NCBI GenBank assembly: GCA_019636625.1
Contig: JAHBXE010000008.1
Coordinates: 1-64,000 of the forward strand
Length of the DNA stretch: 64,000 nucleotides
Origin: Phycisphaeraceae bacterium
Lineage (GTDB): Bacteria; Planctomycetota; Phycisphaerae; Phycisphaerales; UBA1924
Direction: 5' to 3'
Shown here piece by piece: positions 1 to 64,000 of the stretch. Both the position numbers and the translations under genes were made by a program. The notes below the pieces were generated by a model. It worked only from the letters and a program-made list of their open reading frames with translations. It was not told where the DNA came from and made no database searches. The stretch's first letter is position 1. Each line of letters starts with the position of its first letter.

Positions 1-92
1 CAAAGAACCAGTATCATCAACCGTATTGGGCTTGACTTCTGTATTCGGAATGGGAACAGGTATTTCCCCAATACGAAGCAGCACCACCATAT
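1..92 (-). rRNA. rrf: 5S ribosomal RNA, 3' end cut by window edge
   Basis: Read on the minus strand, the segment contains the 5S core TTCCCATTCCGAATACAGAA followed by GTCAAGCCC, which matches the conserved bacterial 5S loop A/helix III region. The 5' end is placed near 92 at GGTGGTGCTGC. The last roughly 25-30 nt of the gene lie outside the window. It follows the 23S gene on the same strand. Its base composition is clearly more AT-rich than the chromosome beyond about 1.2 kb, so it may not belong to the same organism (see findings). Confidence 0.85.
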
Positions 93-232
93 ATATACAT
101 GAACAGACCATCAAATACAGAACCAAACTATACACAAAAGCGCATCATTTGCAAGGTAAAACCTTGAATATCCTATATCTAAAGTCATATACCGTAGTAT
201 ATTAACAGCAGAATATATTGCATTGAACAAAA
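93..232 (-). other. 23S-5S internal spacer
   Basis: This spacer of about 140 nt lies between the 23S 3' end and the 5S 5' end and is very AT-rich, with runs such as ATATATATACATG. No tRNA is visible in it. In a genome whose genes are about two-thirds G+C, a spacer this AT-rich is out of character and supports a foreign or chimeric origin of this end of the contig. Confidence 0.7.
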
Positions 233-2965
<2,733 letters not shown>

Positions 2966-3232
2966 CACCAAACAGTCGCCACGCGCCGGCGCTCCACTCG
3001 GCTTTCGCCTCGCTTCGCACCAACCCGGAGCCGCCCCGGACTGACAAGAGTCCGGAACCTGCGGTGTTCCAGTTCGATCACATTTTCAACCATTCAGCAC
3101 TCGTTGCTTTCGGTGTGCAACATTGGATCGCGGCCATGGAAGCACGCGATCCACAGCTCCAGCCGTCCTGAGCCGGTGGGCGTTTGAGAAAACCCATCGG
3201 AGACGCTGGAGCAGACGTCATTCCTATCCGGA

Positions 3233-3242
3233 TGTCAAAGAG
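3233..3242 (-). promoter_or_regulatory. boxA-like rRNA antitermination element
   Basis: Minus-strand CTCTTTGACA resembles the boxA element (TGCTCTTTGACA or TGCTCTTTAACA) found in bacterial rRNA leaders, where NusB/NusE bind to suppress termination. It lies about 270 nt upstream of the mature 23S. An independent boxA would suit a 23S gene separated from 16S. The match is short, so confidence is moderate. Confidence 0.4.
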
Positions 3243-3324
3243 GCCGTCCGAGCTTTGGGTTCAACCCTGGTCTCGGATTCCGCTGCCGTGTTCTGGCGTT
3301 GGAGCGACTTTCTTGATCCTTCAA

Positions 3325-3355
3325 GTCGCGGGGGGAGTCTAGACACCCCCGCGAC
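3325..3355 (-). terminator. Hairpin terminator of the pilus operon (probable)
   Basis: A perfect 10-bp stem (GTCGCGGGGG / CCCCCGCGAC) encloses an 11-nt loop, about 30 nt past the stop of the preceding minus-strand CDS. A weaker outer stem extends it to 3312-3364. There is no long U-tract, so it is either a weak intrinsic terminator or a transcript-end structure separating the pilus operon from 23S. Confidence 0.5.
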
Positions 3356-3384
3356 GGGGTCAAGTGTCCGTGAAGTTTTTCAGT

Positions 3385-5562
3385 TCAACCGCCGCCGCCA
3401 CCCCCACCACCGCCGCCGCCGCCCGGCGGGGGTCGTTCATCGCGACGCCGCGGATCCGGCGTTGCCGTCGGCTCCGGACGCCGCTCCACAACGGGGATAA
3501 TGGGCTGGCCCTGATTCTCGCCGTCCTTCGAAGACGCCGCGACCAGTCGCTGAACGTCCGATTTCTCATCTTCGATCGTGCCGCGGATGGAGATCGTTCC
3601 ATCATGGCCCCGGAGAAAGACTTGCGAACGCGCACTGGCGCCCGACCCCGGGGTCTTGGCAACATCGATAAGGTACGTATCGAACGCAACCCGAACCTGG
3701 CCTTCCCATGCCTTGGCGTTTTCAGGCAAGGTGATCGTGGGCTGTTCCGGCTGCGAGGGCGTACTCGCCTGGCGACCGCCGCCACCCTCGCCGCCTTCGT
3801 TAATCGCAATGCCGCGGCCGGGCTGCTGCGGCTGGAGCCGACCCGGCAAAGTCGGGGCACGGGCAGGCTCAGGCTGTGTCTGCTGAACGGGGTCCGCCGC
3901 GGCCAAGGCCTTGAGATCGTAAATCGGGAGCTTGGCAGGATCGGGGAGTTTGACGCTCCCCGCCAGCACATCCCCCGCTTCCAGGTTGACCGTCACGGGG
4001 CGGTAATACCCGTAGAAGAACTGGTACAACTCCGCGCGGGCACGGGCGGGGCCCTGCATGTCGGCCTCGGTCGCGCTCGCGAAGTAGTAATACCTGTCGG
4101 CGAGGACGTACACCGGGGTCGACCACTCGGAGGGCTTGCTCGTCATCACGGGGCTCTTGCCCAGGTCCTGCTGTTCCGCCACGAGCGAAGCGCCGCGGCC
4201 GAAAGCGGGGTTGATGAGCTGAACACTTATGCGGTAGCGGTAGGTCTTGCCCGGCTCCACCGTGAGGTCGTGCCCCCAGACACGAACGGACGGATTATCC
4301 AGCAGCGAACGGAAGGCCTGGGTCGTCGGCGCGGCCGCGGGTTCCTGCGGGATCGGGTTGCCCTGCGGATCAAAGCCCAGCACCTTCAGGTCAGCCTCGA
4401 CTTTTGCCACCTGCTCTTCGTTCTTCTTGAGCTGCTCGCGGATCGGGCGTTGCCGCTGTTCGATCTGACGCGAATCGCGATCGGGATCGGACCGTGGCGG
4501 AGGAGCGCCGCCTCCACCGCCACCGCCGCCCTTTCCACCACCGCCACCACCGCCGGATGTCGGGCCAGCGGGCTGCCTCGTGGATGGGGCGCCGGCTTCT
4601 TCCAACCGCTTCTTGATGTTCTCCTGCTCGCGCATCAACCGCTGGTGAAGCTCGGCGAGACGGCGAACCTCGGTCGTCTTGCCGACCTCGCCACCCTTGA
4701 CCGCTTCCGACGGGGGCTTCCACGCCGGGCCTGCGATCACGCGGTAGTACGTGGGGCGAAGGATTGACTCTGATGCGCTGCGAACCTCCATGACAAGGTC
4801 CGCGATGTCAGCCGTTGTACGGACGCTCTTCAGAAGGTCAGGCACACCCTTGCCCGGAGGCGCGGCGACGGTCTTCGTCGCGGACCACTCCCCGTTCGAC
4901 GTTTGTTCCTGCCGCTCGAGCACCACACCGACAATTTCCATCTGGTCCCGCCACCAACCAGCCGGGTAGGGTGCCCCGCCTTCCGCGTTCAGGAGCGCCG
5001 AGCGGAGCGCGGCCCCATCGAACGTGGCCTCGACACTGACCGACGCTTTGTCGAACGGCTGGGCCGCGGGGAGAAGCTTGGCCAGTTCGGCATTGAAGTG
5101 CGGCTCGGTCGGGTCGAGCGTGTTGCGGTACGCCGCGGCAACGGGCACGGTTGGCGCGGGCAGGTTCAAGGTCGCCAGTCGCTGGCCACCGGCGGTGGCG
5201 TCGATCTTGGTGTCCACGATCCCCTGCACCGCGCTCCCCTTACCGAAGGAAGCGATGCGGTTCGACGGGGCGACCGGAGCGGACCGACGCTGCTTGAAGT
5301 CTTCCACGAGGTCCATGCTGGGAACCTCGGGCAACTTGAGGACCTCGGCGGGCGTGTTGAGCTTGCCCTGGATCTCGTCGGCCCGGCGCTTTACGGGTTC
5401 GAAGGCCTGCCCGGGTGAGATGGGCTGGCCGGCGCCGACCTTGATCGTGTTGGGTTCGTAGAGGAACTGCATCGCCACCACGCCGAGGAAGACGACCGAC
5501 ACGGCGCCGAGAACGAGCTTCTCGATGTTCTGTTCAAAGAATCCGACACCCTTGAGTTTCAT
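3385..5562 (-). CDS. Inner-membrane protein of type IV pilus operon (PilP position)
   Basis: This 725-residue protein is encoded third after PilM and a PilO-like protein and probably belongs to the same pilus or secretion inner-membrane platform. One membrane helix sits at about residues 14-34 and the rest is predicted periplasmic. A glycine tract interrupted by one lysine (about 340-370) and a run of glycines at the very C-terminus make it low-complexity in places. The GTG at 5571 would also open the frame, but ATG 5562 has AGGTGAG placed 5 nt upstream and is preferred. A 76-nt gap separates it from the PilO-like gene. I do not recognise a named domain; calling it PilP-like rests on position only. 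A terminator-like hairpin follows. Confidence 0.8.
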   Translation of the reverse strand: MKLKGVGFFEQNIEKLVLGAVSVVFLGVVAMQFLYEPNTIKVGAGQPISPGQAFEPVKRRADEIQGKLNTPAEVLKLPEVPSMDLVEDFKQRRSAPVAPSNRIASFGKGSAVQGIVDTKIDATAGGQRLATLNLPAPTVPVAAAYRNTLDPTEPHFNAELAKLLPAAQPFDKASVSVEATFDGAALRSALLNAEGGAPYPAGWWRDQMEIVGVVLERQEQTSNGEWSATKTVAAPPGKGVPDLLKSVRTTADIADLVMEVRSASESILRPTYYRVIAGPAWKPPSEAVKGGEVGKTTEVRRLAELHQRLMREQENIKKRLEEAGAPSTRQPAGPTSGGGGGGGKGGGGGGGGAPPPRSDPDRDSRQIEQRQRPIREQLKKNEEQVAKVEADLKVLGFDPQGNPIPQEPAAAPTTQAFRSLLDNPSVRVWGHDLTVEPGKTYRYRISVQLINPAFGRGASLVAEQQDLGKSPVMTSKPSEWSTPVYVLADRYYYFASATEADMQGPARARAELYQFFYGYYRPVTVNLEAGDVLAGSVKLPDPAKLPIYDLKALAAADPVQQTQPEPARAPTLPGRLQPQQPGRGIAINEGGEGGGGRQASTPSQPEQPTITLPENAKAWEGQVRVAFDTYLIDVAKTPGSGASARSQVFLRGHDGTISIRGTIEDEKSDVQRLVAASSKDGENQGQPIIPVVERRPEPTATPDPRRRDERPPPGGGGGGGGGGGG

Positions 5563-5638
5563 GGTGCTCACCTGTTTCTGGATCGATCCTGTCCGTTCCT
5601 TGCACTGCCGCGAACCACGCTGCTTCTCGCTTCGACGC

Positions 5639-6964
5639 TCACTTCGGGCCGGGGCGCTTCGTGCTGCGTCCGCTCTTGGCGGGAGCCTTGGAACGACCGC
5701 CCTCGTCGTCCGCTCCGCCGCGGGCTCGGGGCGGCGGAGCGGCCGGCGCGGCGGCCATGGAGGTGTCCTCGGCCCCGGCGGATTCGCGGCGCTTCTTCTC
5801 GGCTTCCGGCATGTTGGCGGTGATCCAGCTCTTGAGCCAGATGGACTCGATCGTCACTTCGGCCTTCACCACGTGCTCTTCACCGTAGTAGAAGCCGCGG
5901 CCGAGGTCCGCGGTGGTGTCGGCTTCCGTGACGTCCACATCGACCACGGACATGAAGTTGGTACGCGACACCGCATTGATGAACTCAGGCAACCTCGACG
6001 ACGACACGATGACCGTCATCACCGCGGTGCGAACGTCGTAGACCGTGTTTGAGGCGCCGCCCTTGCGGCCCGAAACACTGTCAAAGTGTGCCTCGCGGTT
6101 CATGAGCGCGATCTTCTCGACCCGCTTCACGACCGACTGCTCAACGCCGGCGAGGCGGCCGTTGATCGTGTTGGCCTCCTTCACCGCCAGGAAGAGATCG
6201 CGGATGGCCCAGTAGTCCTCCTGCCACAGCCAGCATTCCTCCACCGGCGGGGGCTGGGGCGGGATGCTGCGGGGAACATCGGGGGGCAGACAGTCCGTCG
6301 TGGCGTAGACCGAGATGGACTGCGCGTGCGACTTGTACTGACCAATGCGGAGCTTGACCATGTGCTCGAGGTGAGCCTTGGCCTCTTCTTCCGTCATCTT
6401 GTCCGTGTTGCGCTCCGCCTTGAGGCGATCAATGGCCTGGCGATCGGCCTCACGCAGGACCTCCGCGACGCGGACGGGGTCCGCCGCGGGACCGGCCTTC
6501 ACCTCGTCGAGGAGCTTCTGGTACACCGAGGGCTTGCCCGCCGTGCCGACCAGGAGCTCGATGAACTCCAGCGTGCGCGTCGAGTTGGCGGGCGTCGGGA
6601 ACACGCCATCGAGCAGGGGCGCATGCCCGGCCTTGTTGATGGCTTCCGCCTCAACCGTGATGCGTTTGACCTGGTCCTCGATCTTCTGGCGGTGGGTGCG
6701 GAAGTAGGCGGTCGCCGCTTCATTGGGGGCCGGCCACGGGAACTCGATCGACTTGCCCCCCGGCACGGCGGGCGGGATCGAGTACGTGACCTTGGCGGCG
6801 TCGAGCTGCGAGTTCACCTGCGTCACGGCTTTCTCGCGGCTCTTGCGGATCTTCGAGTTCCACATCGAGCTGCCGACGAACGCCGCGGGGAGGATCAGCA
6901 GGATCACCGCGGAAAGGATGACGATCGTGAGGTTCGACTTGACCCAGGCCATGATGTTCTTCAC
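5639..6964 (-). CDS. PilO-like type IV pilus assembly inner-membrane protein
   Basis: The protein has 441 residues with one N-terminal membrane helix (about 12-34), a charged segment likely to form a coiled coil (about 36-60), a long helical periplasmic part and a Pro/Ala/basic tail (about 395-441). This topology matches PilN/PilO, which bridge the cytoplasmic PilM ring to the secretin. Its ATG overlaps the PilM stop by 4 nt (ATGA), indicating translational coupling. It is about twice the size of ordinary PilO (about 200 residues). Sequence similarity to PilO is not obvious by eye, so the assignment depends on topology and neighbour. A general secretion GspL/M-like role is the main alternative. 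Confidence 0.72.
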   Translation of the reverse strand: MKNIMAWVKSNLTIVILSAVILLILPAAFVGSSMWNSKIRKSREKAVTQVNSQLDAAKVTYSIPPAVPGGKSIEFPWPAPNEAATAYFRTHRQKIEDQVKRITVEAEAINKAGHAPLLDGVFPTPANSTRTLEFIELLVGTAGKPSVYQKLLDEVKAGPAADPVRVAEVLREADRQAIDRLKAERNTDKMTEEEAKAHLEHMVKLRIGQYKSHAQSISVYATTDCLPPDVPRSIPPQPPPVEECWLWQEDYWAIRDLFLAVKEANTINGRLAGVEQSVVKRVEKIALMNREAHFDSVSGRKGGASNTVYDVRTAVMTVIVSSSRLPEFINAVSRTNFMSVVDVDVTEADTTADLGRGFYYGEEHVVKAEVTIESIWLKSWITANMPEAEKKRRESAGAEDTSMAAAPAAPPPRARGGADDEGGRSKAPAKSGRSTKRPGPK

Positions 6965-9003
6965 TTGGGCTCTCCCTCAGACTTGGGTGCCGGCGGATTG
7001 ATCATGTTGCTCCACTGGACACGGAACGTGGTGACGGTCGTGCCCTCCGCAATCGGGGGCGTCGCCGGCAACGGGGCCAGACGCCCGATGGCTTCGAGCG
7101 CGGACGCTGTGGACTGGTCGGGGGTGGAGGACGCGGCGCCCGCGTTCGGATCAAAGGCCCCGGCCCCGGGCGAGCCGCCGCCCTCACCCATGATGGCACC
7201 GCCGCGCCCGCCGCCCGAGGGGCCGAACCGGCCCATGATGCCCGTCCTGGTCTCCGGGACGCCCGTTTGCGTGACCCCCGGCCCGGCCGGCTCGCTGCGA
7301 CCGCCGCCAACCTCGGTGCCCACAACACGGGACGGGTTCGGCGTTACCTCGATGTCGTACGGCACGCCCGGGCGCTTGGCGTTGGCCTTCAGCCACGCAT
7401 CGATGGTGCTGATGACCAGCTTCTGCGCGTCGGCCTGCGTCGCCGCGGCGGTTGTCGAGATTTCCATCGTCACTTCGATCGAGGGACGCGGCGGCGGAGG
7501 CGGCGAGCCGTCCGCCGGGGGCGGCGGCGGCACGTAGTTGGGATCGTTGCTGTGGTCGACGGGCGGCGAATAGTCCATCGACAGCGACTTGACGATGAAC
7601 ACCGGATCGCCGTCCTTGGTCGGCGCCTTGGCCTGAGCCGACTGGAGCATCAAGCCCACATCGTTGAGAATCTTCGCCGGGATGTCGCGGTTCTCCAGCA
7701 GGTTCAGCACCTGGCCGACGACCGGGTTCTCCTGCCCGGCCTGCAGGACGTCCTGCGCGTCGTTCTTGAGCGAGTTGACCCGTGAAATCACCGCGTCGAT
7801 CTCGCGCGGCGGCGGGTTGTCGTTGACCGCCGTGCTGTCGATGAACGGTCGGACGAACATCGCCGCGCCGGCGGCGACGGCGACACCCGCCGCGACACCG
7901 AACCACTTGACCTTCCGCTGCCACATCGCGGTCTTGATGACCGACGCGGGCATGAGGTTCGCCTCGAGCGTCGCCATGCCCAGGCCCTGCAGCGCCAACC
8001 CGTAGGCCGTCGCGAACTGCAGCGTCTGGGCCTGGAACTCGCCGGCCCTCGGGCCCTCGAGGCTGAGCCGCTTGAACTGCTCGAGGCGGAACACATCCAT
8101 CTGCACCTGCTGCCGCAGGTACTTGCGGAGCCCGGGGAGGCGGAAGGTGGAGCCCAGGCCGATGAGCCGCTCGAGCTTGGCGTCCTTGTGCAGCGACTGG
8201 TAGTAGCCGATCGAACGCTGAACATCCTGCGCCAGGTCGCCGAAGATCGGGCGCATGGCCTGGAAGATATGGCGTGCGTGCTTGCTGCTCTCCGCTTCCC
8301 GCTTGAGTTTCTCCGCCTTGGGGTAGCTGAGCTGGAACGCGTTCACGAGCGCCTCGGTGAAGTGGTGCCCGCCGATGGGGAACGTGCGGATCCACACGCG
8401 CCCGGCCTCCGCGATGACCAGGTCCGTCGACGTCGTGCCGATGTCGAGGATGATGGTGCCGGGGGTCTTCTCGGTGAACGACAAGTCGAACGCCAGGGCG
8501 TTGTAGGCCGCGACGGGGGAGAGCGTCACGTAGTCGGGCGTGATGCCGACCTCTTCGTACATCGTGAGGCGTTCCATGATGCGCTCACGCGTGATGGCGA
8601 AGATGCCGACCTCGATATCGGGCGAGTCGTCGCTCTTGAACGTCTGGTAGTCCCACTCGACCTGTTCGATCGGGAATGGGATCTGCTGCACCGCCTCGAA
8701 CTTGACGATGTCCGGCACCTTCTTGGGCTCGACGGGAGGCAGCTTCGCGAAGCGGGCGAACGCGGAGTGGCCCGGCACGGAGATCGCTACGCTCGCGTTC
8801 CCCAGGTCCACCTGGTTGATGAACGCCCCGAGGCCGATGCGCATCGCATCGTTCTGATCAATCCCGGGAGTTGACAATACAGCCTTGTGGGGGACGTGAA
8901 TGAAGTCGGCAACACGGACGCCGTCGCCCGCGGCTTCAAGCTTCAGGCCCTTGATGGAGCCCGCTCCGATTTCAATACCCCAGCACACGCTCGATGATGG
9001 CAT
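6961..9003 (-). CDS. pilM: Type IV pilus assembly protein PilM, fused to a PilN-like segment
   Basis: Residues 1 to about 350 are an actin-fold ATPase of the PilM/FtsA type: CWGIEIGAGSIKGLKL at the start, phosphate-binding DIGTTSTDL near 188, and IGLGSTFRLPGL near 281. A membrane helix at about 366-384 and a 295-residue Pro/Gly-rich extension follow, so PilM is joined to what looks like the PilN partner. Ordinary PilM is about 350 residues. The longer frame starts at 9123, but ATG 9003 has GAAGGAG 5 nt upstream and begins exactly where PilM homologues start. It heads a three-gene operon and overlaps the next gene by 4 nt. Expected role: cytoplasmic ring of the pilus or secretion platform. Confidence 0.88.
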   Translation of the reverse strand: MPSSSVCWGIEIGAGSIKGLKLEAAGDGVRVADFIHVPHKAVLSTPGIDQNDAMRIGLGAFINQVDLGNASVAISVPGHSAFARFAKLPPVEPKKVPDIVKFEAVQQIPFPIEQVEWDYQTFKSDDSPDIEVGIFAITRERIMERLTMYEEVGITPDYVTLSPVAAYNALAFDLSFTEKTPGTIILDIGTTSTDLVIAEAGRVWIRTFPIGGHHFTEALVNAFQLSYPKAEKLKREAESSKHARHIFQAMRPIFGDLAQDVQRSIGYYQSLHKDAKLERLIGLGSTFRLPGLRKYLRQQVQMDVFRLEQFKRLSLEGPRAGEFQAQTLQFATAYGLALQGLGMATLEANLMPASVIKTAMWQRKVKWFGVAAGVAVAAGAAMFVRPFIDSTAVNDNPPPREIDAVISRVNSLKNDAQDVLQAGQENPVVGQVLNLLENRDIPAKILNDVGLMLQSAQAKAPTKDGDPVFIVKSLSMDYSPPVDHSNDPNYVPPPPPADGSPPPPPRPSIEVTMEISTTAAATQADAQKLVISTIDAWLKANAKRPGVPYDIEVTPNPSRVVGTEVGGGRSEPAGPGVTQTGVPETRTGIMGRFGPSGGGRGGAIMGEGGGSPGAGAFDPNAGAASSTPDQSTASALEAIGRLAPLPATPPIAEGTTVTTFRVQWSNMINPPAPKSEGEPK

Positions 9004-9204
9004 GGAAACTCCTTCGGTCCTTTCCCGCGGTTCGCCGGGTGAGGGCGGGTGGGGCGGGGGGCGTGGGGAAGGCAAACCCGGCCGCGGGGCCGGGATGGTA
9101 CTAGGCCGGCGCTCACCCTGCATCGCCGATTCCCAGAGGTTACGCCACCTTTCGGCTGGCAGTTCCGGGGATGGTCGTTCGCCGGCGCGGCTGTTACATG
9201 GACG

Positions 9205-10560
9205 TTACCCGCCCGACATCATCACCACCCCACCGCACGACACCAGCGCCATCCCCTCGGGGTCGACGGACAGGCCGTAACGGACCAACTTGGCGGAAGT
9301 GGGCCGAGCGATCTGGATGGCCGCCACGATGTTCCCGGTTGAGCACCAGCGGGTTGGGTTCTGCTGCCACGCCATGGCGGCGACAAGATCATCCGGCTTG
9401 AGGTCGGTCACCAATCGCAGCATCGCCCTGTCGTGGTTCATGACCCGGCTGCGGAACTCGTCCGCTCCTTGGGCGCCCTCCTTGAGGCTCTGCTGATCGC
9501 CGAACATGGGACCGACGTGGCTGAGGTCGGCAGAGGAGACGACCAGGGTCCTCCCGCCGACATCCGCCATCGCCCCGCGGACCGCCTCCACAAAGGGGGC
9601 CAAGGCGAGCCCCCGCCCGTCGTAGGACTCTCCCTGGTTCATCGCCGGATCGTGGATCAGTACCCCGAGAACGGGCACGTGACGCCCCGTCGAATCCGGG
9701 CCCAGGCAGTGCTGAATCCATGGAATTTGAAGCTCGATGGAGTGCTCACGCTCGTGATCGAACCGGTGCTCCAACCCCTTGGCGGCAAGATCGGGACCGA
9801 GCCGTTTCTTGATCGCGCCAAGGAACGTTTCATCCACGGGGCTTGTGCCCAGCGCCGTCTGGAAGCCCTTGTCGCAGATGGTCACTCCCGTTCCCGACCC
9901 GAAGTGATTCGTGCCCAGAATCAGGACCCGATCGGGGCGGCCGATGCCCCGCATCCGTCCCCAGACGGAGGCATACCCGACCCAGCCCCGCGGATAGTCC
10001 AGATGGGGCGCCATCAACGCCACGGGAAGCCCGGGAAAGGTCTGATCCGGGGCACCGGCCAGCACCGAATCGATCCACTTGTCCAAGGCCTCGCGCAGCA
10101 CTTCCGCCGCCAGTTCCCTTTTTTGTTCTTCGGTGGGCTCGGCCTGCACCCTCGCGGCCACGAGCATGTCAGTCAACGCCTCTGTTGCCGCGGGGGGCAG
10201 GTTCGGCGCGGCGTCAAAGTCAGCCCGGACCTTGGCAATCATGGCGTCCGCAGCTGGCCCCTCGAGCAGCCCGGCGTGATCAAGTTGGGCGACCACGCGC
10301 TGCACATGCTCCACACCCAAACCTTGACCAAACGAAGCAGCCACTTGTTCGATCGTGCGGGTACCATCCAGAAGGGGAATCAGGTTGCCGAGTTCGGGCA
10401 CAATGACGACCATCTGGTCCGAAATTTGACGGGCATCGGAGAGGCCGAGCATCCGCCGGCCTTCAGCTTCGATGGGAAAGCCGCGGACATGCCGCATTTT
10501 CGGCCGCTGCTGGTGCGGTTTGGAAGGGTCGAACGTCGGACCGGTTGCATCCTGGCTCAT
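9205..10560 (-). CDS. MEMO-family protein (AmmeMemoRadiSam system protein B)
   Basis: The protein has 451 residues from ATG 10560. Residues about 185-451 form a MEMO1 domain (a fold related to LigB-type dioxygenases), with APHLDYPRG, GTNHFGSG, HEREHSIELQIPW and SSADLSHVGP carrying the conserved metal-site histidines and aspartates. Residues about 25-120 are a helical N-terminal region that may be a PqqD-like or winged-helix domain. The open frame runs on to 11058, but that extension overlaps two plus-strand genes and lacks a recognisable domain. The usual partners (AMMECR1 and the AmmeMemoRadiSam radical SAM enzyme) are not in the window. Cellular role is unknown even for the family. It diverges from the gene at 10645 across 84 bp. 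Confidence 0.85.
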   Translation of the reverse strand: MSQDATGPTFDPSKPHQQRPKMRHVRGFPIEAEGRRMLGLSDARQISDQMVVIVPELGNLIPLLDGTRTIEQVAASFGQGLGVEHVQRVVAQLDHAGLLEGPAADAMIAKVRADFDAAPNLPPAATEALTDMLVAARVQAEPTEEQKRELAAEVLREALDKWIDSVLAGAPDQTFPGLPVALMAPHLDYPRGWVGYASVWGRMRGIGRPDRVLILGTNHFGSGTGVTICDKGFQTALGTSPVDETFLGAIKKRLGPDLAAKGLEHRFDHEREHSIELQIPWIQHCLGPDSTGRHVPVLGVLIHDPAMNQGESYDGRGLALAPFVEAVRGAMADVGGRTLVVSSADLSHVGPMFGDQQSLKEGAQGADEFRSRVMNHDRAMLRLVTDLKPDDLVAAMAWQQNPTRWCSTGNIVAAIQIARPTSAKLVRYGLSVDPEGMALVSCGGVVMMSGG

Positions 10561-10644
10561 GGGCAGGGAGTGTAGCGCGGGCTGGACGTTTGGCCGCAGC
10601 CTTCCAATACTCTCCCCCTTCTTCTTTGTATCAGGATGCCCGCC

Positions 10645-10962
10645 ATGCCCATCGCGCTGAAAGCCGGACAGAAGATCACCTGCACGATCACGAAGACCCC
10701 TCGCAAGGCGGCGGCTATCGACACGATCGAGCGCCTGATGCGTCAGGACCCCGCTGTCAAGCGTGGTCTCCGGCGGGCGCAACGGCGCCGGCGCCAGGAC
10801 ATGGTTGTCTACAACCGCGGCAACCGCGACTGGTACAAGCGGGAGATCTGCGGCAAGCAGGTGGCCGCGAAGACGGGCGCGACGTGGACCATGACCTACA
10901 GCCACCAGATCCTGCCGGAGCTGGCGTCGCTCGAGGGGTACGTTTCCGTCAAGGGCGCCTGA
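10645..10962 (+). CDS. Small basic conserved protein of unknown function
   Basis: A 105-residue protein from ATG 10645 (CAGGATG lies about 7 nt upstream; an ATG at 10636 would leave no room for it). It is rich in Arg and Lys, with a cluster RRAQRRRR at about residues 44-51, and has balanced aromatic content (VVYNRGNRDWYKREICGK), which argues for a real folded protein. The basic patch suggests nucleic-acid or ribosome contact, but I recognise no family. It is followed after 13 nt by a copper-binding lipoprotein gene on the same strand, so the two are probably co-transcribed. Confidence 0.75.
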   Translation: MPIALKAGQKITCTITKTPRKAAAIDTIERLMRQDPAVKRGLRRAQRRRRQDMVVYNRGNRDWYKREICGKQVAAKTGATWTMTYSHQILPELASLEGYVSVKGA

Positions 10963-10975
10963 GAGGAGCCGACAA

Positions 10976-11389
10976 ATGAAGACTTCGCGACTGATCCGGG
11001 CCGGCATGCTGGCCGCGGCGGTGATGTGCCTTTCCGCGTGCAAGCAAGAGGCGAGCAAGCCCCCTGCGGCGACGGCCCCCGAGGCGGTCTACACGGTGCG
11101 GGGCAAGATCGTGTCCCTCCCGGACCCGGCCAAGCCCGGGAGTTCGCTGCAGATCATGCACGAGCCGATCGACAACTTTGTCCGGCAGGACGGCAAGCTG
11201 GGCATGGATTCGATGACAATGCCGTTCCCCTTGGCCAAGGGCGTTTCGCTGGAAGGCTTCGCGGCTGGGGATGTCGTCGAGGTCACGTTCGAGGTGCGAT
11301 GGAAGAGCCAGCCGCGGTTTCAGACCACCAAACTGGTGAAGCTCCCGCCGGACACACCGGTGAGGCAGGGAAAGGCCGGCGGAAACTAG
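10976..11389 (+). CDS. CusF-like copper-binding lipoprotein
   Basis: The 137-residue protein has a lipoprotein signal (lipobox LSAC, Cys22) and a CusF-type OB-fold domain at about residues 38-125. The HEPI histidine and the two methionines of DSMTMPF correspond to the H and M-x-M copper ligands of CusF. The Trp that caps the metal in E. coli CusF is replaced by Met (GMDSMTM), as is common in distant members. Predicted periplasmic Cu(I)/Ag(I) carrier or part of copper regulation. GAGGAG sits 8 nt before the ATG. No CusABC efflux genes are nearby, so its partner is not identifiable here. Confidence 0.8.
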   Translation: MKTSRLIRAGMLAAAVMCLSACKQEASKPPAATAPEAVYTVRGKIVSLPDPAKPGSSLQIMHEPIDNFVRQDGKLGMDSMTMPFPLAKGVSLEGFAAGDVVEVTFEVRWKSQPRFQTTKLVKLPPDTPVRQGKAGGN

Positions 11390-11401
11390 CGCACAAAGAA
11401 A

Positions 11402-11434
11402 ACCCAGCGCTCAGCCGTAAGCCAAGCGCCGGGT
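11402..11434. terminator. Possible bidirectional hairpin between convergent genes
   Basis: ACCCAGCGCT and AGCGCCGGGT can pair over 9 of 10 positions around a 13-nt loop, just past the stop of the CusF-like gene and before the end of the convergent glycosylase gene. There is no U-tract. It may act as a terminator for the plus-strand transcript. Nothing else is visible in 11390-11571. Confidence 0.35.
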
Positions 11435-11571
11435 CTCGTGGGGGTCGAAGGAAAGTGCCCGCGAGGGCCGGCTGCGTCGCGGGGACGGTAACAGATACGG
11501 CGCGGGCCCTCCCGCGGTTGCGGCGAGATTCGAAAATCTGAACGGGCTCCCAGTTCCCGGGAAACCCCCGA

Positions 11572-12429
11572 TTACGTGGCGGATTGGCCGCTCGGGGAGA
11601 GCCCCAGCCTCTCCATGACCATTTGCAGGTCAGACCACACCTTTGCGCGATTTTCCGTCGTGTACGCCCGCAGCAGGAACGCGGGGTGGTATGTGGGCAT
11701 GACGGGGATGGCGCGGCCCGACGGGGCCGGGGCCCGGAACGTGGCCCACCGCCCCCGCAGCCGCGACATGGACTCCACCGAGTCCAGCAGGGCCCGGGTG
11801 GCGGGGAGGCCCAGGGTCACGATCGCCTCCGGGTCCACGATCGCGATCTGCTCGAACAGGTACGGTGCGCAGAGCCGGATTTCGTCGCTGGTCGGCGTGG
11901 CGTTGTCCGGCGGACGGGTCTTGAGCACGTTGGCGATGTACACCTGCTCACGGGCGAGGCCCATCGCCGCGATCATCTTGTTCAGCAGTTGCCCCGCGCG
12001 GCCCACGAACGGGCGCCCGGTTCGGTCCTCTTCCGCCCCCGGGGCTTCGCCGACGAACATCAACCGGGCGCAGGGGTCGCCCTCCCCGAAGACAATGTTC
12101 GTGTGGGCCGTAACGAACTTCTTGTGCGGGGCGTCGGCTTCGTAGCGCCGGCGGAGATCGTCCAGGCTCGCCTGCACCGCCGCGGCGGACCTGGCCTCGC
12201 GTGGGCCGGTGTTCATCACGACCACCACGGGTGGTTCCGAGGCGGGCTTGACGACAGGGACCGCCGGCGCGGGTTGAGTCGCCGGCAGGGAAGTCTCGTG
12301 AGCCGGCGTCGGCTCGGGTTCCTCCGCGAGTCCCGATCGGTAGACCGGCACGAAGTCCACGCCGAGCAGTCGAGCGGTCTGCGCGTGCTGCTTCACGAGC
12401 TTTGAGAGTCTTGTGCCTTCCATGGTCAC
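11572..12429 (-). CDS. Uracil-DNA glycosylase, family 4 type, lacking Fe-S cysteines
   Basis: The catalytic half (about residues 108-285) has the family 4 motifs [30 protein letters not shown] and [11 protein letters not shown], so it should excise uracil from DNA. Canonical family 4 enzymes bind a [4Fe-4S] cluster with four cysteines: an N-terminal CxxC, one in NVLKC and one in the following helix. Here the CxxC is absent and NVLKC has become NVLKT. Only the last cysteine (RLCAPYL) remains, plus an unrelated one in GDPCAR. The N-terminal 105 residues are a Pro/Ala-rich linker. GTG 12429 overlaps the upstream stop as GTGA; ATG 12423 is an equally possible start. Confidence 0.85.
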
Positions 12430-12683
12430 TTGGGCGCCGCCGGGGCCTCGGGCTGCACTTCCGCCGGCTTCTCGGGCTCCACGGTTGTCGCCTCGGGCGG
12501 GACGTCGGCACGCCCACCTCCCGGTGTGGCCGACTTGGCCGGAGTCTTGATCTTCGGCGCGGGGCTGGAGTCGGTGTATGCGCCGATGTAGACGCCGGCA
12601 AAGCCGCCCACCAGGATGCCGATGACCAGACCCGAGATGAACGCCAGTGTTTGCTTGGACACGGCGGGTTTGCCTTGGCTCAT
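12426..12683 (-). CDS. Small single-pass membrane protein
   Basis: This 85-residue protein has one membrane helix (about residues 12-36, with glycine-zipper spacing) and a Pro/Ala/Glu/Lys-rich tail predicted to be disordered. A strong AGGAGG lies about 9 nt upstream of the ATG. It directly precedes the uracil-DNA glycosylase gene with a 4-nt overlap, so the two are translationally coupled, though no functional link is evident. I do not recognise a family. Confidence 0.75.
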   Translation of the reverse strand: MSQGKPAVSKQTLAFISGLVIGILVGGFAGVYIGAYTDSSPAPKIKTPAKSATPGGGRADVPPEATTVEPEKPAEVQPEAPAAPK

Positions 12684-12732
12684 GTGCTGCGCCTCCTGAT
12701 TGTTCGTGTCAGTGTACCCGAGGCAAGGGCTG

Positions 12733-12939
12733 TCACAACCCTGCTCGCCGGCGCATCCGGTGCACCCATTGGCCGTACTCCAGCACGGACCGGATTAGCT
12801 CGGCCCGCGGGGGATACCCGCGTCCGAACGCGGTGTGCAGACGCCATTGCCAGTACGGGCCTTTGAACCGGAACCGCGTCAGTATGGCAAGCCTGGCCAG
12901 TTCGTACAGGCCGCCGAGGAGATCCAGCACTCGCCTCAC
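12733..12939 (-). CDS. Small basic protein coupled to the epimerase gene
   Basis: A 68-residue, Arg- and aromatic-rich protein (KGPYWQWRLHTAFGRGYPP). Its GTG start overlaps the epimerase stop as GTGA, so it is probably translated by coupling. Composition is that of a real folded peptide rather than a shadow frame. No family recognised. Proximity to a sugar-nucleotide enzyme hints at, but does not show, a role in envelope polysaccharide synthesis. Confidence 0.6.
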   Translation of the reverse strand: MRRVLDLLGGLYELARLAILTRFRFKGPYWQWRLHTAFGRGYPPRAELIRSVLEYGQWVHRMRRRAGL

Positions 12940-13997
12940 GCCCCCAGCCCCTTCTCACTGCCGGCCATTTCCCGGCGGGCCCAGGCCAGCGTCTCATCCA
13001 GACCATCGCGCAAAGACTCGACGGGCTGATACCCGAGGATGTCCCTGGCGCGGCTGAAGTCCGCCAGCGAGTGGGGCACATCGCCCACCCGGGCGGGCCG
13101 GAGCTCGGGCGTAAGGTGCGGCACGCCGCAGAGCTCCGCCATCATCGCGGCCAACTCGAGCAGGTTAATGCGGGAGCCGGTGCCGATGTTGAACACCTCG
13201 CCGACCAAGTGCCGTTCGCAGGCCCCCGCCAGCAGCACCGCGAGCACCGCGTTGGTTACGCTTGTGAAGTCGCGGGATTGCAGGCCGTCGCCGAAAATCA
13301 CGGGCCGTTCGCCGGAGAGCAGACGCTTGGTGAACGCGGGGATCACGGCGGCATAGGCGGAGTCCGCCGGCTGACGCGGGCCGAAGACGTTGAAGAAACG
13401 CGTGCTGGCGGTTGAGATGCCGTAGCTGCTGGACCACGAGGCGAGGATGTGCTCGCCCGCGAGCTTGGATGCGGCGTACGGCGAGAGCGGCTTGGGGTAT
13501 TGCGTTTCGACCTTCGGCAGGGATGGATCATCGCCGTACGCCGCGGACGACGCCGCCAGCACGACGCGCTGGCGGTCGGCGGGGTTTGGCCGGCGGCCAT
13601 CGGGGCTCCATTCGGCGCGTGCCGCCTCCATCACGCGGACGGTGCCGGTCGCGTTGACCGACCAGCTCCGCTGCGGCTCCTCGATCGACTTGGGCACGGA
13701 TCCGATCGCGGCCAGATGGAAGATGGATTGAACGCCTTCGCAGGCGTCGGCGAGGGCATCGTCGTCCAGGATGGACCCGTGAACGAATCGGACCCGCTCG
13801 GGCTCAAGCTCCATGATCGAGGCGATGTGGTCGAGGGTCGAACTCGAGAGATCGTCGATGATCGAGATCGTCGCGCCCAGGGAGAGCAGGGCGTCGACGA
13901 GATGACCGCCGATGAAACCCGTGCCGCCGGTGACACACACGGAACGCCCCTCGTAGAAGGAACGAAGCCGGCCGACGATCTCCGCGGGGAACTTCAT
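12936..13997 (-). CDS. NAD-dependent sugar-nucleotide epimerase (extended SDR)
   Basis: A 353-residue extended short-chain dehydrogenase of the UDP-glucose/UDP-GlcNAc 4-epimerase group. The NAD-binding TGGTGFIGG lies near residues 23-31, the acidic IIDDLSSS is at the end of beta-2, the catalytic Ser is in LAASSAAYGD, and YAASK supplies the Tyr-Lys pair. RFFNVFGPRQ and a C-terminal VGDVPHSLADFSRAR substrate region follow. WbpP-type UDP-GlcNAc 4-epimerases fit best, but dTDP- or UDP-glucose substrates cannot be excluded. It converts activated sugars for surface polysaccharide or protein glycans. The downstream small ORF is coupled to it. Confidence 0.88.
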   Translation of the reverse strand: MKFPAEIVGRLRSFYEGRSVCVTGGTGFIGGHLVDALLSLGATISIIDDLSSSTLDHIASIMELEPERVRFVHGSILDDDALADACEGVQSIFHLAAIGSVPKSIEEPQRSWSVNATGTVRVMEAARAEWSPDGRRPNPADRQRVVLAASSAAYGDDPSLPKVETQYPKPLSPYAASKLAGEHILASWSSSYGISTASTRFFNVFGPRQPADSAYAAVIPAFTKRLLSGERPVIFGDGLQSRDFTSVTNAVLAVLLAGACERHLVGEVFNIGTGSRINLLELAAMMAELCGVPHLTPELRPARVGDVPHSLADFSRARDILGYQPVESLRDGLDETLAWARREMAGSEKGLGA

Positions 13998-14035
13998 GCG
14001 CGGCCAATCTTACACCATCCTGACCCGGCGCGCAG

Positions 14036-14066
14036 AAAAAACCCGCGGGCGACGGCGCCCGCGGGT
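14036..14066 (-). terminator. Intrinsic terminator of the giant surface-protein gene
   Basis: On the minus strand a perfect 11-bp GC-rich stem (ACCCGCGGGCG / CGCCCGCGGGT with a 4-nt loop) is followed at once by a run of T residues (TTTTT then CTGCG). It lies about 25 nt beyond the stop codon of the 3,066-residue gene and separates it from the epimerase gene on the same strand. Confidence 0.9.
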
Positions 14067-14089
14067 GAGTTTCGGTTTCCGGACCAGAC

Positions 14090-17000
14090 TCAAGGCGTGA
14101 GGAACTTGTCGAGGAGGGCGAAGGCGTTCTGCTGGCCGAGGAAGAAGTTGGTGTTGACGACCGAATCGCCCAGGCCCGAGAGCGGGCGCAGCTCGTTGAG
14201 GAACCCGGCGTTGATGGACGGCGCGAGCACCGAGTTGGCCCGCATGATGCTGTTGGGATTGGCGGCGGCGGACTGGTTCGCCTCGATCCGCAGACCCATC
14301 AGCTCGCCCGCGCGCCGGCCGACGGCCGAGGTCAGGGAGAGCACGAAGTCGTCGATGTCGGCCTGACCGGAGGAGAACCCGAGCTGGCCCAGGGACGGCA
14401 GGAAGACGACGCCCTCATCGTTGCGATCGGAGTTGTAGGGGTCCGAGTGCTCGGTGTAGCCGAAGTTCTGCTGAGTGAAGACGGCGATCGGGTCGTTCGA
14501 CGCCGTGACGAAGATACGGGAGAAGTCCTCGAACTCGAACGCCGCGGGGTTGGTGGAGAAGACAACGTTGAGGCCATTGCCGGTGAAGATGCTGTTGAGG
14601 CGGACGACCAGCTGCGACAGGATGTAGTCCTGCACGGTCTGGACGCCGACGCTGCCGGTGAAGCCGAGCACGCTGGCCCGGAACGGTTCGAGCGTCGTGG
14701 TCAGGCCGCCGGCCTGCAGCCAGTCGATGGTGCCGCCGCGGGTTTCGATGAGGATGTTCTGCTTGCTCTGGGGAACGACGGCCACGGGTGCGTTGTCCGT
14801 CCGCTCGACGAGGATCGAGTAGTCGGTGTTGAACACGCCCTGCAGGTAGATGGCGTACACGGCCGGGTCGGTGGCGAGGCCGCCGATCTTGCCGGGGGTG
14901 ACGAACGTGATCTCGAAGTCGCCGTTGGCGTTGTAGCCGTAGGAGATCGGGCCCTGCTGCGAGATGGTCGTCTGCTTCTGCGCGACGGACTTGAAGTCGG
15001 TCGGCGAGAAGACCAGGGCGCCATCGTCCACGGCGGTCGAATCGGTGATGTCGAAGATGCCGAACTGCACCGATCCGCGGAAGTCCGTCGCCGTGAAGCG
15101 GGAGAAGGAGCCGAGGTCGGCGCCGATGTCGGCCAGCCGGACGGTGACCTTGTACGTCGTGCCGGGCGCGACCGCCTGGCCGTTGTTGAGCACCCAGACG
15201 TCGGCGTCGGGCGTGACGGCGCCGGGGACACCGGAGTGGCCCGTCGGCCCGATCGCCGAGAAGATCGTCGAGGTGAGGCTCGAGCCCTGGCGGCGCGACG
15301 TGACGCCGAGGGTGTTGGAGCCGGAGACGATGTCGTCGGCCGTGCCGCGGATCCCGTCCGGGCCCGCGTCGAGCGTGAAGCGGAAGTCCCCGATCGTGAT
15401 GACGGTGAGGTCGTCGCTGCCGGGGGTGCCGATGGGCTCGAACACGCCGTTGGGACCGGCGAACACGATGGCCTGCGGCGCATCGGCGATGGTGGTGCCG
15501 TTGCCGGAATCCGTCGGGGCCCCGAAGCCGGTGTCGGCATCGTCGAAGATCTCGATGCCGAAGTTGTAATCGCCGATGACGCCCGCGCCGCCGTCCGCGT
15601 TCGGCACGGTGGTGCTCGAAAGGAAGGCCAGCGCCACGTTGGACACAACGATGAAGTAGGTGCCGGTCGTCTTGATCAGGTAGTTCTCTGGCTGGGTGAG
15701 GTCGAAGAATGTGGCCGGGTCGGTCGGCAGGGCGATCGAGTCGGCCGTCGTGCCACCCTGCGGAACGCCCGCCGCGTTGAGCAGGAAGCGGCCCGCAAAG
15801 AGCGCCGAGCCCTGCATCGCGCCGAGACGCAGGATCTGGCCGGCGCGGAGGGTGACGCGGAACACGTCCACATCCGCGGCCGGGCGGAACGAGTTGACGT
15901 TCTGGTCCGGGTGGTCGCCGATGGCGCCGCGAACGGTGTAGCGGATATTGGCGTCGGGCTGGCCGTCGGGCGTGAAGTTGTTGTCGAAGACGACGTTCAG
16001 GTCCGTCGGGCCGTACATGTCGATGGTGGCGTCACCGTTGTTGATGACCTGCTGGTTGAACTTGTCGCCGGCATCGCCCACGACAAAGTCGCTGCTGTAG
16101 TCGTCGTTCCCCGGAGAGGCGGGGTTTGCGTCCAGCCGGGCGGTGGACACTGTTGCCCGGAACGTCTCGGACGAGAGCGTGAACCGGAAGATGCCCGGGC
16201 CAGCGAGGGTCGGGCTCTGGGTGCCCGGGGTGGAGGTGTTCGGACCGGGGGGCCCGACCTGCGGGATCAGGCTGCGGTCGGTCACCGTCCGGGCAAAGCG
16301 GATCATCGCCTTGTCCTTGTCGGGGATGGGTTCGAGGATGTAATCCACACCCTGCACCAGTGGGACGAGGGTCAACCCGCCGTCCCGGACTTCCGCGACC
16401 GACAGCGACGGCAGGAAGCTGCCGATGTCGATGCTCTGGTTGAAGTAGAAGGTCGCGAACCAGATGTTGCTGGTCTGGCTGATCACGACGTCCTGCACCC
16501 GGAGCGGGTTGGAACGCGTGGTGGCCGACTGAACCTTGAAGTTGCCCTGCTGCGTCACGATCAGGCCACCGACGCGGACCGTGCCCACCGTGCCCGTCGC
16601 CACAACGGCGAAGGACTCCGATCCGAGGTTCGAGCCGATCTGGGTGCCGGTGATGGTGACCGGGCCGATGTTGGACCGCCCGGCGCCGCCCGAATCGTCC
16701 TGGGTGCCGAAGTAGCCGTCGGCGCCGCGGAGGAAGCCCGCCGCGACGCTGGAACGGGTGAAGTTGCCGTTGACCTGCAGCGAGGCGATGCTGCCGCTGC
16801 TGGCGCGGTCGGCGGCGAAGCCCGTGCCGCCCGGGGCGGCGTCGGAACCGAGGTCCCCGCCGGCCTGGATGTTGGACTCGGTGACGTTCCCGTTGATCAC
16901 GATCGGTCCGATGTGATCGCCGGTGGACACGCGGGACTGGCTCATCGCGCCGGTCGTGAAGGACCCGACGGAGTTGCCCGCCCGGAACTGGGCCTGGGTC

Positions 17001-20000
17001 ATCGCGCCGTTGACACGGAACGTGCCGAGGTCCCGGTCGATGTTGACGAGGCCGGCGAACGTGCCGTTGATGATGATCGAGCTTGAGGCGTTCGCGTCGA
17101 TCCGGGCCTCGCCCGTCACGCCGGTCAGCCCGAAGTTCCCGTTGATCACAATGTCGCGGACCCAGTACGCGGCCTGGATGAAGCCGCCGGTGAAGTTGCC
17201 GGTGGTCAGCGAACGCAGGTTCATGCCCACGCGGATCGAACCGGTGCCCGAGAAGTCGGCCACGGAGATCGCGAGGCAGTACGCATCGACGACGATGTCC
17301 GAATCGCCCGCCAGCGGCGCCGTCACCGTGATCGAGCCCATGGAGGCGTCGTCGTTGGTGACGATGTCGAAGTCGGTGAGCGTGCCGTTGGCCTGCACCA
17401 GCAGCGTGGACTGGAGCGAGGTCCCGACGAGGATCACCTTGCGGGTGGTGATGTCGAAGTACGCATCGCCGGGGCCGGTGAAGGTGATGGTGCCCGAGAT
17501 GCCGCCGGAGAGGTTGAACCCGAAAGGCACGCCGGGCGTGATCTGCCCGCCGGCCACGGGGCTCCCGTCGCTGAGGTCCGGATCGGCCAGGGGGAAGTTC
17601 GTGCCCGCCTTGAACACGCCAGCCGACGCGTTGAGCGTGGGCGAATCGGCGAACACGCTCGCGTTGGACACGCCGCCCGCGAACAGCGCGTTGCGGACGT
17701 ACGACACACCCAGCACCACGGTCTCATCGCCCGTGTTGTAGACGCCGTCGTTGCCGGCGTTCATGCCTGCCGTGATGATCACGTTGGTGCCGGTGCCGTC
17801 GGCGCTGACCGTGTCGATCCGGCCGGACTGGACCGTGTCCGCGTTGGCCCCGACGCCGCCGGGACGCCCATCCTCGCCGAACGAGCGGACGCCCGCGATG
17901 ATGATCACATCGGACATGTTGCCCGTGGCGAGCACGCGGTAGATCGACGACCCCGCGGCGATCACGGTGCCCGTGCCCGATGTGAGGCTGTCGTTGCGGA
18001 TGTCGCCGTTCACGCTGATCGTGCCGATGGCACGCCCGGCGTGGATGAAGGCCTCGAAGATCGAGCCGTTGGTGAGGATGATCCGGCCGATGTTGAAGCC
18101 GGCGGTGATCCGCGGGCCCTGGATCGTTCCATCCGGAACGACGCCCGGCGGGAGCTGGTTCCGCAGCGGATCGGCGGACGGGACGCCCTGCGACAGGGCG
18201 GGGTTGATGCCAAGGTCGCCAAAGACGCCGTCGGCGGAGGCGTTGACCTGCACCAGGTACAGGATGTAGTCGGCGTGGATCGCCCCGAAGATGTGCCCGC
18301 TGTTGACCACGACGCTGTTGATGTCGCCGTCAAAGGCCTGGATGACGCCCCGCTTGAGCAGCGAACCGTTGTTGATGGTGACGGTGTTGATCCCGCCGGA
18401 GTACGAGACGATGCCGCCGGCAAAGTCGCCGGAGATCACCACGTTGTTGATGCGGCCGAAGGCGTAGAGCGAGCCGGTGCCGAGCAGGTTGGCGCCGGGC
18501 TTGTTGTTCACAGCGCCGATGCGGAGCGAGCCGGTGAGGCTCTGGTCGACGTGGATGTCGTCGTAGAGCTGGCCGTTGGGGATGTCGACGAGGAAGATGT
18601 TCCCGTGCACCACGAAGGACCGGTTGGTCGTCGTGGTCCCGAAGTGACGCCCGACGATGATCTGGTTCACGGTCCCGCCGATGTCCGCGTCCACATCCAG
18701 ATCGCGCCCGACGCTGATCGTGTCGATGTTGCCGGGGATGCCGCGGATGTTGGCGACGGTCAGGATCCGCCCGGTGAGGTTCCCCTGGATGACGCGGATC
18801 AGGCCGATGTTGCCGGCGACGGAGATCGAACCGGAGAAGTTCTGCTGCACGCTGAGAAGGTCGAGGCGGCCGTCCGGGCCCGAGACCTCGATATTGCTGT
18901 TGACCACGTTCTCGCTGACCGTGAGGTTGCGCAGCGGACCCGAGACGCTGATCGTGGACGACCGCAGGCCGCGCCCGATGAGGCCGAGGGTGAGCAGGCC
19001 GGTGGTGATGGTGGACGACCGGACGTCGTTGAAGGTCTGCAGGCGCACGATCTCGAGGTCCGCGTCGACGCTCGATCGCGTGAGGTTGTTGCCGGAGATC
19101 TCGACGATCCGGCCCAGCACATCGACGGTGAGGTCCTCGATGTCGCCCGCGCGGTTGAACGTGGTGAGCAGGTTCAGCGTCGCGCCGACCACGATCTCGT
19201 TCGGGAAGAACTCGGACTGGTTGCCGGAGACCGTCGAGTTGCGGAAGCCCGTCGCGACGATGGCGCCGACGTTCGTCCGGACCCGCGTCACGGACGCGTC
19301 GTAGAAGCCGTTGCTGAGCTGAATGAGGTTGAGATTGTCCGCCCACACCTGGGTGCGGAACATGTTCGCCCCGATGCCGATGATCTGGTTGATCGTCCCC
19401 GTGTACGGTTCGGGGTCGACATCAAGACCCGGGCGGAAGTGGCTGCGCCAGTGCGAGTCGAGCTTCATGGCGCCGATCCAGGCGTCCACGATGCTGCCGC
19501 CGCCGGTCAGCTGGATCTGGTTGATCCCGTCAATCGGGAACAGCGCATCCTGGTTGCCGGGCACCGAGTTGGCCGAAGCGATGATGCTCGAGATGAACGC
19601 GCCCGCCACCCGCCCGCCCACGACCGTGCCGATGTCGTCGTTGGCGAAAATGCCCGTCGTCGGGAGAGGCGACTGCTCGCGCTTCTGCAGGCCATCGCCC
19701 ACATCCACCTGCGCGATCCGGTTTGCGTAGATCGTGCCCACGATGCCGTCGAACCGGCCCGCCGGCGTCACGCCGTCCGCGTTGGCGATCAGCGTGCCCA
19801 GCGTGCCCAGGCCGTCCTGGTCGTTGAGGATCACATCGCCGATGGCGCCGTTGCCCGTGATGCTCAGCACATCGCCGTTGCGAACGATGATGCCGTTCAG
19901 GAACGGGTTTGCCGGCCCGCCGATGTCGTCCAGCCACGGTCCGGGCGGCAGCCCTTCGATGTTGTTCACGGGGCGGTACAAGTCGCCGTTCCACAGCGGC

Positions 20001-23000
20001 GCGACGACGGCCGGGTTCAGGATGATCGCCTCTCCCGCGCCCCCATTTCCGCCATCGCCCGCGATCCCGAGGAACGGACCGATCAGCCTCGGCCCCCACG
20101 AGACCATCTCTGTCCGGCCCAGGTTGCCGTTGCCCATGTTCAGGCTGGTGAGCGCCTGCATGTCTGCCGCCACGATGTCACCGAAGTTGGACGTGTTCGA
20201 GATCGTTCCGAACGCGTCCCCCGCCAACTGCTGGATGCGCCAGACGTCCACCTGCGCCGTGCCGGAGATGTTGATGCCCGAACCGGCGTCGGCGTTCAGG
20301 ATGACAATGTTGCCGATCGAGACCACGTCCGCGCCGTTGGGCCCGACAAAGCCCGTGATCGTGATCGATCCGCCGCCGATCAGGTTCGCCTCGATGCGCC
20401 CGATCGCCACGCCCAGCGAGCCATCGATGGGCATGACAATCACGCGCCCGGGAGCCGCGGCGTTGAGCGTGATGGTGACGGTCGCTCCACCGTCGTCGGT
20501 CAGGTTCAGCGGTTGTCCCGGGATCAGCGGGAGGAACTTGTCGTTGACGCCTCCCATGTCGATCTGCCGCGTTTCGAAGAACCGCAGGTCGGAGTTGAAT
20601 CCGAGCGACAGGCCGAGGCCCGACGGTGTCGAGAGGATGGGGTTGTTCGAATAGATACCGATCGCGTTGCCCGCGCTGGCGATCGGCTCGTCCTGATCCG
20701 TCACGAAGCCGCCGACCCGCGAGCCGGCGGGAGTGGTGAGATTCAGCGTGCCCTCGCCGACGAACGACCCGATTCGGATGAATCCGATATCGCCCCGCAG
20801 CGATGAGTTGGAGGCAATGTTCAGACCCGAGCGCACGACGACCGAACCTCGACCGTCCACCGGGAAGCCGGTCTGGCCAGCCGGCGCATCGTGATTCATG
20901 CCCAGCCCGCCGCGGATGTCGAGCATCGCGATGGAGCCGCCGACGTTCATCTGCGAGTTCCGGAAGTCACCGGATGTCGGGCCGACACCCACGAGGGCGG
21001 ACAAGCCCGTCACAATTGTGCCGAGGTTGCCACCGGTGGTCAGGTTGAGCCCGATGAGGTCGGAGCCGACGGTGATGTTGTACAACGCGCCGGGCGTGCT
21101 GAAGGTGAACCGAGTGACGTCCAGACGGTCGTCGATGCTCTCATCGTCCAACTCGTTGATGGTGACGGCCGGATCGGCTTCCGGGCGGCCATCGGTGGTG
21201 GTGTCGATGAGCCCGCCACCCATCCGGATCATGCCCATGTCGCCGCTGAGCAACTGGATGTTCGCGCCCAAGGGCAGGCCGGGGATCGTGGGGAGGCCGG
21301 CGCCCGTGCGGTAGGAACCGAACACGGTCGGCACGAGGCCGTTGATGTTGACCTGGTAGTTCGCCCCGCGGGACACCACGAGGTACAGCACGCCCGGCGT
21401 CTGCGGCGTGTAGCGAATGTCACGGAACGCCTGGCGGAGGCCGATCGGGTTCTCGCTCTCGCTCGCCGCGAGCACACGCCCATCCTGGTCCACCAGGCGC
21501 AGGTACAGCCCGATGTTTGGCGACTGGATGACAAGCTCGCGGTCGTTGCTCACCGCGAAGGCGTAGACATCGCTCGGGTCGGCATCGTTGGCGCCGTTGC
21601 TGCCGACGATCGTGACCGCCGTCGCGCTGCTGCCCACATACTCCGCGGACAGGATGGTGTCGTTCCCCATGACGCCCGGCCCGAAGAGCACGCGGCCTTC
21701 ACGCTCGACGTACACCACGCCCGTCGTGTTCCTCGGCGGACGGCTCGGCGAGTTCATGTCGCCGATCACCGTGATGGTCATCGCGTTGCGCCCGGCCACG
21801 TCAAAGAGGCCCAGCGAACGCCCGACGATCAAGAAGGAGTCGGTGGTGCGGATCGTGAGCCCATCGTCCGAGGCCACCACGCCCGCGTCCGTCCCGGACG
21901 TAAACGCACCGAGGTCGCTCTGCACCGACATCGAGCCCAGCATGTAACCGACGGACCACTCGTTCAGGAAGCTGTTGAACTGCGACACCCCGTGCACGAT
22001 GCCGGTGATATTGACGATGTTGAACGGCGAGCCGTCGAGCAGCTTGACGCCCTGGTCCGACTGGTTGAACCCGATGCGGGGCGAACCGAGGATGACGTTG
22101 CCGGGGCCTTCGGGCAGAAAGCCGGGCAGGTACCCGGCGTCTTCAAAGTCGTCGAAGAGGGTGTCCGGGGCCCCGATCATGTAGAACCCGGGTTGGACAC
22201 GGAGGGCTGGGGCGGGCGCAACGCCGGCCCCAACCAACCCGCCTGTCAACGTCAACCGGGACTGCGCGTTTGTCCCGGTCATGATGATCCGGCCGATGCC
22301 GTCGTTGAAGTCGGGGATCCCGTCGTCGTCCGGATCAACGACCGTCAATGGTGGCTCCGAGTTCTCGGGGATGCCGAGGTCGATGCGGTTGAGCATCTCC
22401 CGTCCGAGCAGGTCAAGCACCTGAATGGTCGCGCCGATCGGGGCGACGAAGGTAATGGTGGCGCCGTAAATCCGATCGTTGATGATCTGGGCCCAGTTGC
22501 CCGGGGGCACCGCGAACGCCACGTTGTCCACGCGGAACGCCACGGCGTCCAGCGCGGTGAACCGGATATGGTCGAAGGTCTGCCCGGCGGGTGGACTGAA
22601 TGTGTACTCCCGCGCACCACCCGGCAGCGGCGCGCCCCCGGCGAGCGCGGCCAGCGCGAGACCCGTGAACGAGGCCACCACGCCGGTCTGCTCGTTGACC
22701 AGTTCGACAAGGACGTTGTCCGGGTTGAACGTGGCGCTCAGCTCCATCCGTACCTGGCGGGGCTGCCGAAAGGCGACCGAGAACAGGTTGGCCGCAAAGT
22801 CCTGCCCATAGGCCACGCTGAACGTCAGCGTTTCATTCTGCTGCATCGTGACGGCGATGAGGTTCGCGCCCTGGGTTCCCGGGTCTTCCCGTACGAGGCG
22901 CACCTGCGAGGCCGCGTGTTCAAGGCGCAGATTTGAGCCTTCGAAGATGTAGCCCGACAGGATCGGGATCCCCGCGCCGGGCCCCGGATCACCCGGGTCG

Positions 23001-23290
23001 TCCGTGTTAAAGTCCTCGAGGCGGTTGATCGCCGGTGCCGTGCCCTGAACGGGGGTCACCGTCAACGGGATCACGTACGCGAAGTTCGCCGTGAACGTCC
23101 GCAACCCCGTCTGCGGATCGATCGGATCCCCGGGTCCCATCACGTGCGTGAACAGCAGCTGCCTCGCCTCGAGCTGCTCAAAGATCTCCGGTGACCGTTC
23201 CGCGGACTCCGCCAGTCGCGTCGGCTTGGAACGCTTCCTCGAAAACGGATTGAGGCGGGACAAGCGACGGCGGCTGTTGCGGCTCGACAT
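14090..23290 (-). CDS. Giant repetitive surface or secreted protein with planctomycete N-terminal motif
   Basis: A 3,066-residue protein. The N-terminus is basic and then carries FEQLEARQLLF (about residues 37-47), the planctomycete LEPR-like motif seen on large secreted or surface proteins; there is no ordinary Sec signal. Most of the length is made of short beta-rich repeats (alternating INGNVTES- or VGGLIVTQQ-like strands rich in G, N, D, I, V), expected to form a long beta-helix. Segments near residues 565-650 and 2410-2500 resemble pre-peptidase C-terminal (PPC) domains. The last 170 residues look like a zincin fold whose metal motif is lost. AGGAG lies 5 nt before the ATG, and a strong terminator follows. 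Probable role: adhesin or cell-surface layer component. Confidence 0.85.
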   Translation of the reverse strand: MSSRNSRRRLSRLNPFSRKRSKPTRLAESAERSPEIFEQLEARQLLFTHVMGPGDPIDPQTGLRTFTANFAYVIPLTVTPVQGTAPAINRLEDFNTDDPGDPGPGAGIPILSGYIFEGSNLRLEHAASQVRLVREDPGTQGANLIAVTMQQNETLTFSVAYGQDFAANLFSVAFRQPRQVRMELSATFNPDNVLVELVNEQTGVVASFTGLALAALAGGAPLPGGAREYTFSPPAGQTFDHIRFTALDAVAFRVDNVAFAVPPGNWAQIINDRIYGATITFVAPIGATIQVLDLLGREMLNRIDLGIPENSEPPLTVVDPDDDGIPDFNDGIGRIIMTGTNAQSRLTLTGGLVGAGVAPAPALRVQPGFYMIGAPDTLFDDFEDAGYLPGFLPEGPGNVILGSPRIGFNQSDQGVKLLDGSPFNIVNITGIVHGVSQFNSFLNEWSVGYMLGSMSVQSDLGAFTSGTDAGVVASDDGLTIRTTDSFLIVGRSLGLFDVAGRNAMTITVIGDMNSPSRPPRNTTGVVYVEREGRVLFGPGVMGNDTILSAEYVGSSATAVTIVGSNGANDADPSDVYAFAVSNDRELVIQSPNIGLYLRLVDQDGRVLAASESENPIGLRQAFRDIRYTPQTPGVLYLVVSRGANYQVNINGLVPTVFGSYRTGAGLPTIPGLPLGANIQLLSGDMGMIRMGGGLIDTTTDGRPEADPAVTINELDDESIDDRLDVTRFTFSTPGALYNITVGSDLIGLNLTTGGNLGTIVTGLSALVGVGPTSGDFRNSQMNVGGSIAMLDIRGGLGMNHDAPAGQTGFPVDGRGSVVVRSGLNIASNSSLRGDIGFIRIGSFVGEGTLNLTTPAGSRVGGFVTDQDEPIASAGNAIGIYSNNPILSTPSGLGLSLGFNSDLRFFETRQIDMGGVNDKFLPLIPGQPLNLTDDGGATVTITLNAAAPGRVIVMPIDGSLGVAIGRIEANLIGGGSITITGFVGPNGADVVSIGNIVILNADAGSGINISGTAQVDVWRIQQLAGDAFGTISNTSNFGDIVAADMQALTSLNMGNGNLGRTEMVSWGPRLIGPFLGIAGDGGNGGAGEAIILNPAVVAPLWNGDLYRPVNNIEGLPPGPWLDDIGGPANPFLNGIIVRNGDVLSITGNGAIGDVILNDQDGLGTLGTLIANADGVTPAGRFDGIVGTIYANRIAQVDVGDGLQKREQSPLPTTGIFANDDIGTVVGGRVAGAFISSIIASANSVPGNQDALFPIDGINQIQLTGGGSIVDAWIGAMKLDSHWRSHFRPGLDVDPEPYTGTINQIIGIGANMFRTQVWADNLNLIQLSNGFYDASVTRVRTNVGAIVATGFRNSTVSGNQSEFFPNEIVVGATLNLLTTFNRAGDIEDLTVDVLGRIVEISGNNLTRSSVDADLEIVRLQTFNDVRSSTITTGLLTLGLIGRGLRSSTISVSGPLRNLTVSENVVNSNIEVSGPDGRLDLLSVQQNFSGSISVAGNIGLIRVIQGNLTGRILTVANIRGIPGNIDTISVGRDLDVDADIGGTVNQIIVGRHFGTTTTNRSFVVHGNIFLVDIPNGQLYDDIHVDQSLTGSLRIGAVNNKPGANLLGTGSLYAFGRINNVVISGDFAGGIVSYSGGINTVTINNGSLLKRGVIQAFDGDINSVVVNSGHIFGAIHADYILYLVQVNASADGVFGDLGINPALSQGVPSADPLRNQLPPGVVPDGTIQGPRITAGFNIGRIILTNGSIFEAFIHAGRAIGTISVNGDIRNDSLTSGTGTVIAAGSSIYRVLATGNMSDVIIIAGVRSFGEDGRPGGVGANADTVQSGRIDTVSADGTGTNVIITAGMNAGNDGVYNTGDETVVLGVSYVRNALFAGGVSNASVFADSPTLNASAGVFKAGTNFPLADPDLSDGSPVAGGQITPGVPFGFNLSGGISGTITFTGPGDAYFDITTRKVILVGTSLQSTLLVQANGTLTDFDIVTNDDASMGSITVTAPLAGDSDIVVDAYCLAISVADFSGTGSIRVGMNLRSLTTGNFTGGFIQAAYWVRDIVINGNFGLTGVTGEARIDANASSSIIINGTFAGLVNIDRDLGTFRVNGAMTQAQFRAGNSVGSFTTGAMSQSRVSTGDHIGPIVINGNVTESNIQAGGDLGSDAAPGGTGFAADRASSGSIASLQVNGNFTRSSVAAGFLRGADGYFGTQDDSGGAGRSNIGPVTITGTQIGSNLGSESFAVVATGTVGTVRVGGLIVTQQGNFKVQSATTRSNPLRVQDVVISQTSNIWFATFYFNQSIDIGSFLPSLSVAEVRDGGLTLVPLVQGVDYILEPIPDKDKAMIRFARTVTDRSLIPQVGPPGPNTSTPGTQSPTLAGPGIFRFTLSSETFRATVSTARLDANPASPGNDDYSSDFVVGDAGDKFNQQVINNGDATIDMYGPTDLNVVFDNNFTPDGQPDANIRYTVRGAIGDHPDQNVNSFRPAADVDVFRVTLRAGQILRLGAMQGSALFAGRFLLNAAGVPQGGTTADSIALPTDPATFFDLTQPENYLIKTTGTYFIVVSNVALAFLSSTTVPNADGGAGVIGDYNFGIEIFDDADTGFGAPTDSGNGTTIADAPQAIVFAGPNGVFEPIGTPGSDDLTVITIGDFRFTLDAGPDGIRGTADDIVSGSNTLGVTSRRQGSSLTSTIFSAIGPTGHSGVPGAVTPDADVWVLNNGQAVAPGTTYKVTVRLADIGADLGSFSRFTATDFRGSVQFGIFDITDSTAVDDGALVFSPTDFKSVAQKQTTISQQGPISYGYNANGDFEITFVTPGKIGGLATDPAVYAIYLQGVFNTDYSILVERTDNAPVAVVPQSKQNILIETRGGTIDWLQAGGLTTTLEPFRASVLGFTGSVGVQTVQDYILSQLVVRLNSIFTGNGLNVVFSTNPAAFEFEDFSRIFVTASNDPIAVFTQQNFGYTEHSDPYNSDRNDEGVVFLPSLGQLGFSSGQADIDDFVLSLTSAVGRRAGELMGLRIEANQSAAANPNSIMRANSVLAPSINAGFLNELRPLSGLGDSVVNTNFFLGQQNAFALLDKFLTP

Positions 23291-23779
23291 GACAACTCCT
23301 GCACGCGAAAGAGGCTCTTCTCACCCGAGAGACGGACCACCCCGGTCGGCTCACGCGCCGATCACCGGCGAATCCTGCACAACGTCCATGCTCCGAGGCG
23401 TCTGCTCAAGGGATCTCCGTGTCCCCGCAGCCCTCACCGGCTCTCCTCGGCTCGCGAGGCGCCAGCAAGGCCGCGACAAGGTAGCCGGGAAGGACGCGGC
23501 CCTCAAGCCGCCCCTGTCGCCAGCCCCCGGCGATCTCCTGGCAAGCGGGGGCCAGGCGCCGGGCCTCTCAGGTCCAGCGGCGGGCTTCTCACCCTCGCCG
23601 GACCCGGTCGGTACGTCCACTAGCATACCAAGGTTGCGGCCAAACGCCAGTCCAACCCGGCCCCCACCGCTTCCCTCGTCGGCTAACTCCCGCAGATTGC
23701 ACCCGAAACCCGGCCCTGACCGATCCGAACCATTCCGGGGCAGGGTGCGCAATGCCTGCCCGTCAACCGGAGAGGCCCC
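23291..23779. other. Intergenic region with long GC-rich leader
   Basis: 489 bases between the divergent giant gene and the membrane-protein gene. The minus-strand reading frames here are GC-bias frames with Pro/Arg/Gly composition and no start signal, so I call no gene. Near 23615-23640 a less GC-rich stretch (TTGGTATGCTAG in minus sense) could hold a -10 element for the giant gene. That would give a leader of about 330 nt rich in short inverted repeats. I recognise no known riboswitch. Confidence 0.5.
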
Positions 23780-24622
23780 ATGCTCGATTCCCTCCTCACC
23801 AGTCTCCTTGGCCAGGCCTCATCCGTCGGCTCCCTCCCCTTTGCCGCCCACATTCTGGCTGTCATTGGCCTGGGGTGCGGCCTGGTCCTCTGGCTCGTCG
23901 GCCAGCGGGTTCTCAAGCCGATTTTCGGCCTTCTCGGCGCCGCCCTGGGCGGCCTCACGGGGTTCCTCGTCCTCCCCAACCTCGCCTCCGACACGATCGC
24001 CGGCCTTCCTTCCCCCTACGTCGGGCTTGCGATTGGCGCTGTGTTCGGCCTTGGTGCGGGGCTGCTGCTCTTCAACTTCGCCCTGTCCATCTCCACGGCG
24101 CTCGCGGTTGGCCTCGCCGGCCTGCTCATCGGTGCCGCGGCGGTCAAGTTCCAGCCCATGCAGGATGCAACCCGAACCCTCAGTGTCCTCCAGGCTGAGA
24201 CGGCCAAGGCGGCCAAGGCGAACAACGGGCGTGACCCGACCCTCGAATCCGTCAAGCCGGTGGCGCAGGTCGTCAAGGAGTTTGTCGAGGCACGGGCCGA
24301 GGAAGTCCAAGGCGCCTGGTCCCGCATGACCGCGCAGGATCAGGTCATCCTCGCCCTGGCCGGTGTTGGCGGCGCCGCCGTCGGGTTCTTCATCGGCCTG
24401 TTCTTCCCTCGCCAGTCCGCCGCCGTCGCCACGGCACTTTTCGGATCCGCGATCTGGATCCCGTGCACCGTCTGGGTTGTTCACGCCCTTGAGGTGCCCG
24501 GGCGGCAGCACCTTGACCGTGGAACGGTCTTCTGGCTTGTGGTCTGGGGTGTCATCGCCCTGATCGGCATGGTCGTGCAGGTTTCCGGCGAGAGCCGGCG
24601 CGGCGGCAAGGGTGAGAAGTAA
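23780..24622 (+). CDS. Multi-pass membrane protein of unknown function
   Basis: This 280-residue protein has about five hydrophobic segments before residue 120, then a soluble helical insert (about 132-185) and three more helices. Gly/Ala-rich helices with GLLGAALGGLTGF and GLAIGAVFGLGAG patterns resemble DUF4203/TMEM198-type proteins, but that is impressionistic. GGAGAGG lies about 5 nt upstream of the ATG. It ends 36 nt from the convergent nuoN stop. No functional context is evident. Confidence 0.75.
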   Translation: MLDSLLTSLLGQASSVGSLPFAAHILAVIGLGCGLVLWLVGQRVLKPIFGLLGAALGGLTGFLVLPNLASDTIAGLPSPYVGLAIGAVFGLGAGLLLFNFALSISTALAVGLAGLLIGAAAVKFQPMQDATRTLSVLQAETAKAAKANNGRDPTLESVKPVAQVVKEFVEARAEEVQGAWSRMTAQDQVILALAGVGGAAVGFFIGLFFPRQSAAVATALFGSAIWIPCTVWVVHALEVPGRQHLDRGTVFWLVVWGVIALIGMVVQVSGESRRGGKGEK

Positions 24623-24658
24623 CCCGCCCGATCAGTCGCTGCGAAACAAACCAGCAGA

Positions 24659-26242
24659 TCACTTCGCGGCGTTTGAGTGCCCTGTTGCCTTCGGTGGCTT
24701 GGCCGCCTCGCCTGCTTCACGCATGAGCGTACCGGCAAAGGCCACCAGCACCACCACGCTTGCCGCGGATATGAACGCCGCCAGCGGACGCGACACGAAC
24801 GGAGTCCGCGCGGCGGGCGGGAGCGTTGCGTCCGGCTCTTCCAGCAGCGGCATCGCGACCAACCGGAGGTAGTAGTACGCCGCGATGGCCGCATTCACGC
24901 CCAGGATCACGACCAGCACGATCTCGCCCGCGGCGATGGCGGACGTAAACAACGGCACTTTGGCGAAGAACCCGAGCAGGGGCGGGAAACCCAGCAGCGA
25001 GAGCGCACAGACCACCATGGTCCACCCCAGCGCCGGCTGGGTCTTGCACAGGCCGCGCAGGTCATCGACCGTCTCGATTTCTCGGTATTCACCGTCCGGA
25101 CCGGGCCGCCGCTCGAGGCACGCGAGCACGGCGAACGCCCCGAGATTCATCAGCCCGTACGACAGCAGGTAGAACAGGATCGCCGCCAGGCCGTTGTCCG
25201 TGATGCCCCGTCCGCTGCCCGGGCCGGCCACGAGGGCGACCAGCATGTACCCCGAGTGGGCCACGGATGAGTACGCCAGCATGCGTTTGACGTTGCTCTG
25301 CAGAATGGCCAGCACGTTGCCCACCGTCATGGTCAGCGCCGCCATGACCCACAGCAGCAGCCGAACCAGGTCCGGCAGCGAATGCCCTGCGCCGTGCGTC
25401 CAGCCCATCGTCGAACAGAGCAGGATCATCGAGATGAAACCGGCTGTCTTGGGAGTGAACGCGAGGAAGGCCGACACCGGGGCCGCCGCGCCCTCGTACA
25501 CATCGGGCGTGTACAGGTGCATCGGGACGGCGGCGATCTTGAACGCCACGCCGAGCAGGGACATCAACATTCCCGCGATGGCAAGGTCCGTAATCCCGCC
25601 GCCTTCGCCCGCGTGCGCGAAAAACTCCTTCATTGCCTGGAGGTTCGTGGTCCCCGTCGCCCCGTAGAGAAGCGCGAAGCCGAACAGGAAGGTCGCGGCG
25701 CCCATCGCGCCGAGGAAGAAGTACTTGACGCCCGCCTCCTGCGACCTGGCGCCCGCCTTCCCGCCGCGGCTGATCGTCACCATGATGTACGTCGGAAGGC
25801 TTGTCAGTTCCAGCGCGAGAAACAGCCAGATCAGGTCGTTCGCCGAGGCACAGAGCATCAACCCGGTCAGGCTGAACAGGAAGAACGCGTAGAACTCCGC
25901 CCTGTTGGTCCGCAGAGGGTTGAACGGCTGCCCGGAAGCGATCAGCCGTTCCTCGGTCCGGTCAACCGTGCCGTCGAGCAGGAGCAGCATCGCCAGCCCA
26001 ACCACCGACACCACGACCTTTGCAAACGGCATCAAGCCGGGAAGCAGACCCCGGCCCTCCGGCGTCGTCAGCGCCGCCAGCACGCCCGCCACCGCCAGCG
26101 CCGCCCCGGCCACGGGCGCACACATGCGCCGGACGGCGAGCTTCGGCGAGAGCCCCATCACCATGACCACGCACGTGCCCGCAAAGAGCACCAGCTCCGG
26201 CCACAGTTCAAGAATCTTGTCGTGCATCGATTGCATGGTCAT
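24659..26242 (-). CDS. nuoN: NADH-quinone oxidoreductase subunit N
   Basis: A 527-residue antiporter-like subunit of complex I that moves protons across the inner membrane. It has about 14 hydrophobic helices and the conserved ELTSLPTYIMV, LQSNVKRMLAYSSVAHSGYM and GFPPLLGFFAK motifs. The track frame extends to 26392, but ATG 26242 overlaps the NuoM stop by 4 nt (ATGA) and starts where NuoN homologues start. It is the last gene of a nuoJKLMN unit. The conserved Lys in the transport helices (VKRMLAYSS) is present. Confidence 0.95.
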   Translation of the reverse strand: MTMQSMHDKILELWPELVLFAGTCVVMVMGLSPKLAVRRMCAPVAGAALAVAGVLAALTTPEGRGLLPGLMPFAKVVVSVVGLAMLLLLDGTVDRTEERLIASGQPFNPLRTNRAEFYAFFLFSLTGLMLCASANDLIWLFLALELTSLPTYIMVTISRGGKAGARSQEAGVKYFFLGAMGAATFLFGFALLYGATGTTNLQAMKEFFAHAGEGGGITDLAIAGMLMSLLGVAFKIAAVPMHLYTPDVYEGAAAPVSAFLAFTPKTAGFISMILLCSTMGWTHGAGHSLPDLVRLLLWVMAALTMTVGNVLAILQSNVKRMLAYSSVAHSGYMLVALVAGPGSGRGITDNGLAAILFYLLSYGLMNLGAFAVLACLERRPGPDGEYREIETVDDLRGLCKTQPALGWTMVVCALSLLGFPPLLGFFAKVPLFTSAIAAGEIVLVVILGVNAAIAAYYYLRLVAMPLLEEPDATLPPAARTPFVSRPLAAFISAASVVVLVAFAGTLMREAGEAAKPPKATGHSNAAK

Positions 26243-27894
26243 TGAATCGCTGGAAGAACCCGCGGGGGTGGGGGTGGCTTGCCGAAGTCTGCCGCTGCCT
26301 GACGCCCAGCCTTGACCGTCTCCGCCACCTGCGCCGAGGGCGCTTTCAGCGCATCCAAGGCCGGCTTCGGATAGACCCCAAGCCACAGGCACAGCGCCGC
26401 CAGAGGCACCAGGATCCCAATCTCCCTTGCGGTGAGGTCCGCCGGGAGAGTGGACGCGTGTTCATCATGCCCGTGGTGTCCGTGCGGCTCGCGAAGCGGT
26501 CCGAACACCACCTTCCCCACCATGTACAGCAGGTACATCGCCGCGACGATCATCCCCGTTCCCGCGACCGCCGCGTACCAGAACCCGAGGTTGCCGCCCG
26601 TTCCGCCCGGCGACCGGCCCCAGGAACCCGCCTGGAAGGTCCCGATCAGGCAGAGGAACTCAGAGACAAAGCCGTTCAGCCCCGGCAGGCCTACCGACGC
26701 CATCGTGAAGAACACCATGAACGTCGACCACACCGGCATCTTCGATCCCAGCCCGCCGACCTCCTTCATCGATCGCGTGTGGTACCGCTCGTACATCATG
26801 CCGATCAGGAGGAACAGCGCTCCGGTCGAGAGGCCGTGGTTGATCATGTACAACACCGAGCCCGACACGCCCGTCGTGTTGAACGCGAAGAGCCCGAGCA
26901 CGCAGAAGCCAAGGTGCGCGACGGAGGAGTACGCCACCAGCTTCTTCACGTCCGTCTGCACCCAGCAGATCAGACCCGCGTACACGATCCCGACGATTGA
27001 AACCACCGCGATGGCCGGCGCGTATTCGTACGCCGCGGCGGGCACGAACGGGATCGCAAACCGGAACAGGGCGTACGTGCCGAGCTTGAGCAGCACGCCG
27101 GCCAGGATGACCGAGCCCGCCGTCGGCGCTTCCGTGTGCGCCAAGGGAAGCCATGTGTGTACGGGAAACAGCGGCACCTTGACCGCAAACCCGCACAGCA
27201 GCGCCAGCAACACCCACCCTTGCTCACGGGACGAGAGCACGATCATCGCCGACTTCTGCAGGTCGCCGATGTCAAACGTCCAGACCCCCGTCGGGCCGCG
27301 GACTTTCCAGACGACGTACACCAGGCCGGCCAACGCGATAATCGACCCGGTGAAGGTGTACAGGAAGAACTTCGTCGCCGCCTTGCGCCGGTTGGTCGAG
27401 CCGTACAGGTTGATCAGGATCCACATCGGGATCAGCGTGAACTCGAACGCGATGTAGAACAGCACGAGGTCCCGCGACGCGAAGACGCACGTCATCGCCG
27501 CCTGCAGCACCAGCAGCCACACGTAGTACGTCTTGACGCGCTCGGTGATCGCCGTGTACGACGCCAGCACGCAGATCGGCCCCAGCAAGGCCGTCAGCGC
27601 GATGAGCATCAGCGCGACCGAATCCACCCCCACCGACAGCGCGACGCCACCCTGCCACTCCGTCACCTCGCCACGCTGAATGCCCAGACCCCCGAGCTGA
27701 CGCAACCAGTCCACCGTTTCCCGCATCTGGATCTGCGACGACTCGGACCAGTTGAACTGCGTCAGCGCGTACACCGCCGCCGCCAGCGCCGCCAGCGTCC
27801 CCACCAGGGCGATCGACTTCGCCTCTTTCGCGGGACGAGCCGCGACATAGCCCGCAAAGGCCAGTGGAATCAGGATGGTCGCAAACAGAATCAC
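26239..27894 (-). CDS. nuoM: NADH-quinone oxidoreductase subunit M
   Basis: This 551-residue antiporter-like subunit has FYIAFEFTLIPMWILIN containing the conserved glutamate, HTWLPLAHTEAPTAGSVILA, and VQTDVKKLVAYSSVAHLGFC. A short His-rich stretch (about residues 472-482) precedes the last helix. The GTG start at 27894 has GAGGTAAG just upstream, overlapping the nuoL stop region. It forms the middle proton channel of the complex I membrane arm. The C-terminus is extended by a Pro-rich tail. Confidence 0.95.
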   Translation of the reverse strand: MILFATILIPLAFAGYVAARPAKEAKSIALVGTLAALAAAVYALTQFNWSESSQIQMRETVDWLRQLGGLGIQRGEVTEWQGGVALSVGVDSVALMLIALTALLGPICVLASYTAITERVKTYYVWLLVLQAAMTCVFASRDLVLFYIAFEFTLIPMWILINLYGSTNRRKAATKFFLYTFTGSIIALAGLVYVVWKVRGPTGVWTFDIGDLQKSAMIVLSSREQGWVLLALLCGFAVKVPLFPVHTWLPLAHTEAPTAGSVILAGVLLKLGTYALFRFAIPFVPAAAYEYAPAIAVVSIVGIVYAGLICWVQTDVKKLVAYSSVAHLGFCVLGLFAFNTTGVSGSVLYMINHGLSTGALFLLIGMMYERYHTRSMKEVGGLGSKMPVWSTFMVFFTMASVGLPGLNGFVSEFLCLIGTFQAGSWGRSPGGTGGNLGFWYAAVAGTGMIVAAMYLLYMVGKVVFGPLREPHGHHGHDEHASTLPADLTAREIGILVPLAALCLWLGVYPKPALDALKAPSAQVAETVKAGRQAAADFGKPPPPPRVLPAIQ

Positions 27895-27897
27895 GCC

Positions 27898-30174
27898 TTA
27901 CCTCGCCACCAGCAGAACAATCAACAGCAACACGCCGATCCCGCCCGCCATCGCCACCGCGTACCCGTGCAACTGACCCGACTGGCTCGGGCGGATGGTC
28001 GCCCCCAGCGCCCTCGGCAGAATCCCGGCCAGATTCACCAGCCCATCGACCAGCATCCGATCGATCAGGTGGAAGATGTGCGAAAGCACCCACAGCGGCC
28101 GCACGAACAGGAAGTGATAGAACTCATCCACGTACCACTTGTTCTGCGCCCACTTCGGGATCGGCCCCAGCATCGGCAGCAAGGCATCGGCCCGCGAAGT
28201 CGCGGCGGAAGTCCGGCCCTGCAGGTGCAGGCGGTACGCCACACCGATCCCGATCAACCCCACCACGCCCGACACGTAGTACATCACGGCATGCGGGTCC
28301 ATGCCGAGGAATGTGCCGAGCTTCTCTTCATCGTGCGAACGAGACGATTCACCCGCGTGCGAGTGGGTGTCACCCGCGGCGTGCGAATGTCCGGCGTGGT
28401 CGTCGTGGTGCTCCCCCGGCGCGGACCACGCCGCGGATGAGTGGCTGACCATGTCCCCCACCCACCCGCCGTGCTTGCCCATGAACGTGAGCGGGATGAT
28501 GGCGAACGAGGCCGCCGCCAGCACGACCAGCACAAGGTTGATCGCCCAACCCGGCGGGTGCGGATGGAAGTCGTGCGCTTCGTGTTTGTGGTCGGCCTTC
28601 GCGTGCCCGTGATCATCGTGTCCATGACCGCCATGCCCATGGGCATCATGATCATCGTGCCCGTGCGCCTCATCCCCCGGGTGGTGCTCCTGCGGCCCGA
28701 CAAACACGCGGAAGTACACGCGGAACGTGTAATAGGCCGTCAGCCCCGCCGTCAGCAGCAGAACCCAACCGACCAGCCCCATCCCCGGCGTGATGAACGC
28801 CTGGGCCAGGATCATGTCCTTCGACCAGAAACCCGCCAGCAGCGGGAACCCGGCGAGGTTCAAGCACCCGACCAGCATCGTGATCCCGACGATCCGCCAC
28901 CCCGGCATCTTTCCGACGCCCGAGAGTTTCCGCAGATCAAGCTGCCCCGCGAACCCGTGCATCACCGCCCCGCACGCGAGGAACAGCAACGCCTTGAAGA
29001 ACGCGTGCGTGAACACGTGGAAGCACGCGCCCACGCTGGTCATCACGCCCAGCCCGGCGAACATGTACCCAAGCTGGCTCACGGTCGAATACGCCATGAT
29101 CCGCTTGATGTCGAACTGCGCCATCCCGATCGTCGCCGCGAGCAGGGCCGTTACCGTCCCGATGATCGCGACGATCGTCAGCGCCGAGGGCGACAACTGG
29201 AACACGGCGTACGTCCGCGCGATCAGGAACACACCCGCCGTCACCATCGTCGCCGCGTGGATCAGCGCCGATACCGGCGTCGGGCCCTCCATCGCGTCGG
29301 GCAACCAGACGTACAGCGGGAACTGCGCTGACTTGCCGAACGCCCCCACCATCAGCAGGATCGGGATCAACTTCACATCCCACGGGATCTTCGCCCACGA
29401 CTCCGACGTTCCTGTCATCGCGTGGCCGAGCATCTCCTTGAACGCGCCGTCCGCGAATAGCTTCGCGTACTCCACCGTCCCGAACTTCACGAAGATCAGG
29501 AAGATCCCGAGCGCCAGCCCGAGGTCCCCGATCCGGTTCATGATGAACGCCTTCTTCGCCGCGGCGACGGCGCTCGGCTTCTTGTAGAAGTACCCGATCA
29601 GCAGGTATGAACACAGGCCCACACCCTCCCACCCGAGGTAGAGCAGGATCAGGTTGTCCGCCATCACCAGGCACGCCATCGAGAACACGAACAGGCTGAA
29701 AGCCGCGAAAAACCGGGAGTACCCCTTGCCGACATCGTGCGACATGTACTCGCTGGCGTACAGGGCGATCAGCGTCGCCAGGCCCGTTACGAACAACATC
29801 CACAGGCATGTCAGCGAATCGATGTAGAACCCGAAGTTCGCGTGCAGGTTCCGTGGTGACCGTTCCGACCCCCAGCTCACATCAATCCACGTAAACGCCG
29901 TGCTGAGCATCGGCGAGCCCGACATGTTCAGGTACATCAGCAGCGTCACAACAAACGACGCTGCCAGGCATCCGACGGTCAACCACGCCGGCAGCTTGCT
30001 CTTCACCTTGAAGATGGCGCACAGCGTGCACAGCACCACCGCAAGCAATGGCAACGCCGGTATCAGCCCGATCCACATCGGACCCGGCACCGCCGGTGGC
30101 ACACCCCACCCCTCCGCCGCGCCCAGCCCTGCCGCGGCCAACCCCTGCCAGACTGTCGTCGCCAACTCCGTCAC
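27898..30174 (-). CDS. nuoL: NADH-quinone oxidoreductase subunit L, with His-rich loops
   Basis: A 758-residue subunit, longer than the usual 610-650. The antiporter core is intact: LLYLGWEGVGLCSYLLIGYF with the conserved Glu, LPDAMEGPTPVSALIHAATM, and FDIKRIMAYSTVSQLGYM. Two loops after the core are unusual: residues about 497-540 and 589-614 are dense in His and Asp (HGHDDHDAHGHGGHGHDDHG-like) and flank a membrane helix. The lateral helix and terminal anchor follow. GTG 30174 is preceded by GAAGG. The His-rich loops face the aqueous phase and could bind divalent metal or buffer protons; this is inference. Confidence 0.95.
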   Translation of the reverse strand: MTELATTVWQGLAAAGLGAAEGWGVPPAVPGPMWIGLIPALPLLAVVLCTLCAIFKVKSKLPAWLTVGCLAASFVVTLLMYLNMSGSPMLSTAFTWIDVSWGSERSPRNLHANFGFYIDSLTCLWMLFVTGLATLIALYASEYMSHDVGKGYSRFFAAFSLFVFSMACLVMADNLILLYLGWEGVGLCSYLLIGYFYKKPSAVAAAKKAFIMNRIGDLGLALGIFLIFVKFGTVEYAKLFADGAFKEMLGHAMTGTSESWAKIPWDVKLIPILLMVGAFGKSAQFPLYVWLPDAMEGPTPVSALIHAATMVTAGVFLIARTYAVFQLSPSALTIVAIIGTVTALLAATIGMAQFDIKRIMAYSTVSQLGYMFAGLGVMTSVGACFHVFTHAFFKALLFLACGAVMHGFAGQLDLRKLSGVGKMPGWRIVGITMLVGCLNLAGFPLLAGFWSKDMILAQAFITPGMGLVGWVLLLTAGLTAYYTFRVYFRVFVGPQEHHPGDEAHGHDDHDAHGHGGHGHDDHGHAKADHKHEAHDFHPHPPGWAINLVLVVLAAASFAIIPLTFMGKHGGWVGDMVSHSSAAWSAPGEHHDDHAGHSHAAGDTHSHAGESSRSHDEEKLGTFLGMDPHAVMYYVSGVVGLIGIGVAYRLHLQGRTSAATSRADALLPMLGPIPKWAQNKWYVDEFYHFLFVRPLWVLSHIFHLIDRMLVDGLVNLAGILPRALGATIRPSQSGQLHGYAVAMAGGIGVLLLIVLLVAR

Positions 30175-30227
30175 ACGTTCCCTTCTTTACTGCGTAACCG
30201 CGCCACTCCAGTCAATCATCACTGCCC

Positions 30228-30584
30228 CTACCCCTTCATCTGCCCCCACTCCTCCGCGCTCAACGACTCCCGGCGCCGGAACAGCAGCACCACGAGCGCC
30301 AACGCCATCGCCGCCTCCGCCGCGGCCACCGTCAGCACGAATATCACAAACGTCTCGCCCGTGTGGTTCAAGTGGTACCGGCTGAACGCCACCAGCGCGA
30401 TCCCCGCCGCCTGGAACATCAGCTCCGTGCACAAGAACATGATGATCAGGTTCCGCCGCGTCAGAAACCCGATCAGTCCGATCGCGAACATCGCCGCCGC
30501 GACGAACAGGTAGTGCCCGAGCGTCAGGTTCGTCATCGGGATCGGATAATCCGACTGCGCCAGCATCCACGAAGCGAGCATCAC
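30228..30584 (-). CDS. nuoK: NADH-quinone oxidoreductase subunit K
   Basis: A 118-residue protein with three membrane helices. It contains GFLTRRNLIIMFLCTELMFQ, with the conserved membrane glutamate, and FVIFVLTVAAAEAAMALALV, with the second conserved glutamate. Both are central to proton transfer in this subunit. The ATG overlaps the nuoJ stop by 4 nt. The internal M at about residue 17 (MTNLTLGHYL) aligns with the usual NuoK start and could be the true start, which would trim the protein to 102 residues, the usual NuoK length. Confidence 0.93.
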   Translation of the reverse strand: MMLASWMLAQSDYPIPMTNLTLGHYLFVAAAMFAIGLIGFLTRRNLIIMFLCTELMFQAAGIALVAFSRYHLNHTGETFVIFVLTVAAAEAAMALALVVLLFRRRESLSAEEWGQMKG

Positions 30585-31534
30585 ACCCCCTCCGTTTCCG
30601 CCGACAGCTTTGCGGCATGCCGCGCCTTGGCCTCTTCATCCAACTCGACCTGCTTCCGCGCCAGCACCACCGCCCCGAGCATCGCCATCAGCAGGATCAC
30701 GCCCGCGATTTCGATCGCCCCGGGATGGTCCGCCAGCAGCGAAAACCCGACTCCCTCGATGTTCGCCGGCTTCATTCCGGCGGGCCAGTCCTTCCGCTCG
30801 ATAGCGCGAGGAACGCCGTCCTTGTCGACAATGCGGACCACCCCGGCGGCAAGATCGATCGCCGGCGCCCCGGTCTGCTCATTTCGATCCAGTTTCTCCC
30901 CCGCCTTCATCAACCCGGCGTTCCGCAGCGCCGTCTCGACCTTCCCCGGCATCCGGACAATCAGCGTCTCCTCCGGCGGCTTTCCGGGCGGGGGCAGGTT
31001 CGGCAACCCCCGGAACATCAGCGTCGTCAGCACCCCCAGGAGAACGAACCCGGCCAATGTCGCCGCGATCGGCTCGCGGCTCACCGCGTCATACTCGGGC
31101 AGAATCTCGGTATCCCCCCCGGTCGGTGCCTGCGTCGCCAGCATGATCACGAACAGGTAGGTGATCAGGATCGCGCCCGCGTACACGATGATCAACGCAA
31201 AGGCCAGGAACTCCGCCCCCAGGATCACGAACATACCCGCCGTCGAAAGGACGGTCAGGATGAAGTACAACGCCGCGTACACCGGACGCGGATGGGTAAT
31301 CACCCGCAGCGCTGCTCCCAGCGAAATGACGGAGAAGATGTAGAAGTACACGTTGGGGATCGCCGGCGCGGCCTTGAGGCTCAAGGCGACGATCACCAAA
31401 CCGCCCGCCGCCGCCGCGATCACCGCCCCGATGATCTGCGGGCTCACCCCCCGCCGCGGCAGGGCCATGCACACACCCACGGCTCCAAGAGCCAGCAGCG
31501 TGTACAAGATCACAGGGCCGATCACCTGTTCCAA
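30581..31534 (-). CDS. nuoJ: NADH-quinone oxidoreductase subunit J
   Basis: The subunit has about 317 residues and five membrane helices. AEFLAFALIIVYAGAILITY is the signature third helix with its pi-bulge. Between helices 4 and 5 lies an extra soluble loop of about 100 residues (about 175-275) not found in short NuoJ. The start is uncertain: the open frame reaches 31618 with unlikely sequence. TTG 31534 has AGGGG 6 nt upstream, and GTG 31525 is an alternative. It heads the nuoJKLMN unit; nuoA-I are not in the window, so the complex I genes are split. Confidence 0.88.
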   Translation of the reverse strand: MEQVIGPVILYTLLALGAVGVCMALPRRGVSPQIIGAVIAAAAGGLVIVALSLKAAPAIPNVYFYIFSVISLGAALRVITHPRPVYAALYFILTVLSTAGMFVILGAEFLAFALIIVYAGAILITYLFVIMLATQAPTGGDTEILPEYDAVSREPIAATLAGFVLLGVLTTLMFRGLPNLPPPGKPPEETLIVRMPGKVETALRNAGLMKAGEKLDRNEQTGAPAIDLAAGVVRIVDKDGVPRAIERKDWPAGMKPANIEGVGFSLLADHPGAIEIAGVILLMAMLGAVVLARKQVELDEEAKARHAAKLSAETEGV

Positions 31535-31749
31535 CTCGCGCCCCTGACAGACCAAGCCGCCACGATCAACACCCGAACAGGTGTTGCCCGGCGAAGGGCG
31601 AGAGGATAGAGCAAGCAAACGCGACCTTCAACTGCTGGGTGTCCCGAGCCTCCGGGGCGGGTCGCCGTGTTCCGCCATCTCTTGGGGACCTCACTCGCTG
31701 CTTGGGGTCCTCAACCTCCCGAATTCCCCAAAGCCATTACCATCCCGAC

Positions 31750-32373
31750 GTGCGCCGCCACATCCCGAACATTCTCACCCTCACCCGCATCGCGCTCGCG
31801 GTTGCCTTCTTCGCCGTCCTGACCCCCTGGCGCTACGACGCTTCCCCCTTGGCAAAGGGCCAATCTCCCGATGTTTGGCTCCTCATCGCCACCGGCCTGT
31901 TCATGCTCGCCGCCCTGACCGACGCACTCGACGGGCACTTGGCCCGAAAGTGGAACGTCGTCTCTGTCTTCGGTCGCATCATGGACCCCTTTGCCGACAA
32001 GGTCCTGATCATCGGCGCCTTCATCTACCTCGCCGGGCCCGGCTTCTCTTCCGGTAACCGACAGGTCTCGGGCGTCGAGCCCTGGATGGCCGCCGTCATC
32101 CTCGCCAGGGAACTGCTCATCACCTCCATCCGCGCCGCCTTCGAATCTCGGGGCGTCTCCTTTGCCGCCACCGCCAGCGGCAAGTGGAAGATGATCCTTC
32201 AATCCCTTTGCATTCCCGCCGTCCTGCTCCTGCTCTGCTTCGATCCCTCCCGCACGCTCCTCGATGGCCGCGCCATCGACATCCTCACCTGGTCCACCGT
32301 TCTCGTCACCGCCTGGTCCGCCATCCCTTACATTCACCGCGCCGTGACCGCCTCCCGCTCGACCCCACTCTGA
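31750..32373 (+). CDS. pgsA: CDP-diacylglycerol-glycerol-3-phosphate phosphatidyltransferase
   Basis: A 207-residue membrane enzyme of the CDP-alcohol phosphatidyltransferase family. The diagnostic motif DG-x2-AR-x8-G-x3-D-x3-D is present as DALDGHLAR followed by GRIMDPFADK (about residues 57-84). It makes phosphatidylglycerophosphate, the precursor of phosphatidylglycerol. The frame is open from 31639, but GTG 31750 (encoding MRRHIPNILTLTR) matches the family start. Nine nucleotides separate it from pgpA, the next enzyme of the pathway, so the two form an operon. It diverges from nuoJ. Confidence 0.9.
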   Translation: MRRHIPNILTLTRIALAVAFFAVLTPWRYDASPLAKGQSPDVWLLIATGLFMLAALTDALDGHLARKWNVVSVFGRIMDPFADKVLIIGAFIYLAGPGFSSGNRQVSGVEPWMAAVILARELLITSIRAAFESRGVSFAATASGKWKMILQSLCIPAVLLLLCFDPSRTLLDGRAIDILTWSTVLVTAWSAIPYIHRAVTASRSTPL

Positions 32374-32381
32374 GCCGCACC

Positions 32382-32882
32382 GTGAAAAGCACCATCCCCA
32401 TCCTCACCACCTTCGGTCTCGGGCACATGCGCCCCTTCCCCGGCACCTGGGGCTCCATCCCCACTGTCGTGGTGGCCGCCATCCTTGTCGCCGCCGGCCT
32501 CGGCCCCGCCTCCCACCCCGCGCTCTTCAACGCCCTCTTGCTTGCCATTCTCCTCTTCTTCACCCTCGCCTGCGCTATTCGCGGCGATGAAGCCGAGGCC
32601 GTTTTTCTCAAGAAGGACCCCTCCCAGGTCGTGGCCGATGAAACCGCCGGCCAAGCCATCCCCCTCCTGTTCCTCCCCGCCTCGGCCTTCGCCACGCCCG
32701 CCGCCTCCGCCTGGACCTTGCTCCTGACCTTCATCGCCTTCCGGGTCATGGACATTCTGAAGCCCTGGCCGGCGGCGCCGATCCAGAAGTACCCCGGCGG
32801 GTGGGGCGTCGTCCTCGACGATCTGATCGCGGGCGTTTACGCCCTCGTGGTGATGCAGGTTGTCACCCGCTGGTTGATCTGA
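32382..32882 (+). CDS. pgpA: Phosphatidylglycerophosphatase A
   Basis: A 166-residue membrane phosphatase. It has GTWGS near residue 21, VVADETAGQAIPL, FRVMDILKPWP and YPGGWGVVLDDLIAG, all hallmarks of PgpA with its acidic Mg-binding residues. It removes the phosphate from the pgsA product to give phosphatidylglycerol. GTG 32382 is chosen because it lies 9 nt after the pgsA stop and begins at the family start; the longer frame overlaps pgsA without domain support. The pairing strengthens both assignments. Confidence 0.92.
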   Translation: MKSTIPILTTFGLGHMRPFPGTWGSIPTVVVAAILVAAGLGPASHPALFNALLLAILLFFTLACAIRGDEAEAVFLKKDPSQVVADETAGQAIPLLFLPASAFATPAASAWTLLLTFIAFRVMDILKPWPAAPIQKYPGGWGVVLDDLIAGVYALVVMQVVTRWLI

Positions 32883-32937
32883 CAGGATGTGAAGCGCCGC
32901 CACCGACCTTCCGAACAACTCGCCGAAAGGTCAAACA

Positions 32938-33216
32938 ATGCCCTGCCTCCTGGCCGCCGTCGCGTTCTTCTTCCCCCGCCTGGTGATCATCCTCCTGGCG
33001 ATATTCAGCAGTTACCTTTCCGCCGCGTTCAACGGGTGGGTCGTTCCGCTCCTGGGCTTTCTGTTCCTGCCTTACACCACCCTGGCCTACGCCTGGGCGA
33101 AGAACTCCCACGGCGCCATCGACGGTTGGTACCTCGTTGTTGTCATCCTCGCGGTCCTCATGGACCTCGGCGCCATGGGTGGCGGGGCGGATGCCTCGCG
33201 CCGCTCCAGGCGGTGA
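32938..33216 (+). CDS. Small conserved three-helix membrane protein
   Basis: A 92-residue protein with three hydrophobic segments, starting MPCLLAAVAFFFPR; the middle part has FLPYTTLAYAWAKNSHG. Small proteins with this start and a TLAYAW-like motif are widespread in bacteria, but I know no assigned function. GAAAGG lies about 5 nt before the ATG. It sits 55 nt after pgpA on the same strand and may be co-transcribed. The Ser/Arg-rich C-terminus is probably cytoplasmic. Confidence 0.75.
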   Translation: MPCLLAAVAFFFPRLVIILLAIFSSYLSAAFNGWVVPLLGFLFLPYTTLAYAWAKNSHGAIDGWYLVVVILAVLMDLGAMGGGADASRRSRR

Positions 33217-33249
33217 TCCCCTTCCCCGCAGCGCTTCACCCCCACCCGT

Positions 33250-35274
33250 TCACCTGCCTACCCACACATTGTTGTTTTCCTCGATATCCGGCAGCCGTCC
33301 CTCCGGGTCCACTTCCACCTTCACGATCTTCCGCGTGCCGGCGCCCCACCCCTCTCCGCGGACCGTCCATTGGTTTGTTGTCATCCATGCCTCCACCGGC
33401 AAACGTCGGTCCTCCACCGAGCCATCCGCGAATGTCACGCGGTAGTCCAGGGGCATCACCACCTCGCCGTGGTTGGTGAACGTCACGACCTGATCATCCT
33501 TCCGCAGCCATTCCACCTTCACACCCACATCAAAGTTCCCCGTCTCGAGGAACCACCCACGCCAGAACCACGCCAGGTCCATCCCCGCCGCATCCTCCAT
33601 GCACCGGAAAAAGTCCGCCGGGCGGGGTGACTTGAACGCCCATTGCGCGATGTACCGCCGAAACGCCCGATCAAACCGTTCCGGCCCGAGCACATCCTCA
33701 CGCAGCATCCGCATCACCGCCTCCGGCTTGCCGTACTGCGTGAACCCGAGCCGCCCCCGCCACACCGCATCCGGCGCCGTTTCCATCGGTTGCTGCTGAC
33801 CGAGCGCGTTCTCCCTCGCGAACTCGCGCATCTCCCGCCGGCGCGAGCCCCGATCGGGGTACCGCTCTTGGTTCGAATAGATATTGATGAACGAGTTGAA
33901 CCCCTCATCCATCCACGCGTGCCGCCTCTCGTCCGTGTTCACCACCATCGGGAACCAGTTGTGCCCGATCTCGTGCGTCGTCACGCCGTAGAGCCCGTGC
34001 TCATCGTTCCGCTCCGCGCAGAAGATCACCATCGGGTACTCCATGCCGCCCACCACACCGTTCACGTTCACCGCCGTGGGATACGGGTACCGGAACCAAC
34101 GCCGGTTGTACCCCTCGATCGCGAACTTCAGCATGTCCGTCGATTGATTCCAGAGCGGCGTCGCCTCCTTGGGGTACACGCTCTGCACCAGCGTCCCCGT
34201 CGGCTTCCCGTCCGCGCCCATCGGGCCGCTCTCCGCCAGAAAGCACGCATCCCAGATGAACGCCTCGCTGCTCGCCCACGCCACTGTCCTCACCTTCTCC
34301 GCCCGGAACTTCCAGGTGGCCATTCCCTCCCCGCGCCCGGGCACTTCCTCCGGCTTCACCACCAGCACAGACTTCTCGCTCCCCCGGGCCTCCGCCAGCC
34401 TCGCCCGCTGCACCGGTGTCAGGACCTCCTCCTCGTTCTCCAATACGCCCGTACACACAACCACGTGCCCCCGCGGCACCGTCAGCCGCACTTCGTATGT
34501 CCCGAAGTTGGTGTAGAACTCGCCCGACCCAAGGTACGGCAGCGTGTTCCAGCCGTAGTAGTCGTCGAACACGCACACGGCGGGGAACCACTGCGCCACC
34601 TGAAAGATCGTCCCCTGCTCCACCGTGTCGATCCCCATCCGATCCGCGCCGAACCGGGGCAACTCAAACGTCCACGCGACCTCAAACTCAAAGGTGCCCC
34701 CCTTGGGTGCGATCGGCTCGGGGATCTCCAGCCGGCCCACCGTGTCGTAGACCGACAGCGTCAAGTCCGCCCCGCCGTCAACCGCTTTCACATACTTGAC
34801 ATAAATGCCGCCATCGTGCCCCCGGTATCCAAACCGAGTCCCCTGCTCCACCGACCCCGCCCCAAGCGAATCTTTCCGAAAGAGGTTCTGCTCCAGGTGC
34901 AGCCAGAGGTAGTCCAGCGCCTGCGGCGAGTTGTTGATGTACCGCACCTTCGCCCGCCCCACAACCTCGCGCTTCTCCGCATCGAGCGCGGCGTCAATCG
35001 AGTAGTCCACCTGCTGCTGCCAGTACTCGGGCCCCGGCGTCCCCGCGGCCGTCCGCACCAGGCTCGGCGACGGCAGGTCGAGCGGCGAGAAGATCGTCTG
35101 GCTTCCCCTCGCCCCGGGTGCACGAAAGTATGCCGCATCCCTCGCCCCCGAATCCGGCACGTGCGCCTCGCGCTGCGCCCGCATTTTCGCCAGCATCCCG
35201 CCCGGCGCCCCGCACCCGCTCAACACCAGCAAGCCGACATACGTAGCGCACAGCACCGCTCGAACACCAACCAT
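33250..35274 (-). CDS. M1-family zinc aminopeptidase, predicted lipoprotein
   Basis: A 674-residue metallopeptidase. HEIGHNWFP (about residues 434-442) with WMDEGFN 18 residues later gives the HExxH-x18-E zinc site, and GGMEYPMVIF corresponds to the exopeptidase GxMEN-type motif. An N-terminal lipoprotein signal ending LSGC (from ATG 35274, with GGAG 8 nt upstream) places it on the cell surface or in the periplasm. The frame is open to 35340, but that extension lacks a signal peptide. It should trim N-terminal residues from peptides. The neighbouring FMN reductase gene is on the same strand 146 nt upstream; no functional link is seen. Confidence 0.9.
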   Translation of the reverse strand: MVGVRAVLCATYVGLLVLSGCGAPGGMLAKMRAQREAHVPDSGARDAAYFRAPGARGSQTIFSPLDLPSPSLVRTAAGTPGPEYWQQQVDYSIDAALDAEKREVVGRAKVRYINNSPQALDYLWLHLEQNLFRKDSLGAGSVEQGTRFGYRGHDGGIYVKYVKAVDGGADLTLSVYDTVGRLEIPEPIAPKGGTFEFEVAWTFELPRFGADRMGIDTVEQGTIFQVAQWFPAVCVFDDYYGWNTLPYLGSGEFYTNFGTYEVRLTVPRGHVVVCTGVLENEEEVLTPVQRARLAEARGSEKSVLVVKPEEVPGRGEGMATWKFRAEKVRTVAWASSEAFIWDACFLAESGPMGADGKPTGTLVQSVYPKEATPLWNQSTDMLKFAIEGYNRRWFRYPYPTAVNVNGVVGGMEYPMVIFCAERNDEHGLYGVTTHEIGHNWFPMVVNTDERRHAWMDEGFNSFINIYSNQERYPDRGSRRREMREFARENALGQQQPMETAPDAVWRGRLGFTQYGKPEAVMRMLREDVLGPERFDRAFRRYIAQWAFKSPRPADFFRCMEDAAGMDLAWFWRGWFLETGNFDVGVKVEWLRKDDQVVTFTNHGEVVMPLDYRVTFADGSVEDRRLPVEAWMTTNQWTVRGEGWGAGTRKIVKVEVDPEGRLPDIEENNNVWVGR

Positions 35275-35420
35275 GGAGTGGCTCCAAAGGGTCTCCGCCC
35301 CGGGAGCATACGGACCTTTGACCGCACCCGCCGGCTTCACCCCCCTGCCGGTTCAAGCTCTTCACCAGCGTGGACATCGCGGCGTGGCGCACGACTACAT
35401 CACCCCGTACGAAAACAGGG

Positions 35421-35978
35421 TCACTTCACCCCATTGGCCTCCACCCATGCCGCGTACCGCTCGATGAACTTGCCCAGCAGCGTCTTGGTCGCTTCGTCCG
35501 TCAGGTTCGCCCCGGCGTCGAACAGCGTCGAAGCCCGCCCGATGTACGCCTCCGGCCCCGGCATGCACGGCATGTTGAGATACATCAGCACCTGCCGCAG
35601 ATGATGATTGGCCCCGAAGGCCCCCAGGGGGCCGATCGACACGCTCACGATGCCCGCGGGCTTCCCGTTCCACACGCTCTTCCCGTACGGCCGCGAGCCG
35701 ATGTCGATGGCGTTCTTCAGCACGCCCGGAATCGACCGGTTGTACTCCGGCGTGCAGAACAACACGCCATCCGACTTCGCGATCGCTTCGCGGAACGCCA
35801 GCCACGACGCCGGGGGGTTCGCCTCCAGATCCTCGCTGAACAAAGGCAGATCACCGATCGGCACCATCGACAGTTTCAGCGGCGCCGGCGCCATGCCGGC
35901 CAGCACACCGGCGACCTTCCGATTGAACGATTCCTTGCGAAGGCTTCCGACAATCATGGCGATGTGGCGTGTGGTCAT
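35421..35978 (-). CDS. NAD(P)H-dependent FMN reductase
   Basis: The 185-residue flavodoxin-like protein matches the ChrR/AzoR/SsuE-type NADPH-dependent FMN reductase family. IVGSLRKESFNRKVA is the FMN phosphate-binding loop, TPEYNRSIPGVLKNAIDIGS is the family signature, and VSIGPLGAFGANHHLRQVL follows. It is cytosolic and likely reduces FMN, quinones or metal ions. GAGAGGA lies about 7 nt before the ATG. Exact substrate cannot be told from sequence. Confidence 0.9.
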   Translation of the reverse strand: MTTRHIAMIVGSLRKESFNRKVAGVLAGMAPAPLKLSMVPIGDLPLFSEDLEANPPASWLAFREAIAKSDGVLFCTPEYNRSIPGVLKNAIDIGSRPYGKSVWNGKPAGIVSVSIGPLGAFGANHHLRQVLMYLNMPCMPGPEAYIGRASTLFDAGANLTDEATKTLLGKFIERYAAWVEANGVK

Positions 35979-36033
35979 GGGTGCATCCTCTCAGTCCGTT
36001 GTCGTGAAAGGTACTCTTCGTACACGATGGTGC

Positions 36034-36960
36034 TCACCGCCGGGTCGGCGGGCGCGGAGGGGTCTTCCCCGCCGCGATCCAAAGGTACGCCAGCGAACCG
36101 ATCATCCGCGGCGGCAACAACGTCACCGCCAGCCAGCGCATCAACGGTCGGCCGATCATCAACCCGACACAAAACGCCACAAACGCGGAGCCAAGCATGG
36201 TTCCCACCAACCAAGGACCCAACAAGCGACGTGCCTCTTCAATCGCATACACCACGCCACCGCCCCATGCGAACCGGGTGGTCGGGCTTGACAGGGCCAA
36301 CCACGCGAAGGTGGCCGCCAACAGGATCGGGATCAGCGCGAAGACCAGGAGCCGCCACCTCGGCTGCGTCAGCAGGAAGTTGGCCCACACCGCCCCCAGC
36401 AGGATCGCCACGACAATGCTCCAGAACAGCGGACCGCGTACGGACCAATCCGCCGCCCGCCACGGGCCGCCCAGTTCCTTGATGAATGAACCGGGGTCCT
36501 GCTTCGACCACCACGCCGCATCAATCCACACGTACGCCCCCACCGTCGCGGCCTGTCCCCCGAACGACGCCTTGAACACCGCCTTGTCCGCCTCCGGCGC
36601 CCCATTGAACCACTCGAGGTGACGGCGCGAAATCAACTCCGCCAAGCGCGCGGACCCCATCTCCGTGTTCCCCTGGCTCATGCCGAAGAGGATCCCCGCC
36701 GTCGCGAAGATGCCGCCGATGAGCAGCAGGAGCCACAGGGCCGCCAGCGCGGCCGCGAGCCTGCCCGCCCACCGGCCCAGCAGCGGGTACTCCTGCAGCG
36801 AAGCCACCGTGGAGCACTCCGGGCATCGGACCATGATCATGCCGTACACCGGCTCGCGGACCACGGGCTGGCCGACCAGATTGAAGTGGCACTTGATGCA
36901 GACCCGATCCCCGACCAGCGTCGAGACCCGGACTTCGGACGTGGTTGGATCCTGGCTCAT
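36034..36960 (-). CDS. Zinc-ribbon membrane protein of unknown function
   Basis: A 308-residue protein with an N-terminal zinc ribbon (Cys21, 24, 46, 49: CIKC and CPEC) followed by several membrane helices (about 68-95 and four in the second half), with a soluble loop between them. ATG 36960 overlaps the stop of the upstream gene by 4 nt and is chosen over the open frame to 37335. With its upstream partner it makes a two-gene unit of zinc-ribbon membrane proteins. I do not recognise a family; a membrane stress or sensing role is speculation. Confidence 0.7.
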   Translation of the reverse strand: MSQDPTTSEVRVSTLVGDRVCIKCHFNLVGQPVVREPVYGMIMVRCPECSTVASLQEYPLLGRWAGRLAAALAALWLLLLIGGIFATAGILFGMSQGNTEMGSARLAELISRRHLEWFNGAPEADKAVFKASFGGQAATVGAYVWIDAAWWSKQDPGSFIKELGGPWRAADWSVRGPLFWSIVVAILLGAVWANFLLTQPRWRLLVFALIPILLAATFAWLALSSPTTRFAWGGGVVYAIEEARRLLGPWLVGTMLGSAFVAFCVGLMIGRPLMRWLAVTLLPPRMIGSLAYLWIAAGKTPPRPPTRR

Positions 36961-37661
36961 TGGCCCTTCCTCGCGGCCCGGCGCTTCCGAAGCCGCTTGA
37001 TGAATCGTTGTCGACGCGACCAGCGGAACAGTGACTCCAGGCCCCGCCCGATCGGGGCGGCACAGAGCACGATGATCAACGCCGCGACAAGCAGGAACGC
37101 CTGCTCCCCCGTGTCCCGTGCCGTCGGCCCGGTGTAAGGCCCGACTATCGCGAAAGAGCGAAAGGGGTACATGAGCCATTCGCTCCATAACAAGACCGCC
37201 ACAAGCACAGCCCACCCAAGGGCCGGGATCGGCCATCTCCATCGTCCGATGGAACTCCGCAGCCACACACCGACCACCACCAGGAACAGCGGAACAAGCA
37301 GGAAAATCAGAAAGCCTTCGTCGCGCCAGAACCACTCATCGAACGCCCGCCCACCGTACCCTTGCACCGCCCGATGGAGCCTCCACGGCGGGACGCCAAG
37401 GTCTCTCAGTTCTCTCTGCAAGACCGCGATGAAACCCGCGGACGCGAGTGTGAAGAGTCCGGCAAGAAAGCACTGCACGATCAGCAGCATCCACGCCCGA
37501 ATGACAAGCCATTCCGACCGCCAACGGCGGACGATGGGATGCCGCCGCCGGACGCACACGTAGCCGCACCCGCATCGAACCATCGGAAGCCCGTATGCAA
37601 ACTCCGCCCGCTTCCGGGTCAGTTCCGTGCCGCAGCAAGGGCAGACAAGAGCGATAAGCAC
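36957..37661 (-). CDS. Zinc-ribbon membrane protein of unknown function
   Basis: A 234-residue protein. The first 40 residues hold a zinc ribbon (CPCCG at 7-11 and CGCGYVC at 30-36), followed by about four membrane helices and a strongly basic C-terminus. GTG 37661 is the start; its Shine-Dalgarno is weak. It is coupled by a 4-nt overlap to the next zinc-ribbon membrane gene and diverges from the SPFH gene across 137 bp. No named family recognised. Confidence 0.65.
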   Translation of the reverse strand: MLIALVCPCCGTELTRKRAEFAYGLPMVRCGCGYVCVRRRHPIVRRWRSEWLVIRAWMLLIVQCFLAGLFTLASAGFIAVLQRELRDLGVPPWRLHRAVQGYGGRAFDEWFWRDEGFLIFLLVPLFLVVVGVWLRSSIGRWRWPIPALGWAVLVAVLLWSEWLMYPFRSFAIVGPYTGPTARDTGEQAFLLVAALIIVLCAAPIGRGLESLFRWSRRQRFIKRLRKRRAARKGQ

Positions 37662-37798
37662 ACCGGAGAATACCGAATCGAGGTCGAAACGTTTCCCGCT
37701 CCCGGTATGCTTGGGGACTGAAACCGCGGGGGCGGCAGGCCGAACGATCCTTTGCCCGGGGCGATTCCGGGCGTGCCAGGCAGAAAAAGGAGCTCCGC

Positions 37799-38893
37799 AT
37801 GAGCATCTGGGACCGGCTGAAGAAGGAACTGATCGACATCATCCAGTACCTGGATGACACCAACAACACGCTCGTCTACCGCTTCGAGCGGTTCCAGAAC
37901 GAGATCAAGTGGGGCGCCAAGCTCGTCGTCCGCGAGGGACAGGCGGCCGTCTTCATCAACGAGGGCAAACTCGCCGACGTTTTCGGTCCCGGCACCTACA
38001 CGCTCGACACCAAGAACCTGCCCATCCTCGCCACCCTCAAGGGCTGGAAGTACGGCTTCGAGTCGCCCTTCAAGGCCGAGGTGTACTTCATCTCCACGCG
38101 GCAGTTCACCGACCTCAAGTGGGGCACGATGAACCCCGTCATCGTGCGCGACCCGGAGTTCGGCCCCATCCGCCTCCGCGCCTTCGGGACCTACGCCATC
38201 CGCGTCAAGGACCCGGCCACGTTCATCCGCGAAATCGTGGGCACGGACGGCCGCTTCACCACGGATGAGATCGTCAACCAGCTCCGCAACGTGATCGTCT
38301 CACACCTTGGCGATGCCCTCGGCGAATCCAAGATCGGCGTGGTCGACATGTCCGCGCGTTACCGCGAGATGGGCGAGTTTCTGACCCTCGAAATGCGCCC
38401 GTGGTTCGAGGGCATCGGGCTCGATCTGACCACCATGCTGGTGGAGAACATCTCCCTCCCTCCGGAGGTCGAACAGGCACTCGACAAGCGCTCCAGCATG
38501 GGCGTCATCGGTAACGTCGAGCAGTACGCCAAGTTCCAGGCCGCCGACGCTCTTCGTGATGCCGCCAAAAACCCCGGCGCGGCGGGAATGATGGTCGGCA
38601 TGGGCGTCGGGAACGTCCTCGGCGGACAGATGGCCGGCGTCGCGGCAGGGAGCGCCAGCGGCGGCACACCCCCGACGCCGCCTCCGATTCCGGCCGTCGC
38701 CTTCTTTGTTGCGATCAACAACCAGCAGGCGGGACCGTTTGATGCCTCGGCGCTGCGGGCGAAAGTGGCCGGCGGCGAACTCCGCCCCGAAACCCTGGTC
38801 TGGAAACAAGGAATGGCCAGCTGGGCACCGGCGCGCGAAGTCCCCGAGCTGGCGGCCGTCTTGAACTCGGCACCGCCGCCGCTGCCGGGGTAA
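37799..38893 (+). CDS. SPFH/band 7 protein with C-terminal GYF_2 domain
   Basis: A 364-residue protein. Residues about 1-260 are an SPFH domain of the YdjI/virion-core-like group (KWGAKLVVREGQAAVFINEG, FGTYAIRVKDPATFI). A Gly-rich linker at about 260-295 and a GYF_2 domain at about 300-355 (QQAGPFDASALRAKVAGGEL, WKQGMASWAPA) follow. SPFH proteins form oligomeric scaffolds at membranes. The Bacillus YdjI relative works with PspA-type envelope stress factors. AAGGAG lies 6 nt before the ATG. The next gene is a double zinc-ribbon protein, as in other bacteria where these pair up. Confidence 0.88.
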   Translation: MSIWDRLKKELIDIIQYLDDTNNTLVYRFERFQNEIKWGAKLVVREGQAAVFINEGKLADVFGPGTYTLDTKNLPILATLKGWKYGFESPFKAEVYFISTRQFTDLKWGTMNPVIVRDPEFGPIRLRAFGTYAIRVKDPATFIREIVGTDGRFTTDEIVNQLRNVIVSHLGDALGESKIGVVDMSARYREMGEFLTLEMRPWFEGIGLDLTTMLVENISLPPEVEQALDKRSSMGVIGNVEQYAKFQAADALRDAAKNPGAAGMMVGMGVGNVLGGQMAGVAAGSASGGTPPTPPPIPAVAFFVAINNQQAGPFDASALRAKVAGGELRPETLVWKQGMASWAPAREVPELAAVLNSAPPPLPG

Positions 38894-38899
38894 GCGTTT

Positions 38900-39020
38900 G
38901 AACGCAGGGGCCGCTGAGGTCACAGCGAAGTACGGGTGATCTCGCTGATCAGTCTTTTTGGTTTACGGACGCTCCGATTCTGTTTCCTCCTTCTCTGTGT
39001 TCTCCGCGCCCTCTGCGTTC
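38900..39020. repeat. Imperfect inverted-repeat intergenic element
   Basis: Two 29-nt arms, 38900-38928 and 38992-39020, are inverted repeats matching at 23 of 29 positions, separated by 63 nt. The right arm (GAACGCAGAGGGCGCGGAGA in minus sense) belongs to a kind of ACGCAGAG-rich intergenic sequence seen in many bacterial genomes. It lies between the SPFH and zinc-ribbon genes and could form a large stem in the transcript or be the remnant of a small mobile repeat. No second copy was noticed in the window. Confidence 0.6.
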
Positions 39021-39064
39021 AGAACCAGATCTCGAATCAACCGACGGCGGAGACGCGTTGACGC

Positions 39065-40168
39065 ATGGGCCTGGAACCTCCTCCCACCACTCCCTCATCC
39101 CCGACCGCGAGGTTCTTCCCGTGCAAACAGTGCGGGGCCAAGCTCCAGTTCGAGCCGGGAACCACGCTGCTCAAGTGTCCCTACTGCTCCGCGGAGAACG
39201 CGATCGAAGGCGTGGATGAGCGCGCGACCGAGCGTGACTTTGAGGCGGAGCTCGCCCGCCTCGAGGGCGCTCACACTTCCGAAACCGTGGACACCGTGCA
39301 GTGCAACGGCTGCCGCGCCGTCCTGACGCTCGCCCCCAACATCACCAGCCTGACCTGCCCATTCTGCGGGACCAACATCGTCAACCAGGGCCGGGCCATG
39401 AACCTGATCCTGCCCGACTGCCTGCTGCCGTTCATGTTCCGGCGCGAGAAGGCGGAGGAGGCCTATCGAAAGTGGATCAAGAGCCGCTGGTTCGCGCCGT
39501 CCAAGCTCAAGAGCCAGAGCATGCTCGACGCCGCGCTCAAGGGCATCTACCTCCCGTCATGGACGTACGACTGCGACACCACGACCGCCTACACCGGGCA
39601 GCGGGGCGATGCCTATTACGTGACGCGAACCGTCCGCGTCGGCGGCCGCACCCAGACCCGCGTCGAGCGGAAGATCCGCTGGTCCCCCGCGGCGGGCACC
39701 GTCTTTGTTCGCTTCGATGATGTGCTCGTTCTCGCTTCCAAGTCGCTTCCCCGCCCGCTGGCAGAAAAGCTCGAACCCTGGGACCTGAAGGCCGCCACAC
39801 CGTACAAGGACGACTACCTCGCGGGGTTCACCGCCGAGTGCTACACGACGGACCTGAAACAGGGATTCGTCGAAGCACAGGGCAAGATGGCCCCGAAGAT
39901 CGACGCGGCCATCCGGGCTGACATCGGCGGCGATGAACAGCGGATCACCTCGCGCCGGGTGAAGTACTCGCGGATCACCTTCAAACACATCCTGCTGCCC
40001 GTCTGGGTATCGGCCTACCGGTTCAACGGCAAGGTCTTCCAGTTTCTCGTCAACGCCCGGACGGGTGAAGTTCAGGGACAGCGGCCATGGTCGGCGTGGA
40101 AGATCACCAGCGCGATCCTCGCCGCCTTGGCCGTCATCGGCGTGATGATCTGGATCTTCAGCCGCTGA
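39065..40168 (+). CDS. Double zinc-ribbon protein with C-terminal membrane anchor
   Basis: A 367-residue protein. Two TFIIB-like zinc ribbons occupy the N-terminus (Cys20/23/38/41 and Cys80/83/98/101). A soluble beta-rich middle region follows, and a single C-terminal membrane helix (about 347-365) makes it tail-anchored. It resembles the primosomal-N'-like zinc-ribbon proteins (YdjG type) that are encoded beside SPFH proteins. No clear Shine-Dalgarno is seen before ATG 39065. Likely partner of the upstream SPFH protein at the inner membrane; the actual activity is unknown. Confidence 0.82.
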   Translation: MGLEPPPTTPSSPTARFFPCKQCGAKLQFEPGTTLLKCPYCSAENAIEGVDERATERDFEAELARLEGAHTSETVDTVQCNGCRAVLTLAPNITSLTCPFCGTNIVNQGRAMNLILPDCLLPFMFRREKAEEAYRKWIKSRWFAPSKLKSQSMLDAALKGIYLPSWTYDCDTTTAYTGQRGDAYYVTRTVRVGGRTQTRVERKIRWSPAAGTVFVRFDDVLVLASKSLPRPLAEKLEPWDLKAATPYKDDYLAGFTAECYTTDLKQGFVEAQGKMAPKIDAAIRADIGGDEQRITSRRVKYSRITFKHILLPVWVSAYRFNGKVFQFLVNARTGEVQGQRPWSAWKITSAILAALAVIGVMIWIFSR

Positions 40169-40177
40169 CGGCGCAAC

Positions 40178-41494
40178 CTACCCCTTCGGCTCCTCCAACC
40201 TGCCCAGCCGCCTCACCTCCGGCCACAACCACGCCACGCCCAGCACGACCAGCACCGTCCCGATCCCTCCGCTCACCACGCTCACGACCGGCCCAAAGAG
40301 CTTCGCCACCAGCCCCGACTCGAACGCACCCAGTTCGTTGCTGCTCTCGATGAACACGCTGTTCACCGCCCCGACCCGGCCCCGCAGGTGGTCCGGCGTC
40401 CGCACCTGCACCAGCACGTGACGCACCACGACGCTGATGTTGTCGAGCCCGCCCAGCAGCGTCAGCATCAACAGAGACAACCCGAACCACTTGGAGAGAC
40501 CGAAGATGATGGTGCACACGCCAAAGCCCGCGACGCTCCACAGCAGGGCCTTGCCCGCGTTGCGAAACGCCGGGCGATGCGCCAGGATCAGTGCCATCAG
40601 GAACGCGCCGACGTACGGGGCCGCCTTGAGCATCCCGAGCCCCACCGGGCCGACCAGCAGAATGTCCTTCGCATAAATCGGCAGCAGCGCCGTCGCCCCG
40701 CCCAGCAGCACGGCGAACAGGTCCAGCGTGATCGTCGCGAGGATCGTCTTCTCCCGCCACACATGCCCGGCCCCATCGAACATCGACCGCACCGTGAAGC
40801 GACCGTTTCGCTTGGGCGCCGGGCGGGGCTGAATCCCGGCCGCGGAAACCGCGAAGATCAGGCACATCACCGCCGCCGCAGCGTACACCGGCCACGCCGC
40901 CTTCGTCGCCGCGATGATCGCCCCGGCGATGATCGGCCCGCCGAACGCCGAGAGCTGGAACACGCCGCTGTTCCAGGTGACCGCGTTGTGGAAGTCGCGC
41001 GGCGGGACGATCGAGGGCAGAAGCGCCGCCCGGGAAGGCCCGTTGAACGACCGCGCGCAACCCGTGAGCATGAGCATGAAGTAGAAGAGCGGCATCGGCG
41101 CCTTCTCGTGCGAGAGCACCGCCAGCAGCCCAAGAAGAACGAAGAACGCCAGTTGCGTCAGCACGAGGATCTTCTTGCGGCTGAACAGGTCGATGGCCTG
41201 CCCGGCCGGCAGCGCCATGATGAGCACGGGTATCGCCCGAGCCAGCCCGATGTAGCCAAGCGCCAGTGCATCGTTCGTCCGCTCGTACACCTCCCACGCG
41301 ACCGCCATGCCCATCATCTGCAGGCCCGTGCTCGACACGACAAATCCGAGCGCAAACCGGCGGTAATTCACGGACCGGATCGCCGCGTACGGATCGTGCG
41401 GACGCGTATCGAGCAGTTCCTCCGCGATCGGCTCCGGTTCAACGGAGGCCCCGGCGGGACGAAGCTCTTCGGTCGGTCGTGGGGTGTCGGACAT
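40178..41494 (-). CDS. MFS transporter, EntS/MFS_3-type
   Basis: A 438-residue transporter with about 11-12 membrane helices. The N-terminal half has RFALGFVVSSTGLQMMGMAVAW-like start features, GLARAIPVLIMALPAGQAIDLFSRKKIL as the loop 2-3 motif, and a C-terminal RTPDHLRGRVGAVNSVFI motif typical of the MFS_3 (enterobactin exporter-like) group. ATG 41494 is preferred to the open frame at 41545. It lies 74 nt after the metal ABC operon on the same strand, so read-through is possible. Substrate unknown; export of a siderophore or small molecule is only a family-level guess. Confidence 0.85.
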   Translation of the reverse strand: MSDTPRPTEELRPAGASVEPEPIAEELLDTRPHDPYAAIRSVNYRRFALGFVVSSTGLQMMGMAVAWEVYERTNDALALGYIGLARAIPVLIMALPAGQAIDLFSRKKILVLTQLAFFVLLGLLAVLSHEKAPMPLFYFMLMLTGCARSFNGPSRAALLPSIVPPRDFHNAVTWNSGVFQLSAFGGPIIAGAIIAATKAAWPVYAAAAVMCLIFAVSAAGIQPRPAPKRNGRFTVRSMFDGAGHVWREKTILATITLDLFAVLLGGATALLPIYAKDILLVGPVGLGMLKAAPYVGAFLMALILAHRPAFRNAGKALLWSVAGFGVCTIIFGLSKWFGLSLLMLTLLGGLDNISVVVRHVLVQVRTPDHLRGRVGAVNSVFIESSNELGAFESGLVAKLFGPVVSVVSGGIGTVLVVLGVAWLWPEVRRLGRLEEPKG

Positions 41495-41568
41495 GAACGT
41501 TTCGGACGCGCTTGAAAGCAGGGGTGAACAACCCGCCTGCCGCATTCAGGTCCGTCGGGTGGAGGGTA

Positions 41569-42891
41569 TCACGTGCGGTCGGCCTGCGAAGGGATGCGCC
41601 TGCCGTGCGGGTCCGTCGCGGAATCACCCTCCGGGCGAACCACGAGATGCTCCAGGCGTTCCGCCGTGTCGTGAACATGATCCGGAGCAACACCAGCCTC
41701 GGTCACGAGATAGCTCTCCCACAAGCGGTGGCGCCGAACCAGGTCGCGGGCCGCAACCTCGCCGACTTCCGTCAATACAACTCGTTCGCCCTGTTGGATC
41801 AGCCCCGTGGCCTCCGCGAGTCGCACGCCCCGCCGCGCCGCTCGTTGCCCGACCAGCGCCGCCACTTCGGCCCTCGTCGGCGCCCCCGCTGCGCCCTCGC
41901 CCCGGCGGTACAGCGCAGCAAGCACATCCTCCATCGCAACCGTTCCCTCCAGCCGTCGCCGACGAACCCACCTTCCGACCACGCCATGCCGCGGCCCGAA
42001 CAGCGCCGCCGCGAGGAACAGCCCGCCCGCCGCCACCGTCATGCCTCCCGCGCTGTTGAGCGACCACGACCTGCCCAGCGCCGCCGGCAGCGCGTTCGCG
42101 CCAAGGTACCCGAGCACCGCCGACGCCGCCGCGATGGCCACGCTCACAACGATCTGAGGGCGAAGCCGGTCCGTCAGCAGCCGCGCCGTCGCCGCCGGGC
42201 AGATCAACATCGCGATCACCAGGATGGAGCCGACCGCCTCGAACGAGGCCACGGTCGCCGCGGCGACAAAGAGCATCAGCAGGAAGTGCATCAACCCGGC
42301 ATGAAACCCCTGCGCTGTAGCCAGCGCCGGATCGAACGCCGCCAGGCGAAGCTCCTTGAAGAGCACCACGACAAATCCCGTCGCCAGCACCGCCATCACC
42401 AGCAGCGTGACTACCTGCCGCGGGACCCGCCCCAGCGTATCGAGCGAGAGGAACCCGCCCCAGGTGTCCGGTGGAAACCAGAAAATCGTGGACAGTTCGC
42501 CGTAGAGCACGCAATCCGGATCGAGGTCAACGCCCGGGATCGAGGCCTGCTCGATCAGCAGCACGCCAAGCGCAAACAAGAGGCTGAAGACGACGCCCAT
42601 CGCGGCGCCCGTCTCGATTCGCCCGATCTTCCGCACCAGTTCAACCAGACCGACGGTGACAACGCCCGCCGCCGCGGCGCCGATGAACATCGGCCCCGGG
42701 CTTCGCGAGTGCGTGATCAAGAACGCCGCGACCAGCCCGGGCAGCACCGAGTGCGAAATCGCATCGCCCATCAGGCTCAGCTTCCGCAGGATCAGGAAGT
42801 TCCCCAGCAGCCCGCACAGCACGGCGGCCAGCAGCCCCGCCGCCAGCGGCATCGCGTCCAGTTGCAGGAAGTTGTGAACCACGGGGCTCAC
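41569..42891 (-). CDS. Metal ABC transporter permease fused to a DtxR-like domain
   Basis: A 440-residue protein. Residues 1 to about 300 are an ABC-3 (ZnuB/MntB/TroD-type) permease with about eight helices (GDAISHSVLPGLVAAF). Residues about 318-420 match the DtxR/MntR fold: a winged-helix segment, then LTEVGEVAARDLVRRHRLWE and HVHDTAERLEHL. These keep the His and Glu of the ancillary metal site (His388, Glu392), and Glu replaces the DtxR-type Cys, as in MntR. The start overlaps the other permease by 4 nt. It should form half of the membrane channel for Mn or Fe while its cytoplasmic domain senses the metal; the sensing is inference. Confidence 0.9.
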   Translation of the reverse strand: MSPVVHNFLQLDAMPLAAGLLAAVLCGLLGNFLILRKLSLMGDAISHSVLPGLVAAFLITHSRSPGPMFIGAAAAGVVTVGLVELVRKIGRIETGAAMGVVFSLLFALGVLLIEQASIPGVDLDPDCVLYGELSTIFWFPPDTWGGFLSLDTLGRVPRQVVTLLVMAVLATGFVVVLFKELRLAAFDPALATAQGFHAGLMHFLLMLFVAAATVASFEAVGSILVIAMLICPAATARLLTDRLRPQIVVSVAIAAASAVLGYLGANALPAALGRSWSLNSAGGMTVAAGGLFLAAALFGPRHGVVGRWVRRRRLEGTVAMEDVLAALYRRGEGAAGAPTRAEVAALVGQRAARRGVRLAEATGLIQQGERVVLTEVGEVAARDLVRRHRLWESYLVTEAGVAPDHVHDTAERLEHLVVRPEGDSATDPHGRRIPSQADRT

Positions 42892-44264
42892 GCCCGGCCT
42901 CCCACGCCGGGATGCACCCCGGCGGCATCGCTGTTGACCGAAATCGCGACTCCCTTCGCCGCCAGCTCCGCCTCAAGCGAAGCGACAAGCTCCTCGGAGA
43001 GCACATGCACGACCTGATCCACCGACCAATCAACATGGCTGGGCGCCACATCGGCATGGCTGATCAGGTACTGCTCCCACAAACGGTGATTGCGGTGAAT
43101 GCGTGCCCCTTCTTCACGCCCTCGATCGGTGAGCGCAACTTCCCCCGCCCGCCGGGTCAGGAGCCCCTTTGCCCGCAGCCGCGCGAGAGTCATCTCCCGG
43201 AACACACCGGACCAGCCGCGAGCGACCCCGAATCGCTCCTTGTCCGCCAACGCGAGGCGGCCGCCCGCCTCGTACGCCGCCTCCACCACATGGTCCCCGG
43301 CGATGCGGAACCGCTGCGATCCCCGGCGCCAGGCAGCCGCCACCACGCCACGCGAAGGCGCCATCAGCATGCTCAGCATGAACAGCGCGCCGGATGTGAG
43401 GACAATCACCGATCCCGCCGGCTTCCGCGGAAACAGCGACGACACAACCGAGCCGAAGTACCCGCTAAGCCCGCCGATGATCGCTGCGAGGATCACCAGC
43501 GTGCGGAGACGATCCGTCCAGAACCTCGCGGCGACCGGCGGGATGATGAGCATCGACACGACCAGAATGAGCCCGACCGCCTGCAGCCCCGCCACCGTCA
43601 CAAGCACGACCAGCGCCATCATCAGCAAGTCGATGAGCGTCACCGGCCACCCCCCCACCTTCGCGAACGCATCGTTGAAGGCGACGAGCGCAAACTCCTT
43701 GAACAGCAGCCCAGCCGCCGCCACCGCCGCCAGGGCAAGCCCCGCCATGAGCGCGACATCGCCCAGGCTCATCGCCGCCGTCTGCCCGTAGATGAACGCC
43801 TTGATTCCCCCTTGGTTCCCACCCTTCATCGTCTGGATGTAGCTCAGCAGCACCACGCCGACGCCGAAGAACACGCTCAGCACGATCCCGATCGCTGCAT
43901 CCTCGTGCAGCCGCGTCCGCCGAAGAATCCACTGCACGCACAGCACACCAAGCACGCCCGTCGCCGCGGCCCCCGTCAGCAGCACGGGGAGCGACCGCCC
44001 CTCAACGCCCAGGCCCGCCGCGATGATGAACACCAGCCCGATGCCCGGGAGCGTCGCGTGCGCCAGCGCATCGGCCATCAGCGCCCGCTTGCGCAGAAGC
44101 CCGAACACCCCGACAATCCCCGCCGCGATGCCCAGCAGCGTCGTTCCCGCCACCACGATCGCCGTGTTGTATCCCGCGCGGAACAGCAGCGCGTCAACGG
44201 CTTCCCGCGCCGTCGGCCACGCCTCAGCGCTCCGACCCAGACTTGTTTGGGCGCACAGCCACAC
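42888..44264 (-). CDS. Metal ABC transporter permease fused to a DtxR-like domain
   Basis: A 458-residue protein. Residues about 30-305 form an ABC-3 permease (LMADALAHATLPGIGLVF). Residues about 320-440 are a DtxR-like module with a helix-turn-helix region and LTDRGREEGARIHRNHRLWE followed by HVDWSVDQVVHVLSEEL. The HRLWE His/Glu pair is kept, but the second metal half-site is weaker than in the partner permease (Asp for Cys/Glu, Val for Glu). GTG 44264 has GGAGG about 10 nt upstream. The two permeases probably make a heterodimer, bringing two DtxR-like modules together as in the soluble repressor dimer. Confidence 0.9.
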   Translation of the reverse strand: MWLCAQTSLGRSAEAWPTAREAVDALLFRAGYNTAIVVAGTTLLGIAAGIVGVFGLLRKRALMADALAHATLPGIGLVFIIAAGLGVEGRSLPVLLTGAAATGVLGVLCVQWILRRTRLHEDAAIGIVLSVFFGVGVVLLSYIQTMKGGNQGGIKAFIYGQTAAMSLGDVALMAGLALAAVAAAGLLFKEFALVAFNDAFAKVGGWPVTLIDLLMMALVVLVTVAGLQAVGLILVVSMLIIPPVAARFWTDRLRTLVILAAIIGGLSGYFGSVVSSLFPRKPAGSVIVLTSGALFMLSMLMAPSRGVVAAAWRRGSQRFRIAGDHVVEAAYEAGGRLALADKERFGVARGWSGVFREMTLARLRAKGLLTRRAGEVALTDRGREEGARIHRNHRLWEQYLISHADVAPSHVDWSVDQVVHVLSEELVASLEAELAAKGVAISVNSDAAGVHPGVGGRA

Positions 44265-44269
44265 GCCGC

Positions 44270-45097
44270 TCAGCCTCCCCCGCCGCCCGCACGCGCCACC
44301 GCCTCCGCCGCCTCGGCCAGCAGCGTCAGCCGGCCACCGTACGTCTTGTGAAGGTTCTCCCGCGTAAAGACCTCGCCCACCGGCCCCGCCGCGACCACCC
44401 GCATGTTGATCAGCATCACGTGGTCAAAGTACTCCGCCACCGTCTGCAAGTCGTGGTGGACGCAGATCACCGTCTTGCCGCCCCGCTTGAGCTCCCGCAG
44501 AACCTCCACGATGGCCCGCTCCGTCGCGGCATCCACACCCGCGAACGGTTCATCCATGAAGTACAGGTCCGCTTCCTGCGCCAGCGCCCGGGCCAGGAAC
44601 ACCCGCTGCTGCTGCCCCCCCGAAAGCTGGCTGATCTGCCGATCCGCCAGCGGCAACATCCCCACCCGCGCCAGGCACTCCATCCCCGCCCGCTTGTGCG
44701 CCCGCGACACCGGCCGGCACCACCCGATCTTGTGGTACCGTCCCATGCACACCACGTCCAGCGCCGACACCGGAAAGTCCCAGTCCACGCTCTCCCGCTG
44801 CGGCACATACCCCACCCGCCCGCGGACCCGGCGGTACGGGCTCCCCCAGAACTCCACGAGCCCCGACGCCCGCGGCACCAGGTCAAGGCACGCCTTGATC
44901 AGCGTGCTCTTCCCCGCCCCGTTGGGGCCGACAATGGCCACCAGCGCATTGGCCGGCGCGTCGTAGTCCACATCCCACAGCACCGGCTTGTGGTGGTACG
45001 CCACCGTCATCGCGTGGATCGACAGCGGGCTCTGCGCCGAGTGCTCCGGGCGAGCATCGAGCCGAGATCCGTCTGATTTCGACGCGGCCGTTGTCAC
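44270..45097 (-). CDS. Metal ABC transporter ATP-binding protein
   Basis: A 275-residue ATPase: Walker [11 protein letters not shown]-loop VPQRESVDW, signature LSGGQQQR, Walker B DLYFMDEP and switch His in CVHHD are all present. It is of the MntA/TroB/ZnuC type. The [16 protein letters not shown] segment is typical of manganese/iron importers. An extra 25-residue polar N-terminus precedes the core. It overlaps the binding-protein gene by 4 nt and is 5 nt from the next permease, so the four genes form one transcript. Confidence 0.94.
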
Positions 45098-46074
45098 TTG
45101 GAGAGCTTCCCCGCCATCCCCTTCTCCGGAACCTCGCCGCCCAGCGCCCGCGCGATCGTCGTCACGTTGTGATCGATCATCCCGATGTACGTCCCCTCGT
45201 ACGTGCCGGGTGCTCCCATCGCATCGCTGAACAACTCCCCGCCGATCTTCACCTCATGCCCACGCGCCTTGGCCCCGGCCAGCAGCGCCCGGATGTTCCG
45301 GTCCGAAACCGTCGATTCCACGAACACCGCGCCGATCTTCCGGTCCACCAGCAGCTTCACGATCCGCTCCACATCCTTCAGCCCCGCCTCCGATTCCGTC
45401 GAGATCCCCTGGATCCCCACCACCTCGTACCCGTACCGCCGCCCGAAGTACCCGAACGCATCGTGCGCCGTCACCAGCACACGCCGCCCCTCCGGCACGC
45501 TCCCCAGCACGCGCTCCGCGTACGCGTGGAGCCCGTCCAGTTCCTTCAGATAGGCCGCGGCGTTCGCGCGGTATGCATCCCGCCCCGCCGGGTCCGCCTC
45601 CGAGAGCTTGTCACGCACCACCTCAACAGCCTTCGCCCATGCCAACGGGTCCATCCACACATGCGGGTCGGGATGGCCTTCCAGGTGCCGCGGCTCCACG
45701 ATGTACCGCTCGTCGAGCAGCTCCGTCACGGCGTGCACCTTCCGACCCGACGTGGCGACCCGGATCAGCGCATCGGTCATCTTCCCCTCGAGCAGCAACC
45801 CGTTGTACAGCACCACATCCGCCTTCATCAGCTGCTGGATGTCCGCCCGGCTTGGCTTGTACAGGTGCGGGTCCACTCCCTCCCCCATCAGCCCGATCAC
45901 GGTCGCCCGATCTCCGGCCACCGCCCGGGCGATGTCCGTCACCATCCCCACCGTCGTCACCACGGTCAGTCTCGGCTCCGGCCCCTTCGGCCCCGCGCCG
46001 ACCAAAACCCCCGCCAACGCGACCCCCGCCGCCGCCAGAACCCACATCATCACCCGCCCGTAAAATGTAGCCAT
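45094..46074 (-). CDS. Manganese-type metal-binding protein of ABC importer
   Basis: A 326-residue cluster A-I (TroA/PsaA/MntC) solute-binding protein. The four metal ligands are His in GVDPHLYKP, His in DPHVWMD, Glu in VFVESTVSD and Asp in GMIDHN. This is the H-H-E-D set of Mn(II)/Fe(II) binders rather than the three-His set of zinc binders. There is no zinc-type His-rich loop. It has an N-terminal hydrophobic signal (about 8-28) without a lipobox. ATG 46074 lies exactly at the predicted transcription start; GTG 46053 or ATG 46050 would still leave a shortened signal peptide. Confidence 0.93.
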
Positions 46075-46083
46075 GGCTACATT
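46064..46083. promoter_or_regulatory. 20-bp perfect palindrome, candidate MntR/DtxR-family operator
   Basis: AATGTAGCCATGGCTACATT is an exact inverted repeat of 20 bp. It covers the end of the -10 hexamer, the predicted transcription start and the start codon of the binding-protein gene. The half-site AAYRTAGC is shared with the E. coli MntR box (AACATAGC...GCTATGTT), with a comparable half-site layout. A protein bound here would block RNA polymerase. Candidate binders are a DtxR/MntR-family repressor encoded elsewhere or the DtxR-like domains of the two permeases. Confidence 0.75.
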
Positions 46084-46109
46084 ATCGGCAGAGCCGCCAC
46101 CAGAGTCAA
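46081..46109 (-). promoter_or_regulatory. Sigma-70 promoter of the metal ABC operon
   Basis: Minus-strand TTGACT (46109-46104) and GATAAT (46086-46081) are separated by exactly 17 bp, close to the sigma-70 consensus and rare in this GC-rich sequence. The seventh base after the -10 is 46074, the A of the ATG of the binding-protein gene, so a leaderless transcript is predicted. The -10 overlaps the palindrome at 46064-46083. Confidence 0.8.
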
Positions 46110-46385
46110 AAGTACGCCGATTTCCTCGCTTTCATGCCCCCAAACCCCCGTCCTCAGTCCCCTCCACCCGTCCGGTGCGTGCAGAGCGTGCATTAAGGGA
46201 CCTTCCCGTGCGTTGGGCACCCCGGCTCGTTCAGGAGACTTGCCCCCGCACCGCTGAACCGACTGCGCCAGCCAACGCAAAGGCCCCGATTCGCCAGTCC
46301 GGCGCCACATTTGAATCGGCGCCGTCATCCAGTTCAACCCGCACGCCGCACGTCACGTGCTCGACCACCGACTCGGAACCCACCA
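46110..46385. other. Intergenic region between divergent ABC operon and CotH gene
   Basis: About 276 bases with no convincing gene. The 86-residue minus-strand frame across it starts with no Shine-Dalgarno and runs through the promoter, so it is rejected. The CotH gene start has no clear Shine-Dalgarno. No second palindrome or structured RNA was noticed. Confidence 0.5.
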
Positions 46386-48104
46386 ATGAAACATCTCCTC
46401 GTGGTGACCTGCCTCGCTCTTGCCTCCGTCGCCGCCGCGCAACCCGACGACGTCCGCCCGCCGCGCGGCGATGGCCCCCGAGGCGGCGGCCCCGGCGGCA
46501 TGGGCGGCCCCGGCATGATGATGCAGGACCGCGAAATCCTCTCCCGCTTCGACACCGACGGTGACGGCATCCTCAACAAGGCCGAACGCGCCGAAGCCCG
46601 CAAGTTCATGCAGGAAGAAACCTCCCGACGCCCCCGCCGCGGCGGAGGCATGGGGGGCGGCCCCGGTGGAGGTCCCGGCGGCCCGCCCGGCATGGAGCGC
46701 CCGGCCAGCTCGCCCGGCCCACGCATCGCCAAGTCGGACGTCGCGCCCGCCATCGGCGGCCTCTACGACCCCGATGTATACCGCACCATCTTCCTCGACT
46801 TCGAGAGCGACGACTGGGAGGCCGAACTCTCCGACTTCATCCGCACCGACGTCGAGGTCCCCGCCACCATGACCGTCGACGGCAAGACCTATCCCAATGT
46901 CGGCGTCAGCTTCCGCGGCGCCAGCTCATTGATGATGGTCCCCGCCGGCTCCAAGCGCTCCTTCAACATCTCCGTGGACTACGCCGACAAGAACCAGCGC
47001 CTCCTCGGCGTCAAGACTCTCAACCTCCTCAACGCCAACGGCGATCCCTCACTCATGCGGGGGCCGCTGTTCGCCCACATCGCTTCTGCGCTGAAGATCC
47101 CGGCCCCTCGAGTCAACTTCGTCCGCGTCGTCGTCAACGGCGAGAGCTGGGGCGTGTACCAGAACGCCGAGCAGTTCGACAAAATCATGATCGAACATCG
47201 CTTCGGGTCGTCCAAGGGCGCCCGCTGGAAAGTCCCCGGCAGCCCGCAGGGCCGCGGCGGCCTCGAGTACCTTGGCGAAGACATTGAGCCCTACCGCCGC
47301 CGCTACGAGATCAAGTCCAAGGACGATGCCAAGTCCTGGCGAGCCCTGATCGACCTCTGCCGCACGCTCAACGAAACGCCGACGGACGAACTCGAAGCCG
47401 CTCTCAAGCCCAAGTTGGACATCGAAGGAACGCTGTGGTTCCTGGCCCTCGATGTCGCGACATCCAACGAAGACGGCTACTGGGTCCGCGCCAGTGACTA
47501 CTCCATCTACTTGGATGAGAAGGGCATATTCCACATCCTCCCCCACGATGCAAACGAAACCTTCCTGCCCGGCGGTGGCCGCGGCCCCGGAGGCCGAGGT
47601 GGCCCGCCGGGCGGCCCCGGCGCCCCACCCGGAGGCCCGGGTGCCGAACGGGACGGACCAGATCGCGAACCTCCGCGCGAACGCCCCGCGGGACAGCCAG
47701 GCGCCGACCGCCCCGCGCTCGCCCGCGCCAGCGGCCAGGTCGATCCCCTCGTCGCGCTCGACGACTCAACCAAGCCCCTGCGCAGCCGCCTGCTCAAAGT
47801 TCCCGCTCTGCGCGAAAGCTACCTGCGAAAGGTCCGCTCCATAGCCCAGACCTGGCTCGATTGGGACACGCTCGGCCCCATCGCCGAACGCTACCGCGCC
47901 CTCATCGATGCGGAGGTCAAAGCCGACACCCGCAAACTCTCTTCCTACGAAGCCTTCACACGTTCCATCACGGCCACCCAACCCGAAGGCGAAGCCCGCG
48001 GCCGCAACCGCCCATCGCTCGAACAGTTCACCCGCCAGCGACGGGAGTACCTCTTGAACCACCCCGCGATCAAGGAACTCGCCGAACCCAAGGACCCCGC
48101 CTGA
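46386..48104 (+). CDS. CotH-type protein kinase with EF-hand, secreted
   Basis: A 572-residue protein from ATG 46386, which opens a signal peptide cleaved near AAAQ (residue 19). An EF-hand calcium loop DTDGDGILNKAE lies at about residues 56-67, between Gly/Pro-rich stretches. Residues about 130-390 are a CotH kinase domain (VGVSFRGASSLM, KRSFNISVDY, GVYQNAEQFDK, ILPHDANETF). CotH proteins phosphorylate extracellular proteins. A Gly/Pro/Arg-rich insert of about 60 residues follows the ILPHDANETF motif. The open frame starts at 46311, but the added segment has no signal. Likely substrate: a secreted matrix or surface protein, unidentified. Confidence 0.88.
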   Translation: MKHLLVVTCLALASVAAAQPDDVRPPRGDGPRGGGPGGMGGPGMMMQDREILSRFDTDGDGILNKAERAEARKFMQEETSRRPRRGGGMGGGPGGGPGGPPGMERPASSPGPRIAKSDVAPAIGGLYDPDVYRTIFLDFESDDWEAELSDFIRTDVEVPATMTVDGKTYPNVGVSFRGASSLMMVPAGSKRSFNISVDYADKNQRLLGVKTLNLLNANGDPSLMRGPLFAHIASALKIPAPRVNFVRVVVNGESWGVYQNAEQFDKIMIEHRFGSSKGARWKVPGSPQGRGGLEYLGEDIEPYRRRYEIKSKDDAKSWRALIDLCRTLNETPTDELEAALKPKLDIEGTLWFLALDVATSNEDGYWVRASDYSIYLDEKGIFHILPHDANETFLPGGGRGPGGRGGPPGGPGAPPGGPGAERDGPDREPPRERPAGQPGADRPALARASGQVDPLVALDDSTKPLRSRLLKVPALRESYLRKVRSIAQTWLDWDTLGPIAERYRALIDAEVKADTRKLSSYEAFTRSITATQPEGEARGRNRPSLEQFTRQRREYLLNHPAIKELAEPKDPA

Positions 48105-48157
48105 ACAGGCCGCACGCACGGGGAAGCGCCGTCCAGCATCGCGGGTATCCTCTCGCC

Positions 48158-49243
48158 ATGCCCCGGCCCTTTGACATCCACCCGGATATTCGCGAAGCCT
48201 CCACCCTCCCCGCCTGGGCCTATGCCGATCCCGGTGTCTACGCCGCTGCGCGAGAGCGAATCTTCGCCCGCTCCTGGCAGTTCATCGGCGACACCGACTC
48301 GATCAAGGTACCCGGCCAGGTCCATCCCGTTACTTTCCTCCCCGGCTGCATCGACGAGCCCCTCCTCCTCACCCGCGACCACGCCGACACCCCCCACTGC
48401 CTCTCCAACGTGTGCACCCACAGAGGCACACTCTTGTGTAACGGCCCCGGCCACGAGAAGAACTTGGTCTGCCGCTACCACGGCCGACGATTCGACCTGG
48501 ACGGCACGTTCCGCTACATGCCCGAGTTCGAACAGGCCAAGGGCTTCCCTTCGCCCGCCGACAACCTGCCCCGCATCCAGTTCCACACTTGGGGCAAGTT
48601 CATCTTCGCCGCCCTCGACCCCGCCTTCCCGATCGCCGACCTCCTTGACCCCATGGCCGCCCGGCTCGCCTGGCTCCCCCTCCACGAGTTCACCTTCGAC
48701 GCCTCCCGCTCGCGCGACTACCTCGTCCACGCCAACTGGGCCCTCTATTGCGACAACTACCTCGAAGGCTTCCACATCCCCTTTGTCCACGCCGGCCTCA
48801 ATGCCGCCATCGACTACGGCTCCTACACCACCGAGCTTTACGCCCGCTCCAACCTTCAACTCGGAATCGCCAAGGATGGGGAAGAGGCCTTCGACTTCCC
48901 CCCCGAAAGCCCCGACCGCGGCCGCCGCATCGCCGCGTACTACTACTGGCTCTTCCCGAATCTCATGTTCAACTTCTATCCCTGGGGCCTCTCCATCAAC
49001 ATCGTCCAGCCGCTTGCCGTCGACCGCACCCGCGTTTCGTTCCTTTCCTACGTCTGGAGGCCGGAAAAACTCGACCGCGGGGCCGGCGCCGGCCTCGACC
49101 GCGTCGAACGCGAAGATGAAGCCGTCGTCGAAGCCGTCCAGCGGGGGGTCCGGTCTCGTCTCTACGAGCGCGGCCGCTATTCCCCCACCCGCGAACAGGG
49201 CGTTCACCACTTCCACCGCCTCCTCGCCGCCGCCCTTGCTTGA
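48158..49243 (+). CDS. Rieske ring-hydroxylating oxygenase alpha-subunit family protein
   Basis: A 361-residue protein. The Rieske [2Fe-2S] ligands are Cys86, His88, Cys105 and His108 (CTHRG and CRYHG). The mononuclear iron site has the DNYLEGFHIPFVH motif (His206, His211), with a carboxylate expected in the C-terminal part. It therefore keeps both redox centres of the oxygenase alpha subunit. The frame is open back to 47861, inside the CotH gene, so ATG 48158 is chosen. No ferredoxin or reductase is adjacent. The substrate is unknown; demethylation or hydroxylation of an amine or aromatic compound is typical for the family. Confidence 0.88.
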   Translation: MPRPFDIHPDIREASTLPAWAYADPGVYAAARERIFARSWQFIGDTDSIKVPGQVHPVTFLPGCIDEPLLLTRDHADTPHCLSNVCTHRGTLLCNGPGHEKNLVCRYHGRRFDLDGTFRYMPEFEQAKGFPSPADNLPRIQFHTWGKFIFAALDPAFPIADLLDPMAARLAWLPLHEFTFDASRSRDYLVHANWALYCDNYLEGFHIPFVHAGLNAAIDYGSYTTELYARSNLQLGIAKDGEEAFDFPPESPDRGRRIAAYYYWLFPNLMFNFYPWGLSINIVQPLAVDRTRVSFLSYVWRPEKLDRGAGAGLDRVEREDEAVVEAVQRGVRSRLYERGRYSPTREQGVHHFHRLLAAALA

Positions 49244-49277
49244 GGGCTACTATCTCCGCCCATTTGGAGTCCGAGCC

Positions 49278-49514
49278 ATGGCCAAGAACGACATCCACCC
49301 CACGTACTACCCCTCCTGCAAGGTGTATCACAACGGCCAGGTCGTCATGACCGTCGGTTCCACCGTGCCCGAAATGCACGTCGAAGTCTGGTCCGGATCC
49401 CACCCCTTCTTCACCGGCAAGCAGACCTTCGTTGACTCCGCCGGCCGCGTCGAGAAGTTCCAGAAGAAGTTCCAAGGCAACTACTTTGTCGCCAAGGACA
49501 AGAAGAAGGCCTGA
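49278..49514 (+). CDS. rpmE: Ribosomal protein bL31
   Basis: A 78-residue protein with the bL31 pattern HPTYYPSCKVYHNGQVV, HPFFTGKQTFVDSAGRVEKF. It bridges the large and small ribosomal subunits. It keeps only one cysteine, so it is the zinc-free (C-minus) kind; where both kinds exist, the C-minus form is usually made under zinc shortage. GGAG lies 9 nt before the ATG. The gene was found inside a longer frame starting at 48171 that overlaps the oxygenase and is otherwise spurious. A strong terminator follows. Confidence 0.93.
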   Translation: MAKNDIHPTYYPSCKVYHNGQVVMTVGSTVPEMHVEVWSGSHPFFTGKQTFVDSAGRVEKFQKKFQGNYFVAKDKKKA

Positions 49515-49540
49515 TTCGGTCCAAATCCGGTCGATACCAG

Positions 49541-49575
49541 AGGCCCAGCCACACCGGCTGGGCCTTGTTGTTTCC
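49541..49575 (+). terminator. Intrinsic terminator after rpmE
   Basis: A perfect 10-bp stem (AGGCCCAGCC / GGCTGGGCCT, loop ACACC) is followed by TGTTGTTTCC. It lies 27 nt after the rpmE stop and ends that transcript before metH. Confidence 0.88.
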
Positions 49576-49661
49576 GGTGTCGATAGTCCGGAAACCACTG
49601 CCTTCATCCTTTCATCCGGATGAACGGTGCAAGAGACCGCCCGGGGAGGTATAGTTCCACC

Positions 49662-52600
49662 ATGCCCAGCCGCTTCCTGACAGAGCTCGCCCGCCGCGTC
49701 CTTGTTTTCGACGGCGCCATGGGCACCTCCATCTACTCCCGGAACCTGGATGTCCACGCCGACTACTGCGGTTGTGAAAACTGCACGGACATCCTCGTCA
49801 AGACCCGCCCGGACGTTATCCAGGACATCCACGAGTCCTTCCTGAAAGTCGGTGCCGACTGTGTTGAGACGGACAGTTTCGGCGCCAGCAAGCTCGTCCT
49901 GGCGGAGTTCGACCTCACCGATCAGTGCCGCGCCCTCAACAAAATGGCCGCCGAGGTCGCCCGCGCTGCCTGCGACCGCCACTCCACGAAGGACAAGCCC
50001 CGCTTCGTCATGGGCTCCATGGGCCCCGGAACCAAGCTCGTCACCCTCGGCAACACAACCTGGGAGGCCATGTTCGACAGTTACCGCGAACAGGCCCGCG
50101 GCCTCCTTGACGGCGGCGTCGATGCCTTCATCATCGAAACCTGCCAGGACCTGCTCCAAGTCAAGTGCGCCATCAACGCCGTCCTCGAAGCCCTCAGCGA
50201 GCGCGGCAAGACCACCGACGACCACCCCATCCTCGTCTCCGTCACCATCGAAACCACCGGCACCATGCTTTTGGGCACCGAGATCGCCGCCGCGGCGACC
50301 GCTCTTGCCAACTACCCCATCTGCTCACTCGGGCTCAACTGCGCCACCGGCCCCACGGAAATGGCCGAGCACATTCACTGGTTGGGCAGGAACTGGCCGG
50401 GCATGGGCGCCCCATCGCTCCGCGGTGGGCGGGCCATTTCCGTCATCCCCAACGCCGGCCTGCCCGTTCTCGTCGAGGGTCGAACGGAATACCCGCTCAA
50501 GCCCGAGCCCTTCGTTGAGTCACTCATCAAGTACATCGATCAGGACGGCGTCCGCATCGTCGGCGGTTGCTGCGGAACCACACCCGAGCACATCCGCCAA
50601 CTCGCCGCCGCGGTGGAAAGCGGTGCCAGACACCGGCGGCCGCCCGCGGTCATCTCCGCCCCCAAGGCCGGGGTCACCTCGCTCTACTCCGTCACGGACT
50701 ACCGCCAGGACAACTCGATCCTGATCATCGGCGAGCGCATGAACGCCTCCGGTTCTCGCGCATTCAAGAAACTCCTCGAAGCCGAGGACTGGGACGGAAT
50801 CGTCTCCCTCGCTCGCGAGCAGATGCGCCACGACGGCGCCCACGTGCTTGACCTGAACGTCGACTACGCCGGACGCGACAACGCCCGTGACATGGAGGAG
50901 GTGGTCCGCCGCGTCGTTCGCCAGGTCAACGCGCCGCTCATGCTCGACTCGACTCAAACCAAGACGATCGAGGCCGGCCTCAAGCACGCCGGCGGCAAGT
51001 GCATCATCAACTCCGCCAACTACGAGGAGGGCGACGAGAAGTTTGACCATATCTGTGGGCTGGCGAAGAAGTACGGCGCCGCCCTCGTCATCGGCTCGAT
51101 CGACGAGGACAAGGAAGCCTCCATGGCCCGAACGGCCGACCGCAAGCTCGCCATCGCCGAGCGCGGCTTCCAACGCGCCACCGGCGTGCACGGCCTCGCG
51201 CCCGAGGACCTGCTCTTTGATCCCCTCGTTCTGCCCATCTCCACCGGCATGGAGAGCGACCGCCGATCCGGCCTCGAGACCATCGAGGGTGTCCGGCGCA
51301 TCATGCAGCGCTTCCCCCAGTGCCAGACCACCGTCGGCCTCTCCAACGTCTCCTTCGGCCTCAAGCCCGCGGCCCGCGTCGCGCTCAACTCCGTCTTTCT
51401 CCACGAACTGCAGCACGCCGGCCTCACCAGCGCGATCCTCCACTTCTCCAAGATCCTGCCCCGCACCAAGATCCCCGACGACCAGTGGAACGCCGCCCTC
51501 GACCTCATCTACGACCGGCGCGACTCCGGCGACCCTCTCCAGCGGTTCATCGAACTCTTCAAGGACGTCGAAGGCTCGGGCGCGGCCAAGAAGGAAAGGA
51601 AAGTCCTCACCGTCGAGGAGCAACTCCGCGCTCACATCATCGACGGCGAGAAGGAGGGCCTGGCCGAGACCGTTCAGGCCGCGCTGGCGAAGTACAAGCC
51701 CCTCGAAATCATCAACGACCACCTCCTCGACGGCATGAAGACCGTCGGCGACCTGTTCGGCTCCGGCCAGATGCAACTTCCCTTCGTCCTGCAATCCGCC
51801 GAAGTCATGAAAATGGCGGTCGCCCAACTCGAACCGCTGATGGAGCGGGTCCAGGGCCAGAGCAAGGGCAAGATCGTCCTCGCCACCGTCAAGGGCGATG
51901 TCCACGACATTGGCAAGAACCTCGTCGACATCATCCTCAGCAACAACGGCTACACCGTCTACAACATCGGCATCAAGCAGCCAATCGCCGACATCGTCAA
52001 GGCTTGGAAAGAGCACCAGGCCGACGCCATCGGCATGTCCGGCCTGCTCGTCAAGTCCGTCAACGTGATGGAAGAGAACCTCAAGGAACTCAACGCGATG
52101 GGCCTGAACCCGCCCGTCATCCTCGGCGGCGCCGCCCTCACCCGCCACTACTGCGAGAGCCACCTCCGGGCCACCTACAACGGCCACTGCCTCTACGGCA
52201 AGGACGCCTTCGACGGCCTCCGCACCATGGACCTGATCATGGCAAGGAAGTTTGACGACCTCACCCGCGAAATCGAGGAACGCCAGGGCAAGCGTTCCAA
52301 GGCCGAGGAGTTGATCGTCAAGTCCAGGGCGGAAAGGCTCGCCGCGGCCAACGGGGGCGGATCAACAACATCGCGTGTCGATGATGCAGCGGTCGCCGTC
52401 AAGGTGCGCTCCGCCGTCTCTACCGCTGTCCCCGTGCCGCGTGCCCCCTTCCTCGGCTCCCGCGTCGTCACCGGGCTCGACCTCGACGACATCTACCCAT
52501 TCATCAACCCCGTCGCCCTCTTTCGCGGCCAGTGGCAGGTCAAGAAGGGTGCCCTCTCCGACGCCGACTACGAGGCGATGCTGGAAGACAAGATTCAGCC

Positions 52601-53294
52601 CGTGTTCGAACGTCTCAAGGCCTGCTGCCGCGATGAGCAGATCCTCCAGCCCGCCGTCGTCTACGGCTACTGGGAGTGCAACTCGGACGGCGATGACCTC
52701 GTCATCTGGGAGCCCGGGGGCCAGGGGCGAAAGTCGCAAGGCGAGAGGCAGATGTCGGACGGCGTGATGGGACGGCCAAGCGGTTCGGACCGGCGCGAAC
52801 TCGAACGTTTCACCTTCCCCCGCCAACCGGGCGGCAAGCGCCTCTGCATCAGTGACTTCTTCCGCCCCATCGAGAGCGGCCAGCCCGACATCATCGGCAT
52901 GCACTGCGTCACCATGGGCCGACGCGCCTCCGAAGAAGCCAGGAAACTGTTCGAGAGAAACGATTACACGGAATACCTATACCTCCACGGCCTCGGTGTC
53001 GAAACCGCCGAGGCCCTCGCCGAGTTCTGGCACAAGCGCATGCGCCAGGAACTCGGCATCGCGACCGACGACTCCCCCCGCATCCGCGACCTCTTCACCC
53101 AGAAGTACCGCGGAAGCCGCTACAGCTTCGGCTACCCCGCCTGCCCCAGCATGTCCGACCAGGACAAACTCTTCCGCCTCCTCCAGCCTCAGCGCATCGG
53201 CTGCGAACTCACCGAGAACTGGCAGATCGACCCGGAGCAGAGCACCAGCGCGATCATCGTGCATCACCCGGAGGCGAAGTACTTCAACGTGTGA
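49662..53294 (+). CDS. metH: Cobalamin-dependent methionine synthase
   Basis: A 1,210-residue multidomain enzyme transferring a methyl group from methyltetrahydrofolate to homocysteine through B12. The homocysteine domain has zinc ligands Cys227, Cys303 and Cys304 (LNCATGP, GGCCGT). The pterin-binding domain has IIGERMNASGSRAF and HVLDLNVDYAG. The B12 domain has DVHDIGKN with lower axial His748. The C-terminal activation domain has RGSRYSFGYPACP for S-adenosylmethionine binding. All four modules are present in normal order. ATG 49662 begins at the family start, with GGGGAGG about 11 nt upstream; 49620 would add 14 residues. No cobalamin riboswitch is visible upstream. Confidence 0.97.
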   Translation: MPSRFLTELARRVLVFDGAMGTSIYSRNLDVHADYCGCENCTDILVKTRPDVIQDIHESFLKVGADCVETDSFGASKLVLAEFDLTDQCRALNKMAAEVARAACDRHSTKDKPRFVMGSMGPGTKLVTLGNTTWEAMFDSYREQARGLLDGGVDAFIIETCQDLLQVKCAINAVLEALSERGKTTDDHPILVSVTIETTGTMLLGTEIAAAATALANYPICSLGLNCATGPTEMAEHIHWLGRNWPGMGAPSLRGGRAISVIPNAGLPVLVEGRTEYPLKPEPFVESLIKYIDQDGVRIVGGCCGTTPEHIRQLAAAVESGARHRRPPAVISAPKAGVTSLYSVTDYRQDNSILIIGERMNASGSRAFKKLLEAEDWDGIVSLAREQMRHDGAHVLDLNVDYAGRDNARDMEEVVRRVVRQVNAPLMLDSTQTKTIEAGLKHAGGKCIINSANYEEGDEKFDHICGLAKKYGAALVIGSIDEDKEASMARTADRKLAIAERGFQRATGVHGLAPEDLLFDPLVLPISTGMESDRRSGLETIEGVRRIMQRFPQCQTTVGLSNVSFGLKPAARVALNSVFLHELQHAGLTSAILHFSKILPRTKIPDDQWNAALDLIYDRRDSGDPLQRFIELFKDVEGSGAAKKERKVLTVEEQLRAHIIDGEKEGLAETVQAALAKYKPLEIINDHLLDGMKTVGDLFGSGQMQLPFVLQSAEVMKMAVAQLEPLMERVQGQSKGKIVLATVKGDVHDIGKNLVDIILSNNGYTVYNIGIKQPIADIVKAWKEHQADAIGMSGLLVKSVNVMEENLKELNAMGLNPPVILGGAALTRHYCESHLRATYNGHCLYGKDAFDGLRTMDLIMARKFDDLTREIEERQGKRSKAEELIVKSRAERLAAANGGGSTTSRVDDAAVAVKVRSAVSTAVPVPRAPFLGSRVVTGLDLDDIYPFINPVALFRGQWQVKKGALSDADYEAMLEDKIQPVFERLKACCRDEQILQPAVVYGYWECNSDGDDLVIWEPGGQGRKSQGERQMSDGVMGRPSGSDRRELERFTFPRQPGGKRLCISDFFRPIESGQPDIIGMHCVTMGRRASEEARKLFERNDYTEYLYLHGLGVETAEALAEFWHKRMRQELGIATDDSPRIRDLFTQKYRGSRYSFGYPACPSMSDQDKLFRLLQPQRIGCELTENWQIDPEQSTSAIIVHHPEAKYFNV

Positions 53295-53393
53295 GCCATC
53301 CCACGGCGACAAGCCGCACGACAAGACATCTCGCGATAGACCCACAGCCAATACGCACCCCGCCGCTCCGGCGAAGTCGCGACAATCAGGAAG

Positions 53394-53480
53394 CGGAGAG
53401 GGGGGGATTCGAACCCCCGATAGAGTTACCCCTATACAGCATTTCCAGTGCTGCTCCTTCAGCCACTCGGACACCTCTCC
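53394..53480 (-). tRNA. tRNA-Ser, anticodon GGA
   Basis: On the minus strand, GGAGAGG (53480-53474) pairs with CCTCTCC (53401-53395) as the acceptor stem. The anticodon stem CAGCA/TGCTG encloses the loop CTGGAAA, giving anticodon GGA (serine, UCC/UCU codons). A long variable arm (TATAGGGGTAACTCTA region) and the T-loop GGTTCGAATCC confirm a class II serine tRNA. CCA is not encoded. Confidence 0.96.
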
Positions 53481-53599
53481 TAAGGTCTGCTTGTGGCAGG
53501 GGCTGAGTTTAGCCTGTCAACACTCCGACATCCCGCCTCACGCCTCGACCGGGGCTTTGCCGCACCGCCCCAGCCCTTCTTGCGTCTGGCCCTTCGACT

Positions 53600-54370
53600 T
53601 CACCGCTGCGCGGCCGCGTGCGACTGTTGTTCTTCAGGCACCAGCACCACCCGCGCCACAGCGATACCCAGCGCCGCCCCCACCACCACATCGCTGGCAT
53701 AGACCGTCCCTGACATCAACACCGCCCCCACCGCCACCACCACCAGCATGACCATCCACGCCCGCCAGGTCGGCCGCACCGCTCCGATCGTCCACGCCGC
53801 GAACAGCGCATACGCCACCTCCCGCGACGGCATCGACCAGAGGTCCGAAATCCCCGGCACCCAGAACTCCCACGCGTGCCGGATTCCAACCGCCGGAGAC
53901 AACGGGTATTGGCCAAACGGCGAAACGAAGTACCCCGGGTCCTCCAACACCGGCCGCGGCCGACCCACCACCATTGGCATCACGCGGCTGATCAGAAACA
54001 GCGCAATGAACCCCGCCGCCCAGCGCACCGCCGTCGCCCGCCCGGCCCCCGTTCGGCTCATCACCACCGGCGCGCTCACCACGCACGCCAGCAACGAAAT
54101 CCCCAGCATCGCCGATGCCGCCCCCGGTCCGAACGACGATACACCTTTGATCCACTCCGCCACCTTCCCATCCCACTGATGCACCACGACTGCCCCCACC
54201 GCCCCCCACAACACCGGGATCGTCCACGCCCGCCGAGATGGATGCCCTACCCACTCCCGCAGCGGCCGCAACACCCACATCACCACCGCCCATGCGTGAT
54301 GAACCATCCGAACCGCCCACGGCAGGCCCCGGTTATAGTCGCGGGAGTTTTCAACTTCAGGAATCATCAT
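53600..54370 (-). CDS. PAP2-superfamily membrane protein with degenerate active site
   Basis: The protein has up to 256 residues and about six membrane helices. It looks like a PAP2 lipid phosphatase: GRPRP matches the end of motif 1. Motif 2 (normally PSGH) reads PSRE, and motif 3 (SRxxxxxHxxxD) reads SGTVYASDVVVGA, without the catalytic His. So the fold is recognisable but the two catalytic histidines are missing. Starts are uncertain: ATG 54370 and 54367 have no Shine-Dalgarno, and ATG 54307 is a possible later start. It diverges from the glycosyltransferase gene with the start codons overlapping. Confidence 0.72.
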   Translation of the reverse strand: MMIPEVENSRDYNRGLPWAVRMVHHAWAVVMWVLRPLREWVGHPSRRAWTIPVLWGAVGAVVVHQWDGKVAEWIKGVSSFGPGAASAMLGISLLACVVSAPVVMSRTGAGRATAVRWAAGFIALFLISRVMPMVVGRPRPVLEDPGYFVSPFGQYPLSPAVGIRHAWEFWVPGISDLWSMPSREVAYALFAAWTIGAVRPTWRAWMVMLVVVAVGAVLMSGTVYASDVVVGAALGIAVARVVLVPEEQQSHAAAQR

Positions 54371-56111
54371 GGTCGGCGACGGTTCAAGCGTGTCAGGGGA
54401 AGTGATCGATGGTCAGGGTGAGTCGCCCGATCGGTCGGCCGCGCCCCTCATGCCCCGCGCCGGCGCCGCCACGCTCATCCTGCTCTGCCTTCTAGTCTAC
54501 CTCCCCGGCTTCTTCGGCGTGCCGCCCACTGACTCCGAATCCTGTTGGGCCCAAGGCTCGCGGCAGGTCTTCGAGTTCCTCACCTTCGCGCCAACCCACC
54601 GCGACCCCGCTCGCCACAACGCCATCATCCCCCGAATCGCTGACCAGCCACAAACCGGCTCGCCCCCACTCCCTTTCTGGTTGCAGGCAGCCTCCGCCGC
54701 GGCCCTCTCTGGCGGTAATCCGTACCGCGATGCCATCTTCATGTACCGCCTCCCCTCACTCCTCGCGGCCATCCTCCTTGTCCTCATCGTTCGACGCCTC
54801 GCCACCGAACTCTTCGATCCCTCCGCGGGCCGACTTGCCGCGGCGTTCATCGCCCTTTGCCCCCTCGCCCTCTGGCATGCACGCCAGGCCACACCCGCGA
54901 TGCTCACCGCCGCCGCCACGGCCTGGGCCATGCTCCTGCTCTGGCGCGCCGCCGCGCCCAGCGACGCCACCGTCTTCCTCACACGCCGAAGCGCGGCCTT
55001 GTTCTGGATCCTTCTCGCCCTCGCCGCCCTCTCCGGTGGTCTCCTGTCGCTCCTGATCATCGTCGCGACCATCGTCACCTGCGCCATGCTCCTCGGCCGC
55101 AAGGTTCTCATTGAACTCCGTCCCTTCGTCGGCATCCCGATTCTGGCCGTGTCCCTCGGCGCTTACACCGCCGCCGCGCTCCAGCACGCCGATGCCCCGA
55201 CTCTCCTCTCCGCCTGGACCGCTCACCTGCTCTGGAACGGCGCCGCTACGTTCCTCCCACCCGGAATCTACCTCGCCACTCTCCCTGCCGCCGCTTGGCC
55301 CGGCGTGCTGCTGGCGCCCGCCGGCTTGCTTCTCGTGTGGAAACTCGGACGCGGACGCTCCGCGGGCACGATTCACCCCGGCTATGCCTTCCTCCTCGCA
55401 TGGATCGCACCAATGTGGGTTCTCCTCGAGGCCGCCCCCGGCAAGACCTCCGGCCTCACCCTCCTTCTTGCCACACCGCTGTCCATCATCGGCGCCCGCG
55501 CACTCCTTGCCGCATCCGCCGGCGCGCTGCCAGATCTTGAATCACGCCTCACCTCCATAGGCAAGACCACCTGGCTCATCGCCGGCGCTGCCATCGCTTT
55601 CGCGGCCATCTCTCTCTTCCTCCTCCGCCTTCTCTTCTGGCCGGGCTCCACGGCCGCCGCCATCGGCGCCGGCCTCGTTTCCTTCCTCGGCGCGTTGCTC
55701 CTCTTCCGCTCCCTCGCCGCGGCGTGGCGGTCCATCCTCAAGGGACTCCACGCCCGCGCCGCCATCGCCGGCGTCGGCGCCATGCTCGTCATCGCCATCC
55801 TCGTACCCACCGTCGCCCTTCCCCGCTTCCTTGGGCTCAGCCGCGACCTCGCCTCAGCCCTCGAGCGCATCGACCCCTCCGGATCTCGCCCCGTCGCCGC
55901 CATCGGCTTTCAATCCTCCAGCCTGGTCTTCCTCACCCGCGCCAGAATCCAGTCACCCGCCGACATCACCGCTTGGCAAGCCGCCAATCCCTCCGCCCTG
56001 CTCATCCGCGACAACGCCGAATCCGACCCTCAACCCCTCGCCACCGTTACCGGCTTCGATGCTTCCTCGGGCAAGCCCCGCCGCCTCGAAATCGTGGAGG
56101 CGCCCAGGTGA
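54369..56111 (+). CDS. ArnT/PMT-like membrane glycosyltransferase (GT39/83 type)
   Basis: A 580-residue membrane protein with about 11 helices. The first periplasmic loop has PPTDSESCWAQGSRQVFEF, corresponding to the acidic catalytic motif region of ArnT/PMT enzymes, and QPQTGSPPLPFWLQA follows in the typical place. Such enzymes move a sugar from a lipid-phosphate donor to lipid A or protein. AGGA lies 6 nt before ATG 54369, which supports this start. The stop overlaps the truB start as GTGA, so the two are coupled. The sugar and acceptor cannot be deduced. Confidence 0.82.
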   Translation: MVGDGSSVSGEVIDGQGESPDRSAAPLMPRAGAATLILLCLLVYLPGFFGVPPTDSESCWAQGSRQVFEFLTFAPTHRDPARHNAIIPRIADQPQTGSPPLPFWLQAASAAALSGGNPYRDAIFMYRLPSLLAAILLVLIVRRLATELFDPSAGRLAAAFIALCPLALWHARQATPAMLTAAATAWAMLLLWRAAAPSDATVFLTRRSAALFWILLALAALSGGLLSLLIIVATIVTCAMLLGRKVLIELRPFVGIPILAVSLGAYTAAALQHADAPTLLSAWTAHLLWNGAATFLPPGIYLATLPAAAWPGVLLAPAGLLLVWKLGRGRSAGTIHPGYAFLLAWIAPMWVLLEAAPGKTSGLTLLLATPLSIIGARALLAASAGALPDLESRLTSIGKTTWLIAGAAIAFAAISLFLLRLLFWPGSTAAAIGAGLVSFLGALLLFRSLAAAWRSILKGLHARAAIAGVGAMLVIAILVPTVALPRFLGLSRDLASALERIDPSGSRPVAAIGFQSSSLVFLTRARIQSPADITAWQAANPSALLIRDNAESDPQPLATVTGFDASSGKPRRLEIVEAPR

Positions 56112-56848
56112 ACGCCCCACCAACCCCATCCGGCCTGCTCATCATCGACAAGCCCGAACGCATCACTTCCATGCACGTCTGCCGCATTGTCCGCGGCAAA
56201 CTGGTCGGCGGCGGCGCACCCAAGCGCGTCAAGGTCGGTCACGCCGGAACTCTTGACCCCCTCGCCACCGGCGTCATGGTCATCCTCATCGGCAAGGCCA
56301 CCAAGCTCTGCGACGCCTTCATGGCCGGCGAGAAACGCTACACCGCCGACATCGACCTCTCCGCCACCTCCAGCACCGACGACCTCGAAGGCCGCATCTC
56401 CCCGCTCCACGACCTCGCTCCCCCAACACCCGACTTCATCGCACAGACTTGTACATCCTTCACCGGTGTCATTCAGCAGCGCCCGCCCGCCCACTCCGCC
56501 ATCTGGGTCGACGGCACCCGCGCCTACAAGATCGCCCGCGCCGCCGAAATGGGCCATGCCCCGGAGCTCACGCTCCCCGCCCGACCCGTCACCATCCACG
56601 CCCTCTCCATCCTCGAATACCGCTGGCCCATCCTCCGTCTCGACATCCGCTGCGGCAAGGGCACCTACATCCGCAGCCTTGCCCGCGACCTCGGCGCGGC
56701 GATGAACGTCGGCGGAATGCTCGTGGCCCTCCGCCGCACCGCCGTCGGCCCCTTCACCATCGACCGAGCCGTGCTCCCCTCCGCCCTCCCCGAAATGCTC
56801 GCCCAGAAGAACCTCCTCGACCCCACGCCCTTCCTCGCCGCCCTGTAG
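56108..56848 (+). CDS. truB: tRNA pseudouridine synthase B
   Basis: A 246-residue enzyme that makes pseudouridine 55 in tRNA T-loops. It has GLLIIDKPERITS near the start, HAGTLDPLATG with catalytic Asp50, GEKRYTADI and the QRPPAHSAIWVDGTRAYKIAR segment, plus CGKGTYIRSLARDLG. GTG 56108 overlaps the preceding stop (GTGA) and has GGAGG 7 nt upstream; the longer frame from 55724 is spurious. It lacks a long C-terminal PUA extension, as short bacterial forms do. Confidence 0.95.
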   Translation: MNAPPTPSGLLIIDKPERITSMHVCRIVRGKLVGGGAPKRVKVGHAGTLDPLATGVMVILIGKATKLCDAFMAGEKRYTADIDLSATSSTDDLEGRISPLHDLAPPTPDFIAQTCTSFTGVIQQRPPAHSAIWVDGTRAYKIARAAEMGHAPELTLPARPVTIHALSILEYRWPILRLDIRCGKGTYIRSLARDLGAAMNVGGMLVALRRTAVGPFTIDRAVLPSALPEMLAQKNLLDPTPFLAAL

Positions 56849-56872
56849 CGCGCTCTGCCCGGCGCTCTCACA

Positions 56873-57163
56873 TTACCCGCCGACTGCCGCCGCGAACTTC
56901 CCTTCGCTTCCCCCAGCCACGGCGCTCCACACCAAACTGCTGCTTCTCATCTCCACCACGACGCCGAGCGAGGCGCATTCCAGCCGCGACCCCGGCGGCA
57001 TCGTCGCCAACATGCCCGGCAAGTCCGTTTGCCTTGCGGTCAGCCCCGTGCACGTCCCCGCCCGCTTGAACACCAGGTCGCTCACTCCAAGTTCCGCCAT
57101 CGCCCCGGCGACCCGGATCGCCTGCTCAAACACCGTCCCTCCCGGCACCCGTCGCGCTGTCAC
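56873..57163 (-). CDS. Hypothetical small protein
   Basis: A 96-residue reading frame from GTG 57163 that fills the otherwise empty gap between truB and the membrane protein gene. Composition is protein-like (VFEQAIRVAGAMAELGVSDL, SRLECASLGVVVEM) rather than the Arg/Pro-rich pattern of shadow frames. No Shine-Dalgarno is obvious and I recognise no family. It is on the same strand as, and 62 nt downstream of, the membrane protein gene. Confidence 0.5.
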   Translation of the reverse strand: MTARRVPGGTVFEQAIRVAGAMAELGVSDLVFKRAGTCTGLTARQTDLPGMLATMPPGSRLECASLGVVVEMRSSSLVWSAVAGGSEGKFAAAVGG

Positions 57164-57225
57164 AGTCAGTCCCTCCGCGCATCAAAGTCCCAGCTCGGCG
57201 GGACTTCGAGTCTCCCCCACACCCC

Positions 57226-58410
57226 TCACAACTCATCATCCACATCCGTCGGCCCCGCCGCCGATACCCGAACCTCCGCGGCCCGTCCCGACAGCGACAC
57301 CTGCATCACCCCCTCGATCTCCCCAGGCATCCACAGTTCCGAGGTGTCCTGCCCGTCGCAGATCCGACGCATCGCCAGGTACACCACCGTCGCGCACGAC
57401 ACCCCGCAACTCAGCGCACATGCCAGCACGCCGTACACCGGGATCATCGTCCACAGGCTGATCAGCCACGAACCCGCCTTGTACGACCCTTCCGGCGCCG
57501 GCACCGCATCCCCCAGCCCCGGGACCACCGACACGGTCCCGTGCAGCAGCATCGCCTGCGCCCGCTCGCCGAGCCACCACCCCGCCCCCGCGTACGCCAC
57601 GCCGATCCCCGCCCCCACCAGCACCACGAGGATCAGCAGCGCGATCCCCAACCCGATCGCCGCCAGCACCAGGTACAGCACCAGCCGCACCGGCCGATCC
57701 AGCGTGTATGCGTACGCCCGCTGGATCGCATCAACCGCATCCGCGCCATCGCACGCCACCGCCGGAACCAGCATCAGGTTCCCTGCGATGTACACCACGC
57801 CGATCAGCGACGCCGCCATTCCCAGCAGCAGCGCCAACCCATACAACACCCCGCCCACTACGTTGACGTACGGCCAGTTCAGCAGCACAAAGCCCCCGGC
57901 CGCCAGCACCAGCGCGATCAGCCACACCGCCACCAGCGGCCCCAGCACCGCTCCAAGCAACGACCCCATCCGCCGAAGGCTGTACCCCACCGCCTCCGTC
58001 CACGGCACAAACTCGCCCCGTGCAAACTCCACCGCCGCCATCCGCGACACCGCCCCCGCCGTCACCACCTTGATCGGCAGCACCACCAGCACAAGCAGCG
58101 CCGTCGTGAACGGCATCGACGTCACGCACATCACAGGGTACGTCACGATCACCTGCCACAATGCCGTGTGAGGCCCCTCCCCCCGGGCTACCGCCGCCAT
58201 CGGCCCCGGCATCCCCGTCTTCCCCACCAGCCGGTCCAGTTCATGCCCCACCCACAGCACCACCAGCGCCGCCACCATCCCGAAAAACACCAGCCCGATC
58301 CGCGACGGCCGGATCCCCAGCGCCGCCGAGGCCATCACCCGCGGCCATAGAAGATCCTCCCACCAATCCGCCAGTTGAACGGTCCCATCGCGCCGGGTTT
58401 CCGTGTTCAT
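57226..58410 (-). CDS. Multi-pass membrane protein of unknown function
   Basis: A 394-residue protein with about six to seven membrane helices and internal loops rich in Gly/Ala. The first 20 residues are polar (VQLADWWEDLLWPR). ATG 58410 has GGAGA about 6 nt upstream and is preferred over the open frame to 58461. It resembles large integral proteins with a paired-helix layout of the YciC/DUF975 sort, but no signature is clear. It diverges from the membrane protein at 58532 across about 120 bp. Confidence 0.75.
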   Translation of the reverse strand: MNTETRRDGTVQLADWWEDLLWPRVMASAALGIRPSRIGLVFFGMVAALVVLWVGHELDRLVGKTGMPGPMAAVARGEGPHTALWQVIVTYPVMCVTSMPFTTALLVLVVLPIKVVTAGAVSRMAAVEFARGEFVPWTEAVGYSLRRMGSLLGAVLGPLVAVWLIALVLAAGGFVLLNWPYVNVVGGVLYGLALLLGMAASLIGVVYIAGNLMLVPAVACDGADAVDAIQRAYAYTLDRPVRLVLYLVLAAIGLGIALLILVVLVGAGIGVAYAGAGWWLGERAQAMLLHGTVSVVPGLGDAVPAPEGSYKAGSWLISLWTMIPVYGVLACALSCGVSCATVVYLAMRRICDGQDTSELWMPGEIEGVMQVSLSGRAAEVRVSAAGPTDVDDEL

Positions 58411-58531
58411 GCGCTGTCTCCGGTGCTGCATCCTGCAACAACGCCCCCAGAATACCCCCAACGCCCGACCCTTGCCGCCCCGGGCCCGCGCAACCCTCCC
58501 CCACCCCCGTCCGCCCCGTTACTATCCACCA

Positions 58532-59386
58532 ATGCCAAAGGCCGTTACCCGCTGGTCCATCTACTTCCTCGCCCTCCTCCTGGCCGGCCCCGCCGCCGGC
58601 TCGCTCATGCACCTCGCCCGCACCGCCGACGGCGGCCAAGGCACCGCCCTCGTCAACACCTCTCCGCTTCTGGGACTCCTCGCCGCCGCTGGCGCGCTCG
58701 CCATCGCCGCCGTCATCGGCCTGCTCTCCGTACGAATCATCGGTTTCGCCCACGCGCTCACCGCCGCGGGCTACATCCTCGCCTGGGCGGCTTGGAAGTC
58801 GGGTGATGTCAGCGACCTCATCCGCACCGCCGGCTCCGGCGCGCCCCTCACCCGCCTCTCGGTCGAGGGTCTTCTGCTCGGCATTCCGACCTGCGCCATC
58901 GTGTGGTTCATGCACCGCCTGAGCATCGCCGCGCCGACCAAGCTCCGGCTCACCCCCAACACCCTCGTTTGTATCCTGACCGCGACTGCCGCCGGTGGCG
59001 TCGCGGCATGGCTCATCGCCGCCACCCCGCTCAAGGGTCAGGCCGTCTTCGCCGCCATCGCTGGCGGCGTGTTCGCCGCCGCGGCGTCCCGACTCGTGGA
59101 CTTCTCGGCCCCGATCCCCACGATGTTCATCCCCATCGTGCTCCTCAGCATCATCGGCCCTCTCACAGGCTTGTTCATGTCGGGTGCCTCGGGCGTTGTC
59201 CCCTCGCTCTACAAGGGCTCGCTCTTCCCCCTCGCCCACATCACACCCCTCGACTGGATCGCCGGCGGCCTCCTCGGCATCCCAATGGGTGTGTCATGGG
59301 CCGGCTCGATGATCGAGAAACGCCACCCGGAAGCCGCCCCGAGCGCTCAGGGGGCAGGGGGTTCTCCCGCCAATGCGAGGAAGTGA
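58532..59386 (+). CDS. Multi-pass membrane protein of unknown function
   Basis: A 284-residue, Ala/Gly-rich protein with about seven membrane helices (first at about 10-27, last at about 255-270). ATG 58532 is chosen over the open frame from 58403; no strong Shine-Dalgarno is seen. It ends 49 nt before folE2 on the same strand. No family recognised, and no enzyme motif seen. Confidence 0.75.
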   Translation: MPKAVTRWSIYFLALLLAGPAAGSLMHLARTADGGQGTALVNTSPLLGLLAAAGALAIAAVIGLLSVRIIGFAHALTAAGYILAWAAWKSGDVSDLIRTAGSGAPLTRLSVEGLLLGIPTCAIVWFMHRLSIAAPTKLRLTPNTLVCILTATAAGGVAAWLIAATPLKGQAVFAAIAGGVFAAAASRLVDFSAPIPTMFIPIVLLSIIGPLTGLFMSGASGVVPSLYKGSLFPLAHITPLDWIAGGLLGIPMGVSWAGSMIEKRHPEAAPSAQGAGGSPANARK

Positions 59387-59435
59387 ATCCAAGGTCCTTA
59401 GCCCCTCCGAACCTACCATCCGCAGGAGGGTCATA

Positions 59436-60251
59436 GTGAAGTCAAAGAAACCCAGCGCCACGCTCCGTGAACAGGCCATGCCGGACGTGCAGGCCTCCGA
59501 CGATGCCCGCCAGGTCGCCATCGACCGCGTTGGCGTCAAGGACGTCACCTACCCCATGCGCCTCCGCACCGAAGACGGCGGCGAGCAGACCACCGTCGCC
59601 AAGGTCAATATGTACGTGGCCCTGCCCCACTACCAGAAGGGCACGCACATGAGCCGCTTCCTCGAAGTGCTCAACGAGTACGCCGACAGCGCCCTCACGC
59701 CCGAGTGCTTCCCCAAGGTGGCCCGCGCCATCCGCGAACGCCTCAACGCTGCCGAGTCCCACTTCGAGGCCGAGTTCACCTACTTCATCAAGAAGTTCGC
59801 GCCGGTCACGAAGTCCCCCGGCCTCATGGACTACCAGGTCCGCTTCGAGTGCCAGAGCAACGGCGCCGACGACTTCATCATGTCCGTCGCCGCGCCCGCC
59901 ACCAGCCTCTGCCCTTGCTCCAAGGAAATCTCCAAGTACGGGGCCCACAACCAGCGCTGCCGCATCGAGGCCAAGGTCCGGATGAAGAGCCGGATCTGGA
60001 TCGAGGAGATCGTCCGCTACCTCGAGAAGGCCGCCAGCACCGAGGTCTTCGCCGTCCTTAAGCGCCCCGATGAGAAGTACGTCACCGAGGCCGCCTACGA
60101 CAACCCCAAGTTCGTCGAAGACATCGTCCGCGACCTCGCCCTCCTCCTCGACGGCGACGACCGCATCTCCTGGTTCTCGATCAACTCCGAGAACTTCGAG
60201 TCCATCCACAACCACAACGCCTACGCCCAGCTCACCCGCGACAAGCGCTGA
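59436..60251 (+). CDS. folE2: GTP cyclohydrolase FolE2 (type IB)
   Basis: A 271-residue enzyme converting GTP to dihydroneopterin triphosphate for folate and queuosine-type pathways. It has SLCPCSKEIS with the catalytic Cys (about 149) and the C-terminal SINSENFESIHNHNAYA, both specific to the IB (COG1469) family rather than FolE. GTG 59436 has AGGAGG 8 nt upstream and is preferred to the open frame at 59373. No riboswitch or other pathway gene is adjacent. Confidence 0.95.
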   Translation: MKSKKPSATLREQAMPDVQASDDARQVAIDRVGVKDVTYPMRLRTEDGGEQTTVAKVNMYVALPHYQKGTHMSRFLEVLNEYADSALTPECFPKVARAIRERLNAAESHFEAEFTYFIKKFAPVTKSPGLMDYQVRFECQSNGADDFIMSVAAPATSLCPCSKEISKYGAHNQRCRIEAKVRMKSRIWIEEIVRYLEKAASTEVFAVLKRPDEKYVTEAAYDNPKFVEDIVRDLALLLDGDDRISWFSINSENFESIHNHNAYAQLTRDKR

Positions 60252-60255
60252 GCGT

Positions 60256-60681
60256 TCACCTCCACCGCGGCACCTTGTCCAGCAGCGGCCCCAGCGCCGG
60301 CCCGACGCCCGGCGTTCCGTTGATCCGGTTGACCTGCGACTCGAAGCCCGCATCCGCCGCGTTCAACCTCCTCCAGAACGCGTACCTCGCCTCCGCACGC
60401 GCCGACGCCCCCGCATCCTCCAGCGTCCGCCAGTGCCCGCCCATGTCCCCCAGCAGCCCCTCAACCCGCGGGAGTGCCGCCCGCGCCCCAGCCGTGTCCG
60501 TCACAGACGCCAACTCCCGCGTCAACGCCTCGAGCGCCGCGATGTACCCCTCCCCCGCCGCCCGCACCGGCGCCTTGAGCCGCGCCATCGCACGCGCCGG
60601 CCCGTCCGGCTCGCGGCTACCGCCCGAAACGCACCCGCCACCCGCCATCGCCGCCACGACCACCAGTAACCACGCACGCAT
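60256..60681 (-). CDS. Small lipoprotein of unknown function
   Basis: A 141-residue protein with an N-terminal signal and a lipobox-like AGGGC (Cys17), followed by an Ala/Arg/Glu-rich helical region predicted to be a helical bundle. ATG 60681 has AAGGAG 6 nt upstream, which fixes the start inside the longer frame. Convergent with folE2 (4 nt apart). No family recognised. Confidence 0.75.
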   Translation of the reverse strand: MRAWLLVVVAAMAGGGCVSGGSREPDGPARAMARLKAPVRAAGEGYIAALEALTRELASVTDTAGARAALPRVEGLLGDMGGHWRTLEDAGASARAEARYAFWRRLNAADAGFESQVNRINGTPGVGPALGPLLDKVPRWR

Positions 60682-60738
60682 GCCAATCTCCTTACACCCC
60701 GCATCCCAACAGTACGGGGCACAGCCCTCCCCCATCTC

Positions 60739-63085
<2,347 letters not shown>

Positions 63086-63113
63086 TCCACATCCACTCAC
63101 TCAGCAGCATGCG

Positions 63114-63144
63114 AACCCCTGGCGCAAACCAGGGGTTTTTCTTT
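63114..63144 (+). terminator. Intrinsic terminator after atpD
   Basis: A perfect 9-bp stem (AACCCCTGG / CCAGGGGTT, 6-nt loop) is followed by TTTCTTTC. It lies about 28 nt after the atpD stop, so atpD is transcribed as a single gene. Confidence 0.9.
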
Positions 63145-63243
63145 CATGCGAACGATCGGTTCCTCGCGAACGGATCCTCTCCGTACCGACAGACCACAGC
63201 CACTTTGCCACCCAGTACACTGCCAAGCGAAAGGACCCCACCC

Positions 63244-63633
63244 ATGTCCGCCACCCTCATCAAGTCGCTCTACACCGCCTTCTCCAAGGGCGATGTCCCC
63301 GCCGTCCTCGCCGCCTTCGACCCCGCGATCCGCTGGTGCGAAGCCGAGAACTACTACCTCTCCGACCGCAACCCCTACATCGGACCCGCCGCCATTGCCG
63401 AGGGCGTCTTCACACGCCTCATCACCGACGTCCCCAACTTCTCCCTCGCTCCCTCCAACTTCATCGACGCCGGCGACACCGTCGTCGTCGAGGGTCGATA
63501 CCGCGGCACATTCAAGGCCACCGGCAAGTCCTTCGACACCCAGTTCGCCCACGTCTGGCAACTCAAGAACGGCAAGGTCGTCCGCTTCCAGCAGTACACC
63601 GACACCAAGCAGTGGGCGCAGGCCCGCGCCTGA
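63244..63633 (+). CDS. SnoaL-like (NTF2-fold) protein
   Basis: A 129-residue protein of the SnoaL/ketosteroid-isomerase-like fold: LIKSLYTAFSKGDVPAVLAAFDPAI at the start, WCEAENYYLS, YIGPAAIAEGVF, and a C-terminal VWQLKNGKVVRFQQYTDT. Such proteins bind or isomerise small hydrophobic molecules; the actual substrate is not evident. AAAGGA lies about 9 nt before ATG 63244. It follows the atpD terminator and sits upstream of the LysR gene. Confidence 0.85.
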   Translation: MSATLIKSLYTAFSKGDVPAVLAAFDPAIRWCEAENYYLSDRNPYIGPAAIAEGVFTRLITDVPNFSLAPSNFIDAGDTVVVEGRYRGTFKATGKSFDTQFAHVWQLKNGKVVRFQQYTDTKQWAQARA

Positions 63634-63727
63634 TAATCCTCCCCCGGTCAATCCACTTCGACGCCTCCCAGACCTCCACTCCGTCACTTCGTTACTGCGT
63701 AACCGCCCCTGCCCCCTACCCTCCCCC

Positions 63728-64000
63728 GTGGAACTCACCACTCTCCGCTACTTCAAGGCTATCGCCTCCACTCGCCACATCACCCGCGCGGCGGAAGAAC
63801 TCGGCGTAACCCAGCCAGCCCTCTCCGCCATGCTCCGCAAACTCGAAGCCGAGGTCGGCGCGGAACTCCTCCACCGCACCGGCCGCGGCGTCGAACTCAC
63901 CGATGCCGGCCGCGCCTTCCTCAGCCACGCCGAAGAAGCCCTCCGCGCCGCCGACGCCGGCGTCAAGGCCGTCCGCCAACTCATCGGCCTCGAAACCGGC
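63728..64000 (+). CDS. LysR-family transcriptional regulator, N-terminal part
   Basis: The first 91 residues of a LysR-type regulator, running off the window end. The N-terminal winged helix-turn-helix is clear: MELTTLRYFKAIASTRHI, RAAEELGVTQPALSAMLRKL, then LLHRTGRGVELTDAG. It starts at GTG 63728. The ligand-binding half is not in the window, so the controlled genes are unknown. Confidence 0.9.
   Translation, partial: MELTTLRYFKAIASTRHITRAAEELGVTQPALSAMLRKLEAEVGAELLHRTGRGVELTDAGRAFLSHAEEALRAADAGVKAVRQLIGLETG

Follow-up and report, generated by a model that had tools for sequence, protein, structure and literature searches.

A predicted MntR operator centred on the start codon of a probably leaderless, putative manganese-importer operon in a family of Planctomycetota

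The genes of a metal ABC importer were identified in a window of 64,000 nucleotides (the whole stretch of DNA analysed here) from the genome of a Phycisphaeraceae bacterium. The assembly groups with Phycisphaerales (Planctomycetota), MAGs of this order making up most of its nearest named relatives. The minus-strand operon opens at ATG46074 and encodes a binding protein, an ABC ATPase and two ABC-3 permeases. The features of the locus are as follows.

41569-42891, minus strand: second ABC-3 permease with a C-terminal DtxR metal-binding/dimerisation domain (Pfam domain search)
42888-44264, minus strand: ABC-3 permease (PF00950) with a C-terminal DtxR metal-binding/dimerisation domain (PF02742)
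44270-45097, minus strand: ATPase of the ABC importer, whose best NCBIfam matches (Deinococcus MntA and Mn/Fe ATP-binding protein) fall below cut-off
45094-46074, minus strand: metal-binding protein of an ABC importer, ZnuA/MntC type (Pfam PF01297)
46045-46050, minus strand: two further in-frame ATGs in tandem, 24 and 27 nt past ATG46074, as alternative starts; neither has a Shine-Dalgarno sequence (SD)
46064-46083, palindromic: perfect 20-bp palindrome AATGTAGCCATGGCTACATT, predicted MntR operator (MntR box) from motif conservation and MntR co-occurrence
46072-46074, minus strand: ATG spanning the operator dyad; A46074 is the proposed +1 of a leaderless mRNA that would start with this codon
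46081-46086, minus strand: -10 hexamer GATAAT, overlapping the left operator arm by 3 bp and 6 nt from the ATG
46104-46109, minus strand: -35 hexamer TTGACT, 5/6 match to TTGACA, 17-nt spacer

Downstream of the second permease gene, after a gap of 23 bp, is a gene for an EntS-like MFS transporter (40178-41545, minus strand), possibly part of the same operon. No Nramp gene was found in the window's genome (assembly 94% complete).

Direct reading of the minus strand from 46110 to 46060 gave TTGACT-17-GATAAT-GTAGCC-ATGGCTACATTTTAC, which confirmed both the promoter hexamers with 17-bp spacing described in the initial annotation and the perfect 20-bp palindrome centred on the ATG of the binding-protein gene. 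A promoter scan found no other sigma-70-like promoter between 42000 and 48000 (0.2 expected from shuffles). The dyad of the palindrome falls between A46074 and T46073, inside the ATG, and its right half-site encodes Met-Ala-Thr-Phe. It had also been claimed that counting from the -10 places the predicted +1 on the A of this ATG; A46074 does lie at a normal +1 distance, 7 nt past the end of the -10 hexamer (6 nt between). On the plus strand, an open reading frame of 163 codons (46073-46564) begins at the ATG that the palindrome mirrors onto this strand and is most likely a by-product of the palindrome. In RNA folding, a transcript starting upstream would put an operator hairpin around the AUG, and in one beginning at A46074 the AUG stays unpaired; the z-scores were unremarkable, and folding was therefore given no weight as evidence.

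The palindrome occurs once in the 3.7-Mb assembly, and allowing three mismatches adds no further site. Sequence of the window's length and composition is expected to contain 0.14 perfect 20-bp palindromes and one was found, so that the palindrome by itself is only moderately surprising. This expectation is what speaks for a chance palindrome at a start codon beside an unrelated promoter-like sequence. What places the palindrome beyond chance is its conservation in relatives. Among 163 genomes of the family, 135 encode the binding protein, and upstream DNA was usable for 109 of these, the window's own included. The motif was present at 88 of the 109 orthologous operons and in 0 of 109 shuffled regions. 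Together with the co-occurrence of box and MntR described below, this refutes coincidence as far as the operator is concerned and makes it scarcely credible as an account of the locus.

The consensus drawn from 62 boxes is AATGTAGCC..GGCTACATT, with information only within about ±11 bp of the dyad. The motif built from the family scores 35.1 at 46064-46083, the only site above 12 in 336 kb. Across the family the site was found at predicted manganese-uptake genes: at the ABC operon in the 88 loci and, in two genomes that lack both the binding protein and the ABC operon (G041 and G080), at an Nramp gene. The Nramp-associated boxes were seen at L269 (2020-2180) and L270 (2010-2180), the former again with an in-frame ATG in the box centre. 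Several family genomes carry second MntR boxes at predicted outer-membrane proteins (L262, L263, L264, L267, L271, L273, L275, L276, L277). Four of the proteins tested match PF13557 and one OprB, and other sites adjoin similar-looking frames; these proteins are candidate manganese porins of the MntR regulon. At four loci (L045, L054, L075, L081) two MntR boxes overlap head to tail with CATG in common, which suggests two dimers. An iron box of the DtxR/IdeR type (a TTAGGNNAGNNNNNCCTAA-type 19-mer) was considered and rejected, the palindrome having GTAGC-N4-GCTAC instead (DtxR sites from PMC1382209).

Proteins with PF02742 in the window's genome comprise the two permease fusions and a single 143-aa MntR, encoded on another contig (G000:C38:158138-158566) and thus unlinked to the operon. 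This protein passes the NCBIfam MntR equivalog model (167.8 vs. 153 bits), and its best PDB match is E. coli MntR (2h09). In the PDB-match alignment, the residues aligned to the Mn ligands of B. subtilis MntR are conserved. Autoregulation of mntR was rejected for this genome, as no site at the mntR locus scores over background.

The box was detected in 85 of 91 genomes with a close E. coli-type MntR and in 0 of 14 with only a distant DtxR-type regulator, a longer protein than MntR (Fisher test, p = 4e-13, for genomes that share ancestry). In the remaining 6 of the 91 MntR-bearing genomes no box was found at the binding-protein operon. Box-less genomes (G049, G153, G113, G146, G045 and others) have the longer, canonical DtxR-type regulator, often encoded beside the binding-protein gene; in these the regulator was apparently replaced and the operator changed along with it. 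Loss of the palindrome from related operons, which the initial annotation had regarded as telling against its reading, thus does occur in some genomes, and is largely explained by the replacement of MntR with another DtxR-type regulator.

Both permeases of the operon end in PF02742, and in Chlamydia the DtxR-like YtgR is released from the permease YtgC by cleavage and then acts as repressor of the operon that encodes it (PMC5599777, PMC6504234). We therefore considered that the palindrome might be bound not by free-standing MntR but by the permease-fused DtxR-like domains, which proteolysis would free in the way suggested for Chlamydia YtgCR. Against this, Pfam did not detect the DtxR DNA-binding domain PF01325 in either window permease, and the domains may sense metal instead of binding DNA. 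Frames of permease length with PF02742 are also present in box-less genomes such as G049, G153, G113 and G013, which additionally carry a canonical DtxR-type regulator, so the box follows MntR and not the fusion; moreover, it stands at Nramp genes in genomes that have no such operon. Binding by the fused domains is accordingly very improbable. The assignment of the palindrome to an MntR-type operator, as first proposed from the window, has strong support in the conservation of the motif, its co-occurrence with MntR and the Nramp-gene boxes that occur without the ABC operon, and we treat the palindrome below as a predicted MntR operator.

The evidence on a leaderless start was taken first of all from the window's own genome, using 336 kb from two contigs and a home-made gene caller. 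The sequence TANNNT was found 5-8 nt before the ATG at 35 of 351 gene starts and at 4 of 1719 internal ATGs. This is an enrichment of about 40-fold, with a peak spacing of 6 nt, the same as at ATG46074. A second gene-caller run gave a leaderless-type signature for 36 of 249 genes (about one in seven), and five other genomes of the family showed the same trend. The signature was seen at loci on contigs C40 and C38 (L225-L241) and, within the window, at ATG 49662 of a metH-like open reading frame and at ATG 48158, for example.

The main competitor keeps the MntR operator and adds an ordinary short leader: transcription would begin near the dyad, translation would start independently of an SD at ATG46050 or ATG46047, and the ATG in the operator would be incidental. 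Several observations are in its favor. The ATG-ATG 24 nt downstream yields a hydrophobic signal peptide, the box lies upstream of a leader in most relatives, and half of the relatives' box-centre ATGs are out of frame. On the other hand, an SD was looked for at ATG46074, ATG46050 and ATG46047 and found at none of them, whereas 55 of the 73 loci that have a box and an ATG 15-80 nt beyond it carry one. The long and short forms of the binding protein differ in the signal peptide alone, and only the long form has a positive residue (Arg7) before the hydrophobic stretch; the signal n-region of the shorter forms is without this Arg. An AUG at the 5' end, 6 nt from the -10, fits the leaderless genes of this genome, and two relatives have no other start at all. 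A short leader is on balance unlikely, and a leaderless start at ATG46074 is well supported by these sequence features.

Further evidence comes from the position of the promoter relative to the box in relatives. The initial annotation had proposed a scan for a palindrome conserved at the same distance from the -10. The palindrome is conserved as stated above, but a fixed promoter-operator distance had to be rejected for the family: at least three registers exist, with -10 starts clustering at -13, -11 and +4 from the dyad and occurring elsewhere as well. Where the -10 starts 12-15 nt before the dyad, which puts +1 on the dyad, an in-frame dyad ATG is present in 6 of 7 loci, compared with 11 of 91 sites elsewhere (p = 7e-5, for register classes defined after inspection of the data and for related genomes that are not independent). 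A box-centre ATG is in part a by-product of the motif itself; 23 of 46 such ATGs are in frame (p = 0.014 against one third). Given the post hoc class and the ATGs favored by the motif, the coupling between register and ATG is strong but not conclusive.

The six coupled loci belong to G000, G101, G037, G139, G038 and G108. In G037 and G108 the dyad ATG is the sole possible start, there being no other ATG, GTG or TTG; G101 is ambiguous because an alternative ATG with GGAG lies 30 nt downstream. The six genomes span five genera (g1, g20, g56, g60, g67) and are scattered on a poorly resolved binding-protein tree. On this tree, in which few deep branches are resolved, the leaderless label takes 6 changes (2 forced), no better than shuffled labels, and a single origin could therefore not be shown. 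In most relatives the operator is followed by a leader, an SD and an ATG, and the fusion of operator and start is thus a recurring variant. The leaderless start put forward in the initial annotation gains from the genome-wide spacing of -10 and ATG, from alternative starts without SD and from the coupling of register and ATG; it does not extend to most relatives, which have a conventional SD leader.

Taken together, 46064-46083 is probably an MntR operator placed on the start of a putative manganese ABC-importer operon, whose message would be leaderless from about A46074. Anatomy, motif conservation, MntR co-occurrence and the leaderless signature of the genome were computed, and from them we infer that binding depends on manganese and occludes the promoter, where exactly the 5' end lies and that the dyad AUG is the start of translation. 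When Mn(II) is sufficient, Mn-loaded MntR from the unlinked gene would sit on the palindrome; since the operator reaches from the last bases of the -10 across the transcription start, RNA polymerase would be excluded and the importer operon would be off. When manganese is scarce, MntR would leave, and transcription would begin at A46074 or within a nucleotide or two of it. The message would start with AUG, or almost so, and would be translated without an SD into the signal-peptide-bearing binding protein. With +1 on the dyad, the right half-site would double as codons 1-4 and the mRNA would hold just half of the inverted repeat.

A broader proposal, to which we give an even chance, is that operator, transcription start and start codon form one dual-coding 20-bp element in this family, an element that several separate lineages have acquired or retained. 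The register with +1 on the dyad would be coupled with an in-frame AUG, the right half-site would be read by both MntR and the ribosome, and about one in seven genes would have a leaderless-type start. As a minimal natural case, one 20-bp element would serve as operator, transcription start and coding start, so that regulation and coding would constrain the same bases. The findings extend the predicted E. coli-type MntR regulon to a large family of Planctomycetota, in which the motif and the phylogenetic profile can be tested at once, and they point, at the level of sequence, to leaderless genes being common in it.

A limited literature search on MntR sites in Planctomycetes gave nothing relevant. 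As far as that search shows, each of the ingredients is known, and what is new is that they are combined in Planctomycetota, with the dyad placed on the AUG. The predicted MntR operator appears to be real and the leaderless start probable, in what we regard as a variant of a known arrangement and not a wholly new type; the predicted fusion of operator and start recurs in scattered relatives and, within the same limits, is new to the group.

The closest known sites are the MntR boxes of gamma-proteobacteria (E. coli mntH and mntS). The half-site AAYRTAGC, which the initial annotation had noted as common to the palindrome and the E. coli MntR box, is indeed shared, since AACATAGCAAAGGCTATGTT was read upstream of mntH in MG1655. 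As in E. coli, there is a 20-bp palindrome with an RTAGC-N4-GCTAY core, an E. coli-type MntR in the genome and, as predicted here, a site upstream of a manganese importer. The outer half-site is AATGTAGC here and AACATAGC in the E. coli boxes; the start codon is covered by the site here but follows it by about 14-33 bp at E. coli mntH; the phylum is another, and an ABC operon is controlled. When E. coli fragments were scanned with the planctomycete motif, the site upstream of mntS ranked first (10.9) and that of mntH second (9.9), behind an unrelated site (10.4), which is consistent but not decisive.

In C. glutamicum, cg0527 is leaderless with its mapped +1 on the A of the ATG and a DtxR site in its promoter, and the DtxR sites of cg3404, cg0160 and cg2311 are listed as overlapping start codons (PMC1382209). 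The likeness is a DtxR-family site inside the promoter of a leaderless-type gene, predicted here; the regulator subfamily and the motif differ, the cg0527 site is 11 nt upstream of the ATG, and no example of a dyad on a leaderless ATG was found among the DtxR sites of that study (PMC1382209). The ytg locus of Chlamydia, from the same superphylum, is likewise a metal ABC operon in which a permease carries a fused DtxR-like domain (PMC5599777, PMC6504234), whereas here the domain is on both permeases and a separate MntR is present, which the operator tracks. Mapped leaderless messages also occur in the repressor-controlled cI/cro region of phage PY54; the repressors there are of the phage lambda type, and the distance between operator and cro promoter reaches 40 bp (PMC4488713).
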